From: Heliocidaris tuberculata | Taxonomy: Eukaryota; Echinodermata; Echinoidea; Camarodonta; Echinometridae | Reading direction: 5' to 3' | Assembly (NCBI GenBank): GCA_025618425.1 | Contig: CM046850.1 | Coordinates: 847,819-911,818 of the forward strand | Length of the DNA: 64,000 bases | Shown: positions 1-64,000 of the stretch, one piece after another | Layout of the letters: every line of letters begins with the position of its first letter | Numbering within the stretch: position 1 is the first letter of the stretch | Notes under the pieces: model-generated | Seen by the model: only the letters and a program-made list of their open reading frames with translations | Told to the model about the DNA's origin: nothing | Databases searched by the model: none | Program-made: the position numbers and the translations under genes

Positions 1-1569
1 GTGCTGATAACTTGTTCATTTTACATACAGTAAAGGAGGAAGATGTTTTAAAGGAAATTCTTAAGCTAAAAAATAAGAAATCTATTGGCGTTGATGGTAT
101 ATCGACTTTTATTTTAAAAACATGTGCAAACGAATTAATTGGATCTATAACATACTTAATTAATAAGTCAATCCTAGACGGAAAAGTACCAGCCTCATGG
201 AAGATAGCCAAAATAATTCCTTTACATAAAAAAGGTGACAAATCAAATCCTGATAACTATAGACCAATTTCCCTTCTTCCATGTATCTCAAAAGTTCTTG
301 AAAAAATTGTCCTAAATCAGCTCAATAAGTTCATTGACATAAATAAAGTATTAGTCCCAGAGCAATTCGGATTTAGGGCAAAGCACTCAACCACAACAGC
401 ATTAATGAAAGTAACTGACGACTGGCTCCAAGCCATGGATAATGGGCAATATACCGGGGCAATATACCGGGGCGATATTTATAGATTTACACAAAGCTTT
501 CGATATGGTTAACCACGAGCTACTTTCATTTAAACTCTTACGGCTAGGTATAGTTGGAAAATCTCTAGACTGGTTTACAAGTTATTTATCAAATAGGAAA
601 ATTACAACTTTTATTAATAATGTGTTTTCAGAAGAATACTCGGTTAATAACGGAGTGCCCCAGGGGAGTTTGATCGGGCCAATTCTCTTTGTAATATTTA
701 TTAATGATTTAGCTTCTTTATTTGACAAATGTTCATTTCATTTATATGCAGATGATACCGTTTTATATTTTTCTGATAAAGATCCGAAAGTCGTCGAAAC
801 AGTTTTAAATGACGAACTCGCCAAAGTAATCCAGTGGATGAACAAAAATAAATTGAAATTAAATTGTACAAAAACTGTAGGTATGTTATTTGGAACGAGA
901 CAGATGTTAGCAAGGCACAGTGATTTAGATTTTAAAATTCATAATACAAAAATTCAGAATGTAGACACTGTCAAATATCTTGGTGTTTTTATTGATAAAG
1001 AGCTTAAATGGAATAACCAAATTGAAAAAATGTGCTCAAAAATAGGCAAAATGATAGGTTTTCTTGGAAGACTGAGGTATTTTGTTAATGAATCTATTTT
1101 AAAAATCGTATATTCTTCTACTATTCTTCCCCATTTTGACTACGCAGATATAATTTGGCAGTCTGCCCCTAAGAGATATTTAGATTTGTTACAAAAACTT
1201 CAGAACAGAGCAGGTAGAATCATATTAAAGATAAATCCATATTCCCATACCTCTACTTCTCATATTCATGACATTTTAAAATGGAAGAAATTGAGTGTCC
1301 GTCAAGAAGAACATATGCATATTATGATGTTCAAATTTTCAAATGATCTTGTACCTTTATATATAAAACGCCCTATTGCTATTAAACCAGACATGTATTT
1401 TCTTCTTTCTGTAGGTAACCTCAGTCTCCCCAAACCGAGAACCAATAACTGTAAAAGAACATTCTACTACAGAGGAGCTTCATTATACAACAAATTGCCA
1501 TCAAATACCCGTAGTGCTTTTACAATCCAAACTTTTAAATCCAATTTACAAAATTATTTCAAAGTATAG
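1..1569 (+). pseudogene. LINE reverse transcriptase, frameshifted
   Basis: Two overlapping frames together encode a LINE RT domain that would have copied the element's RNA at its target site. Frame 1 (to about 470) carries the VDGIS and NYRPISLL motifs and FGFRAKHST. Frame 2 (from about 460 to 1569) carries FIDLHKAFD (motif A), NNGVPQGSLIGP (motif B) and LYADDTVLY (catalytic motif C), then the thumb and a C-terminal LPSNTRS-type tail. The frames are separated by a directly visible duplication: the 13-mer caatataccgggg occurs twice in tandem near 448-474. This shifts the frame by +1 just before motif A. Outside this lesion the reading frame is clean, so the copy is probably young. Confidence 0.9.
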
Positions 1570-1969
1570 AACTGTGCACAAGGAAGTTTTCATCTCTCTC
1601 TTTCCTCCTATTTTTTTTTTGTTTTTGTTTATAGGGATTGTATGGTTCTCTCTCCCTTATAAACTGCAAATATAATCGAAAAGAATTGTATTTTTAAATG
1701 ATATCATGCATATTCAAGACATTGTTTTTGTTTTGTTTCGTTTTTTACAATATAATTTTTTGTATTCAAGAAGACTTTGTAATTCTTTTTTCCCAAGAAT
1801 TGTAATATTTGTACATATCATTGTTATCAAGGACCCCATGGAAGAACAGCCGTATTTTGTTATTACGGCTGAAATGGGCTATCCGCCGTATGTAAATCAT
1901 GATTTATAATTATTATGTATATATTATTTATGTCATTGATTACGGAAATAAAAAAAAAAAAAAAAAAAA
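1..1969 (+). mobile_element. LINE (non-LTR) retrotransposon, 3' part with poly-A tail
   Basis: The window opens inside the reverse transcriptase ORF of a LINE. The coding part runs to a stop at 1567-1569. About 380 bp of AT-rich 3' UTR follow, then an AATAAA-like signal running into about 22 A residues ending at 1969, which marks the 3' end. The endonuclease domain and ORF1 would lie upstream of base 1. The RT motif set (NYRPISLL, FGFRAKHST, FIDLHKAFD, GVPQGS, YADD) is typical of Jockey/CR1-group LINEs; the clade is an inference from motif style. No target-site duplication can be checked because the 5' end is missing. Confidence 0.9.
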
Positions 1970-2790
1970 GCAATGTTGTAAAATTCATATAATGCACATT
2001 GTTGTGTATTCAACTATCACTGTTTGTCTAGGTTAGAAAAGACTTCATGAAAAATATAAAAACCATTCATGCATTGATTGAAATACATGTATCGGAAGTC
2101 GGTAACCCGAATATTGGACTTTTTTCAGTTTCAGTTTATTATTTCATATTTCACATTTACAGTGTTTTCACAATATAAATGGTGCAAACAATATAAATGG
2201 TACAAATGAACAAATTGAAATGTATATTCCGATGTAAATGTCAGCCATCATTTTGTGTTTTTATACAGTCCTGATGAAGATCATTGATCGAAAGCTTGAC
2301 AAATAAAGGAGGACAATAAAAGCTACGACCGTCTCATATAGTGACATTTCTTTCATTATACCTTCCACTAAAACAACTCGGTCGCTTAGGTCACCCCCTC
2401 CAATCATGAACACGGATCGACACCTCTGACAGGTTGCAAATTTAGGGATAGATGCCATGACCATTTCCTTGGTAGATTTTCGGACAATATTGCTGAATAG
2501 AGGATTTTCACAAAACGATTCTTTTTAAAGTCAAGAAAAAGATAGAAAGGTAATCCATTGTGTCCTAGAATGTGAACGAGGCTGGAAATCCTGCTAGCGA
2601 CCATGTAGTTGACAGAGAGAGAAAGAGAGAGAGAGAGAGGGGTGGAGGCGCTGGGGGGGGGGTGTCTTTCTCTCAAAAACTCCCCTTTGCGATACATTGC
2701 ACCGTTTCTGTTCAGGTAAGTGCCTCTCGACAGTAAATATCAGCCTGAAATCCAATTTTTAGGACCTGGGATCTGCCCATGTTCAAGCAT
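1970..2790. other. Intergenic, repeat-derived
   Basis: No gene is visible. Bases 2128-2160 read like a LINE 3' end on the minus strand (tail of the AATAAACTGAAACTGAAA type). An imperfect 18-bp tandem duplication (aatataaatggtRcaaac) follows near 2173-2210. A GA microsatellite (about 2613-2640) runs into a G tract at 2653-2662. Confidence 0.4.
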
Positions 2791-3357
2791 TTACAACAAA
2801 GAGCAGTCACAGCAGCACTTTCCTGTTGTTTGTTCAGGCGATGGCGAGCGCATGATTTCCACGGCACAATCCGTGAATATTTCGTTCACATTTTGTGTGT
2901 TTTTAGCCGAGCTCTCATAGAAGGGCACGCCCCAACGGTTGGCGAGGAGCCACCCTTCGCTGGTGGGTACCACCCGCTCTTGCTCTAAGTCTGCTTTATT
3001 ACCAACAAGTACCATCGGGACTCGATCTGTGCCTTTAACTCTCACAATTTGCTCACGAATGTTCAGAACATCTCCGAAAGATTGTTCACTCGTTACGCTG
3101 TAAACAACCAGAAAACCCTGCCCCTTTCTGGTGTATAAATCCCGCAATGACGAAGACTTTTTCGTATCTTCCACATCAAAAGGCATATCCAAAATTTCTA
3201 AGATCGCCTTGGTGTTTTTAATTTCGATGGCTTTACGATAGCAATCCTCAATCGTTTGGTAGTAATTCTCCACAAAATTTCCTTGGACAAACTGTATTGT
3301 TAGTGAACTTTTGCCGACTCTCCCACTTCCCAAAACAACGACATTATACTCCCTCAT
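2791..3357 (-). CDS. Rap/Ras-like small GTPase with altered switch II
   Basis: A 188-residue, single-exon Ras-family protein closest in style to Rap (MREY start, VVLGSG, FVQGNFVE, TIEDCYRK, GQGF, NEIF). Visible nucleotide-binding motifs are the P-loop GSGRVGKSS (residues 10-18; R at the Ras Gly13 position), the switch I Thr (YYQTIED), NKAD (G4) and ESSAK (G5). The G3/switch II motif DTAGxEQ is replaced: after ILD comes MPFDVEDTKKSSS, about four residues longer, so the Gly60 and residue-61 positions are lost. The C-terminus CCCDCSLL ends in a CaaX box with Leu, predicting geranylgeranylation, with nearby cysteines that could be palmitoylated. Family knowledge says such proteins act as membrane-bound switches. 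I infer impaired GTP hydrolysis here. Lack of introns suggests a retrocopy, but I see no poly-A or flanking repeats. Confidence 0.9.
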   Translation of the reverse strand: MREYNVVVLGSGRVGKSSLTIQFVQGNFVENYYQTIEDCYRKAIEIKNTKAILEILDMPFDVEDTKKSSSLRDLYTRKGQGFLVVYSVTSEQSFGDVLNIREQIVRVKGTDRVPMVLVGNKADLEQERVVPTSEGWLLANRWGVPFYESSAKNTQNVNEIFTDCAVEIMRSPSPEQTTGKCCCDCSLL

Positions 3358-3659
3358 CTTGATAGCTTCGATCGACTTCTGCGCTAAAAGAAAGCTAGAG
3401 TATTTCTATCATAAAAATCTTGCAAAGAAAACTTTCCTGTCTGAAAACTCAAAGCTGTATTTCCAATCTAAATTATGAAAAAGACAAGTGTCGTGATTTT
3501 GATCAAACTCTTCCTCTTTGAAACATCACATGAGTTGTCACGTTTGAGTGTCTTTTCTATACAGTTCATGAGCCCAATTTTTCCTGCAGGAAATCAGTGC
3601 TTGTAGATCGGAAGATACAGCAATGTTTTTGGCCTATTACCGGATTTTTGTAAGAGCAC

Positions 3660-3843
3660 TATAAGGAAGAGTAGGGGGGGGGGGGGGGTGGGGTGTATCC
3701 CGGACGCCACAGCGGTGGATCCAGGATTGTACAAAAGGGGGAAGAGAAATTTCCAATGATGATGATGATGATGACAAAAAATAGTGGTGGTAGTAGTAGT
3801 AGTAGTAGTAGTATTAATAATAATAATAATAACAATAATAATG

Positions 3844-3889
<46 letters not shown>

Positions 3890-3903
3890 TAATAATAATA
3901 ATG

Positions 3904-3934
<31 letters not shown>

Positions 3935-4014
3935 TAATAATGATAATAATAATAATAATAATGATGATGATGATGATCATGATGATGATAATAATAATAA
4001 TAATAATAATAATG

Positions 4015-4060
<46 letters not shown>

Positions 4061-4225
4061 TAATAAGAATAATAATAAGCAAGCCTGAAAGGTCATGGAC
4101 TAGAATGAAAAGGAGAATTACGAATAAGATGAGGACTTGTTGAAACAAAAACTAACCCTAGATTTCTGGATGAAATCCGGTTACTTCTTAATTTACCAAG
4201 TGATCATTAGGTTGTGGACAAATCG

Positions 4226-4313
<88 letters not shown>

Positions 4314-4480
4314 CAATAATAATAATAATAACAACAATAATAATAATAATGATAATAATGAAAATAATAATAATAATGATAACAATAATAATAATAATAA
4401 TGATAATAATGAAAATAATAATAATAATAATAATAATGATAATAATAATAATAATAATAATAATAATGTAATAATGAAGA
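3660..4480. repeat. G tract plus long AAT/GAT/GTA microsatellite arrays
   Basis: A G-rich tract (about 3676-3693) is followed by short GAT and GTA arrays (3757-3813). An interrupted AAT array with ATG variants runs 3813-4079, and a second one 4227-4470 with AAC and GAA variants. They lie between the intact Rap-like gene and its broken relative. Apparent poly-Asn, poly-Ile and poly-Tyr frames here are products of the repeat. Confidence 0.95.
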
Positions 4481-5567
4481 TGGAAATAACAATGCTAATA
4501 ACAGTAACAATAGCGGTAGCAATTTATAAAGCGTCTTTTCCACTGGATACAAAACGCTTTGATATGTCATCCCTTGGTCCTGAGTATGATTATTCCCAGG
4601 AACATAATTTCGGGAATCGAGCCGGCCCTCTATCATTGCGATTCTGTTATTGCCCAGCATCCGTCTGTTATTTGTAAGTTTGTTTGAATGTTCGATCAAG
4701 GAGTTATCACAGTAACTCCTTGGTTCGATTGAGTGAAGGGAAATAAAATGAACCGAGTTCGACCAAGGCCGATGCACGGGTAGAAAGCTGATAGGCCAGG
4801 AGCCTTTCTGACAAGGCATAATAGAGAGCTTGCAAGGTATTTGTGTAATTAACACACGAATGGTATAGATTTCAGCATGGCAACCAGATGGCAATGTGCA
4901 TGTGTTTACATAATCCTGACATTATCATTTGACTACTTTTGAGAAAGCAATACAATTTTCACAATTTAATAATACTAAATTTTAATGACACTAAATTGCA
5001 CCCCAAGAAAGTTACAGTACTCAAGACTGTACTATGTAAATTTGACCTGAACTGAACGAGACACTTTGGTTGTAAGGCAGAAAAAAAAAATTCAGCTTGG
5101 TTGAGGGGCACTTGGGGTTTTTTCAGGGGCGTGTTTCACTCCCTTCCCGATGGAAATATTTGTCAGTTTTATATTTTTGTAAGGTACACCAATATATCTT
5201 CCTTCTGACAAAATTTGGTCCATGGGCCTTAAGGGGAAAATTTTGCCCCAATTTTTAGAGGCCGTTTGACAACCCATCCCGTATAAGTCCAATCATCGGG
5301 CAGCGCCGATATACGAATCGTCCGATGAGCGCTGTCTGCGCTGATATAAGGGTAGATCAGCTTCAGCGCCGATACATTTGGTAGACCAATCAGGAGCACC
5401 GATATATCAGCGATTTACGAGGAGAAGGAAATCAGCGGCGTAGTTAGGCCCATCGCCTACTTTCATCGGCGACTGAACGCAGATACATGCCGTTGGTGCC
5501 GATAAACAGGTAGATAACTCGATTTGGGGTCAAACGTTATCGTCGCCAGCTTGGGGAGACAATGCAT

Positions 5568-5600
<33 letters not shown>

Positions 5601-5695
5601 GTAGAAGTTTGAAATGATTTCTGGGTATATAGATTTTTCTGATAGCAATTATTTTTAAAAGTCAAGAAAAGAGGTTTCGAACCCTGGATTAACAG
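4480..5695. other. Intergenic region without a recognised gene
   Basis: No exon or named repeat was recognised. Bases 5296-5515 contain five to six scattered variants of a GCGCCGATATA-like word on both strands, giving an unusually CpG-containing island. A T tract of about 27 lies at 5573-5599. Confidence 0.4.
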
Positions 5696-6053
5696 TCAAA
5701 AACAGCAAAAACAGCAATCTCGCTTAGCCCCTGTGGTTGGCTTCTGCTCAGGTGCCAACATGCGTACGATTTCCTCAACGCAATTCTCGAATATTGCGTT
5801 CACATTCTGTATGCTCTCAGAGGAGCTCTCATAGAAGGGCACGCCCCAACGGTTTGCGATGATCATCCCTTCGCTCGTGGGTACCTGCCGCTCGTGCTCC
5901 AAGTCTACTTTATTTCCTACAAGTACCGTCGGGACTCGATCAATGTCCTTAATTCTCTAAATTTCCTCACGGATATTGAGGACATCGTCAAAGGATTGTT
6001 CGCTCGTTACGCTGTAAACTACGAGAAAACCCTGCCCATTTCTGATGTACTAG
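5696..6053 (-). pseudogene. 5'-truncated Rap-like GTPase copy
   Basis: The minus strand encodes the C-terminal half of a protein clearly related to the Rap-like GTPase at 2791-3357. Shared segments are GQGFLVVYSVTSEQSF, VLVGNK(V/A)DLE, NRWGVPFYESS and QNVN.IF. Homology starts abruptly near 6053, at the residue after switch II, so the P-loop and switches I and II are absent. An in-frame TAG at 5957-5959 interrupts the rest. ESSAK has become ESSSE, and the tail CCFCCF lacks a correctly spaced CaaX cysteine. I read it as a decayed tandem duplicate; a still-spliced gene with a distant first exon is unlikely because of the stop. Confidence 0.8.
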
Positions 6054-6569
6054 GTGTTTAAAAAACTGTGGACAATTAAAGTTGAAACATAATGCTCTTA
6101 ACGAAAAAAACAAATGTGTTTCTCTTATTATTCGAAATTTACATGAAACAGTTCTCATTCAAATAAAACTTAGTACATAAACACTCTTTTCAAACATGTT
6201 TTTTTTATTGTTATGAATACCATAACTCTACTACCATGAATATTTTTCTTGACAATGGATACGTTACATATTTATAATAAAAATTTTCGATTAAGGTATA
6301 AAAGTTTAACTTCATATAACCATGTTTACTCGAGTTATCAATTTTCTTGTAGACCTACATAGCCTAATTCTAAAAATAAATGATGAGTTGATGACAGAAT
6401 GATTAGGAAATATTGAAAAATTATACCAATTCTATTGCACGAATTATAGCAGCTATAAAGTACTATTGTCCTACCATGTATCATTCATGCAAAAGTCCGA
6501 CATCTATCTGATGTTTTGGAGAATCCGATCAATTTTTGTTACTCGAATATATTTACGTCTGTAATACAT

Positions 6570-6618
<49 letters not shown>

Positions 6619-7395
6619 CAGTTATTCATTTGATTATATTTAAGGGACTGAGGAAGCAACGTTCGTCATCTAATTCACTCTTATTCATAGATCCATTCTA
6701 ATTGTTAAAAAAAAATAAATTATGAAATGTTTTTTTTCCACATTCAAACTATATCATGGTTTTAACAGCACACATTGCCAACATAACACTAAGTGACAGC
6801 ATTCAAGATTCCATTCCTTACTCTGTCAGCCGATATCTACTACAATATCATTAAAGTAATATGAAGAACGAACAACATTTTTAATCCCCAGAACCTTCCC
6901 ACTTTCAAAAAACGTTTTGGTGTAACTGCTTCTAGAACTTGGAACAATGTCCCATTCTCAATTCGAACAATATCTATCCACATTCAAAAGATGCACAGTA
7001 AAGATGATTAATTCAACACCCGACCTTGTGAACGAATACGACAAATATCGTGCAAAACTACAATTTTGAGTGCCATTGCATCCACCGTTTTCCAGCGTCA
7101 CACCTACCGAGCCGTCATCTCGTCAACCCGAAAGACGAAATCGTTTCTGTCGGAAACTTCAACATGTTCAAAGATGTCTGACGTCGAAATCCGCTATCTA
7201 TACTCTTACCAACATGGCCAACATCTTATACATAGTGCCGTCAAAATGGAAGTAATACTACGGTCGACGAACGTCCTATCGATCAACTACTTGTCCATGA
7301 AAACGTGGTAAAAATTAACGTCCGTCAAAGACGTCGAATACTAAAATATGGAAAATACAAATGTCTTGAGTCTTTGAGTGGCCATGCACTGTGAA
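6054..7395. other. Intergenic with TA microsatellite and a LINE C-terminal remnant
   Basis: A (TA)n microsatellite occupies about 6573-6614. On the plus strand about 6891-7012 reads as the C-terminal end of a LINE ORF (NLPTFKKRF, then GVTASRTWNNVPFSIR, stop at 7010), the same ending style as the element at 1-1569 but a different copy. The stretch 7020-7330 is CpG-containing with no recognised coding content. Confidence 0.45.
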
Positions 7396-7602
7396 CTATA
7401 GATGCCGCGTTTGTGTGATACAGAGAACAAGAAACGCTGTCAATATTGGTAATAAAACGTTCGTATTCACACTTTGATGTCCAGTATTACAATTGTTTCC
7501 CTCGCAGCAGTATGTACATGATCCAAACAAACGACAGCCAGGATTGCATTCTTCGAGGTTATGAACGCATGATCGCTCGATCGACTGACCAGATACGACT
7601 TT
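7396..7602 (-). CDS. LU-protein exon 5 (end of LU3 and GPI signal)
   Basis: Begins after a TTTATTGCAG acceptor in phase 0 and ends at a TAG at 7396-7398. It encodes the second half of LU3 (cysteines through CTYCCEGNNCN), a short polar spacer, and a hydrophobic C-terminal tail without a cytoplasmic domain. Confidence 0.9.
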   Translation of the reverse strand, partial: KVVSGQSIERSCVHNLEECNPGCRLFGSCTYCCEGNNCNTGHQSVNTNVLLPILTAFLVLCITQTRHL

Positions 7603-10600
7603 CTGCAATAAAGAAATGAAGAAGAAAAAAGAAAAAAAATCATTTTGATATACATTTAAAATTTATACAGATGCTTGATAAATGCAATAGCGCAGTCTGT
7701 TTTCGGGCAAACCATGATGAATATAGAGCCCTCATCCATTTGACATCAGTCAGACCCAACTCCGGAAAACCGAGCACAGGTATATACTCCGAAAACGGCG
7801 TATGAATATAGAGCCCTCATCGTTCATTGCGAGGCAGTGTGTACAAAAGGCATGGGGAAAATCTTGCAAAGTCAACCAGCCAACGATATATAATTGTTTA
7901 AAAATAATGCTGCGTGGCAGTTATCTTCAAAATCCTTGAATGATTCGCCATATGAAATGACTTTCAAATGACAAACTTTTGAAATAAATATATCCGCAGC
8001 ATTATTTTTGAAAAATATGTTATCAACAGCAGGTCGACATTGCACGATTTTCCCCATGTTTTTTTACACACTCTCTCGCACTGAACGATGAGGGCTCTAT
8101 ATTCATCTTGCTCCATACGCCGTTTTCGGAGTGTATACCCGTGCTCGGTTTTCCGGAGTTGGGTCTGACTTTGATAATTGTATGAAGAAATAAAGTGAAC
8201 CAACATAAACAATATCGTACTGCTCCCAAACCCACCCCCGATATGACAACGAATCATCATTTAATACCACAGTCACACCGCCAGACCGACCCCACAATGA
8301 ATACAAACCGACCGATTCTTGGCCATTGGTTGCAATGTAATTTTTGGTTCGGTATGTTGTCGGTCTGGCGTCGGTCTTGTTGGTGTGACTGTGGTATAAC
8401 TCATGCACAATCAGACAACAAAGAGTGGAACCGGACACCCCAAAAGACGCGTTAATATAATGACACGAATGGGGGGGGGGGGGGGGGGTTCAGAATAATT
8501 GTGCCAACAAGTCTGCCGAACGTTTTCAAAGAAGACCCCCACAAAAGTGGGTTCATGATTTTGACGACCCGGACGATTAGAGATTTTAAATGGTCATAAT
8601 TATTACACTGCAAAAACCAGGGTGTTAATTCAACACCATCTCGGTATCAATATTAAGCTACACCGGATAAGTGTTAAAACAACATCAGTTAGTATTAAAA
8701 TAAAACCAGTTTGATTCGAAAACTGATGTTGTTTTAACATTTATCTGGTGTAGCCCAATATTGATACCGAGATGATGTTGAATTAACACTTTGGTTTGTG
8801 CAGCTTATAGTTTTCAATTTGACGACAAGGGCAAAATTTCCTTAAAGGTCATGTAAAGTTTTGGTAAGCCCTCAAAAACTGTTCGCCAGATTTCTTCAAT
8901 TTTTGTTGATAAATAGCAAGATACTAGCAATACTAAGACACTGTGAAGATTTCGCCTCCTAAAGTTTAATATTAAACAAATACGAGGAAAAAACTAATTT
9001 ATGTGCCGGGACAGGCACGTAAAATCCCAACAAAGGCAGCATGTGCTATACACTGTACACACACGTGTAAAACCAATAATGAGTAGCTACACACAGTGCA
9101 CACACTCTGTCTCTATGCAAAGCCCCAAGATTGCTGTGCGGGGAGCCGTCGGGGTGGAAGGGTCCTGGCATAATGGCAGTGATCAAGCATTCCTTACAGA
9201 TATTTACACTAAAATTCACCAGAAATCATAGATGGAATACCAAATGATTTCTTACAGACATCTTTTGATACAAGGAGAACAACATGAGACTATATTTAAC
9301 ATGTTTCTTTCCAATTTCCTTTTTGCTACCAATACTGTACATGAGCTTTAAACCAACGATTTTGCTGAAAACAAATTATGGATATCTCTTCAGGAAATAT
9401 GAGTGGATGTGGCACCCCCTTCGTACAAAGACAAAGACGCCCCTGAGAAGGTAAAGTTGTTAAGAGAGAAACACAAATCAATTTGGTAGTATGCCTACCT
9501 TGCAAACGCCTGAACATTGTACAAGTTCGACACCAACACCATTCGGGTCAAACTCAGTGCCGCAAGCACGACTATCCTGAACCTCGAAGGCGTTAGGACT
9601 GTAGTAACATGAGAAACAATCTTGGGTCAGGTTGGACTTCCTTGCGATGACGTCAGGTGGTGCGTCATTACAGAAGGAGCCCTCACAGCAGAATGTACAA
9701 TCCTCCTTATCATCACAATCGTTACAATCGTCTTCATTAAAAGCACAGCCTCGCATTACAGTCGTTTGTTTGGATATGTATACATTCATCTGTATAAAAA
9801 CAAAGAAGAGGAACATTTTGTAATCCTTTTATTTAAAAAAAGGGGGAGTTTATGGGGCCGCTGAAGTGGCAGAGAAGAGTCTATGCAAATTTAATACTGT
9901 TTATATCTGTCATACATGAGCGGCGCCATATCGACTGCGTTTTAACCCACGTTAATCATGCCTATGAAGGCAATCGTTTAACATTTACTCTTTGTACCGT
10001 CGCATCCTTACATGGCTGGCCAATGACCCCGGCAATCCTTGACGCAGTGCGTCAGCACGCTTCGTGTGCATGACATGATGCTGGGGAATACTGAACAATA
10101 ATGATGATAAGCAGTGGAAATTAGAAATTCTTTAGAAATACTTTAGAAAGTAAGCTTCAATTACCTCGCAGGTGGTGTCGCATGTCGTTCTTAATGTCGT
10201 CTCCATCGAGGGATTCACACAGTCGATATCATGGCTGCCGCAGTCGTAGCACCACGTACTGTCTTCGAAGGTCTCTTCGGGCAGGAGATCATTGCAGAGA
10301 TCGTCATCGCAGCAGTGTGTACATGACTCCCAGCCGTCGAGGGGATCAATGAGGCAAATATCGGGGCAGTATTCGTCCTCGTAGCAGCCCCGGGAGATGT
10401 GTATCGTCTCTGGACCTCCCAATGAATTATTCGACACCTTGTAAAAGTCAACATCCCAAGAAAAAAAGATAGATAGGATGGAAATTAGTGTCATCATTAT
10501 AGCTTACAAAATGCATCAAGAATATATATCTGAGAATATAATAAGCCCCAAAGATGTCCTAAAATTCTTAGTTATCATGTTAATGGGGGTATACTTTAGG

Positions 10601-13600
10601 CAGTGTTTAACTGATAATACAGCGGGCGCGAAAATCACCTCCATCCAAGTCTCTCTCACCCCCCCCCCCCCCCCCCCCCCCCCCAGGCCATTTTCAAAAT
10701 TACGAAGCATTCTACAATCTCCACAGACTCGGTCCACGTAAAGTTCTATTTCTCTCGTTTTACTTCTTGCCTTCTCTACCCCACCCCTTCTATATATATC
10801 CGATCCCCTCTTCAATTATGCTCCGTGTTCAAACTTACAAAGCAGGCGTGTTCACACTCGACAATCTTCACGGTGTCCGTCCAAGCTGAGGATAATTCAT
10901 TAGGGTATAAACACGTCTCATCTGTACCGTTGATTGGCCAGAATTCACACTTGTAACATTGCGTGGCGACAGTCAGCTGGGCTACTCCTATGGTCAAGAG
11001 TGAGGATGAATTGATCGTTAACATAATTATGTTTTTCATTCAATTTAACACTTTCTTAAAATTAGATAGCATACGTCAGAGAAAAAAGATTCCTCCTCAG
11101 AGTGAAGGAAAAACAAAACAAAACAGAAAGCCCCAGAAGAGATAGAACATCTTTTATTATTTTATAGTAATATCTATCCAATGCTTATAAGTATGAAATC
11201 TATATATCAGTGCATTCGCCACGTTGCAGCATGCCATCTTTCATTTTGACATGAACAGAAAGCCTGTGTCTGCTCAGCTTCGTTTCATCCGTCAAGGTGA
11301 GGTCGACAGAGTTACAATGAATCACAATACACACCTGTCTACAAACATAACTTACAATACTGCATCATGTTACTAAATACAGTATAGTTTTCAAGTTCAA
11401 GGTAAAACTGATAAAAATATTGAGAAATTATAGCACAGCTACTATTCAAAATACTCTACTGCGCTCTACACAGTATACCATGCAGGGTATACTGTGTAGA
11501 GCCATGGCTTTAGCCGAGCTACCATGATAAGACGCTCAAGCATTTCATCCTACTGAGTACCCATTTTCCAAACCTGGGTTGAGAGTGACAAATGTGTATT
11601 AATGTCTTGCAAAAGGAGGTTATTGCTGTGACAGGGATTCGAACCATTAATCTTGTGATTCACAAAGCGCTGACATATCCTTTAGATCACGACACAATCT
11701 ATTGAGAGCTAGAAGGACGTTAACTCCAAATAAAATTATATAAGTCAACATGGTTAACGCCCTTCTGGTTCTTAATGGACGTAATAAGTGAAGAATTATT
11801 ACATTATTCACCTTAATGTGTGAAAAAGTCATCAGTCGTTTCTATAAGATATAGGTGATATGGCACACATAATAATATACAACCTAAAAATCTGTTGTAA
11901 ATAAATATCTGAAAAGACTTGTCCCTTATTAATCACATAATAACTAGTGTCAAAACCTTTCCTAACTCGCAAAATCTGAAAACTTAAAAATTATATTCTG
12001 ACAAGAGACGTCAGCCTACTTAGCAATACTGTGCCCAGACGAAAAGCACCATCATTATTATCGTTATATATATCTATAATCATATATCTATAATCATAAT
12101 TTTATTACTATTCATTAATTACTATTCTTATCATTTACTATTTCAATTACTTATCATTTACTTTTTGACAATTGTTTTACGATTCAGGAAATCAGCCACT
12201 TCTTACAAGCTACGCTCTTTGGCTCATTTCCTCTCATTTCTCCTCAATTTTTGCTTTGTCTATTACGGAATTTCAATTGTTAAGTTGAGATTTACTATCT
12301 TATGTGTATATTGTTATCTATTTATGTACTATGAATATATGTATTTCCTTTGTATTTTGTTATATTGAGAAATGAGAAATAAATATACTGAACTAAGAAG
12401 AAGAAGAAGAAGAAGAAGAAAAAGAAGAAGAAGAAGAAGAAGAAGAAGAAGAAGAAGAAGAGAGAGAGAGAGAAAGAAAGGGAGAGTGGAAAAGGAACGT
12501 TAAAAAGAAGATGATAGGACTTATTCCGAACCCCCCCCCCTAATCGATGGATAGCTTATTGATTTAATTGATTTAAATTTATAGTATCCAGTAAGACCAA
12601 TACCCCCCCCCCCCCCCCCCCCCATAATGGCTGGGCTCACGCTCTACTATACCCATTTACATACAGCTGTTCCACACGTGTTAGGAAGAAGTTATCGTGT
12701 ATAATTGATATGTAAGTCATGTGCTATGTCATGTAATTGACCGCGTGACTGACCAAATGGTCATTAATCGGGAAGGGACTTGTGTTTTCCCGAAGCTAAC
12801 AATTTGCTTTCAGCATGTTCAGTGTATAGGCCTACTAGTGGTGGTGACTATTTCGCTTTACCCCATTCAAGGAACCTGGAGGCTGTTTCATAAAGCTGTT
12901 CGTAAAGTTACGCATGACTTTACGAATGACTTAAATATGACAAGCCAAATGGGATGCTCAATCACTTTTAACTGCATCAACTAAAGTTGAACTGTGCAGA
13001 TGTAGATTAACATCCATATTATGGCAAACATTTTTAATGCAAAGTATATTTTTTGCAATAATTTAATTGAGGTTATTGGAAATACAGTCACACTTTGTTA
13101 AAACATTTAAGCATAAACTTTGGGCATCCTATCTCGCACTTCATATTCAAGTCGTTCGTAAATCCATGCGTAACTTTACGAACAGCTTTATGAAACACCC
13201 CCTGGATGCATTTTTTCCCACAGGGGTGCTGGGAATCAGTTTTGCCCACATGTCCAACTATTTCCTAACCCTAATCTTATAACCATGCAAGACATACGGG
13301 GTATAGGCTATCTGGGTTACGGTTATCACTAAGAAAAAAAAGGGGGCGGTCATCATATTTCATCTGTGGGGTGTTTTTGACAAGTAGGGAAAAGGGGTTA
13401 TCATAAACGGGTCCATGTCCCCTTCCTCATATTTTGTTAATTTTCTGTTTTTATTAATTCATGTTTTTCTTCATCCATAATCACAAAGCCAAATTCTCAA
13501 GTGCCTATTTTGTGGTGCCATATACTGAGTATCCATAATGATGAAATATATGCCTTCCATACACCGTTCGTGCTTGTTGCATAATCACACACATCATCTT

Positions 13601-16600
13601 TGAAAATACATCTGTATCATAGTTACAATATGACCTTGAATAAGATTTGGGTTGTAGTAAAAACAAAGTTATTTCGATGCATGGATTAATCATCTGCTTT
13701 TTTTCTCTATATTGTGCCAGAAAAAATGAGAAAAGATAGCACACGTGTCTATTAGTAATGCTTATTTATATGGTATGAGAGAGATATTTGCACGAACACT
13801 ACAGTCATTAAATATAGAAACGGATTGACGTCTTTGGCTGAGTCTTTTCTGATCATTTTACAAAGTATTCATTTGTGCTGAACATCACGTTAGTGCCAGC
13901 AGTGCTCTTATCTTCTATTCAATACATGTTATTATCTTTGCCATGGCTAAAAAAATTATATAAAAATTTTGAAGAAACAAAAAAACAAAAAAAACGAGTG
14001 ATCACTGACGAGAGAAAATAGAGTGAAAATCACTCTCATTTTTATAGAGAGCACTCTAAAATAAATCGGTATACATTCCTAAACAAATGATCACTGACGT
14101 GACTCCGGGGGGGGGGGGGGGGGGGTGAAATAGAGTGAAATTTCACTCTTTTTTTTAGAGAGAGTGTAAAGTTATGAAAAGACAATGTAATGATCAACAT
14201 GATATTCATTACATTGTTTTTTTAATTCCCAGACAATAATGTAAGCGTAATTAAACGTGATAATAGATATCGTCATAATATCATTGTTTAAAAATTACAG
14301 TTCATATCGACACAATCCACTCAATGTAAATCCATCGTATTCAGGATGAGAGAGGATACTATAATTATATCAGTTTCATTGACCCAAAATGTTGTCCATT
14401 ACAGCTCTTGGCCAATGTCCAGTGGATCAAGAGTTATTGAATTGACGCCGTCCATTCATTAAATGAATCGAAACTCTGATAATTGTTGTCACTTTCAATG
14501 GAATTGTCATCCCATTATTTGGGCATAGTTGTCAAAACATTACCGTCAGATTTGGCTGACATTCACGATGTTTATGTGTAAAAAGTAAAATCGAACTAAA
14601 AAGCAAAGAAATATGAATGAAAGCAACCAGCTTAATCTAAGTGTACAAGCAATACAAATAAGAAAAGAAATTGTCCTCACACTTTACAGGGACTTTTCCA
14701 ACCCTAATATTTCTATAGTCCATTTCATGGATCCGAAAGAGGGAACGCCTGCATTTTTTTTAATTTTTTTTTTGTTTTTGTTTACTATTAGATGCTGGTT
14801 TTCATATTTTTCTTACTAAGGGAAGGGGCGGCGACGGCAGCCCTCGACCCTCTATATTCACCTATGTAGTACATCATCATTGATCCTATACATTTACAGC
14901 ATACGCCTACTGGAAGAAATCGAATACATAACGTAACCTTGTTACCTTCAATAATGTAAGAATCATGCAGGTTCACGAGTTTTTCATAATACGGATCATG
15001 GAGCCCAAGCAAATTATAAGAGGGGAGGGTGGGGGCAACTGCCCCATGGCCCAATTTATTACGACGATGCAAGCTAGGCATATGGTATGGAATGCAATAA
15101 AGATAAAACAAAAAACAAAACAAAACAAAAAAATCGTATGAAATTCGATGTCAGTTGAATGGAAGTGTCACTTAAACGAACAGATATCATGACACATTGT
15201 TTTGAATGGGAATCTATTTTTAGATTATGCGTTGCTTCCTCTGCGATTTATGTCTGTTCTCATCCGCAGCCTGTCATTCAAAACAACTCATCATTGAACC
15301 ATTATGGGTTGTCTCATTCAAAATAATGATTCTTGCTATAGCTGGGTTTTCAAACTCGATGACACATATCAAGTGTTATGAGGATTCGTGTAGAAATGGA
15401 AACATTACTATATACAGACTCGTTGTCATGATATACATCTCTTTCGATTTCTGACTAAAATTTCATAACACAGATCACTATCAGCGCAGTAAACCAACTA
15501 CACAGAAGAAGTTAAAAAAAAAATCAGTTGCATTCCCAATAGTATCTTAAATTAAAAATTGATATTATTTTTACGAGGACAACATCGTGAAACATAAATA
15601 TTAAAAAAGGGATAGAGCCATAATAAAATGTTAATTCATGTCAGTTTGTTAAATAAATTAGAACAGTATCATATTTTGATGGTCATGTTAAAAGGTTGGT
15701 ATTTATCATTATTCCAATCCATCTTTTTCACAAAAGTAAGCTGAAACTATCTTAATGTCAACTTATTTCGGTCAAGACATTTTCAAGTAGAAATAAAGTT
15801 AACAAAGTGAAACAAGATATTTTTTCAAACAGAAAAACAAAAATATAGACATATCCTTTTTCTAACCATGCACTTGTTCCGTACATCAAGAATTTATCTT
15901 TCAAAACGATATGAAATTTTCTTGGGTGTGGATATCTCCTTGGCGCCAAAACTGTCACAAGAGTTGTATCCGTAACTTTTGACATATTACTCATATTCCG
16001 GTTACATCTTCTCAAGTTGTTCTTGTAACCTTTTAAGGTAGGTTGCGTTGAACTATATGGCCTTTGGGCACAAAAATAGTAAGATTCTAGACTATTTCGT
16101 CCAGTCGTCTACTTCTTTGAAAAAAAAAAAATTAGGAATGCAGGTTTATACCCATCTCTTCAAACTTAAATACAGTTACAATGCATTTTCTTGATTTTAA
16201 GAGATATAAAAGAAACTTTTAAAACCGGACATATCAAGGAGCAATAATTAGAATCCGAACCATGGCATTTCACAATGTTATTCTTTATTTATAATTCCAG
16301 GTGTATGGCTTGGAATCTAAAGGAACAACATGCGTTTACTTTTCTACACATTCAGTTGTTTGATGTACGATTATGTCGCATTTGAAATAATATAAAGGTC
16401 ACACTTTTCATGACCAGCGCAATTTTTCATATATAATTCGATCGTTGCGGAAAGCAAATAAACTTCAGCTAAAGGAAACAAGAGATTATTCTCGGCATCT
16501 TGGACATAAAAATGGCAGATTTAAGCCAAATTCTTTTAACTTTGCTTGAAAACGTTTCAGTCCTCTACATCCTTCTTATATCATAACCATCCATTTAAAT

Positions 16601-16858
16601 CCAGCTAAGTAATTAGCAAGCCATTTCCCTTTGACAGAACTGTGAGGAAGTAGTTTATAAAGTACCAGTCATCGTCACTATAGCTACGTAATTAGGGGAA
16701 TATCGCAAACCACATGCACATTTTACTCGCGCTAAGGGTAAAGTTCGGAAATCTAGGAGTTCATGCTGGAGTTAATGTTACACAGATTGCTTACCAAATA
16801 ACATGATTCCTGCAAAGATTAAGACTGCTCCCGCGCAGTTCCCAGATTTTGAGTCCAT
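7396..16858 (-). CDS. Three-LU-domain (Ly6/uPAR-type) GPI-anchored protein, five exons
   Basis: Proposed exons in transcript order: 16858-16795, 10987-10839, 10437-10165, 9789-9499, 7602-7396. All have GT-AG borders and matching phases, and join to 984 nt (327 residues plus stop). Residues 1 to about 29 form a signal peptide (core AGAVLIFAGIMLFG). LU domain 1 runs from CYKC (residue 32) to CCDDDLCN; LU2 from WCYDC (about 134) to CCEGSFCN; LU3 from DCFSC (about 219) to CCEGNNCN. Each domain has the Cys-rich start and the CC-x(4)-CN end of the family. The C-terminus is hydrophobic (LLPILTAFLVLC), as expected of a GPI-attachment signal. Each domain is split once near its middle, as in vertebrate uPAR-family genes. 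Family roles are cell-surface binding; the ligand is unknown. Exons 2-5 are strong; linking the distant first exon is supported by phase and the completed signal peptide. Confidence 0.85.
7749..8169. mobile_element. Inverted-repeat element (MITE-like) in LU-protein intron 4
   Basis: Both ends read GTCAGACCCAACTCCGGAAA on opposite strands, and the match extends for more than 100 bp per arm (including CCGAAAACGGCGTATG and GAGCCCTCATCGTTCA). A further short copy of the arm sequence (gaatatagagccctcatc) lies just outside at about 7719-7737. There is no coding capacity; the reading frames seen here are arm translations. Confidence 0.85.
8261..8400. mobile_element. Short palindromic element
   Basis: A 140-bp hairpin whose ends match as ATACCACAGTCACACC on both strands, followed inward by CAGACCGAC-type sequence. 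It sits about 90 bp from the preceding inverted-repeat element, in the same intron. Confidence 0.8.
8606..8804. mobile_element. Palindromic MITE with CACTGCAAAAACCAG-type ends
   Basis: Left arm (CTGCAAAAACCAGGGTGTTA, then CAACACCATCTCGGTATCAA) and right arm are reverse complements over about 85 bp, around a short centre rich in AAAACC. No ORF. A G tract of 18 lies upstream at 8471-8488. Confidence 0.85.
9499..9789 (-). CDS. LU-protein exon 4 (end of LU2, start of LU3)
   Basis: Ninety-seven codons between a TTTTTATACAG acceptor and a GTAGGC donor, phase 0 at both ends. It holds the acidic Cys-rich second half of LU2 (DDCNDCDDKEDC, CCEGSFCND), a linker with an NLT glycosylation sequon, and the first half of LU3 (DCFSCYY ... 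CSGVC). Confidence 0.9.
10165..10437 (-). CDS. LU-protein exon 3 (end of LU1, start of LU2)
   Basis: Ninety-one codons between a TTTTACAAG acceptor and a GTAATT donor, phase 0 at both ends. It completes LU1 (GCYEDEYC ... CTHCCDDDLCND) and starts LU2 (WCYDCGSHDIDC). The codons for VSNNS include a possible N-glycosylation site. Confidence 0.9.
10659..10684. repeat. Poly-C tract
   Basis: Twenty-six consecutive C residues in LU-protein intron 2. Other homopolymer G/C tracts are at 12531-12540, 12603-12622, 14107-14125, 18369-18384 and 37543-37565. Confidence 0.95.
10839..10987 (-). CDS. LU-protein exon 2 (start of LU1)
   Basis: Starts after TTGACCATAG with two bases that complete a Gly codon begun in exon 1, and ends TGC TTT before GTAAGT. 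It supplies the end of the signal peptide (VAQLTVA) and the first half of LU1 (QCYKCEFWP, NGT sequon, CEHACF). An upstream in-frame ATG at 11037-11039 would give an alternative start, but the signal peptide is better with exon 1. Confidence 0.88.
11463..11700 (-). mobile_element. tRNA-derived SINE remnant
   Basis: The minus strand carries a Pol III B-box-like GGTTCGAATCCC near 11638-11650 and body sequence of the kind seen in the SINE at 50392-50755 (AACCCAGG...GGGTACTCAGTAGGATG). It then has a TAGCTCGGCTAAAGCC block, also found at 29540-29570. At the far end, 11463-11502 is a perfect 17-bp inverted repeat (GCTCTACACAGTATACC) with a 6-nt loop. Confidence 0.7.
12398..12478. repeat. AAG microsatellite
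   Basis: A near-perfect (AAG)n array running into GA repeats. It directly follows gaaataaatatactgaact, which resembles a retroelement 3' end, so the array may be an expanded tail. Confidence 0.9.
12875..13205. mobile_element. Inverted-repeat MITE (TTTCATAAAGCTGTTCGTAA family)
   Basis: Ends match on opposite strands: TTTCATAAAGCTGTTCGTAA followed by AGTTACGCATG on the left, with the same sequence on the minus strand at the right, over about 55 bp per arm. The centre of about 220 bp is AT-rich and noncoding. Confidence 0.85.
13996..14175. repeat. Two diverged copies of an AGAGTGAAA...TTCACTCT repeat
   Basis: The order gatcactgacg, then aatagagtgaaaatcactct, then tttttatagagag occurs at about 13998-14060 and again at about 14088-14170, the second interrupted by a G tract. 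Each copy contains a small hairpin (agagtgaaa / tttcactct). Confidence 0.7.
16795..16858 (-). CDS. LU-protein exon 1 (signal peptide)
   Basis: The minus-strand ATG at 16856-16858 (context AAAATGG, a good start) opens 21 codons plus one base, ending in GTAAGC. It encodes a short polar N-terminus and a hydrophobic core, AGAVLIFAGIMLF. The single overhanging G fits the two-base start of the exon at 10987 to make Gly, giving a normal signal peptide ahead of LU1. The main alternative is that it is the first exon of a different secreted protein. Confidence 0.7.
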
Positions 16859-16899
16859 TTTATGACTGGAGTATGAATCAGACGACACGGCAGCCGCGC

Positions 16900-16970
16900 G
16901 CTCCTCTCAGAGTCAATTCTAGGCCGATCTAATAAAGGCGGGAAACACATCTGTGACGTCACACTCCGGG
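16900..16970 (-). promoter_or_regulatory. CpG-rich promoter region of the LU-protein gene
   Basis: Just upstream of the proposed start codon, base composition turns GC- and CpG-rich. Two known transcription-factor words occur: an E2F-like TTTCCCGCC on the minus strand (16937-16945) and a full palindromic CRE, TGACGTCA (16954-16961). The transcription start is not visible from sequence. Confidence 0.5.
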
Positions 16971-16999
16971 CTCCAGTAGCTCTACATGCACCGCGTACT

Positions 17000-19696
17000 C
17001 TCAACGTTAACCCCTGCTTAAAAAGCCCCTAAAATGACGACTTCCTTTTATCAATGAAATGAGTTTTAAAATTCCATACTGAATTGAAAATGTGAAGATC
17101 CAGCTCACCTTGGACGATAATAGATCCGAATTGAGAGTCCCACGTTCTTCATTTTGAAAATGAATCGACGCTAATGGCCTTTAGACAGAAGGTAGATATA
17201 TCTATAAATAACCACATGCAGCCTGTTACCACGCACTTACATGTGTTGTAAGAAATGAATAGCACTTTTCCTGCCGGGGAGGAAGAAGGGGGTATTGGGA
17301 GTTACCCCTAGCTGATGACTGTATAGACTCATCAAACCAGTCGCTTTCTCCATCCGATCGGTTATTTTTCTGGCACACCCATCCTGTAATCCCTATAGTA
17401 ATATCTTTCCGGACGCTAAATAAACACACCATGTTCCATGCATGGATATAGTCAATATTATTGAAGATCTTCTGATGCTGAATCAACCAAACCTGTCTTT
17501 ATTCCAATTTATTATAAATTACTCTTAGATTATCTTGGTGCAACTGTGCTGTGCTGTCCTTTCATTGGCAGCTCATGTGCCAAGTGTTTTTAAAAATAAC
17601 TCAGTGGAATATCATTATCACCATATGCTTACAAGTGAGGAAAAAAAAAGTGATTTCTTGATCGCGCCAAAATCTTAAAGAGGAGTTCAGGAGTGTAAAA
17701 AACGGGTCACGTATTTCATAAGGGGTAACCTCGCTACTCATAAGGACCGCTATTCATAAGGACCACTTATTCATAAGGACCACGTGACTAAATGAATAGG
17801 GTTTTGCACGAATAGCGGTCCTTCTGAATAGCGAGCAAACCATGGACAAATTTCCTCGCTATCCATAAGGACATCCATTCATAAGGACCACTATTCATAA
17901 CTACTCATAAGGACCGCTATTCATAGCGCGTGTTAAATGAATAGAGGTTCTTATGAATAGCGAGCGGACCCGTTTCATAACTATACTTTTTAAAAGACCA
18001 TGTAAAAACTTTTTAAGCAAAGTGACAATAGAGGAACTTCTTTTTCTTACATGTTCACTACAATAAATTTGCCTTAAATTATCTCTTTTTTCTTGGCAAT
18101 CCGACGTAGTCGTAACTCCACTGAACGATTTGGAGTATTGTTATTTTTTAATTCTTTATGATTATGTTTAAAAAAAAACAGGTTGTACAGGAAATGGATT
18201 TGTCTTTTATAGGAAAATCTTAAAATTGCATGTCAAAATTGATTCTGTGATGTGTGAACAGCTCATACTTTTTTTCATTAAAATAAAAAAAATGATCCCT
18301 ACAAATATTTAATTAGTGATGATTGTCATCTTTGAACTATTGCAGTATAACGTGGATCCAGTCATTGAAGGGGGGGGGGGGGGCTAATTTGTAAATCTAT
18401 AAGGCCAAAGAATAGGAGGACGTACCTTACGGGAATGCTATCATCTTCTTTTTCTAGTTAATCCCATGCACTCTCCCTTTTCTTTTCCCACCTTTTCATT
18501 TCCCCCTCCTTTTTCACCAATCTGAGAGGGAGTGGGAGGGGGGGGGGGCACGTGCACTTCGTGATCCTAGCCTTATCCAATGGATTTTGATCACAGACAA
18601 TATACAATATACAAGCTTTGCTTTTAAATATGTCCAACTGTTTTCAATATCACTTAATAGGTCAATATCTGTGCATCATATTTTTTACTTATTGATATTT
18701 GATTATGTGCCCCTATGTATGTATGGAAAGCTGAATGATTAAAGGTTTTTTTTTTGTTTTTTTTTTAAACTCATGATCATTCGCCAAATAAGTTTTCACT
18801 AAAAATCAAATTTATTAAGGATGACGAAAACCACCTAAAATTCAGATTAAAACTATTTTTTGTTTTATTCATTTCTTTTCAGTGAAATCAACAGATATAC
18901 AACAATAGAAACATTACAATCATGAATAAAGTATAAAAAGAAACTTATACCATTAATTACAAGTAAATTGTGCACAACCTGAAAATGAGGTGTATGTTCC
19001 CACCCCTCCCACATGTCCTAAAAAATGGGGGGGGGGGAGGGTGGCACACACACCGTGACAAACTTGTAAAAAAAAAAAAAAAAAAAAAAAATCCGCTCGC
19101 ACTTGGCACCTGCATGACAGCGATTGCGATTACCTTCCCGTCGTTCATTCATTCTCACCACCCTTTCTGCCTCTCTTAATTCCTAGTTTTGTCTTTTTCT
19201 TTCTTTTCCATTTTGTCTTTTCTTCCTTTGTTTTTCGTTCAGTCGCATCATGCGAATTTTTTCCCCAGTTCACGTTGTTGTTTTCGTTGTTCCCATCGGT
19301 GATTATGATTAGATGATTTTCGCCTCTGTGTATTATAAGGTTACTTTTAAACACTCATCATATCATAATTATACTATCCCTGTGTGTAGCTAGGCTTCAC
19401 CGACATATATCATCAGTGATTTTTTTTTTTTTTTTTTTTGTCATGAAAAGCCAACATCTTCAAGAAAAGCATTATGCTTGTGAAATACTACGTTGTTGGT
19501 GTTTTTCTTTATTACAGATTTACAGAACATTAGTTATGATTTAAAGAAAAAAAATGAATACTAAATCTGATAACCATTATCGATGCAGATGATTTGAGAT
19601 AATTGATGTAAGTGGTTTACCCATGCCCAGTATGGAGTGCGTACATAATTTGCACTAGTGGCATTCCATAACAAACTGCCAACGTACACCGGCAAA
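17000..19696. other. Divergent intergenic region between LU-protein gene and COG3
   Basis: Apart from the hairpin element at 17700-17977 I see no gene. There are G tracts (18369-18384, 18535-18549), an A tract at about 19069-19091 and a T tract at about 19421-19439. The COG3 promoter should lie in the last few hundred bases; no clear TATA box was found. Confidence 0.5.
17700..17977. mobile_element. Hairpin element built from repeated TTCATAAGGACC words
   Basis: The outer ends match as AACGGGTC plus TCGCTATTCATAAG on opposite strands. The interior repeats TTCATAAGGACC and its reverse complement about ten times, forming two adjacent hairpins (17700-17835 and 17858-17977). No coding capacity. 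Confidence 0.8.
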
Positions 19697-22600
19697 ATGG
19701 CTGACCAGCAAAAAATAAAAGTTTTGAGGGAAAAAATAAGCACTTGGGATCAAAGAACAACACCTATGGCACCGCTGACGGAAAGACAAAAAGACAGTTA
19801 CATGGATCTGACATCACATGCATCAAACAGACCATTACCAATCGAGGTAAGCATATTCGTTTCACTGGTGGGCTGGGCTGCTGAAGTGAATTGTGTTGCC
19901 CCATTCGTAGACGTTCGTGTAAGCAATTTCAGACCAATCAATAAATAAAGCTTGCATTATCAATTCACTTTAATTCAGTCATGACAGTGCTAACTTCAAA
20001 ATTATGCAGTTAAAGTAGTAGGCCGTAGGTAATTGAACCCACAGGATATGTAATAAGACTATGGAATATATTACTTGACCGATGTTTGGCAAAGAACGGA
20101 AGAAAGGAAATACTTCAAATAGAGCACTCATAGCGACTTTACTATACTTCGTGTGTAGACTCTAGGCAGTCATCCACCTCGACACTTTCAAAACACCACT
20201 GCACAAAAGTCACCAACATTCACTCATAATCGGCATTTAATTTACAAGAAACGACACCAACATATTCATGAAATACAATAAATTCAACTCACCGATGTTG
20301 GAAAAGATAATTTCGAAAATGAAATCCGTAATTTACTGTCACTTCTGGCGAAACGGGGTATCGCAAGTCATGATGTACAATTCCTGATCGCCGCGAGCGC
20401 TGACATCTCCCGCTAAAAAATTCGGTCGTTAAAAGTTCGGTTCCTATCGCGCACACGTAAGTCCCGATTTTCCGTGTGTGCGATCGTAGAGATCGATGTG
20501 CACGCGATACCGAGTTTCGTTGTGGACAAAATTTTATTGGCCGATTTAGTCTAAAAACATCGGCACCATGAAAACAACATGCGATCGCAAAAAAAATTGG
20601 CGGGGATTTCTTAGGTTTTGGACATGATTTTGACTTTGGATTTTGCTGGAAATATCAGAAGTTCTTCCTAACGGCCATTTAAGGTAGGAAAGAGATTTTA
20701 AAGCGCTGAAATTGAAAGGAAGTATTTTAAACATTTATCTTACTTTTCCCCCCATACCTTAAGTACATGCGATAGAAAATGACTAGTATTTTTGCATTCG
20801 TCCCGCGTAGTGGTCAGTATGACCACTATACGTGGTGTGAAATAGAGTCACTCATGGGCCCTTGCCTATGTGGGACTGTGTCCAACATTCACTTTTGCAG
20901 CAGTAAAAAAAAAAGACAACAAAATTGCTCTAAGCAAGATTTAATATTCTTAAATTTGCTAGATTACCTGATTTATGGACTCTTCCACTCTTACTGTGCC
21001 ACAAATTAAGGGATTCAGAATTGAAAGTGAAATTTTAAATAATTATTTTCCTCTCCTGTATGAATGATCTAGCCTGGAAAAGGGCCTTTTGATACAAACA
21101 ATAGCTATTGAAGCCTATTCACCCGTAAAAGAGCTAGTCTGAGTACAAGGTTATCTTCAGATAAGCTTGTACATGTATAAGTGACTTTAACTTGGTCTTG
21201 AATTGAAGAATGAATTGGACTGATGCATGTGAAGTGGAATTTGGAATGGATTTTTATTTTTTTAAAACAAGGCAAAGAAAATGAAAGGTGAAACTATGGC
21301 GATCATGTTACTTTGATTATGTTTCTCCCATGTAGCTACCATTAGTAGAAGCAGGCAGCTTTTCTCAGCAGCTATCACTGGTGTCCACTCCAAGTCTCTC
21401 TCACAGCGGAGATTCTCTGGCTGAGGGCTTTGCATCGCTCGGGATGAAGGATGAGAAAATTGAAAATGCACAACAGGTAGGGAAGGCTGACTACATCTCT
21501 TTTTATTTTCTTGTTTTTCTTTCTTGAAGATTAAAAGATCTGTCTTCTTTCTCTTAATTTTTCTTTCCTCTGAATCTGATTCCTTATGTTCCCTTCATTT
21601 TAGAAAAAAATGATGATGCAGTTTTTTTTTTGCTCTTTTAATATAGGATCTACATGTATATATATCACCAAAAAAATTGTCTGTCCTCTTTTCACTTGTT
21701 ATTTTGGCCTGCTCTGAATCACAAGAAGTAAGCATGTAGCTTACAGCCTTACTAAAGCTAAATTTCTTTCTGCTCAAATTTGTATTTTTTCACCAAGAAC
21801 CACCTTCCTTTAAAGGGGAAGTTCATCCTACCCTGATATCAACTTGGTTTAAAAAAAAAACAGAAAAATTAAAGAAGCAGTTCAATTAAAGTTTGAGCAA
21901 AATCTGATAAGAAATAAGAGAGTTATGATATCAGGGTGCACTTTCCCTGTAAATTAGATGTGACATACCCACATTTTTATTTCTTGATTTTTCATGAAAA
22001 TCATCTAGTTCTTTGACTGGTTCAACAAAGTTGAGAGTCAGATGGAGCAGGAAGAAGAGTTGTGTTACAGGTTAGTTTTCTCAAAGTCTCATTTCAATGT
22101 AACTTGTGCACTATTTTTAATTCAATACTTCATGCAATTAGTGCTTTGTTATGTTTTAATTATATACAAATTTAGTGCAGTAGTTGAAAATTTAGGATTT
22201 GTTATTTAGTATTTCAGTTTGAACCCCAGTCCACAGATTGCATCAGTGCATTTGATTTAAATAATGCTTCCTTATTTTTAGCCCGGATATATTGGGGATG
22301 GGAAAATGGATCTTCTTGGTATTGTACCATATCACAAACGTGAATTTTCTGTAGCAGTACATTTATGTTCATGTTACAATTTATTTCATTTGTATCAACT
22401 ATCATTAATATACAGTCAAACCTGCTCTAGCGACCACCTGTCTATAAAGACTATAATTTTTGTTTCCCTTGAAGAGTGTTTCTCATTGAAACATGTATTA
22501 AAGGAACCTGTACATAAAGACAGCCTGCTCATAAAGACTGCTTTTCTTGTCTCCCTTGAGTGGTTTTTATATACAGGTTTCACTGTTATTATTTCATTTC

Positions 22601-25600
22601 ATGTATTCAGATCTTACTGTGATCAGCTGAGTCAATACAAAGTACAATGTGACCTTGTGATGGAGGAAGTCTCTACAGCCTTGGATCAACTCAAAGACCT
22701 CAAACAGCAATACGTCTTAGTTGCTACAAAAACCAATGCTCTCCATGAGGCTTGTGAGCAGTCTATGGCAGACCAGGTAATTGAGAACCAAATAGACTAA
22801 AAAAAAAGTACAGACAGACAAACATGCAGATATTGCAGACATTCAAACAACAATCATTTACAAAGATACACACCTGCAACACATCTCAGTCACAACCAAG
22901 ACAAATGCTCTTATATATATTTCATATCATATGCAAATCCTAGCAGTTGAACTTTGAGATTGATCCAGATCATTAGCAACAAGACAGGCCCCTATTTCTG
23001 AGAAAAAAACAACAACAAACAGACAGTAAGAGATAGAGATACAGATTTTTATTCAAACCAAATCATAATTATAATGGACCATCTCATCCAATACTGATTT
23101 GGGTTCACTGGACATGAATATTGTTTGTAACTAAGCTGTCACTTTAACAAGACGTATTTGCTTGATCACAATGTAATCTATGTACAGAGTATGTAACATC
23201 TTGAATGATTTCTCTTTCTTGGATCATCCAGACAATGTTAGTGAATAAGGCTGAAGCCATCAGCTGTAAGCTTGCCTACTTCAATGAACTAGAGAGGATA
23301 AATCAGGTAAGATTTTTTAAAAAAACTGATTTATAACAAAGTATTGAGAAAATGTCTACGTTAAAACTTTAAAATGTTAATGAAAAAGTGGAAAGATTTT
23401 CAAAAAAAGATTTATGACAAAGTATTGAGAAGATGTTCACGTTAAAACTTAAAAATGTTAATGAAAAAGTGGAAAGGTTCATGAATATCTACCAAAGTTC
23501 TCTGTGAGTTGTGATAAGCTATGTCTAGGTTGAAATTTGCACCCCATTAGGTGAATTTGAGAAGGTGTTTGAACACTAGATCAGTTTATCAAAGAAATTA
23601 AGTTCTTTTTTTGTTGGTTATTTCACTTTTCAACAATTTGTTTATGATGAAATATTGGTTTAACAAAATGTTTTTCATTTTCTTAAGAAGAGCATAGCTG
23701 AAGGTGAATTCTTATATTTGTAAATTATTACAAGTGCCTTCACCTTCATTTTTTCCCCCTCTTATTTTTAAACTGTTATAGGAAATAGGGTTGATCGACT
23801 CATTTTGAAATATTCCTAATGTTATTTTGTTATTTCTTGTTGTCGTAGAAACTGAGCTCGCCAACGTTTGCAGTCACCAATGAATCGTTTGTTCCTCTCC
23901 TCTCCAAGTTAGATGAATGTATTGCATATATTATTGGAAATGTAAGTATAATAATCTATCTCTTCTGCTATCCTCATGTTTCTTTTAATTATTTCTTCAA
24001 ACATTACTCTCTGTCAATTTCCTTGAGGTTTTGAGTTTTTGTCTTGGCTGTATTTCATCCCAGTACTGGTTCAATTTTCAATTCACTGTAATGCAATCAT
24101 TTGAATTTATTTTATTTAATCATGGAACTTACATCAGCCAGGGGATGTTTTACCAAAGGCCGTGTAATAAAGACATTAAATCATATGACACAAGATAAAA
24201 ATACATGGTATAAGAATACAAAATTACTAAGATAAAATTGGCAAAGATAAATTCATATTAAATGACTAAAAACAACAACAATTAAATAAATCCATAAACC
24301 CTCCCCCAAAACCCACTCAAAATGATAATAACAAAAGTTAGACAAGTACTGGTTCTATTGGGTCTATTGAATTCAATTTAAGAAATGCAGTTGCAATGTG
24401 TACATGTCATTAATTATAGTTAAGTTCAATTATGTGAACATTACTGTAGACATCATGGATTAAATGACTTGTTATTTGAGAGAATATCTGTATTTCTAAT
24501 CTAACACTAAAATGTCCCTTTCAATATATTTCTCATTCAGCCCCAGTACAAGGAGTCAGAGCTGTTCCAGGCCAGGTTCAAGCAATGTCTGAGTAAAGCA
24601 TTAACTCTTATCAAAGCTGCAGTCTTTACAATTTTGAATGGAGCTACACAACAGGTTGTTCCTAAGGTATGTACATGTATAATTGATTGGTTGTTTGAAT
24701 TATTGATTAGTTGAGAAACCCTACTGTGTTTACCATATGTAATGGAGCAACACAAAAAAATTGGTCCCTAAGATATATATTAGTGACTGATTGATTTACT
24801 AATTGATAGATTTGAGTGATAAATTTAATGATAAATAATTGTTAATCAACAGCTTCTGTCTATCTGTTACTGACTGATGGGTTGGTTGATTTTTGTTATT
24901 GTTGGGGTATCAAAACTTCAACTAAATGAACATGCTTGTAAATAACTAGCAAGGGGACCTACCTACACGCCATGGCCGTAAAGAGAGTTCTGGGAAAAGA
25001 AAAAAAATTGTCAGCTTTCTCATTCTTTATATGTTAGTTGTGAAGATTATCATAGTAGAAATGCCCACTGAAAAGGATTCCTCTTCAAATGCCCTCACAT
25101 TCAACATATGACAAGAAACAGCTGAAATGTTCGGGTCAAACATTTGTGTGTAGTACCATATACACATTTCTGTGTGCAGTGCATGTGACTCTCAGCAGGA
25201 TTGAGTCAATTTCTTATCATTTTGGTGATTCCAAAACCTTACAGCATACACCAATTCTTATTTGCTATATAATCAACCTTTCCCAATTGCTTTGAGACAG
25301 TTTCTTTCACAATTCAATTGCATGACCAGAACTCAACTTTATTTCTACATGTACTATTTAACATGTAAAATGATATAATGCACAATCAGTCCCAAGTGAT
25401 ATGGTCTCCAAATTGGCAAAGAAAAGTATCAACAAAAAAATTCTCTTAGATGATAATTGCTAGTTTCATGCTGTGTATTCATTGTGAATATCGTACCCAC
25501 ACTATAAACTGCTTCACTTTCTAGTACAGTGAAACCTGTATATAAAGACCGCTCAAGGGAGACAAAAAAAGCGGTCTTTATGAGCAGATGGTCTTTATGT

Positions 25601-28600
25601 ACAGGTTCCTTTAATACATGTTTCAATGAGAAACACTTTTCAAGGTAAACAAAAATTGTGGTCTTTATAGACAAGTGGTCTTTCTATATACAGGTGGTCG
25701 CTAAAGCAGGTTTGACTGTAGTTTGTAATAGACTACATTTTTAAAAAAATGTTTTCATGGAGCACCTCTAACATTGTTTTCTTTTCCTTCAGGATGTAAC
25801 TAGTACATCAGAGAATGCATTTACATTGTTCTATGGAAAGTTCAGAAGCAATGCTCCTAAGATCAAAGCCTTGATGGAACAGGTAGAACAGAGGCTAGAC
25901 AAGACACCAGAGTAAGTGTGATTGATAGATTGAATGAATAATGAATAATTAGTTGATTGAATAATGAACAATTAGTTAATTGAAAAATGAATAATTAGTT
26001 GATTAAATAATGAATAATTGATTGAATGAATAATGAATAATTAGTTGATTGTTATATTAATTGCTAATAAGGCAAGATTGGTAACTGCACTGTTGATTGT
26101 CTCCGATGGATAAGTTATCTGCTAGAGTAGTCTTAAAGTCTTTCCTTTCCCTATTTTCTTCAAAACAACAAGATTTCCTGATCTGGACCCTTTTCCATTT
26201 GAGACATTTTCTTTTTTGGGGGGCATGATAATCAACCAATGTTCTAGATTCATTACTCCTTAGAATCATCTAATTTCTTGAATTATAAATTTTCATAAGG
26301 TTCCACTTGTCTTCAGAATCCTCCAAAATCCAGAATGAAACATTATGCTTCTTCTGATTGCTACCTACCATTTCCACTGCATCATCAACAGAGTCCTAAT
26401 GCCAGTGGCTTGTAATATTCACACCATATAACTAGTGTCTGTGTATGAATGACAGTCACACTATTTTCAAATGTATCTCCTGTTACAGGTACACAACATT
26501 ACTGGATGACTGCTTACAATGTTATTTTAGTAAGAGACATCAACTCCTCATGCCTAGCATACAGATGGCTGTATCAGAGCTTGCTACCAAGCACGCCAGG
26601 GATCATTGCTCTCTTGTAAGTCATGGACATTGGGACACAACCTATACTTATTTAAAGGGCAAGTCCACCCTGATTACAAGTTGGTTTTAAAAGAAGCAGA
26701 AAAATGAGAGAAACATATTAGTGAAATTTTGAGCAAAATTTGATAACAAATAAGAAAGTTATGCATTTTTGAAGTTGTAATCAATCAAACACAAATTGGC
26801 AACTCTGTGACGTATCTTGCGAACTCCTCTCCCATTTGCCCTGTACCCCCCCAAAAATCATTAATTTCCATTTTCTCTAATGAAAATATTCAATCATACA
26901 TGCACCTTAGATATAATCATATATTTTACACAAAACCTGCATGAAACAAATCTGTTCCTTCATAAAAAAAAATTAGAAAATTCAAATTTTACGAAATGTT
27001 TTGTATTGCGCAAATGGGAGAGGAGCTCGCAAGATACATCACGGAGTTGCCAATTTGTGTTTGATTGATAACAACTTCAAAAATTCATAACTTTCTTGTT
27101 TGTTATCGAATTTTGCTCAAAATTTCACTAATATGTTTCTCTCATTCTTCTGCTTTATATTTAAATCAACTTTATTCCAGGGTGGACTTTGCCTTTAATA
27201 ACTACTCTCTAGCAAGTCTGTGATACTGGGACATCCATGTATCCTCTAATCCTCTTCATAACAATGAAGATCCTCTTATAAACCTTATTTCAAAAAATAC
27301 TATTTAAAGTAGAAATATTGTCATTTGAATCTTAAGTTTGCACAGTATTCAGTATCTTGAGGCAAAATGGAATATGGTGTTTTTCTTAAACTTTTGTGAT
27401 CTGTGCAGTCTCAACAGCATCGACGTTCATGATAAATCATAATAAAATAAGATCTCTCTCATGATTACATTTTGAACTTTGACCCTTTTCAGGTGAGGAG
27501 TGGATGTGCTTTCATGGTCCATGTCTGTGAAGATGAATATCAACTCTTCTTTCATTTCTTCTCAAAGTCAACTGAAAAACTGGAGTAAGTATTCATACAA
27601 CACTCTTCTTTTGTACTTTGATTATGTGGTTTTCACTACCTCACAATTTTGAGAAAGTCCCAAACCCAATATATACAAAGAAGTATGTAAAATAATGCTT
27701 TACAAAGTTTGTACTTATTTCCCCCTAAATTTACAATGTGCATGTGCAATTCTGTCTTTAGGCAAGATGAATATTTATATAATATTGAATGGCCTTGAGT
27801 GGGATACAAGGATATATCGCACGAGCTATGAGCATATTTCACGAGTCTGCACGACGAGTGAAATATTATCAAAGCGAGTACGATATATCCTTGTGTCCCA
27901 CGAAAGAAAAGCCATTCACTATTATTATTATTAATTGTATGATACCTAGTTCCTCAGTTTTCACCATTACATGTCCTTATGTTTTTGTATTGACTTCGAC
28001 ATAAAACACAGGTAGACACACATTTTTGTCCTATCTTGCAAGAGCTGCGCGCATACATCCATTGTCTTAACCTTTGCGTATTTAAGCGCGTATTCACTTT
28101 TTTACGCGTCACGTGCACCCCAAACCATGAGATATGGAGATATATTGCACGGTCATCCTGGTACTTTTACACAAACCATGAGATATTGTTTTAAAATTGC
28201 ACGGTCATCCGGGTACTTTTGCACAAACCATGAGATACGCGAATTTTTCTGGTCACCTGAAAACCCATCATACAAATAATAATGGACATTATCTCTACCT
28301 TTGAGAGAAATTGGAATCTTGCAAGATGTTGAGGATACCTTCCTGTATTAATTTGTGAAGGCCTTTAATGCTTTCACTTGTGCCGTGAACATACAAGAAA
28401 TGTAATATAAAATAGAGTGAGTGCCCTTCTGGCTTTCAAGATGAATGATGTGATGCTTATTTATTGGTGTAAAGTGAAATCACATGTAGTACTACACACC
28501 CAAAAAGTCATTGTTTTGTAGACATGACAATTTATGATTTCCGTTTTAAGTCTTTTTTTTTTTCAAATTGTGATCCCATGTTGTCTCAGAAAAATTTCAG

Positions 28601-31600
28601 CTTTGTTGCCTGAAAAGCAACTTTAAGCATTTTGCATAATTTGCATTTATCCAAATGGCCATATTTATAGGCAATGTTAAACAGCCCAGACAACTTACAC
28701 ACGATGTGCGCCCTCACCCAACACTAACAGAGTTGTTGATCTTGTGCGATGATACCTGTGATACTATACAATTTCCTGGTATAACCTTTGTTTGTTGCAT
28801 CACAAGTTGCATTGCATAACATGAACAGCACATTGGACATTGATATGCAAATTATGCAAATTGCTCAAAATTGCCACTTGGGCAACAATGCTGAAATTGT
28901 TCTGGAACCACTTACGATTACAAATCAACAAAAATAACTGGAAATGAAAGAAAATTTTAGGTTCGCTGTTGATTATATAGGAGCGTCAAATGGAATAGTT
29001 ACCATCATTTATGTTTCTTTGTCTCCTCAGTGCAATGTTGGAGGACCTTTGTATGAGTCTGTATGATGTCCTTCGTCCTCTCATCATTCACATCAATCAC
29101 CTTGAAACACTGGCTGAGCTCTGCAGTATCCTCAAAACAGAGATGCTTCAAGATCATGTCCAATCTAATCGTAAGTTTACAAAAAGTTTTTTTCTTATGA
29201 AGAGGATATGCGACAGTCGACAAACAACTATTTGCTTTAGTAGTGATGTGGATAATGGTAATCACAGTAATGTGCTCAATCTTCTGTACTACACATCATG
29301 AACTCAATAATCAGAATCGTACTTATTCATACTTTCAAAACAAAAGCTGATATAGTTCTAAACGAATTAGCACCGTAGGGAAACAGCTTAATTAGAATAT
29401 TACTTTTCAAAGTGTTAATTTAAACTTATTCTAATGACATGTTTATTTTTTTATAATCCAGCAAATAATAATGATAATATTAATAGTTATATAGTGCGTA
29501 ATACTAATGTTTCTAAGCGCTGTACTATCAGTATCCCGGCTTTAGCCAAGCTACCTGGATAATGTATTATTAATATATTTAGTGTCTTTGCTGTAGTAAT
29601 TTTAATTAATATTGTTATATTCGTTTGAATTCTGGTAACTACTACTGAAGTAAAGCTAATGAACTTGCTTTTGTTTTCCATCCAGCGAATGAATTAGGTG
29701 CCTTTGCTGTTGTAGCCAATCAGATGCTGGAGGATGTCCAGGAGCGGTTGGTGTACAGGTCAAGTGTTTACATCAAGTCTGACATCCTCAACTACAAACC
29801 AGCTTCAGGAGACCTAGCTTACCCTGAGAAACTTGAAATGATGGAGGTAAGATGATTGTCTCAATGTGGGCTGGTATTCTGAAAACTATCTTATCTTTTA
29901 TGCTATGGGATAACATGTCACAACAAACTCAAGATGTGGATTTTCATTTGTGTTTGCACAGATGTCAGTCAGACAAGTTTTTTTTAAATCCAAATATTAG
30001 ATACAGTATCAGACTTTTTGTGATTTTAAACTGCCCATGGCAATAAAAGGGTTGATATGAGATATGCAATGATGAATTCTAAATTTAAAGTAGCATTGGA
30101 CAAGAAAAAAAATCATAGTTGCTAATATCATAAGTAGAAGTAATAGTACTATTAATATTATCATTAATATTATTATTCTGGAACAACATAGAGCATAGCA
30201 GAGAGCCTGCGAGAGCAGAGGCTTAATGATTCACGGCGGAACTCTGGCGATTCGAGTGGATCAGCGACAAGTCATGAGGTAGCAGCACTCAACCAATCAG
30301 GATCAGCGTTCATGAGCGGTGAGACCACACCCCCTGAGGGCATGGGGTCATCAGTCATGGCACCTATAGGTAAGCTGGGTCACCTTGCTCTGCTGACATT
30401 TTCTCTGGGCTTTGTTACATCAAGGTTGTAGAGTTAGGGCTGGGGTTTAGATTGGTTTGAAATGTTGGTTTTAGGTTGGTTAAGGGTTAAAGGGAAACCC
30501 AACCTTATGGCAAGTTGTTCTGAAAGAAAGAGGAAAAATCAGAAAATCAGAGATTTTTTTAAGTTTGAACGAAATCGGACAAGCAATAAGAAGGTTATGA
30601 AGTTTGTAATCACTATACATATGGGAGTTTCAAATTAGCCAAATAGATAATGTCATGTAGTGGTGGACAACTCCCCAATTTGCTCCAACACACAAAATAA
30701 CTAAACTGTCATTTTTGCCGAAATGTTTTACTCAGTAGGATCTTTTTCTTTTATGAGGACCTGTAGCAATATGCTATATACTACATATTTGAGTACTGCC
30801 CTGAGGGAAATGGCGCTTAGGAGAAAACCACAAATTAATGATATTTAAGTGTAAGACAAACAGGAGAGTTGTCTGCCACTATGTCACAATTGACTCAGTA
30901 AATTGCCAGTTTGAGATTCGCATAGACTTAGTGATCTCATTTTTCAGACATCCATGACTTTCTGACTTTCTTATTCCTTGTCCGTTTTCTTTCAAACCTT
31001 CACCATCCTGTTTTTCTTATTTTTCTGCTTTCAGACACATCATTTTATTACCAAGGTTGGATTGCCCTTTAAAGTTAGGATTAGGTACATTAGAGTGTTG
31101 GTCCAGTGTTTAGGTTTGGACTTTGGTTTAAAGTGAATTGGTAACTTTGTAGAGGCTTGATAAAATCTGATCTGCCTGGCCTTACATGCTATTAGTGTAT
31201 GTAATATGGTGTAAAAATGAAGCCCTGAAAAAAAAATGCACTTCGAAATAATCATGTGCTTGATCACAAAGGTAAACATATACAAGTGACTGGAAACGCT
31301 AGACTGCAGTGTTAGACTAAAGCATATCCCCGTACGGTTTTGTAAATGGCAGTATTCAGTCATAGATATCTTAACAATAACATTATATATTTGAAAACCT
31401 TTCTATGCCTGGCTATTTATTTATCCTTCTGAACATCATTTTACAAGACAGATATCAAAATTCAACAATTTATTAAACCATGCCTCCACAAAGTTACCGA
31501 TTCCCTTTAAGTTAGAATTTGAGTACAAAGCAGTTGTCATTGGACCACATAGAGAAATGGCTGGGAAAGAGATTGAGAAAAGAAAGGATGAATTCCATTA

Positions 31601-33819
31601 AGGGTTTAGCAAGGTAACCATGAGGTAGTGGATGCCAGCTAAATAACCAGACCTACCCTAAAAGTATAATAGAGACAAATGAAAACAAGATATCAAATGC
31701 AGTATTTTGGTTATTTCATATGATATCAAGAAAGACCAAGAGAGAATCTACTAGAACTATACTGAGTACATAAATTATTATTAATTACATATTTCAGTTT
31801 TCAGGCTTTTACTGCAGTTCTATAATGAATGACTCAAATTTTACAAGTAAGAATACTGCATTTGTCAGTCACAAAAAAAAATTGTAATTTTTTTGGTCAA
31901 CCTGTGTAGGTTCTGGTGCAGGCACTGCCACCATACACGTCAATGCTTCCCTCTCACCTGCTGATCTACATGGTATGTGGTATCCCACAGTCCGACGGAC
32001 ACTGGTCTGCCTCTCTAAGCTATACAGGTGTATAGATGTAAGTCCTAACTCACTCCTGTGTATCGGTAATATCAGGGAATGGTCCATGAGATTTGTTTAA
32101 AAAGTTGAGAAAAAAAGTTCTCAAATCTTGAAGATAATAAGGCTATTGTAGAGTTTTGATGGAACTGAATTTTGAAGCCTCCTAAAACAAAAAACGAAAA
32201 ACAATTTGCGTGTAAATAAATGGCACTTTGGGTTATTAAGTATTTGGCGTCACCTGTGTTGGGAAGGGAAAAAGCGAATTGAATCACTGTAACCCTCAGA
32301 TAAATGCGCTAAAGAGAGGCAATTTCATCTACATGTCGTTACTTTTGTGTGTCTTATAAGATGTTGAAATGTGAAGTGCACTATGCTTATTTCATTTTAA
32401 AATTATATTTAAAGAGGTTTACTCTGCTTATGTGAATGAGGTTTATATGATATCTGTTTTTCTCTTCTTTACAGAAATCCATCTTTCAAGGTTTATCACA
32501 AGAGATTCTTCAATCCTGTATTCATTCTCTCAATGTGGCTTGTCAGGGCATCACTAAGAGAAAGGTATGAACTCATTTTATTTCTTTATTTTCATTTTAC
32601 CTCATGCTTGTAGGTGAGCCTACAGTCATTCTACAGCTATAGGTTTTATCAAAGCCATTGGAGAATCAAGTATAAATGCCTTCCCAAAATGCATTCGTCC
32701 AACAATTCAGATTAAACCCTGGATTTTTGGCTTCAAACCACAATGCTTGAAAATTTGCAATAGCATACCTAAAGCACCTTTCTATGAATTCTCAAGCTTC
32801 TTTGAACAAAACACCTAGGAGATATAACTTACAAGCTATTGTTACTTTCAGTTTCTAGTAGCGCAAAATCTAGTCATAAATACAATCAGAAAAGGAGCTG
32901 AAATTTGTGCTGTCCTGTCATAGGTGTTGATTGTGGCATGTTAATCCCCAGGATGATTCCATCAAGAGTGTATTCACAGTCCCTGCTTATCAGTTTAGTG
33001 GTGATCCTTTCTTGCTTCTGTCACAGACCCAGCTGGATGGTCAACTCTTCCTGATCAAGCACCTTCTCATCCTCAGAGAACAGATCGCACCATTCCAGGT
33101 GGAATTCTCCATCAAAGAGACAGGATTAGATTTCAGTACAATGAAAGGTAAGGCACTGCTCTATACTAGCTTAACTTCAGGTCCGTAAGACATGTACCCA
33201 TGTAAAATAATGGAGCTTACAAACATTTAAGACATATTTGGTCAAATTTGATACACATGTATGCATATATTTATATGTACAGATATATTGATGTGTACTT
33301 GATACTATGAATTTATTGATTTTTACCAATTTCATTTTCAGTTGCTGCGTATGGTCTCCTTAAGAAACCAAGAGGTCTCTTTGTCCTTAGCAGCAACAAT
33401 TCCTTCCTAGAGTTCCTCTTTGAGGTGAGTCTGGAAAATCCTTGAATTGCTAAAAAGATTCATCAAATCGTTATACATCTCTACTGCATGCCAAAAATGT
33501 ATTCCATTTATTCTTTTACCTTTAATTAATGCAGTTTGGTTCTCAATAGCCGAGTATATGACTCGTAAAAAATGAAATATATTTGTAATATATAATTTAG
33601 ATATGTGAAGAGATATGATGGCAGGGAATGAAGCAGGTCACTCGGTGTATTTACAAGCTCCTGGCCTTCTTCAAGTTTATTTGCAAGATCAAACAGAATG
33701 ACAAATATAATAATAAGCAACTTAACAAAACTAAAGACAACAGAACAGAATTATCATAATGTTGCCAGCTTTATTCCTGCTTCATTCCGTTCCATCATAT
33801 CTGTTCACATATAAAATAA

Positions 33820-33894
<75 letters not shown>

Positions 33895-34069
33895 CTCTTA
33901 TTCCAGCGTTTAGGGGAATCCTTTTATCTCAGCCTATTGTTATCATTCGCCTTAACGCACGGTCGCATTCGCCTTAACGCACGGTCGCTTTCGCCGTAAC
34001 GTCGAATTTCTATTGTCATGAAATAAACCGCATTGATAGGATTCCCCCTAACGTAGGAAATAATCAGTG

Positions 34070-34101
<32 letters not shown>

Positions 34102-37100
34102 CACTAGGTGTTACAAAAAACATTTCCCACTTTTGATCCTTAATAGTTCAAAAACTATATATCAGATAACACTGATTGATATGAGCAATAGCTGAATAGT
34201 GTACAATTTTGTTGGAGGTAATTTAAAAATGAAAGCATAAATCACTTTCATTCAATTCAAGATTATTTTTAAGTTAAGGTTCAGATTTTGCTCTATTTTC
34301 ACCCCTCTGTACAAAAACTTTAACTTTGCACAGGGTCAATTGGTGTGTATGGGAGTGTGTGGTTAACACCCAGACAATGGTCCTGGACAATGGCCAGGGT
34401 TTGAATGCTTTATTATTTATTCATGAGGAATTCCACTATCACAGCTAGTCTTTATTCATCCTCTGGCATTAACTGTGTAAAGTCATTTCACTGAGACGTC
34501 ATTTTAATGGATTTTGAAGCAATCAAAGTAATGTGAAGTGATTTAAGTCATTCAAAGGATAGGAATATTGATGTTGTCCATGATGATGATGATGATGATG
34601 ATGATGACGAAGATGACAGTGATGATGATAATGATGATGACAATGATAGTGATGATTATGATGATGATAACGATTATGATGATAATGATAACAATGAGGA
34701 TGATGATGATTATGATGGTGATGATAATGCTGCTGCTGCTAATAATGATGATGATCATGATAGTGACAGTGATGATGATGATGATGATAATAAGGATGAA
34801 AATGATTGTTAGCTGGAATGAAATGTAGTGTATGCAACCACATGGAAACATGTGCTTACTTTTTTCATGTGCATGCATTTTACCGTTTACCATGAATTCA
34901 GACTAGCAGTGCCCAGGGCAATCCATCATGAATTATTAATAAAGCATTCATGTGCCTTGGAGCAAGAGACCAGAAGCCTGGTCAGCAGAGCTCTGAAAAG
35001 GTGGTATTCATGTCCACTGTTCAGGGTCATTGTAAGCACACACTCACATACACATCATTGGTTCCTGTGTAAAGTTCAAGTTTTGTACAGAGGGTTAAAA
35101 TTTGACCAAAATCTGGACCCTAACTTTAAAATTAATCATGGATTTAATGAAACTTATTTATGCTTTCATATTCAAATCACCTCCAACTAAATTGTACACT
35201 ATTCAGCTATTACTCATATCAATGACAGTGTTATCTGATATATAGTTTTCGAACTATTAAGGATCAAAAGTGGGAAATGTTTTTTGTAACACCTAGTATA
35301 TGTAATAATATATTTATTATTTGTTCAGCATTTCCATATACATATACCTGTTGTATTTTTAAAATCTTCTAGAGACTAATGTGTGATGTTCCAGTGTTAT
35401 AGATAAAGGACATTGATGTACATGTACATGCATTTTTCTGTGAAAATTTCTACTATACCTTTATGCATATTGCATGAAATTCATTGTTTGTTTTTTGTTT
35501 TTTATAAATCAAGAAACGATGAAATAAGAATTTTCTCATGCTAAAACAAGAAGCATTTTTAACTACAGTCAACCTGCTTTTAGTGACCACCTGTATAGAA
35601 AGACCACCTGTCTATAAAGACTATAATTTTATTTCCCTTGAATAGTGCTTCCCATTGAAACGTTTATAAAAGGAACCTGTAGATAAAGACCTCCTGCTCA
35701 TAAAGACCATCTTTCTTGTCTCCCTTGAGTGGTCTTTATATACATGTACAAGTTTCACTGTACTCTCATGACCTTTAAATACTTGTTTTGTCCTACAAAT
35801 CTATTTACAGTTTTTACACCACTTTTTACTAGAGATTCATTCTTTTCCCCTCCAGGGGGCACCCCAAGTGACGGAGCTCTATGTTGATTCTAAGAAGGAC
35901 GTTGATAACCAGTTGAAATGTACTTGTGAGGTATTCATCAAACATGTAATCGACCTTCTGGCTTCAGAACTCATTGCATTCCAGAAGAAGGTAAAAGGGG
36001 ATCACACAGAATTTGAATTTTGATTTGTCACGTCGAATATCAAATTTTCTGAGGCAAAGGATTTGATAGGGTAAAATGAAAGAAATAAAAGAACAAAACT
36101 TGGCATTACATGTACTTCTCATAGCCAGAATCTATTTCCTTGTAAAATCATCATTCTTGTTGTTAATTTTATTAGGATGAAGAAAAACGCTTGAATATAC
36201 TATGTACCTGAGTGCCTTTCTTGATTTCATATTTGTACTGTGATTTCTTGTTCAGGCTCAAGTGATTGTTGAACTAAATGAGGAGAAGGGTGGAGCCAAG
36301 GTATCCCTTCGGAGTCAGCCTTTTGCAAGTCCAGGTAAGAATGATATCAAGAACTCTTTAATTCTAGATTGTTCATCTGTCTATATACTACAAAAAATTC
36401 ACCAAGAAGTATATTTACTGAATTTGATGGATTGATTGATTGATTAATGGATTCTTTAGTAATTAAGGAAGATTAATGGGAGGAATTTTAATTTCTAAAC
36501 AAATTTTTAGGCATTACTCCCAGTGTGAAAGATCGTATGCTCGATCTGTAAAGGAAATCACAAGTCAGAAAAAATTTGGAACCAACGGGATTCGAACCTG
36601 TCATCTACTGCTTGCCAGGCAGCGACTTGGGTATTTGATTCCAGTTCATTGTGACTTGGCCGTGAATAGCCTGGTGGTCAAGTCGCTGCCTGGCAAGCAG
36701 TAGATGACAGGTTCGAATTCCGCTGGTTCCAAATTTTTTCTGACTTGTGATTTTCATTACAGATTGAGCATACAATCTTTAACACTGGGAGTAATGCCTA
36801 AAAATTTGTTTACAAAAGGATGGATTGTTGTTTAATTTACGCAAGTTGTTAAGAAAACAAGTATGTGTATATAGTCTAATTATAGGGCAAGGGATTCACA
36901 GCTGTCCAATCCAAGGATAAGGTAGATACTTGTAATTGAGATGGAATTCGTTACCCAACAGCACAAATGATTTAATCTCAAAAGCAGATTGTGTAGACCT
37001 ATGATGGGTTGTTGTAAAACATGTTCTGTGAAAGGTGATATGCAAGGTTGTTCTGAAGATTTTTCAGGTTTCATGTTTAAAGAGATCAGAAACTAATTCA

Positions 37101-40100
37101 ACAAATATATGAACATTTCCAGAAAAATATAGCAGAGCTCAGAAAAAGGCGAGGAAGAAAGGCCTTGGATATCATCATATTTAGAGGCAGGTCACTTTGA
37201 CCAGTCGGAGGGGCACAAAAGCGAAAATAAATAACATGTGAGCAAAATGTGGTCTGAAGCTTCATCATTTGTTTGTTGGTACTATTCATGTATCGCAGCA
37301 AATGATTGTTAGCTGCCAGATTTTTAGAGAGATTTGCCATATATTCTCATCCTTAAAAGCTCTAAGCGTTCTCTTATGGTGACATGTTTTATGTTTCAGA
37401 GCGTGTTCATGAGGTGGTAGGAGCGTCTTACAAGCAGATCAAGACTCAACTCCCAAAGGTCTTTCACAGTATGTCTCTATACCTGGCTAATAAAGATACA
37501 GAGTATATTCTCTTCAGACCTATCAAAGTGAGTAAAGTTACAGTCCTCCTCCCCCCCCCCCCCCCTCCTCCTCATCATATCATCATGTCTATTATCCTTA
37601 TCATTGCTGAGATCATCCTAATCATTATAATAATCATTATTGGCATGACTATCATCATCGTCATCATCATCATCATCATCATCGTTATCATGATTATTAT
37701 CATTCTCATCCTCGTCAAAAATTTCCTCATTATCATCTTCACTATCACTATCATCCTCATCTCTGCCATCACCATTATCATTATCATAATCATCATAATC
37801 ATCATCATCATATTCCATCATCACACCATCATCATCATCATATTCCATCATCACACCATCATCACCATCATCATAACCATCATCACACCATCATCACCAT
37901 CATCATACCATCATCTTTATCACGTTTTTATTTGCTCTCCTCCCTTCGTTATTGTTTTCAAATCTTGCCTTTAAATTAGTGATAGCATATTGATAATGCT
38001 TTTGTGGATATTGATTTTGTTATATTAGAAAGTGGCCACACAAGTAAGAATTTATTGTCAGATGCTCTTCTAATTGTGCTTTTCATCATCCTCAGGCTGG
38101 AGTACAAGTTGCCTACCAACAAGTGGAGGATCTGGTGAAAAGCAACTACTCAGAAGAAGATCAACAGATCATAGCATGTCCATCAAAAGAACAGGTACGT
38201 GAGAAAGGATTACATTCTTTCATCTGTTTTCCTTGATCACCAATCAACTATAAAGCATACACAGCTATCACATATAAAGACAATCCAATTTGTTGAGTGC
38301 CCATGAGTGAGAAAGAGAAAAATAAGAAAGTGGAGGAGGTCTAGGAGAAGAAGGAGAGAGACAGAGAGAGAGAAGAGGAAGTGGTGGAGAAACAACAGCA
38401 GCAGAAGAAGAAAGAAGAAAGAAGGAAGAAGAAGAAGAAGAAGAAGAAAGAAGAGAGAAAGAAAAAAGAGAGGAGGAGGAGGAGAAGAAGAAGAAGAAAG
38501 AAGAAAGAAAAGAGGAAAGAAGAAAGAAGAAAGAAGAAAGAAGATAGTAAAGAAGAAAGAGAGAAAGATAGAAAGAAAAAGAGAGGAGGAGAAGAAGAAG
38601 AAAGAAGGAAGGAGAAGAAGAAGAAGAAGGAGGAGGAGGAGGAGGAGGAGGAGGAGGAGGAGGAAAAGGAGGAGGAGGAGAAAAAGGAGAAGGAGAAGGA
38701 GGGGAATTAGGATGAGTAGGAAAGAAAGAAGAGAAGAAGATAGAATAAAAAATGAAGCAGAATTATTACTAATATGGAGAGGAAGAAGGATATTAGAGAA
38801 AATAAAATGAAGGGGAATGGAAGAAAAAATATAATGTAGGACAAGAGAAATGTGATAGCATAGAAGAATGAGGAGATCAAAATATAGTGTGTAGAGAAAA
38901 AGGAAATGATTTCTTGGTGGATTACGTTGCTAGGCTTCCAATTCTAAGGGAATACCCCATCTTCCCTCCTAGCATATAGGTATCTATGGCTAGTTCACTG
39001 GAGACAAACTTGCTATCAGTTCTATGATGGTGCTATGGGCAGATTGAGACAAAAGTTAATGATTAATCCATTTACCGATGTCATTCCTTGAAAGCACTCT
39101 CATAAAATGACTAATGAAGACCCAGTGTCCTTTATGACCCCTGCTATGTCAACAAATTGCTTTCAGCAGTACATTGATTCATAGTAGATCATCTGCATTT
39201 CAAGGTACTTTTGGTATGTGGAATGAATTCTTAACTGGTTGTAAAAAGGCCAGCTTCTGTTTTATGAGCTAATTGACTAATCCAATGCTGTTCACTTCGG
39301 AAATTTATTTCCTCTCTGATTGGTTCCTGTTCATCGTAATATCATTTCTGTTATGTTCATTAATCTGCTTTAGTAGAAACCTTTACTCCCATTGAGAGCA
39401 ACTCTGCATAATTTATTTTAATCACTGATTTTAACATCATCGATAATTTATCATATTTTTTAGGGTTGCACTCTTTGTTAATAAATTAATGTTAATACAT
39501 GTACATGTGTTATGTTTCTTTAAAATGTACAAACAGCTGTTAAAAAACATAAATGAATTATTAATCAATTAATTCATTGAGTTGAATAAAGAAACTTGAA
39601 ATCCAGTTTTCTGATTTGTTCTTAAGATACGTACATGGAACTGATATAGCCATATTACATTTTCTGTGTGAACTGGGCATTGTTACTTGAGACTTAAAGT
39701 GTATACCAATTAGTGTGATGAATGCCTTGTTGTTTTCCAATATACCATTGTTCATTCTAGCTCTACTCATTTATCATACACTGTTGCTGGTTTCTAATAA
39801 ACACCCCACTTAAGTGGAAGGTGAACTTGAGAGAGACTCTGTATGTAGTTGAAAGTGTTTACTCGTACATGTACCATTATGATATATGGACGCTCAGCCC
39901 AGCCAAGATATTGCCTATAATGCTGCATTGATCAGCGATCTGCTTCGAAGGTTTCCGCTTCTCCAGAAGAAAGATTATGTTAAAAAAATGTATATATACA
40001 TGACTTTGCAAATACATCTAAAGGCTTTGTAAGCAGATATATGTAGTCGCCTAGTGGATCTACAGTTTTCCATTCTATCAAAGAGACCAGCTAATGAGAC

Positions 40101-43100
40101 TTTATTCACTTGGATACATGACCCCTGGTTGAACTTTGGTGAAGGCTGTCGTCTTAAATCTTTGTGGTTGCATTGCGTCACTCAATGACTTGGCATTGTA
40201 GTCTTAGTATCTTTCAATGTGAGACACGGAGGCTATTATTTTGGATTGATTATCATGGAGTAGCTTCATCAATTACATGAACTTTCTTCGAAGGGATGTG
40301 CCTGATGTCAGCAATGTTTTACTGTCTTTCAAAACTGCTCTTCTTGGTGACGGCAATATGAGGTACTCCTCAATTGATCAGTCAGATTAAAGAAATGGAG
40401 ATTTCTGAGTTCAGCAGAGGTATGGTGATACCTGTATTCTGTTATTCAAGGAAGATTTAAATTGTAATTCAGCCTCTTGGTAAAAAAAAAGGATTAATCT
40501 GTTGTGTCTTTCATTGGATTTGAAATTGCTGCAAACTCTTGCCCTCAAGCATTTGATGAATGGATGTGAATCAGAAGAACTTACATGTAGATCAAAAGGC
40601 AACAATGAAATATATACTGTCCATGGCTGCATATTGTGTTAATTAACTTAAGTCAGTTGAAATCATTCTGGATAACAATACAGACCGATTATTCATTGCC
40701 AAGATGAGAATGTTGTAATAACCCCTGTTGTACTGCTCTTGTGTTACCAATTGGAGGATTGGTTCCTCCCCCAGCTTAGAGTACGCCTCCACCCACTTTT
40801 CCCCGAGCTGAACTAACAATTGATTTTGACAATGTCTGTTAGCACCAATACATCGCTCCCACCTGCAAGAGATCCGTGCATCTCCGACCTAGAAGCTAAA
40901 GTGATCTCAGCCATTGTCTCATTGCTAACGGTGATCATCTTCATCGGAAACATCACTGTCATTGTCGTTATCTTAAGGACACAAGCCAAGCAGCACTCTG
41001 GCTACATCTATACATTGAGCCTGGCTGTAGCTGACATCTTTGTTGGATTGATGTGTCTGGTTCATGTTGGGATTTACTTTGCTGACGTCACATCGACGAC
41101 TTGGTGTCTTTGGGAAGTCGTCATGTTTATCTCATCGTGTAGTGCTAGTGTGTCCAGTATCCTCTGTATAGCATTTGATCGTTACCTCGCTATCACCAAA
41201 CCTATCATATACACTACCCGCATTAGGGAACATACAGGCTATGCAAAAACTGCTGTGGTAATAATCTGGATTTTTTCGATATTGTTTGGTTCCCTGCCAC
41301 TTCTCGGTTGGCGGACATTTAGCTTTGTTCCTTGCAGACATTGTTGGTTCGCAAACATCCTTCCGGGAAGTTTTGTTGTCACGCTTTTCGTAACACAGTT
41401 CATCATCCCTGTCATAATTCTTATCTTCTTCTACGGTAGCATGCTTCATGTGTCACTACGCCATACAAACCAGATCGCCGATCTCGCGGGTAGCTTCCAT
41501 CCGCCGTCTCGCTGGGAGCCGCGGAAACGAGCCGTGATCACGCTCTCGCTCATCATGGGTTGTTTCTTTGTGACGTGGGGGCCGTTCTTTGTGACTCTCT
41601 TCACTCACATCATCACCAAGAACCCTGAATTCAAGATTGTCGTTCACTCTTACTTCTTTATCCTTGCCATAAGCAACTCTTGTTTGAACCCACTGGTCTA
41701 CGCCTACTGGAACAGAGAATTCAGGAATATATTCAGCAAGTGGTTTGTTCAAGAAGGAAGAAAGATAAGGCATTCCTTGACGAGTAGAAGAAAAACGATT
41801 ACATTCATTTCAGGGAATTTTGGCATTCCATCTCAATCACCATCTACTCAGTAGTCTGTAAACTTTGGGAAGCTGATGTTTGCGTGAAATATCTTTCTGA
41901 CACCTGAATACAGTGAATGGTTAGTCGAACCTTTTTTGAAAGAAACAAGCTATATTTGGATACAGTAACAGATTTTTATTTATTTATTTTTTTGGTGTCA
42001 TTAGAGCTGGTTGTTATATGGTTAGGAATGTTTTTTAGTAGTCTTCACAGCAATTAATATAATTTAGATTGGTGGTGCATTATATTTTTCCTCTTCTTTA
42101 AAGTAAATATTTGTGATGGGGTAATCTGATGCACATATATTGAAATTGTGACAATGAATGTATGTTATTCTGTTGATGAGGATGTCTGAGATACATGTAT
42201 GTTGAGTTGGGATCTATGGAAAATGCGTGTTATAACTGCAAAATCAAACAGTGCTCATTACTCAGTGGGTGAAACTTACATGTATGTGATTTGTTGTATG
42301 AAGTTTACCATAAATAGTTTAAAAATTTAGAGTTTTATCCTAGTCAGACTGAAATTCAATTTACTGTAAGACCAGAAGATGATTTTGGCAACCTCTTTAA
42401 GCTCTCTTACAACTCAATTATTTTGTCTCTTTCACACAGACTCTGTTTGTCCTTCAGGAAATCATCTTTTCTGATACTTGGTTTTTTCTCCCTTTTGGAA
42501 ATTTTGTTGTGACATACATGTATGTGTAATAGTTATTGACCCAGGATGTTTTGCTTGCCACTTCACTAAAGTCCTTTGGTGAGACATTAATCTACATTTG
42601 CCACACTTGACCTGGTGAAGTATGGGGGTACCAGGTAGGATTATTCCTTGAAATGCACTGTGCGCTGATAAGGGTTGTCTGAGCATATATAATGGTTTCT
42701 AAAGCTCTTTGAAAGCTCAAAAGGATGTTATAGAGGGTTGCCATGCTGGAGGACATAACAATAAAAACCTGTGCACTAGACCATGACAACAATGGCTTTT
42801 CATAGTCTGATGCACAGATTTTTATTGTTATGTCCTTTAGCATGGCTGCCGTGAGAATCCTCTGTATCATAATGTAATATGCGCTATACAAGAACGGAAT
42901 TTATTATAGCTTTCAGTGTTTGCATGAGGAATCTCCACCTTTATTCAGTAATCCGCTTCCTACATGTAATCATGTTTTTAATGGTTTTATATCTTGATAC
43001 AGGTGAATCTACTTCTTTCTGCATCTCCGTAAACCATACCATGCACCAAGACCATCCCAGCGATATGATACTGCAGATCTTCCTCATTTCAATCATAGCT

Positions 43101-45368
43101 TCATACTGGTCTGAGGTAGACAGACACACAGTCACATCTAGTCAAAGCAGTGAAGTTCCTCAAGGTACATAAAAAAATAGAAAATAAGAAGGAAAAAAAA
43201 AGAATTAATAACAGGTATTTCTAATGTGCTCTTTCTGGTACAGTAGCACTCAAGGCGCTACAAACATATGTCAACAATACTCAATGGTTATCTTAACCAA
43301 AAAAAAAAAACAAACACAAAAAAAGAAAAAAAGATGGGAATACAACACACAAAGATGTAAGATATCTTGCAATCATAGAGACAATATTTTTTTGCAGTCA
43401 TTGTTTGGTAACGAGCATTTTGAGCGAACTTTTATAATTTCTCTTTCATTATATTATTTTTTATATTTATATATGGCAACACATTTGTCTTGACTTTCAA
43501 ATCAATGAAATTAAGATATTTGGTGTTAGAAAGTTCAGGAGTTTAAAGAATGGAAAATTTAGTACATGTAAAAGGTATTTCAAAACTTTGCAAAATACAT
43601 TGACAGACAGTAGACTTCCTTACAGATTGCACTTCTTTATCCTTTTGTTAGTACTAACAATATTCATAAAAGCAATACACTCCACTTACATTTTAAAATG
43701 AGTTGGAAATTTGAGGTTATTCCATTGTGTTGCAAGATTCCAATAAGCATTTGTGCATTTGATGCATATGTACATGTATATTCATTGAGTCATTCTGTAA
43801 AAGTTAAATTTTCATGCTATTAATGTTTTCGCGCTTGGCCAACTAAAGTGGATTTCATGTGTTTTGATTTCGCCGACCCCCTAGGTTCGTGCGCAAAAAA
43901 TTAAGTTAAACATATATATTTTAGTGTTTTTTATTTTCATGCACAAAAATTTCCACACCCCGAACTATTCCACATTAATACAGTATTCTAGGAATCGAGT
44001 CCAGATTAAAAGGCATGTGAAGTATTAGGTACATGTACCTGTATTAGCTTTTAAGTTGCATTTGGGTGAATATTTGAAGATTTGTTTATAGTCTGTTTTG
44101 TTTTATATACACAGACATATTGCCTGAGTATTTGTACTCATAAGAGCTACATATTCCTGTGAACCCATAACTGTTCAGGGTTTTCGTGTAGTTTAAATTA
44201 ATCAGCTTTCCCTCCACAAATTGGCGCCAATTAGTCATATTTTCCATTCCTACACAGTTTGAAAAAATAAAAACGTATATCAAATGAACCAATTTGAACT
44301 GAAAATTGCCAAATTTAACAGAAAAATTGCCACTTTGCACACGAAAATAGTGATTATGATTTTACACTGTTTTGTCAATTTAGAGTTAATGATTACACTG
44401 TAGTTACAATTAAATCGCTCCTATTCGAGAGCAGCATAACGTACTGAATTTAAAATAGACTCAAAATATTCAAAAATATTCAGTGATTTTTTTTTGGTCT
44501 TTCTTATGTAATGAATAATGTGTAATTCCTAGCATTTTGGATCAAAAGATACTGCAAAAGTGTCATTAAAAGGAGACACTGTACTGCTATGGGAGAAACA
44601 AGGCCCTGGTAACATTCATTTGTTTGTAGATGAAACATCTTGAAAAGATTTTTTTCAAGGAGGTATCAGGGTTCTCCACTGGTCTGTATTTTGTCCAGGG
44701 GCTCTTGTGTTCGTCGGCCTCCGAAGTCAAATTTGCGGTTTTGCGATGGCGTCAAATTTGCGGTTTCGTGACGGCATACGTATTATAGTGCACTGTGTCG
44801 AGATGGTGCATTATATGTGGCCGTGATCGCAATGAGAATTCGACGTGGTTCATGCAAAGAGATAATGCGTTCGTGCGGGTTTCCGACATGATCATGCGAG
44901 TAAAGTTTTTATTTTAAGTCGATGCTTGATTGCGCAATGCCGCGCGGTCTTGATGCTGTCTTGTCTGTGCGTGAGAATATGTCAATTTTCATATCCGGGC
45001 GCATCAAGTTTTTGTCTGGGCGGGGAAATTTTGTCCAGGCGCTAAACTGGTTTTTCAAATTTTACCCGGGCGGAGCCCCCGGGTAAAACCGCTAGTGGAG
45101 AACCCTGGGTATATTTTAGATGGAATATACATTATTTAGTTGGGAAATCATCATATTCACAATCTGTTGTTATTGCTTACCAATTTATTCTAAAGCTTTC
45201 ATGAGTAAACCCACCATATTACATGTACAGTGCTAATTAATATAAAGACAGTATGTTTTATGATGTATTCATTTTTATATAATGGGATTCAGAGAGCTGG
45301 ATGCTGACTGCTTGTTTGTATCTATGTGCTTATATTGCAGTCTCAAGCTCTAGCAACCACTTTATGAT
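19697..45368 (+). CDS. COG3: Conserved oligomeric Golgi complex subunit 3
   Basis: COG3 (Sec34) is part of the COG tether that retrieves Golgi enzymes in retrograde transport. Exons: 19697-19846, 21336-21476, 22009-22070, 22611-22776, 23232-23306, 23849-23941, 24541-24666, 25793-25911, 26489-26615, 27493-27584, 29031-29170, 29686-29846, 30192-30369, 31910-32037, 32475-32564, 33027-33147, 33342-33424, 35856-35990, 36256-36334, 37400-37527, 38096-38194. All have GT-AG borders and sum to 2493 nt, exactly 831 codons (human is about 828 residues). The Sec34-like N-terminal domain starts near residue 98 ([11 protein letters not shown]). Other family blocks are [99 protein letters not shown] and QIIACPS. 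The exon for residues 485-544 is a Ser/Gly-rich linker. The start ATG has a good context (AAAATGG). The last exon is short and uncertain. Confidence 0.96.
19847..21335 (+). other. COG3 intron 1
   Basis: No exon seen. Bases 20380-20530 are CpG-rich (GCCGCGAGCGC, CGATCGTAGAGATCGATG) and could hold regulatory sequence, but no specific site is recognised. Confidence 0.4.
21810..21952. mobile_element. Short TTAA-type MITE in COG3 intron 2
   Basis: Left end TTAAAGGGGAAGTTCATCC with CCCTGATATCA inward; right end, on the minus strand, TTACAGGGAAAGTGCA with CCCTGATATCA. The body (gagcaaaatctgataagaaataag) matches that of the elements at 26652-27198 and 30487-31072 in type, so this is a small member of the same superfamily. 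Confidence 0.7.
22411..22587 (+). mobile_element. TACAGT-ended palindromic repeat, copy 1
   Basis: Starts TACAGTCAAACCTGCT and ends AGGTTTCACTGT. The interior reads gaccacctgtctataaagac, then cctgtacataaagacagcctgctcataaagactgc. Related copies are at 25525-25720 (opposite strand) and 35564-35762. It sits immediately upstream of COG3 exon 4. Confidence 0.85.
23316..23478. repeat. 81-bp tandem duplication in COG3 intron 5
   Basis: Two adjacent units share gatttat(a/g)acaaagtattga, then acgttaaaact, then aaatgttaatgaaaaagtgg, offset by 81 bp. They differ by a handful of substitutions. Confidence 0.85.
25525..25720 (-). mobile_element. TACAGT-ended palindromic repeat, copy 2
   Basis: Reverse-orientation copy of the element at 22411-22587: begins TACAGTGAAACCTGTATA and ends GCAGGTTTGACTGTA. 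Terminal sequences are inverted repeats of each other over about 25 bp with mismatches. It lies about 70 bp upstream of COG3 exon 8. Confidence 0.85.
25919..26052. repeat. AT-rich minisatellite at COG3 exon 8 donor
   Basis: Five to six degenerate units of the type gaataatgaataattagttgatt begin seven bases after the exon 8 splice donor. Confidence 0.75.
26652..27198. mobile_element. TTAA-flanked long-TIR MITE in COG3 intron 9
   Basis: About 547 bp bounded by TTAA on both sides. Ends are AGGGCAAGTCCACCCTG and, on the minus strand, AGGCAAAGTCCACCCTGG. The inverted match continues through about 200 bp per arm (including CAGAAAAATGAGAGAAACAT and CACAAATTGGCAACTC). The TTAA flanks fit piggyBac- or Kolobok-type target choice (inference). 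It has no transposase. Confidence 0.88.
27786..27919. mobile_element. Palindromic element in COG3 intron 10
   Basis: Left arm TGAATGGCC, then TGGGATACAAGGATATATCG. The right arm, on the minus strand, starts AGTGAATGGC, then GTGGGACACAAGGATATATC. The centre has inverted CACGAG/CTCGT-type words. Confidence 0.8.
28121..28241. repeat. 51/52-bp minisatellite, about 2.3 units
   Basis: Units begin caaaccatgagatat and contain gcacggtcatccNgg followed by tacttttNcac. Two complete units and the first 18 bp of a third lie in COG3 intron 10. Confidence 0.85.
28561..28937. mobile_element. Diverged inverted-repeat element, copy A
   Basis: Ends approximate TGTGATCCCATGTTGTCTC on the left and the same on the minus strand at the right (gttctggaaccacttacgat). 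Inner AATTTCAGC and GCATAATTTGCAT words occur on both arms. A relative is at 46651-47054. Confidence 0.7.
29485..29572 (-). mobile_element. SINE 3'-end fragment in COG3 intron 11
   Basis: Minus-strand sequence CCAGGTAGCTTGGCTAAAGCC, then CAGCGCTTAGAAAC and an AT-rich tail ending in ATAATAAT-type sequence. It matches the block in the SINE remnant at 11463-11700. Confidence 0.55.
30487..31072. mobile_element. TTAA-flanked long-TIR MITE in COG3 intron 13
   Basis: About 586 bp between TTAA sites. The left end is AGGGAAACCCAACCTTATGG; the right end, on the minus strand, AGGGCAATCCAACCTTGGTA. Arms stay similar for well over 100 bp (aagaaagaggaaaaatcaga; gaaaacggacaaggaataag on the minus strand). 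Same superfamily as the element at 26652-27198 but a different subfamily. Confidence 0.85.
33826..33893. repeat. AT microsatellite
   Basis: (AT)n with one short break, in COG3 intron 17, directly before a hairpin element. A second (AT)n at 34069-34100 follows that element, so the element appears to sit inside an AT array. Confidence 0.95.
33898..34063. mobile_element. Small TIR element inside an AT array
   Basis: Ends match imperfectly: TTATTCCAGCGTTTAGGGGA on the left and TTATTTCCTACGTTAGGGGG on the minus strand at the right, both continuing into AATCC. The interior has a 22-bp direct repeat (attcgccttaacgcacggtcgc) and a partial third copy. Confidence 0.8.
34103..35297. mobile_element. About 1.2-kb long-TIR DNA element with internal GAT array
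   Basis: Ends share CTAGGTGTTACAAAAAACAT on opposite strands. The inverted match continues for more than 200 bp per arm (including CACTTTTGATCCTTAATAGT, ATATATCAGATAACACTG and TTTTGTACAGAGGG). The centre (34579-34800) is a GAT/GAC microsatellite. There is no transposase ORF, so it is non-autonomous. It occupies COG3 intron 17. Confidence 0.88.
35564..35762 (+). mobile_element. TACAGT-ended palindromic repeat, copy 3
   Basis: Starts TACAGTCAACCTGCTTTTAG and ends CAAGTTTCACTGTA with the same interior blocks as the copies at 22411 and 25525. It lies about 90 bp upstream of COG3 exon 18. Confidence 0.85.
36497..36811. mobile_element. Foldback element with tRNA-like sequence in both arms
   Basis: Two arms of about 133 bp (36497-36629 and 36679-36811) are near-perfect reverse complements around a 49-bp centre. 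Reading outward from the centre, each arm carries a tRNA-like 3' half: anticodon-arm-like CTGCCTGGCAAGCAG (7-nt loop CTGGCAA) and a B-box-like GGTTCGAATCCC or GGTTCGAATTCC followed by GGTTCCA. The right arm also has an A-box-like TAGCCTGGTGGTCAAG in the adjoining centre. No acceptor-stem partner for GGTTCC is present, so it is not a working tRNA gene. It lies in COG3 intron 19. Confidence 0.85.
37543..37915. repeat. C tract and long ATC/TCA microsatellite
   Basis: About 23 C residues begin 15 bases after the COG3 exon 20 donor. An interrupted ATC array follows, with ATT and TCC variants and, near its end, several copies of ccatcatcacaccatcatc. Confidence 0.95.
38296..38760. repeat. Polypurine (GAA/GGA) tract of about 460 bp
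   Basis: The plus strand is almost all A and G, made of GAA, GAGA and GGA runs with mirror symmetry (for example (gga)n at 38629-38661), about 100 bp after the COG3 exon 21 donor. Such tracts can form triplex DNA. The Arg/Lys/Glu frames here are not genes. Confidence 0.95.
40832..41854 (+). CDS. Class A (rhodopsin-type) GPCR, single exon, nested in COG3
   Basis: A 340-residue seven-helix receptor. The ATG at 40832 is chosen; the frame extends only to a TTG upstream. Visible features: NTS glycosylation site (5-7), GN in TM1 (N40), LAVAD in TM2 (D68), TM3 Cys92 for the extracellular disulfide, FDRYLAI (115-121), TM4 Trp146, TM5 Pro193, TM6 TWGP (248-251, Thr in place of the usual Cys) and NPLVY (286-290), then a basic tail. 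[21 protein letters not shown] and NPLVYAYW resemble GPR119 (lipid-amide sensing) and, less so, adenosine/aminergic receptors; the ligand is an inference only. It is on the same strand as COG3 and lies between exon 21 and either candidate terminal exon. Good codon structure and no lesions suggest a working gene. Confidence 0.95.
   Translation: MSVSTNTSLPPARDPCISDLEAKVISAIVSLLTVIIFIGNITVIVVILRTQAKQHSGYIYTLSLAVADIFVGLMCLVHVGIYFADVTSTTWCLWEVVMFISSCSASVSSILCIAFDRYLAITKPIIYTTRIREHTGYAKTAVVIIWIFSILFGSLPLLGWRTFSFVPCRHCWFANILPGSFVVTLFVTQFIIPVIILIFFYGSMLHVSLRHTNQIADLAGSFHPPSRWEPRKRAVITLSLIMGCFFVTWGPFFVTLFTHIITKNPEFKIVVHSYFFILAISNSCLNPLVYAYWNREFRNIFSKWFVQEGRKIRHSLTSRRKTITFISGNFGIPSQSPSTQ
43797..43990. 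mobile_element. Possible diverged TTTTCGCG-type element
   Basis: Contains ttttcgcgcttggccaac, gatttcgccgaccccctagg, tttatttTcatgcac and caaaaatttccacacccc in the same order as the better preserved element at 59160-59362, and ends near tacagtatt. Strongly decayed. Confidence 0.45.
44667..45107. mobile_element. TIR element with 5-bp target duplication
   Basis: Ends CAGGGTTCTCCACT on the left and, on the minus strand, CAGGGTTCTCCACTAG at the right. The element is flanked by GGTAT on both sides (44662-44666 and 45108-45112). CpG-rich interior (gcgatggcgtcaaatttgcg, cgcgcggtcttgatg) unlike the surrounding AT-rich DNA. No transposase. Confidence 0.85.
45342..45368 (+). CDS. COG3: Candidate terminal exon of COG3
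   Basis: After a plausible acceptor (tgcttatattgcag) the phase-0 frame gives eight residues (SQALATTL) and a TGA. Human COG3 ends about nine residues after the equivalent exon, so length fits, but sequence similarity to the human tail is weak. A rival acceptor at 42440 (tctctttcacacag) would give a longer tail (TLFVLQEII...). RNA data are needed to choose. Confidence 0.35.
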
Positions 45369-46650
45369 ACCAACAAGCATAGGTATATTTGATCCTTTAT
45401 ACTAAATTTAATTGAATTGCATTGTACTGTTATTTATTTATTTCCATTCTAAGTACAAAATGTGATAAATGTACATGTATTGCAAAGCAAAAAGCCTTTG
45501 CATTTATGATTTGTTGACAATCAGTGTCATTAGATTACATGTTATAAGTTTGGGAAATTTTTTTGCCCCTAAACTAAATCTTGATACGAGCAGAAAAAGT
45601 TATTTGCAATCGCTTTGCTAAAAAGCTAAGAGACAAAGAAATGGCATGAATATTCCAAACGGAATGACAAAGTGACATTCACGAATCCTAGAAGAGGAAG
45701 AGAGAAGAGTTTTGAAGATTTTGGAAAGAGGAGGTAAGAATGTGTACTTGAATGGGATTTGTTTCCTTTGTTTATACATGTAGTAGTAAATGACTTCTCT
45801 TTGTTTTAACACTCCACACAATTGAAGTTGATTGTGAAATGAAAAGTTTGAAAAAAATTGAGACCGTTACTGGATTTCTATATACATGTATAGATCTGTT
45901 TGTATATTTTAGTAATATAATGTCTGTAAAGCGCTAAGAGACATGATAGATGTATTAGGCACTATAAATCAAGAATATTATTAGTAATATTAATCTCCAA
46001 TTTAGGAAAGAAGAGAAGTAAAACTTTTTTTTTCTAACATAATTTCTCTTTACTCAATATGAGAATGTTTATAAGAAAAGTGTAGATTCTGGCTGCATTT
46101 TTTAATAAACAAGTGTGCGTCACACACATTTTATTTTATACTTATGCATTTATGTAGATTATAAAGCAGGCAATAATACTCTTTGTAATAATTGAATATT
46201 CCTCTGCTACTTTGTAAATAAATCTGGAATATATTGATATCAGTTGAATAAGTTAGATTACATGTTATTCTATTGTATTCTTGAGAACTATCAAAAGAAA
46301 TAAAGATGAAATATAAACAGAGCTCGTTTTCAAGTAAAATTTATTCTCAATATATCTTTAAAGGGTATGAGCACATCATTTGTATTTCTTTACAAAATTT
46401 CTATTTACATGCTCTGTACATGCATCAATGACAATTCAAGAAATTACACCAACATGAATGAAAATATTAGTGTACGTACAGGGTGTATAAAGTGGAAAGA
46501 ATTTGGAATTTGTGTATTTGGTGCAATAGACAAAGGTTTCAAAACCTCTTGGCAAATAGAAATAACACACATACATGTAGGCACGATCGTAACAGTCAAT
46601 TTGACAGTCCTATGAAGCCAATAGTGAACCTAGATAAGGTCTTTCTGTTG

Positions 46651-47054
46651 AAGGTTTTTTGTTGATTTGTGATTCCATGTGGTCTCCGAACAACATCAGC
46701 TTTGATGCCGAAAAATTAACTTGGCAATTAGCATAATTTGCATATTAAAATCAAATGTGTTGTTCATCTTATGCAATACAACCTGTGATACAATAATCTG
46801 AGGTTATATCAGGGAATGATATTGTACCACAGGTTTCATTACACAAGATTAACAACACCATTCGGGTGAGGTGCAGCGCGCACACTGTGCGTAAGTTGTC
46901 TTGCGCTTTTCAGTATGCCTGCCTATACATGTACATGTCGTCATTTGGATTATGCAAATTATGCAAAATGCCCAAAGTTGCTTTTTCGGAAACAAAGGTC
47001 ATCCAAAAGCAAATTGTTCTGAGACCACGTGGGATCACAAATCCCCAAAAGAAC
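46651..47054. mobile_element. Diverged inverted-repeat element, copy B
   Basis: Ends GATTTGTGATTCCATGTGGT and, on the minus strand, GATTTGTGATCCCACGTGGT. It shares inner blocks with 28561-28937 (ttgtgatcccatg, gcataatttgcat, acctgtgatac, gattaacaacac). Confidence 0.8.
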
Positions 47055-47405
47055 TTTTCTAAGTTCATAAAATTTCAAGTAGACTACATAGCAAGATACA
47101 CCTGCAAATGTATAACACTCACAATCCTGCTTTTACAAAGACATGTAGATTACTAACACAATGATCAAATCTTAATCAGTAAAAATCACAAAGAATACTT
47201 ATCAGATGTGTACATTAAAAGTACAGACAATTCTGTGTAAAAAGTGCACTTTATACATTAAAACTTAACCCCAAATCTTTGGCAGAGTTGGTGAAAAGCT
47301 CTTTTACCATTCAGATATTGACTCTTAGAAAATGAGATCTGTAATTAGGAATGTATGTAGACCACATGACAGGGCAAATATTTACTGATTCAACCAGAAG
47401 GAGTC

Positions 47406-48429
47406 CTGGGGGTCGTTTCATCAAACCGTCATAACGACAAGATCAGCGACATCTCGACGCTGTCGCTCAACTTGTCCGCTAACCGTTTCACAAAGCCGTA
47501 TTTGCGAAGATCAGCGACAACTTCCCTGACAAGTGACTTGTCGGTACTCCAAACCTGTCATATCTTTTTAGAACGCCATCACAAGCCAGCTTTTAGTTAG
47601 TCTATGGGCTGCGAAAAAATGAAAAATGTAACTTAAAAGAAAATTATTTCCTGATCTCCAAGCACATTTCTTTATCATTCTTTTTATCAAATAGTTTTAC
47701 TAATGTTTTTATTATAATATTTTACAGACGGACAATATGTTTTTATGACTTCTTGACCCCCAACAAGTATGTGAGATTAATATTAAAAATACCCACATCG
47801 GTCTACCATAGAAAAAGCGTCTAAAACGGAACAGTCTGTATATACAGACCAATTTAAACGACGACAATTTATCATGTATGTATTTTACCTTTATTTTTCC
47901 CTTTTTACGCAATACTTTGATATAAACAATATTGAATGTATTTTTTATAACTGAATATTAAGAATTGGGTCATAAAATATCTTTATTTAATCATTTTCTG
48001 TAAAGTGTACACGATTTGGGTCTTCTTTCCATAATTAGTCAATTACGGTATCCTCTTATTTACAAATCTAGATTCGTACATCGCAAATGCATCCTCAAGT
48101 TTTCTCAATTTTATAAATTCTAAGATGCCATAAGTAACACATCTTTTCATGTAAACGGGGTGTTTGTATCACCAGTATTAATTTTCGATGCCTTTTTTGA
48201 CATTTTGGAACAGTTTGGAGAAAACTGAGCCTCAAAGTCTGTTTGGGTAATTGACGATAAATCCAATGGACTGTGATATAGACTATGTTTTTTAGCCGAT
48301 GAGTATAGATATCATTGAGTTGTCGTTTATCATGTCTTCGTGAAACAGTTTGTCAAGTCCATGACATTTCCGTAGATCGCCGACAAAGTTATGACTGTCA
48401 TGGAGTTGATTTGATGAAACGATCCCCTG
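47406..48429. mobile_element. About 1.0-kb inverted-repeat element
   Basis: Left end CTGGGGGTCGTTTCATCAAA. Right end, on the minus strand, CAGGGGATCGTTTCATCAAA. Arms are similar over roughly 60-120 bp (cataacgacaagatcagcgac; catgacagtcataactttg on the minus strand). The centre is AT-rich with no ORF of note. Confidence 0.82.
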
Positions 48430-50391
48430 ATATTTTGATGGCCCCAGCAGTTATAATCATAACACAGTCTATTCACTGTGGTATATTAAGTACAACTCTG
48501 TCTGTTATATACATTCAATATTCTCTTTTAACATCAAGGCACTTGTCTAATTTAACCTGTTGGATATGATTCTGATTTGGTATACCTTAACATACCTTTT
48601 CCATTGACTACAGTCTGAGTTTTCCTATGCAAAGTATTCAACAGCTTTATTATTCTCAAATACTTCATCACTAGAGAACAATAAACAAACACTTCACAAA
48701 CACAATAAATCTTCAGATAAGGATACCACTGAATTGTAAATCAAAACCAGAAATAAATACACTGTTGATTCTACTGACCCTTTCAGGACAGGAATTATTT
48801 AAGGGCTGAATTGATCATATTTTTAATAATAATAATAATTTTCTTTTAGTGCTACATGGTTCTAATAAGGTGTATGAAAACAACATACATGGTTAGGAAT
48901 TTTGTCAAAGAAAAAAGTAGAAAAAAATTGACAATTTTGATAAACAATGATTTTGAACCTCTCAATGTGTTACCAATTTAAGGAGTTTGAAAGTTTTTCT
49001 CCTTTTTTTAAATTCCTGACATCAAACACAATATGGTCATGAAACAAAAACAGACACAGACAACAAAAATAGACACAGAGTGTGCAGAAATTTTTGTTCT
49101 CTCTACTCGTGCATCTGCTACATTTTTAGAGCTATGAATCAAAAGTTATTGAGCCAAACCACAAAATGTGGTGAATTGTCTCGAAAGTGTTAAAAGGCCA
49201 ATTTTCCTTGACAATGGTACTTTCGCTAAGCTACATGTACATAAAATGATGTTCATTACAATGACAACTAAAGTGATTATAATCATGGTGATTGTGAGTA
49301 ATGGTGATAGTGCTGCTGCTGATAATACTGGCAGTGCTATTTTTCGTAATCTGACAAAAAATGGCGAATATGTTGACATAGTGATGAACACCACAAAAAC
49401 CTTGAAGAATTTCACTTTCTATCACAAGGTATCACTGAGAAATTTAGAAAATACAACTCAAAAACATTCTTAAGCTACATGTACTATCTACAGTAGATTT
49501 TCTGAGGGCTGAAAGACTATCATGTTGGAAGAAATGGAAGATGGAACATGGAAAGAGCATGCAAAAAAAGGAATACTTTCAAAACTACATGGAAAGCTTT
49601 CATGAAGCAAACACGGATCAAATTGAATGGAATCACAAGGTCTGAGAACACACATGTATTTGGAAATTACCTAAATATAACATCCTGTCTCTATGAAATG
49701 AAAGAGACATTATCAAATGTAGTTTGATGGAACAGTACTTTTTGCAATATTTCACAATCTGCTGGATACTCAAATGATCATGTGTCCATACATTGTACAT
49801 GTATATCAGATATCTACTATAATCTACAGTCATATACCCACTTTTCCCTTTTTGAATCAGCATTGACACAACAGTACTAATTTCACATTTTGTTAATACT
49901 TGTATTTTGTGTAATTAATCAATGTAGTTATACATTTGCAGTAATTATTGACAAAATCAGATTTTTATTTGCATACTGTATGAAAAATTCATGAATCTTA
50001 CAAATCTACATGCACTTGAATTAGTGGAATGATAATTGTATTTTAATCATTTTTTTCTCAAAAAGTACCATTTTCAGATATATTCTCGAAGACTAAACTT
50101 ACTGTTCACATACACGATGTTTTCCCTTCTAAAAATGGAAGTTTGAAAAAGAACATTATGTATGGACATATTGCACAAATTTATCATTTCATAATGAAAT
50201 GGAAATTGGTATACACAATATATATAAAATGACTCATGGTTTATACAATGTTTAAATATACACTGACAATGATGGAAAAACAACTTTCTCTTATTCATTA
50301 TTATTCAGGTTGCTTAAAATCCGTCAAACATTTCACAACACACAAAAAGACAAAGCCCAAAGCCCCAAATACCTAAACATACGAGCTATAA

Positions 50392-50755
50392 CCATAATAA
50401 TGATAATAATAATATTCTGTATTTATATAGCGCCTAAAACATCTATGATGTCTCTGGGTGCTTTACAGATATACTATTACCCCGGTCATCTGATTCATGG
50501 CTTGCCCACACACAATGTATACACCTTCTCCACTCCCTGGGGAGCATTCCAGCCAGGCGCCCTTTGCATACGCTCACAATACTGATCAAACCACAATGAC
50601 ATTCGCATTCTACCGGGTACCCATTTAACACCTGGGTGGAGAGGAGCAATGTAGATAAAATGCCTTGCTCAAGGACATAAGTGCCATGCCGGGGATCAAA
50701 CCCATGACCTTCACATCTCCAGTCAAGCTTTAAACCACTCTACTACGACTAACGA
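50392..50755 (-). mobile_element. tRNA-derived SINE, near full length
   Basis: Read on the minus strand: a tRNA-like head with A-box-like TAGAGTGGTTTAAAGC and B-box-like GGTTTGATCCCC (about 50694-50750), a body containing GGTGTTAAATGGGTACCCGG and CATTGTGGTTTGATCAGTAT, and a 3' end GCGCTATATAAATACAGAAT running into an ATT/ATG trinucleotide tail at 50392-50415. This structure is common in echinoderm and other marine invertebrate genomes. Confidence 0.88.
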
Positions 50756-51592
50756 GACCTCTACCATGCCAGTAGAAAACTGAATGTATGAAGTGGCACG
50801 TTATATTTTTCTCAAAAAGTATATAGGGGGTGTGAAAATTTTCGCCACTTTATTTGATGGTTGTCAAACTTTAATGTTACAGCCTGTCATTCCTTTTCTA
50901 ACCCAGTAATGCATTGAATGTGAATAAATATCTATGACACTGTGTTCAATAGACACTTGCATACTGCTGTCAACATTTGGTAACTCTATTTATGATAGAT
51001 TTTGGTTTTACTACTAGAGACGTTTACAAGCTTTTTAGCAACATGAAATTAACAATTCCATCGTTTCAGTCTTGAGATTACCCTTATGATAATTATAACA
51101 GGATTATGGAACTAATGTCTAGTTCTGTAGGTCATAATCACACAAAAAAGAGCCTCTTTGTTCTACACGTGATTTTGTTTCTCAGCTAAGAGCCATGTAA
51201 ATTCATAATACATATAGATATGCTCTAAGTACCCATTCTAGAGTACTCCATCTGCTAGAGACAGGCAGACGATTTCCTGCATCTTACGTGCATTACACAC
51301 ATACAACAAAACAAAACAAAACCCATTCATTTAAGTGACTTAACTTTGCAGGTTAAATATAACACTGGACTTATTATTCATTGTTTTTTGTGTGTATCCG
51401 TACATCTATAAGAGAGATGTAAAAGAGTTCCTACATGTAGCTACATCTGCCTGCATGTTCCGCATATTTAAAGATATACATGTAGCAGAGACTAGCAGAC
51501 TGGGAGACTTGAGATTTCACTTGGCTTATGTTGGTTGTGTATCCATGCTACATTATCTGAGTGCAGAGAACAGGACTACCAGACGATCCATT

Positions 51593-51767
51593 CTACTTGA
51601 CGGTGACAACGCCTCCAGATCTCTTGGCGACCTTCCTGTCAACAACCTTCTGTTTGAGTCTTTCGTTCTTGCGGACAGCATTTTGAATCTTGAGGGAGGG
51701 GCGTAGGTTCTCAAGCTTGGGTGACCTGGAGAAGGTTTTCTGGTTGAAGATCTGATCCATTACCATC
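51593..51767 (-). CDS. ERICH6-family terminal exon
   Basis: After a CTATTTAG acceptor, one base completes a Gln codon, then 57 codons and TAG. The encoded tail is strongly basic (KNERLKQKVVDRKVAKR), as in vertebrate ERICH6 C-termini. Confidence 0.85.
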
Positions 51768-54700
51768 CTAAATAGAATAGTAGGAACAAGGATTAGATGG
51801 GCACAGTTCCTTGTGGACATCATTAGAACAGAATCACTTTGATGGAATGGTAGCCTCCTACATAAGAGTTCTACAGATTCTAGGAAAACTTCTCTCTGGA
51901 CTAACATCCTAAATCAAGAACTGCCTCAGACAAATATCCCCTCCCCCTTCCCCAGTTGGGTAATATTCACAAATGGATAAATATTCTGGTTTATTTTTCC
52001 TCAGGGGTAGTCGTCCAGGGCGTATGGACTGGGGGAAGGGGGGGGGGGGAAGGAGGGGGAAAATTGTGCAAAGGGTAGCTGTCTAGAAGATTGTCTGGAT
52101 ATTGTAATAAAGTTACATTACAGTAAAAAGTCACACCAATTTGCCAAATCATACATCATACTTCATAATAATGCAAAAGGACCAAGACCTAGGCTTGAAT
52201 TTTTTATTATTTTTTTCAGGAACTAGAACAAATCAAGCCAATAAGTAACTGAAATGGAGTTCAAACTAGATCAGACTAGCTTAAACAGGATCAGACTGGT
52301 ACTCACTGGACATATGTCTTAACCTCTGAGATGTAGAGCATGTCTCTGTCAATAACCTTTGGAGGCACTTGATCTGGTCCAACAAGCTGAATGGGGGAAA
52401 AACAAAAGAGATAATTATCTAAAAAATAAAATTTCATTCAATCCCAACCTATAGGCACATAAATTGCAAACGTGGAAACGGCATAAAATTGATGACCAGG
52501 GCATTGTTTCACCAAACCATCATAAATACAAGTTGGCCGACATCTCAGTCATTGAAATGTGCTAATTTTACTACTCGCGTTTCAATGGCGTGTCGGTGAA
52601 CTTGTACATATGACAGTTTTGTGAGACACTGCCCAGAAAAATAATAAAAACTGTACAATACCTTGAGTTTTGTTCCGGCGTTGAATCGACATGTCTGAAG
52701 CTCACAGTTAAAGTTGATAAAAATTTGTTCCTGCATCATACATCTTACACTGATCTGCTGATTGAGTGAGAAGCAGAGAGGTTGGAATGGAGGCGTCTTG
52801 GAAAGCGTGTCTTCATCTTTCCATGACCAACGTTTCTTGATAGCACCTTGCTGATCGGTGAACACACCACCAAACTGATTGATGTTCAATCTGACAGAAA
52901 GAATAGATTATTGATTAGTTCATTAAAACAGACAGAGTAGCAAAGATCATCTTCCCCACCAATCTAAGGAGATGATCTTATATATCATAAAAAAATCAGT
53001 ATTCACTTATTCTACACACAAGCATACTGTTTTTTACTTTGATCTGATAGCTGCATTAATCATGCCATATCACTCAATACTTCCCATCTCTTAAGAATCT
53101 GAATTGTTTGTGGTCTCTAGATTTGTATACGATTCACATACAACTGAAAATAAGGGAATGCTCTGAATATCAGTGAGTAAAGTACAATAGAAATACGATG
53201 AATATATCGTCATGATTATAGATCCATTTTGAATAATCTGCACCGGACCAAAAATACGTGAATGCTTCATAAATGTAATAAGTCAACACAAAATCAAAAT
53301 AATCCTATTCACCTGACATTGCCGTTGCCATGGTAACACGTCCCATTCCCGTTGGGTTCAAAGACAGCTAGAAACTTTGCCTCCCGAGGCTTACCATCAG
53401 CCTGTACATAGTATGTAAACTGATTCTTCTCTACCAAGGTGATTAGAATGGCGAGAGAACCTGATGGATAGCTGAGATACGTAGGGTTAAGGATACATAG
53501 TTATCCCACTTGTATGGCTTGAGGTGGGGGGACTGCATTTTTTTTCTCATTGTACTTTTTTGAATGTACAATGAGATATTAGTTTTATAAAGGCACTCAA
53601 GCGAAAGAAGAAACGTGGCCTTTGCACACAGGTAGCCTTTAATCATACAGCTATATAAATATATATGCTCACTGCATTGGCACTTTTTAACTTTTTACTA
53701 CCTCAATTATAGTCATTCTCATTTGAATCATAATTTTTTTTCAAATGGTAGGGATACATGCAGCTTTTCTCCTATTCAAGTCTTTACAGATACAGTATAA
53801 GATCCCCCATACTGAAACAAATGTGGGTAACAGCACTACGGCCAAGACTGGAATCTAATCAAGGTCAGTTAATTACATTATTCCATAAAATTTAAAAAAT
53901 TATTTCTTATAAACACTATTCAATCATTTATTATGTCCATAGAGGATAATTGTTTGTACTTGTATAAAAACTTGCTTTACAATATTACGACATTAATATA
54001 AATCAACTGAACATAATACATATATACAAAATTATTACATAAAAATAAATAAATTGCAATTTGCACAATGGATAGGTCTACCTGGTTCTGACTGAAAATA
54101 ATTGGGTTCAATGATAAGGTAATGGTTAAGTATTATTAAACAATTTTCCTTCATAGTACTGTATAACATTGTGTTTAAGTGTGGAGTATATTATTTGCTA
54201 ATTAATTTCATTTCATTTCTTCATTCCTTCTTCTTTTCTTCTTCTTCTATATCTTCTATATTCTTCTCTTACCCTCTTATTCTTCTCTTATCATTTCTTT
54301 TCTTCTTCTATCTATTTTACTTTGATGTCTTATTTCACTTTCCTTTCATGTCTTTTTCCTTTATTCATAAATGTTGATAGGAATTAAGCTTTTCTTTTCC
54401 AGTGTTATAACAGTATCAGGGTTACAAAAGCATATAAGTACATGTACTTCATAATTTTCTTATTATTTTTGAAGGTTCTATTCTAATTACACTGTTTCAT
54501 ATCGTGATCTAAACTTAGTTTCTTTTATTCCACCTATATATACCTATATATCTATATATCTATATAACCTCTCTACTAGGTTTCATTAACAACTCTGATG
54601 GAGAATGGGATGAACGAATTGATACTATTATGAAGCACTGGAGGATTAAGTGTACCAAGTAAGGGTTTAATGTAGATCAAGGCCCCCAAGTAATAAAGAA

Positions 54701-57700
54701 TTTGTAAATTTTGTCTATGAATAAATGAATGAATCAATCAATCAATCATAACACATGAATGAATCAAAACACATGCATGAATAAAAACATATACAACATC
54801 TAATCCAAGAAGTAGTTTAAGGATACAACACTGCTCCAGTGCCATCTTCAAACATAACCATGAATAGCTCTCCACTGCGGTAATGTTTCTTTACAATAGG
54901 TGTTTCCTTACGACCCTTCTTCTGTTAGGTGAGGAAGAAGAAAAAATTGGGATTAATTTTGCTGCTGTTTCCTTCTTACAGTGTACAATGAATATCAGAG
55001 GCCTTTAACAGGAGGGTACTTACATATCCTATAAATGTTGGTGTGGCCTTCAAAATTCAATGTTTTAATGAGCTGCAAAAAAGTTGCAGAATACAAGAAA
55101 ACAATGGTTTCATCCATTAAAGTGGAAGATGTCCTGATGAAAGAATTATATTCTTGACATAGTATTTATACAGATCAAACATAAAGATTCATCAATTGGA
55201 AAAGATATAACATGGGTCAACTTAGAAAGAATGCAACATTCTTACTTCCATATCATATCTCATAAAAGGCAGCATATTTACTAGGAGACATACATGCATG
55301 TACATGTATATCCAGACTGTGGTGTGCATTTAAAGATTCCAATATTACTCATTTTTTGTCAAAATGTATCAAAGATTCCTTCTCAAAATCTGGAAAAATA
55401 TTCAAAGATGCCCAAGCAAGGTTTGTGAGTAAAATAAATAATACAGGAATCACACTTCCATCCCAATGGCGATGTAGATGCAGATAAGCTAAACACACTA
55501 CAAACTAATTCATTGTATGGTTATAAAAATCATGCATATCAAAACTATTGTTCTCCATCCCACCTTTGTCTTGAATATGACAGGTAGATGAGGCTTGGTA
55601 GGCTCTGGTATATAGACAGGTTTCCTATCATCTACCTCCTCCGGTGTAGGAGGGCGCATCGTCCACCCCTCATCTAGACACTTCTGAGATGAGAGGGAGT
55701 AGTTGATCGTCTTCATCTGACGTGCAACTTTGGTTTTCATGGGAGGAAAAGTATGGACAGCATGTTAGTTTAATACAACTTTCATGGTAGATTATCCTTC
55801 AACCATCATCCCCATATGATTGATTTTGACAGGAGTTGACAAACCGATGAATGAACGAATGAACAGAACTTTCTAGTATGGGCTTCTTTTCATATTTTTT
55901 TGCTCTTCAGCTTACAATCATGTGGAACTGCAACCCATTTTGTTTCCATAGATTTGGATATTTGATGTAAATTATAAAGAATTCCCTCTTTTCTGAAAAA
56001 CATTTTGAAAGAACCACAAGCCCCTATCTCCTCACAACCAAGATCAAGGAAAGTGCAAGTGAAGGAAAAGATACTCCCAAATTCATTTCAATTGCCATGC
56101 ATGGTTTTATCCCAGAAAAAAATGATAATATTCAAAAGATGGGCGGGTAGGATATTCTTGTTTTTCAAATTTATTTGTGCAAGTGATCGCAAATTTGTCA
56201 AACTCAGAATTAGTTTTAAGTGTAGGACAAAACATGGTGGGGAGACTCATATATGCAAACACATTTAAAGCAGGATTTGAAAAATGAGATACTTGCAGTT
56301 CACAAAATATAAATACACGCTTAAGCAGAACAAGACAATCAAAAGTACATGTAGAAGGGCAAAATAATGCACATTATAGTAGAAATAGATGAAAGATTAC
56401 ATTTTGCTCGCAGGTGGACAACTTGCCTACTTGATAAATGCCAAAAGAATTCAACAAGAAAAAAAAGTACACAGAAGAGAAATACAAAGCAAAATATAAT
56501 TTCATGGGAGAGAGAGAGAGAGAGACCGATAGAGAGAAAGAGACAGAGAGGGAGACAGAGGCAGAGACAGAGAGACTGAGAGATCAACACAGTTTCATTT
56601 AAAAGTTGACAAAGTTCTGAGTCAAGATACTATATCTCATGAAGTCATTTCGGAACTTAATTGGTTCAAACTCCTTGTCAAGAAAGCATTACATTATTTT
56701 TTTGAAAATCATAGCAAAGAACATGAGGCGTAAACTCTCAGTATACAGGACAATCTTTAAAAATTGATGCATCCAACTATAAAGGAAACATCCTTCCGAG
56801 GTTTATCAAATGAAGGCACTATTAGAAGCAGCAGACTTACGATAGCCTTCCATTCCTTTTAGCTTGTAAGGTTCAAATGGTGAAACAGCACGATCACTCG
56901 GAGAAGGAGCACAAGTAGTAGACTTACGATACCCTTTCAAACCCTTTAACTTGTCAAGTTCAGACCGTAAAACAGCTTGATCACTCGGCTTAGGAGCAGG
57001 TGCAATAGGCGGCAGAACTTCACCATCAGAATCAGGAAAGAGTTTTACAATAGAAACAGAGAACCATACCTACTACCCAGGTCTCTGCTCCGATGTTGAT
57101 ACACTTAGAAATGGATTCAGCATGCATACTATGCATTCAATATTTTTCAGAGTATGAAGAGAGTGGTGAAAGTGGGTTATTACTTTGGCAGCAGCCAAAT
57201 TTTTTTTCTTCAAAAGTTAAAGTGTACCAATCACCAGAAAAAATCATTTGTGTACAGCTAGAAAGTATAAAATCAACCTCAAAGAACTTTATCTGGTATT
57301 CTATGGGTCAACAGTGAAGGAGTATGGAGGAAATAATGGATATAATGAAAATGCTCGCTAGGAACCGAACTCCAAATTTGGTTTTGCTTAAGCCCTTATC
57401 TTGGCGAGTATGTACAGGTGCGCAGATTACGCTTATAGAGAGTGTCATTAAAATATTGCAATATCTCTTTATAGAATTATCATTTGAAGCCCATATTTTT
57501 ATATATAGTATAGCGACATGGATCCTCTAACATACAGAGCAAAATATTTTTGGGGTCATTGGTACCTTTAAAAAAAAAATCAATTATTGATTCCTGTACC
57601 TTCATTTTTCTGGTTGGTGTACAATGGTGCAGTTTAGTGAAAACTAAACAGAAAAAAAAATTTCCATGTATTTTTAACAAATTGGAGTAAAAATATGTGG

Positions 57701-58759
57701 TAATTTACAAAAATACCCAGAGTTATCTTGAGCCTAACTTTCCTACTGAAGTTGTTTTTAATATGCCCCATGTAAACTTAGTGAAATTAACAGGCAGGAA
57801 TCCATTTCAAACTGAATCAGCACTCCACTCACAAGACAGTAACGAAAATGATTTCACCAAGGAATCAATCAATCAGAAATATAAAAGCTGAATCAAACAT
57901 CTTGTGACAAAAAATACCAACCAAGAACATTGAAATCAATGTGCTACTGACAATTTCAAAAGCAACTTCATAAAAATAATTTCTGATAACGAAACTCTAT
58001 ACAACATAAGTGAACTCAACAGAGTGAAGAATTAAACCAAGAACTGCAAAACAGGGATGCCAAACTTCTTCAACAGAAAGCTGTACAATAACAACAAATA
58101 TATGAAGACAATAAGAAAATCTCCATCAAACCAGGCAGTACTTCAAATATGCCTTCAAGCAAAACATCGTCTACTGAGAGCAAGAAAGACATTATTAACT
58201 CAGTATGAAAAATCATGCGTTAGCATCCTTCTGACTCTCAGCACACGACACGTTCAACCTCAAACACATTTGAAAGATCAACAAGACAACCTCCAATTGT
58301 AATAAAGAACTCAAGAGTTGATCTCAAAATAAATAAATCATTCTTATGAAAGACTCTTCAATTCAGCAAAACAACACATCTTTGAACTCACCGTCTGTAT
58401 TTTGAACAGTAAAGTGATGGGAAATGTAAAAAAAAGTAAACAGAACCAACTGCTGTTAATACAATGAAAATTATATTCATATAAAACACAAAAATGGTTA
58501 ACCAGGAATGATGGGAAAAAGCCTTGAAAATCAAAATACTTAATGCTGCAATAGAAAAGTCAAAATGAGGCATTCAAGAGAAATAAAAAGCTAACTGTAT
58601 CCTGAAAAACGCAGGCAATCTAAAGTCCATATTGCAATTCTAAGCATGTTCAGCATAACATAAGTACTTCGCTTACTCAAACAGAACAGACAAATAAAGG
58701 AAATTACAACAAAACAGACAAAAAAAATAAGTAAGCACTGATATAAGAGAGCAGGAGAG

Positions 58760-58790
<31 letters not shown>

Positions 58791-61700
58791 GGAGGGGGTG
58801 GGGAGGGAGAGGGAGCAAAAGAAGAGGGGACACGGAACATCATGTACAATAACACATTATCTCAGAATTGGGTGACATAAACTGTAACAAAACACTATAA
58901 CAAAGTCTTGAACAAAACAATGGAAAAATTGTGGATAAAGCTTTGGAAATGAGTAACACTATACAGCAACAGCTAAACGATACATTTAACACTCACAATG
59001 CCAATTTCATTAAAATTTCATAAATAAAATTAATGCAAGGTATGCTTTTAAAAGATTAATTTGAATCAAACAGGGAAAGGTTCAAACAGTTTACAAAGCG
59101 TGTGGTATATTATGCTCACAACTGGGGCACGAAATTGTTAGATGCTAGTATAAACTGAATACTGTATAAGTGGTTATTTTCGCGGTGGTTTTATTTTCGC
59201 GATTTTCGCGAGTCGGTCCTCGCGAAAATTTCCACTTCAATATATGGCTGTTTATAGTAACAAAAACATCACAAAAATCGCGAAATTAAACCCTCGCGAA
59301 TTTCCCTACCTAGTCCAAAATCGCGAAAATATCTGTACGCGAAAAAAACAGCTTATACAGTAATTGTTCCATTTAAAAAAAAGAGCAACAATTTTAATTT
59401 CAGTCATTTTATATCTAATATAATGAAACATCAACAATTAATAAACAAATATCACAAGTTGGAAAGAGGTAGGGTTGGGGGGGGGGCGGCGTTATTTGCA
59501 ATGGGTATGCATGTGATGTGAATATAATAAGTGCATTTTAACTTTCTGATGATAAAATAAATGTTGATTACAGAATCCTTCTTTTTGAAACTTAGCAATA
59601 TAAATTCTAAATCATGTGATGTGTCTTAAAATGGTCACTTATGATGAAAATGTGGTAAATCAATTATTTAATAAGCATTTCTCTTTTGCCGGGTTAAATC
59701 TTAACTGAACATCAGCGATAGGGTGCGCTTGTAATTAATTAACTTGAATTTCATCCATGTATATGTTAGAAACCCTACAACACATGGTATATGAAAATGC
59801 AAAGCAGGATGTAAGTGCATATGCAATAAAATTAATAAAATGTGCTGTGCGCTTCACAATGACATAGAAACAAGGTGTTCTTTTAATCAACCGACCTCCG
59901 TCCATGATTTCTATCCGATGAGCTACAGAGAAAAGATTAGAAACATATAAAAAGGAAAGAAAAGAATACAATTATGACTACAGATTATCAACATACATGA
60001 TTCATACACCCATAGAGATACAGGCAGGAACGTTCCCAAATGAATGCACTGCATAATTGTTGCACATTTCACTCAGAGGATTGCACAGGCTGAACGTACC
60101 CCCTTAAATCTAATGATCATCGCGTTACTTACTTTAGCTTTTAGTTGACAAAAGCAAGATTTTAGACCTTTCACAATTGTGAAAGGTCTGAAAAACCTGA
60201 CTGCTTTTCTCGCTGTCTACTCTATTTTGTAATTTTATATTTTGTACTGATTTGTATTTGTATGTAATTTTAAACTATTGATGGAAATAAATAAAAATGA
60301 TATACAGTCAAAATTTCAATTTTACTGCAAAGTGTAGTAGTTAATTTCCTGTGGTATAAAAAAGTGCCATATCATTTAATCGCCACGTAAATAAGTTTTT
60401 CTCACAACTGTAAATTGTGTCGAATTCCCAAGCAGTATGAACAAGATCACACTGGCCCAAATTCATGAAAGAGATTTGTCTTTACCATGGTCTTTACCAT
60501 GGTCTAAACCATGGTTTAAACTTCCCCTGTGGACTAAAATAAGCGTAAATAAGCGTATTTAAGCATATTACTCCATTGGACACGAGGACCACACTTATGG
60601 AGGTTTACAGGGTACCAATCACCAAAAATAATTTTGCTCTGTATGTTAGAGGTTGCATGTCGTTACACTATATTCAAAATATGGGCTTCAAATATTAATT
60701 CTATAAAGAGATATTGCAATTTTAATTACACTCTCTATAAGTGTAAAAGCGACTCGTGGGTAGACTACTCGACGCACCCGTACGCGCTCGCCAAGATAAG
60801 GGCTCGCGTGGAACTAAACTCTGAGTTCGGTTCCGCGTGAGCATTTTCACGTTATCCTTTATTTCCTTCATACTCATTAACTGTTGACCTATAGAATACC
60901 AGACAAAGTTCTTTGAGGATGATTTTATACTTTCTAGCTGGACACAACTTATTTTTTTTCAGGTGATTGGTACACTTTAAACCATGGGTTAGAATAAACC
61001 TCTTTTGTGAATTCGGTCCACTGTACTTCTTTGTTACTGAGACACTTGTTTTCACTGTACATGACCTGTATCAGAGTCCTTCTGTGCATCACACCTAAAA
61101 TCTGTTGCGCAACAAATAGCTTCAACAATAGGAACGTCACTGCCAAAACCCCATCACCAACAATATCATTCTCTCACAGTGAGCATGGAACTTGACAACT
61201 GTGAAAGATCTAGAAAACCTGACCACTGTTATCTTATAAACAAAAATAACTGCAACACATAAAACCAAATCTCCTTATCTGAGGTCACTGGTTTTTAAAA
61301 CCTTACATGTATTTCAGGTTTCATGCACACCACTACCTAAGCATTCATCTCCTGAGGGACTTGTCTTGTACACAACATTTCTAGAATTTTTTGCCATGAA
61401 CTGTTGGTATATTGCCTGATATAATTGATATTTTGTTGACTGTCTTCAAGATCAAGTCAAGTCCTCAGATGATCAATGCCCTTATTTACTTACCTTAGTA
61501 CTAGAGGGTGGCAAAATGAGTGATATTACCTTTAAAAGAAAACTTTCTTTTGGTTTTCCCTTCTTATCTGCATCACCATATTTTGACTGACAAAAATCAG
61601 ATCTCACAACACTGTCAGAACACTTAGTTTCAAACTCCAGTTTTTCCATTTCATAACTGATCAAAGTCTTGTAAACTTTGGGAATATCAAACAACACTTT

Positions 61701-63641
61701 AATTGTTCAATTTTTTCCCCTTTATATTTAGAGAAACTAAACTGAATTTGACAAGTTTTTGTTTGATTTGTTTGAAAGCCACATAGAGAGAAAAAAAAAA
61801 ACCTGAAGGAAATTGAAGAGCTTCCCTGCAGTATTTGATTTAACTTTGCATTTCATGTAAAGACAATTAACCACAACCAAACTTTAAAAAGTCATGTTGC
61901 CACCTTTTAGTTCAAAACCTGTATGAGGGTTGAAAGCATTGTGGTATACTACGTTTATCCCTTTTATAGAAACACCTACCTTGTACTGTGAGTGGTAAGC
62001 AATGAATGGTTGAGATATCAAATGTTGCAGCAACACCATGTTGTACAGGATGAAGTTTTCATTATTTGTGGTGAGAAATAATTGTGCGTAAATATTGCAA
62101 AAGAGGAAAGCAAACATCAATTTCAATAATGTTTTGGAAATTGAAAGTAAATTCACTGACATATTATTGAAATCATTGGAAAAATACATTGATGCCTGAT
62201 TACTTCAATAAAGTGTGTCACAGACACATTATGCAATATATCAGAAAATAAACCTTTACAAAAGAATAAAGTTTGTAAATAATCACTCCTATTTTCCCTT
62301 ATGCTTTTGTAAAATACATAACGATATAGTAATTATCAAAAGCAAATCCCTCTTTCAAGATACTATGCAATAATAGATTATTATCTTATCACACGATCAA
62401 AGATATACTCTAATTACATGTAGGTAGACACTGCCGATAATGCAAATAATTTGTATAATCTTTTTAAAGGAGAAAGACCAAGAAATTTAGATTTATCTTT
62501 ATTTATTAATCTAATGTATACTTATTTAAAATGATTCATGTATGCCATGCATTTAAAAGCCAAGAACATCAGCAATTAAAGCACTTGGAAGCATGCAACA
62601 ACGTACATGACCATGAATGTGCATTAGGCCTTCGTCACATCTAAATCTATGAAGATGACATTTTACTTACAGGCAAAAAAGTTAGCTTGATTGGTCCCTG
62701 CTGCTCTCTGTCTAGCCATCTCCCTATCTCTCATCCTCTGTGCTGCCCTCTCTTTGGCCGCCCTCCTGGCCTGTTTGCTACCGTAGGGAGCGTGTGGAGC
62801 GATGTCTATAGTCTCTTCAGACGGGTAATGAGAGAGGGCGGTGTTCTCCATAGTGTACTCCACGAGGTCCTGGTACTCTTTGCAGCAGAAGAGCTGGTAA
62901 CCATGGTAACAAAATGATGACAATGAAAATGAAATGTTAATAATACAATAATGATACTTATGACAAATAACACTGATGATAACATTAAGTAGTGTGTACA
63001 TTGCCAATGCCTCTATGAACCCTCCATAAATCAACTTTTAGCTCTCAAACATCACCTTCACTGAGCACCTAACCTTGTAAGGTCTATCAATGTTAGAATA
63101 CTTTGCATAAAGGTTGTGGCTTGTTTCAACCACAGTTCTTTGTAACTGGTTTGAAAATCACTTAAAGGCTCAAACACTTAAAGGCTCAATTGTAGGCTAA
63201 ACTTATTGGGATATCAACATTTGCACTATAACACTGAACAGAAAATCCCTCAGGGCAACCATGTACTATTTGAATTTGGCAAAGAATTTTTTTTCAGTTC
63301 CAAGGATCTGATAATGTAATTCTCTAAAATACTATCTACGACTAAAGAACATATACATGTATTCCATTCCAAACTGAATTTTTTTTCCCGTAACATTTTA
63401 AAATGCAGATCTTTGCATTTTACCTCAGATTGTGACATTGATTTCAGCATCTCATGTGTTGGGAATGTCTTGGCTTCTTTCCCACAGTACTCGCACACCT
63501 CGGCGACCTCACCCACGGTCGACAAAGGGGGCGTTGTCCTACCCCCAAGATCATCACCTAGGTTTTTACTCCGACTAGCCTTCACATCATGGAGGTCATC
63601 ATAGTACTCATATTCATATTCTTCTTGATATTTCTTTCGAC
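51593..63641 (-). CDS. ERICH6/FAM194-family protein, 3' part of gene
   Basis: Exons in transcript order: 63641-63424, 62893-62671, 57017-56841, 55727-55564, 54921-54827, 53471-53313, 52890-52662, 52386-52307, 51767-51593 (TAG stop). Junction phases agree throughout. The first exon begins mid-codon, so the 5' end lies beyond 64000. The N-terminal part has possible zinc ligands (CEYCGKEAKTF, then FCCKEY) and a basic, Ala/Arg-rich helix (KQARRAAKERAAQRMRDREM). The FAM194 domain spans the exons from 54921 to 52307 (RSGELFMVMFEDGTGAVF, YPSGSLAILI, EPNGNGTCYHGNGNVR, KRWSWKD, FQPLCFSLNQQISVR, AGTKLKLVGPDQVPP), with MORN-like YxxG repeats. The tail is basic. The molecular role of the family is unknown to me. 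The gene converges on COG3. The acceptors at 55727 and 57017 are chosen by phase and could shift; an extra exon near 61.5 kb is possible. Confidence 0.87.
52307..52386 (-). CDS. ERICH6-family exon, end of FAM194 domain
   Basis: Eighty bases between CATTCAG and GTGAGT, starting in phase 0 with LVGPDQVPPK directly after GTKLK of the previous exon. Confidence 0.85.
52496..52637. mobile_element. Palindromic MITE beside ERICH6 exon
   Basis: Left end CAGGGCATTGTTTCACCAAA. Right end, on the minus strand, CTGGGCAGTGTCTCACAAAA. Arms also share ACAAGTT(G/C) and CCGACA. It ends only 25 bp from the exon at 52662-52890, in the intron just downstream of its donor. Confidence 0.85.
52662..52890 (-). CDS. 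ERICH6-family exon, core of FAM194 domain
   Basis: Starts after TTTCTGTCAG, its first base completing Arg of GNVR. It encodes LNINQFGGVFTDQQG, KRWSWKD, FQPLCFSLNQQISVR and NAGTKLK, the most conserved block of the family, and ends before GTATTG. Confidence 0.92.
53313..53471 (-). CDS. ERICH6-family exon, MORN-like start of FAM194 domain
   Basis: Between TATCTCAG and GTGAAT. Encodes YPSGSLAILITLVEK, an AKFLAVFEPNGNG segment and TCYHGNGNVR, two YxxG/YHxNGN motifs. Confidence 0.92.
54571..54735 (+). mobile_element. Possible retroelement 3' remnant
   Basis: A short plus-strand frame (NSDGEWDERIDTIMKHW, stop at 54660) is followed by an AT-rich tail ending in aatgaatcaatcaatcaatc. A short C-terminal frame plus simple-repeat tail looks like a truncated retroelement end; I cannot name the family. 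Confidence 0.35.
54827..54921 (-). CDS. ERICH6-family exon leading into FAM194 domain
   Basis: Ninety-five bases after ACCTAACAG, starting KKGRKETP and including HYRSGELFMVMFEDGTGAV. The donor GTATCC leaves two bases (TT) that with the next exon give Phe, so the join reads GAVFYPSG. Confidence 0.88.
55564..55727 (-). CDS. ERICH6-family exon
   Basis: Encodes LSSQKCLDEGWTMRPPTPE, then PVYIPEPTKPHLPVIFKTK, ending at GTGGGA in phase 0. The start at 55727 (AACCAAAG acceptor) keeps phase with the exon at 56841; an alternative acceptor CACGTCAG would start it at 55716. Confidence 0.75.
56841..57017 (-). CDS. ERICH6-family exon with in-frame 87-bp duplication
   Basis: Encodes two similar units, PSDQAVLRSELDKLKGLKGY and PSDRAVSPFEPYKLKGMEGY, 29 residues apart. 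Each unit is followed by the same donor-like TATC-GTAAGT (at 56928/56927 and 56841/56840). Use of the first donor would drop exactly one unit without changing frame. The start at 57017 is set by phase; 57069 is an alternative if an upstream exon ends in phase 0. Confidence 0.65.
57218..57571 (+). mobile_element. GTACCAATCACC element, copy 1
   Basis: Ends TTAAAGTGTACCAATCACC and, on the minus strand, TAAAGGTACCAATGACC. It is about 350 bp, with internal blocks gaactttatctggtattcta and gcccttatcttggcgag shared in inverted orientation with 60611-60980. It lies in the ERICH6-family intron. Confidence 0.85.
58755..58831. repeat. GA microsatellite
   Basis: Purine-only GA/GAAA/GGGA repeat in the ERICH6-family intron. 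Similar GA repeats are at 56505-56580 and 63926-64000 (running off the window). Confidence 0.95.
59160..59362. mobile_element. CpG-rich TACTGTATAAG palindromic MITE
   Basis: Ends TACTGTATAAGTGG and, on the minus strand, TACTGTATAAGCTG, both soon followed by TTTTCGCG. The interior repeats TTCGCG and CGCGAA words about ten times, unlike the AT-rich, CpG-poor surroundings. Confidence 0.88.
60453..61020. mobile_element. Outer MITE of a nested pair
   Basis: Ends TGGCCCAAATTCATGAAAGA and, on the minus strand, TGGACCGAATTCACAAAAGA, with ACCATGGTTTAAA-type sequence inside both. The copy of the GTACCAATCACC element at 60611-60980 lies inside it, so the outer element is older. Confidence 0.75.
60611..60980 (-). 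mobile_element. GTACCAATCACC element, copy 2 (nested)
   Basis: Inverted relative of 57218-57571 at about 3 kb distance, sharing its ends and the blocks ctctgtatgttagag, gggcttcaaat, gagatattgcaat, ccaagataagggc and gaataccagacaaagttctt. Confidence 0.85.
61530..61675 (-). CDS. Candidate extra exon of the ERICH6-family gene
   Basis: An open minus-strand stretch of protein-like composition (YEMEKLEFETKCSDSV, then KGKPKESFLLK) ends at an AAAG-GTAATA donor in phase 0. An acceptor at TTCCCAAAG (start 61675), or one 24 bases upstream, would keep phase with the exon ending at 62671. If real, the next exon would have to start in phase 0 (57069). No homology is recognised. Confidence 0.4.
62671..62893 (-). 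CDS. ERICH6-family exon with FCCKEY and basic helix
   Basis: Between TTACCAG and GTAAGT. Starts in phase 0 (LFCCKEYQDLVEYTM) and encodes an Ala/Arg-rich predicted helix (ARRAAKERAAQRMRDREMAR). Ends with one overhanging base. Confidence 0.85.
63424..63641 (-). CDS. ERICH6-family exon with CxxC motif (5'-most in window)
   Basis: Begins after CTACCCAG with two bases of a split codon, so at least one coding exon lies further upstream. Encodes an acidic/Tyr-rich segment (EEYEYEYYDDLHD), then EVCEYCGKEAKTFPTHEML, a C-x2-C pair that may bind zinc together with the FCC of the next exon. Confidence 0.85.
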
Positions 63642-63923
63642 CTGGGTAGGTAGGAATTAGAAAGTGGTAATAATACCCAGCACTTACAGTACGCAGTCGA
63701 TCCAGTTCACTATTCTAAGGTGAAGTGGCATACTGAAAGGAATGATATAAATCCAGGAATGACTGAGAAAACATCAAAATACATCAAAGAAATATTTTAG
63801 AGAAGAAAATTTAAAAAAAAAACTTGTAATATGATGAGATCAGATATGATTTTAGTAGAGAGAGTACAAAACACTGAAGCAGGGAGAAAATGGGAACAAC
63901 TTGTAGACAAGAAAGAGGGAGAC

Positions 63924-63960
<37 letters not shown>

Positions 63961-64000: not shown

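What the first reader, a model, noticed from the sequence alone, without database searches (positions are those of the whole stretch)
7396..16858. Complete three-LU-domain, probably GPI-anchored, uPAR-like protein gene
Five exons with compatible phases join exactly to a signal peptide, three cysteine-rich LU domains and a hydrophobic C-terminal tail. Three tandem LU domains plus a GPI signal is the uPAR layout, and each domain is split once in the middle as in vertebrate LU genes. I know of no named invertebrate orthologue. It could be an independently built multi-LU receptor or a lineage-specific recognition protein.
Basis: partly seen in the sequence, partly recalled or inferred. Interest (0 to 1): 0.75.

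Follow-up and report, generated by a model that had tools for sequence, protein, structure and literature searches.

The report
Sea urchin three-finger cell-surface protein gene
This stretch of sea urchin DNA holds a complete, well conserved gene for a probable cell-surface protein made of three linked three-finger modules, laid out like the human urokinase receptor but assembled differently and apparently separately, and its job is unknown.

Summary
On the minus strand, 16858-7396, five GT-AG exons join into one 327-residue frame: signal peptide, three 12-cysteine LU domains, hydrophobic tail. Full-length uncharacterized relatives exist in Lytechinus pictus (87% identity over 93%) and Diadema setosum (76% over 93%). 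Both ends vary while domains and linkers are kept, as expected for a signal peptide and a GPI signal. The uPAR reading is only partly right. Introns lie within domains, in phase 0, one residue after Cys5, and none lies between domains: exons 3 and 4 each encode the end of one LU domain and the start of the next. Six paralogous loci in this genome hold one such exon plus a last exon, four of them with the first exon half too. Published work describes a repeated exon set per LU domain in vertebrates and a uPAR lineage beginning at the lungfish-tetrapod ancestor. So this is probably an independent three-LU receptor. Hits were echinoid only, but its slow change argues against a fast-evolving recognition protein. 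No usable fold model was obtained (pLDDT 33); ligand and expression are unknown. My functional guess is a GPI-anchored co-receptor or receptor regulator.

The parts
16795..16858 (-). Exon 1: start codon and signal peptide core (residues 1-21 plus one base)
   Evidence: Open frame, GT donor, intron phase 1; aligns with the N-terminus of the Diadema protein, 14 of 22 residues
10839..10987 (-). Exon 2: end of signal peptide and first half of LU domain 1 (Cys1-Cys5)
   Evidence: AG acceptor, GT donor, phase 0 exit; conserved in P0001 and P0002
10165..10437 (-). Exon 3: boundary-crossing, phase 0-0; second half of LU domain 1, linker, first half of LU domain 2
   Evidence: 273 nt = 91 codons; leaving it out keeps the frame (in silico)
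9499..9789 (-). Exon 4: boundary-crossing, phase 0-0; second half of LU domain 2, linker with N-glycosylation motif, first half of LU domain 3
   Evidence: matches paralogue exons on C13 and C5, best E 2.3e-8
7396..7602 (-). Exon 5: second half of LU domain 3, probable GPI-attachment signal, stop
   Evidence: resembles last exons on C12, best 51% over query residues 258-316, E 3.7e-5
10988..11039 (-). Possible alternative start directly upstream of exon 2 (open frame from an ATG)
   Evidence: Weak: the L. pictus N-terminus aligns here at E 5.6e-6, but most of that match is exon 2 itself; upstream of it 4 of 15 residues agree. Use not shown

Best explanation
The gene encodes an echinoid protein of the Ly6/uPAR (LU, three-finger) superfamily. 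A signal peptide sends it to the cell surface, three 12-cysteine LU domains form the outside part, and a C-terminal signal is replaced by a GPI anchor. It probably arose within echinoderms, separately from vertebrate uPAR, by adding a phase-0 exon that spans a domain boundary, so that each added exon adds one domain. Shown here: the gene model by sequence, domain order, cysteine pattern, relatives, paralogues and intron phases. Inferred: the three-finger fold, GPI anchoring and separate origin. Guessed (about 0.35): it works as a slow-evolving co-receptor or cis regulator of another membrane protein such as an integrin, or captures a basic ligand with its acidic first two domains (3 basic and 19 acidic residues in D1, 4 and 16 in D2, 5 and 9 in D3). 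The confidence below is for the molecule and its separate origin, not for the functional guess.
For: One clean five-exon frame with exact phases. Full-length relatives in L. pictus and D. setosum. Identity to L. pictus / D. setosum: signal region 29/61%, D1 89/70, D1-D2 linker 82/82, D2 92/83, D2-D3 linker 100/93, D3 92/85, tail 52/24, so the parts expected to be cut off vary and the rest is kept. Three N-glycosylation motifs (41, 74, 215) are present in both relatives (read from the alignment). A profile of 13 LU domains from this family, paralogues included, matched 68 distinct PDB sequences at E 10 or better, best E 0.0029. I saw 60 of the 68: all read as three-finger toxins, activin/BMP receptor ectodomains or Ly6 proteins by name, three of them with generic names that I take as such (9avv, 9mir, 5mg9). 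One paralogue's second domain passes the Pfam cut-off for the QVR (Quiver) LU family, 27.5 against 27.3 bits, E 6.5e-6, and exon 4 is homologous to the boundary exons of that gene group. Six loci hold a boundary exon and a last exon; a first-half exon was seen in four of the six. In 12 of 12 mid-domain donors that I placed, the cut lies one residue after Cys5; four of these came from a scan that required a GT near that point, so they are not independent. PMC6337849 (passages) confines the uPAR lineage to the lungfish-tetrapod ancestor. PMC11595613 (section part) found 48 LU proteins in a starfish, three with two LU domains and the rest with one.
Against: No Pfam family matches the whole protein at E 1, and D2 and D3 alone match none at E 10; D1 gives only sub-threshold matches. 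A profile of only window and Diadema domains gave no significant PDB match (9 hits, best E 0.77). The PDB matches mostly cover the second half of the domain. Both AlphaFold runs failed (mean pLDDT 32.6 and 33.3), so the fold is not confirmed. The tail ends in polar residues in this species and L. pictus, which is not ideal for a GPI signal, though the Diadema tail ends hydrophobic. The origin of the extra exon is unresolved: exons 3 and 4 group together against the two-LU exons with only 48/76 support. Nothing here shows expression, partner or function.
Confidence: 0.85

Rival explanations
1. A true invertebrate orthologue of uPAR that binds a urokinase-like protease.
For: Same domain count and probable GPI layout.
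Against: No inter-domain introns and a different intron position; all three domains, D1 included, have 12 cysteines, whereas D1 of mammalian multi-LU proteins lacks the 7-8 bond (PMC6600238 passages); the published uPAR lineage starts at the lungfish-tetrapod ancestor (PMC6337849 passages); no uPAR chain among PDB matches: 1 match at E 1 by single sequence, a viral spike at E 0.063, 9 rows, 60 rows seen of 68.
Confidence: 0.03
2. A fast-evolving, lineage-specific immune or gamete recognition protein.
For: Hits were echinoid only. Two-LU paralogues are duplicated and less conserved. D1 is the least kept domain against Diadema (70%).
Against: Exon-3-like hits were found only at this locus in the searches made. 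From residue 22 on the protein is about 87% identical to L. pictus and 74% to Diadema (258 and 220 of 296, summed), against 59-71% for one two-LU paralogue and its four database relatives; the pairs are not shown to be strict orthologues.
Confidence: 0.1
3. A regulator of ion channels or nicotinic receptors, like Quiver/Sleepless or Lynx proteins.
For: One paralogue's second domain passes the QVR Pfam cut-off; most studied mammalian three-finger proteins of brain or epithelium target receptors such as nicotinic ones (PMC9410279 passages).
Against: The QVR match is in a paralogue; the window's own D2 and D3 give no match at E 10. A three-domain acidic protein is unlike the single-domain channel modulators that I recall.
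Confidence: 0.2
4. Secreted, or held by a transmembrane segment with a short tail, rather than GPI-anchored.
For: The hydrophobic stretch is followed by polar or basic residues in this species and L. pictus.
Against: The hydrophobic run is short (about 14 residues), the tail is weakly conserved (52% and 24%) and the Diadema tail ends hydrophobic.
Confidence: 0.12
5. A gene-model artefact: separate one-domain genes or a pseudogene.
For: No transcript data; one weak acceptor (E3); the first exon is not agreed by both relatives.
Against: Boundary-crossing exons cannot be split into one-domain genes; no stops inside; full-length relatives in two other echinoids.
Confidence: 0.03

Closest known systems
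uPAR (PLAUR) and other vertebrate multi-LU proteins (C4.4A/LYPD3, Haldisin/LYPD5, TEX101, CD177)
   Same: Signal peptide, LU domains in tandem, GPI anchor (predicted here); three domains as in uPAR
   Different: Vertebrate genes keep the generic exon structure for each domain and mammalian D1 lacks the 7-8 disulfide (PMC6600238 passages); here there are no introns between domains, splits are phase 0 just after Cys5, and every domain has 12 cysteines
Echinoid two-LU proteins (S. purpuratus LOC100888648, L. variegatus LOC121426416 and LOC121427652, L. pictus LOC135156371; uncharacterized)
   Same: The window genome's copies have a boundary-crossing phase-0 exon homologous to exon 4; similar linker region; GPI-like tail
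   Different: Two domains; the second has 10 cysteines in the copy counted; lower identity between species
Starfish Lystar5 and other echinoderm three-finger proteins
   Same: Echinoderm LU proteins; Lystar5 has six disulfides by mass and a predicted GPI signal (PMC9410279 passages) and lies on the surface of coelomocytes (PMC11595613)
   Different: Lystar5 has one LU domain; its sequence relation to this gene was not tested
Quiver/Sleepless (Pfam QVR)
   Same: LU family; one two-LU paralogue's second domain passes the cut-off
   Different: Single-domain insect proteins (recalled); the window gene's own D2 and D3 do not match at E 10

Membership tests
LU (Ly6/uPAR) domain | Ten plesiotypic cysteines with CC-x4-C-N at the end | tested here: met
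   All 3 domains carry the order plus one extra pair, assigned to loop 3 by position; the bonds themselves are not testable here
LU (Ly6/uPAR) domain | Recognised by a family profile | tested here: inconclusive
   No Pfam hit over the cut-off for the window's domains; one paralogue domain passes QVR; the 60 seen of 68 PDB matches of the family profile are three-finger proteins by name
LU (Ly6/uPAR) domain | Three-finger fold | tested here: inconclusive
   AlphaFold pLDDT 32.6 and 33.3
LU (Ly6/uPAR) domain | Signal-peptide exon followed by a domain encoded by two exons | tested here: met
   One split per domain, signal exon ends in phase 1; but position and phase of the split differ from the published vertebrate form
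[quoted passage not shown]
   No inter-domain introns; exons 3 and 4 cross boundaries (feature)
uPAR (PLAUR) orthologue | D1 without the 7-8 disulfide (mammalian and reptilian form) | tested here: not met
   D1 has 12 cysteines (feature)
uPAR (PLAUR) orthologue | Binds urokinase and vitronectin | not testable with these tools
   Needs protein work
GPI-anchored protein | C-terminal hydrophobic signal behind a small-residue attachment site | tested here: inconclusive
   Hydropathy and inspection only, no GPI predictor: N298-T-G, spacer, then a run of about 14 hydrophobic residues and a polar end; the tail is weakly conserved

The most novel reading that the evidence does not exclude
In echinoids the LU domain is handled genetically as half-domains. 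Because the mid-domain introns that I read lie one residue after Cys5 in phase 0, any first half can join any second half. Each boundary-crossing exon is then a portable unit that adds exactly one domain, and leaving out exon 3, exon 4 or both gives two-, two- or one-LU proteins with hybrid but cysteine-complete domains (checked in silico). The three-LU gene would be one product of such a system, which may also work by alternative splicing, giving receptors of different length and mixed specificity from one locus.
Probability: 0.2. Interest if true: 0.65.

Novelty: new variant of a known kind. Interest (0 to 1): 0.45.

Why it matters
Published work on chordates puts three-LU genes of the uPAR lineage late, at the lungfish-tetrapod ancestor (PMC6337849 passages), and describes the LU domain as an exon set generally flanked by phase-1 introns (PMC6600238). 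A conserved echinoid three-LU gene built from boundary-crossing exons suggests that the three-domain layout arose more than once and by a different exon route. It also offers a testable probable surface protein in a group where surface markers are said to be largely unavailable (PMC13409769, abstract in the listing).

Tried and rejected
Pfam PF00021 search of the genome: no match, and none in the 14 controls, so uninformative. AlphaFold with 2 and with 7 rows: both failed; no fold search was run on such models. Tree of boundary exons to decide how exons 3 and 4 arose: unresolved (48/76); half-domain tree dominated by long branches. Alignment A6 for a deeper model: set aside because last exons were misplaced. 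A7, which held exons from genome loci, was not sent for folding because the tool's list of permitted sources did not clearly include them. Two weak, repeated first-half hits on C13 (E about 0.8) were rejected after reading their frames; many other hits above E 0.1 were left as chance. A first-half candidate on C12 at 3142247 was not followed, so it is not in the 12 donors counted. Wider protein search: only echinoid hits (2 of 450 candidates, 2 of 851, 6 of 1150); the method needs shared 5-residue words, so absence elsewhere is not shown. Literature searches: 3 of 3 papers listed; 7 of 7; 4 of 4; 20 of 20; 5 of 6; 10 of 12; 30 of 36; 12 of 21. No title or abstract start in those listings, and no passage seen in the six papers opened, describes an invertebrate three-LU gene or boundary-crossing LU exons; most subscription journals are not held.
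Full report
What is there. The finding's coordinates are right. On the minus strand five exons (16858-16795, 10987-10839, 10437-10165, 9789-9499, 7602-7396) join with GT-AG borders and phases 1, 0, 0, 0 into 984 nt, 327 residues and one stop. The protein has a hydrophobic N-terminus, three cysteine-rich domains (about residues 32-121, 133-204, 220-298) and a hydrophobic tail. In all six frames of the 64 kb the motif CC-x4-CN occurs only three times, all here. The stricter C-x2-CC-x4-CN averages 0.02 in 100 first-order Markov simulations.

Is it a real gene. A search of 5.8 billion proteins returned two clusters among 450 candidates: an uncharacterized L. pictus protein (329 aa, 7 members) and one from D. 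setosum (327 aa, 3 members), at 87% and 76% identity over 93% of the query. The alignment runs through the three junctions of the mature protein. Taxonomy places one species in Echinacea and the other in Diadematoida, so, if they are orthologues, the gene predates that split. I infer from the identities that the window is from an echinoid nearer to Lytechinus than to Diadema; no call names the species. The database proteins may themselves be predictions. Exon 1 agrees with the Diadema N-terminus (14 of 22 residues). The L. pictus N-terminus differs; it aligns just upstream of and into exon 2, but only 4 of 15 residues agree upstream of exon 2, so an alternative start is only a hint.

What the domains are. 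Each domain has 12 cysteines in the order C-x2-C ... C ... C-x3-C ... C-x5/6-C-x2/3-C ... C-x2-CC-x4-C. I read ten as the published LU set (bonds 1-5, 2-3, 4-6, 7-8, 9-10; PMC6600238, section on consensus structures read) and two as an extra pair in loop 3; the bonds are inferred. No Pfam family covers the whole protein at E 1, and D2 and D3 alone have no hit at E 10. A profile of six domains (window and Diadema) matched 9 PDB sequences at E 10 or better, best 0.77, all three-finger proteins by name. A profile of 13 domains including paralogues matched 68; I saw 60, all of which read as three-finger toxins, activin/BMP receptor ectodomains or Ly6 proteins (three with generic names), best E 0.0029, mostly over the second half of the domain. 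One two-LU paralogue's second domain passes the QVR cut-off (27.5 against 27.3 bits); the S. purpuratus one does not (20.9 bits). AlphaFold failed twice. The LU assignment is strong by pattern, supported by profile, and unproven by structure.

The ends. Identity to L. pictus / Diadema is 29/61% in the signal region and 52/24% in the tail, but 89/70, 92/83 and 92/85% in D1, D2, D3, and 82/82 and 100/93% in the two linkers. That contrast fits two cleaved ends. Three N-glycosylation motifs, one in the D2-D3 linker, are present in all three proteins. D1 and D2 are strongly acidic (3 basic and 19 acidic residues; 4 and 16). No signal-peptide or GPI predictor was run.

How the gene is built. Exons 3 and 4 each hold the second half of one domain and the first half of the next, and both are phase 0-0. 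Protein searches of the same genome found the same kind of exon at six other loci: three on C13 near 8.59-8.62 Mb, two on C13 near 13.39-13.46 Mb and one on C5 near 50.68 Mb. Each of the six also has a last exon. The first-half exon was seen in four of the six, so four two-LU genes are complete apart from the signal exon and two are inferred. A one-LU gene on C15 has the same phase-0 split. In 12 of 12 mid-domain donors that I placed, the cut lies one residue after Cys5; four of these come from a scan that asked for a GT near that point. Relatives of the two-LU genes exist in S. purpuratus, L. variegatus and L. pictus. Exon 4 resembles the two-LU boundary exons (best E 2.3e-8), exon 5 resembles last exons on C12 (51%, E 3.7e-5), and exon 3 weakly resembles C15 (40%, E 0.005). 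Whether the gene grew by duplication of one exon or by joining pieces is unresolved.

Comparison with uPAR. [quoted passage not shown] The uPAR lineage is placed at the lungfish-tetrapod ancestor, with one odd three-LU gene in a teleost explained as a recent duplication (PMC6337849, passages); that study covered chordates. A starfish census of 48 LU proteins names three with two LU domains and says the rest have one (PMC11595613, section part). Hence the layout is uPAR-like, but orthology is not supported.

How it may work. Starfish LU proteins are mostly predicted to be GPI-anchored; Lystar5 was shown on coelomocytes and pulled down an integrin alpha-8-like protein, a target its authors call in need of further study (PMC11595613, abstract, section parts and passages). 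With conserved domains and linkers, an acidic outer part and a probable GPI anchor, my best guess is a co-receptor or cis regulator of a conserved membrane partner, or a capture receptor for a basic ligand. This is inference (about 0.35). From residue 22 on, identity is 258 of 296 to L. pictus and 220 of 296 to Diadema (summed), against 59-71% for one two-LU paralogue and its four database relatives. Those pairs are not shown to be strict orthologues, but the slow change argues against an arms-race recognition protein.

Limits. One genome was searched, exon by exon; counts are lower bounds. No RNA, no GPI or signal predictor, no structure. Absence in other echinoderm classes is not shown. Papers opened: PMC11595613, PMC6337849, PMC6600238, PMC9410279, PMC13409769, PMC12236594, each as sections or passages, none in full.

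Noticed in passing
window 2791-3405 (-) and 5696-5956 (-): A single-exon Ras-family ORF ending in a cysteine-rich C-terminus, and a C-terminal fragment of a second, similar Ras ORF a few kb away (Pfam Ras, E 1.6e-44 and 9.2e-14); perhaps a tandem or retro copy pair.
   Followed up: partly
window 415-1569 (+): Reverse-transcriptase ORF (RVT_1, E 1.5e-27), probably from a retroelement of LINE type.
   Followed up: no
window 40817-41854 (+): Single-exon rhodopsin-type GPCR ORF (7tm_1, E 3.2e-41).
   Followed up: no
window 22282-22800 (+): ORF with the N-terminal domain of Golgi complex subunit COG3 (E 2.4e-9), a possible synteny anchor.
   Followed up: no
window 8608-8803, 12881-13200, 7748-8170: Long foldback repeats (arms 47-83 nt, 77-96% complementary) in introns 1 and 4 of the gene, like small inverted-repeat transposons.
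   Followed up: no
G000 C13 near 13.39-13.40 and 13.446-13.455 Mb; C5 near 50.68 Mb: Near-identical copies of one two-LU gene's exons, two on C13 and one near the end of C5: recent segmental duplication or an assembly effect.
   Followed up: no
G000 C12 3.01-3.36 Mb: Four last-exon hits like exon 5, suggesting a cluster of small LU genes; three of them read.
   Followed up: partly
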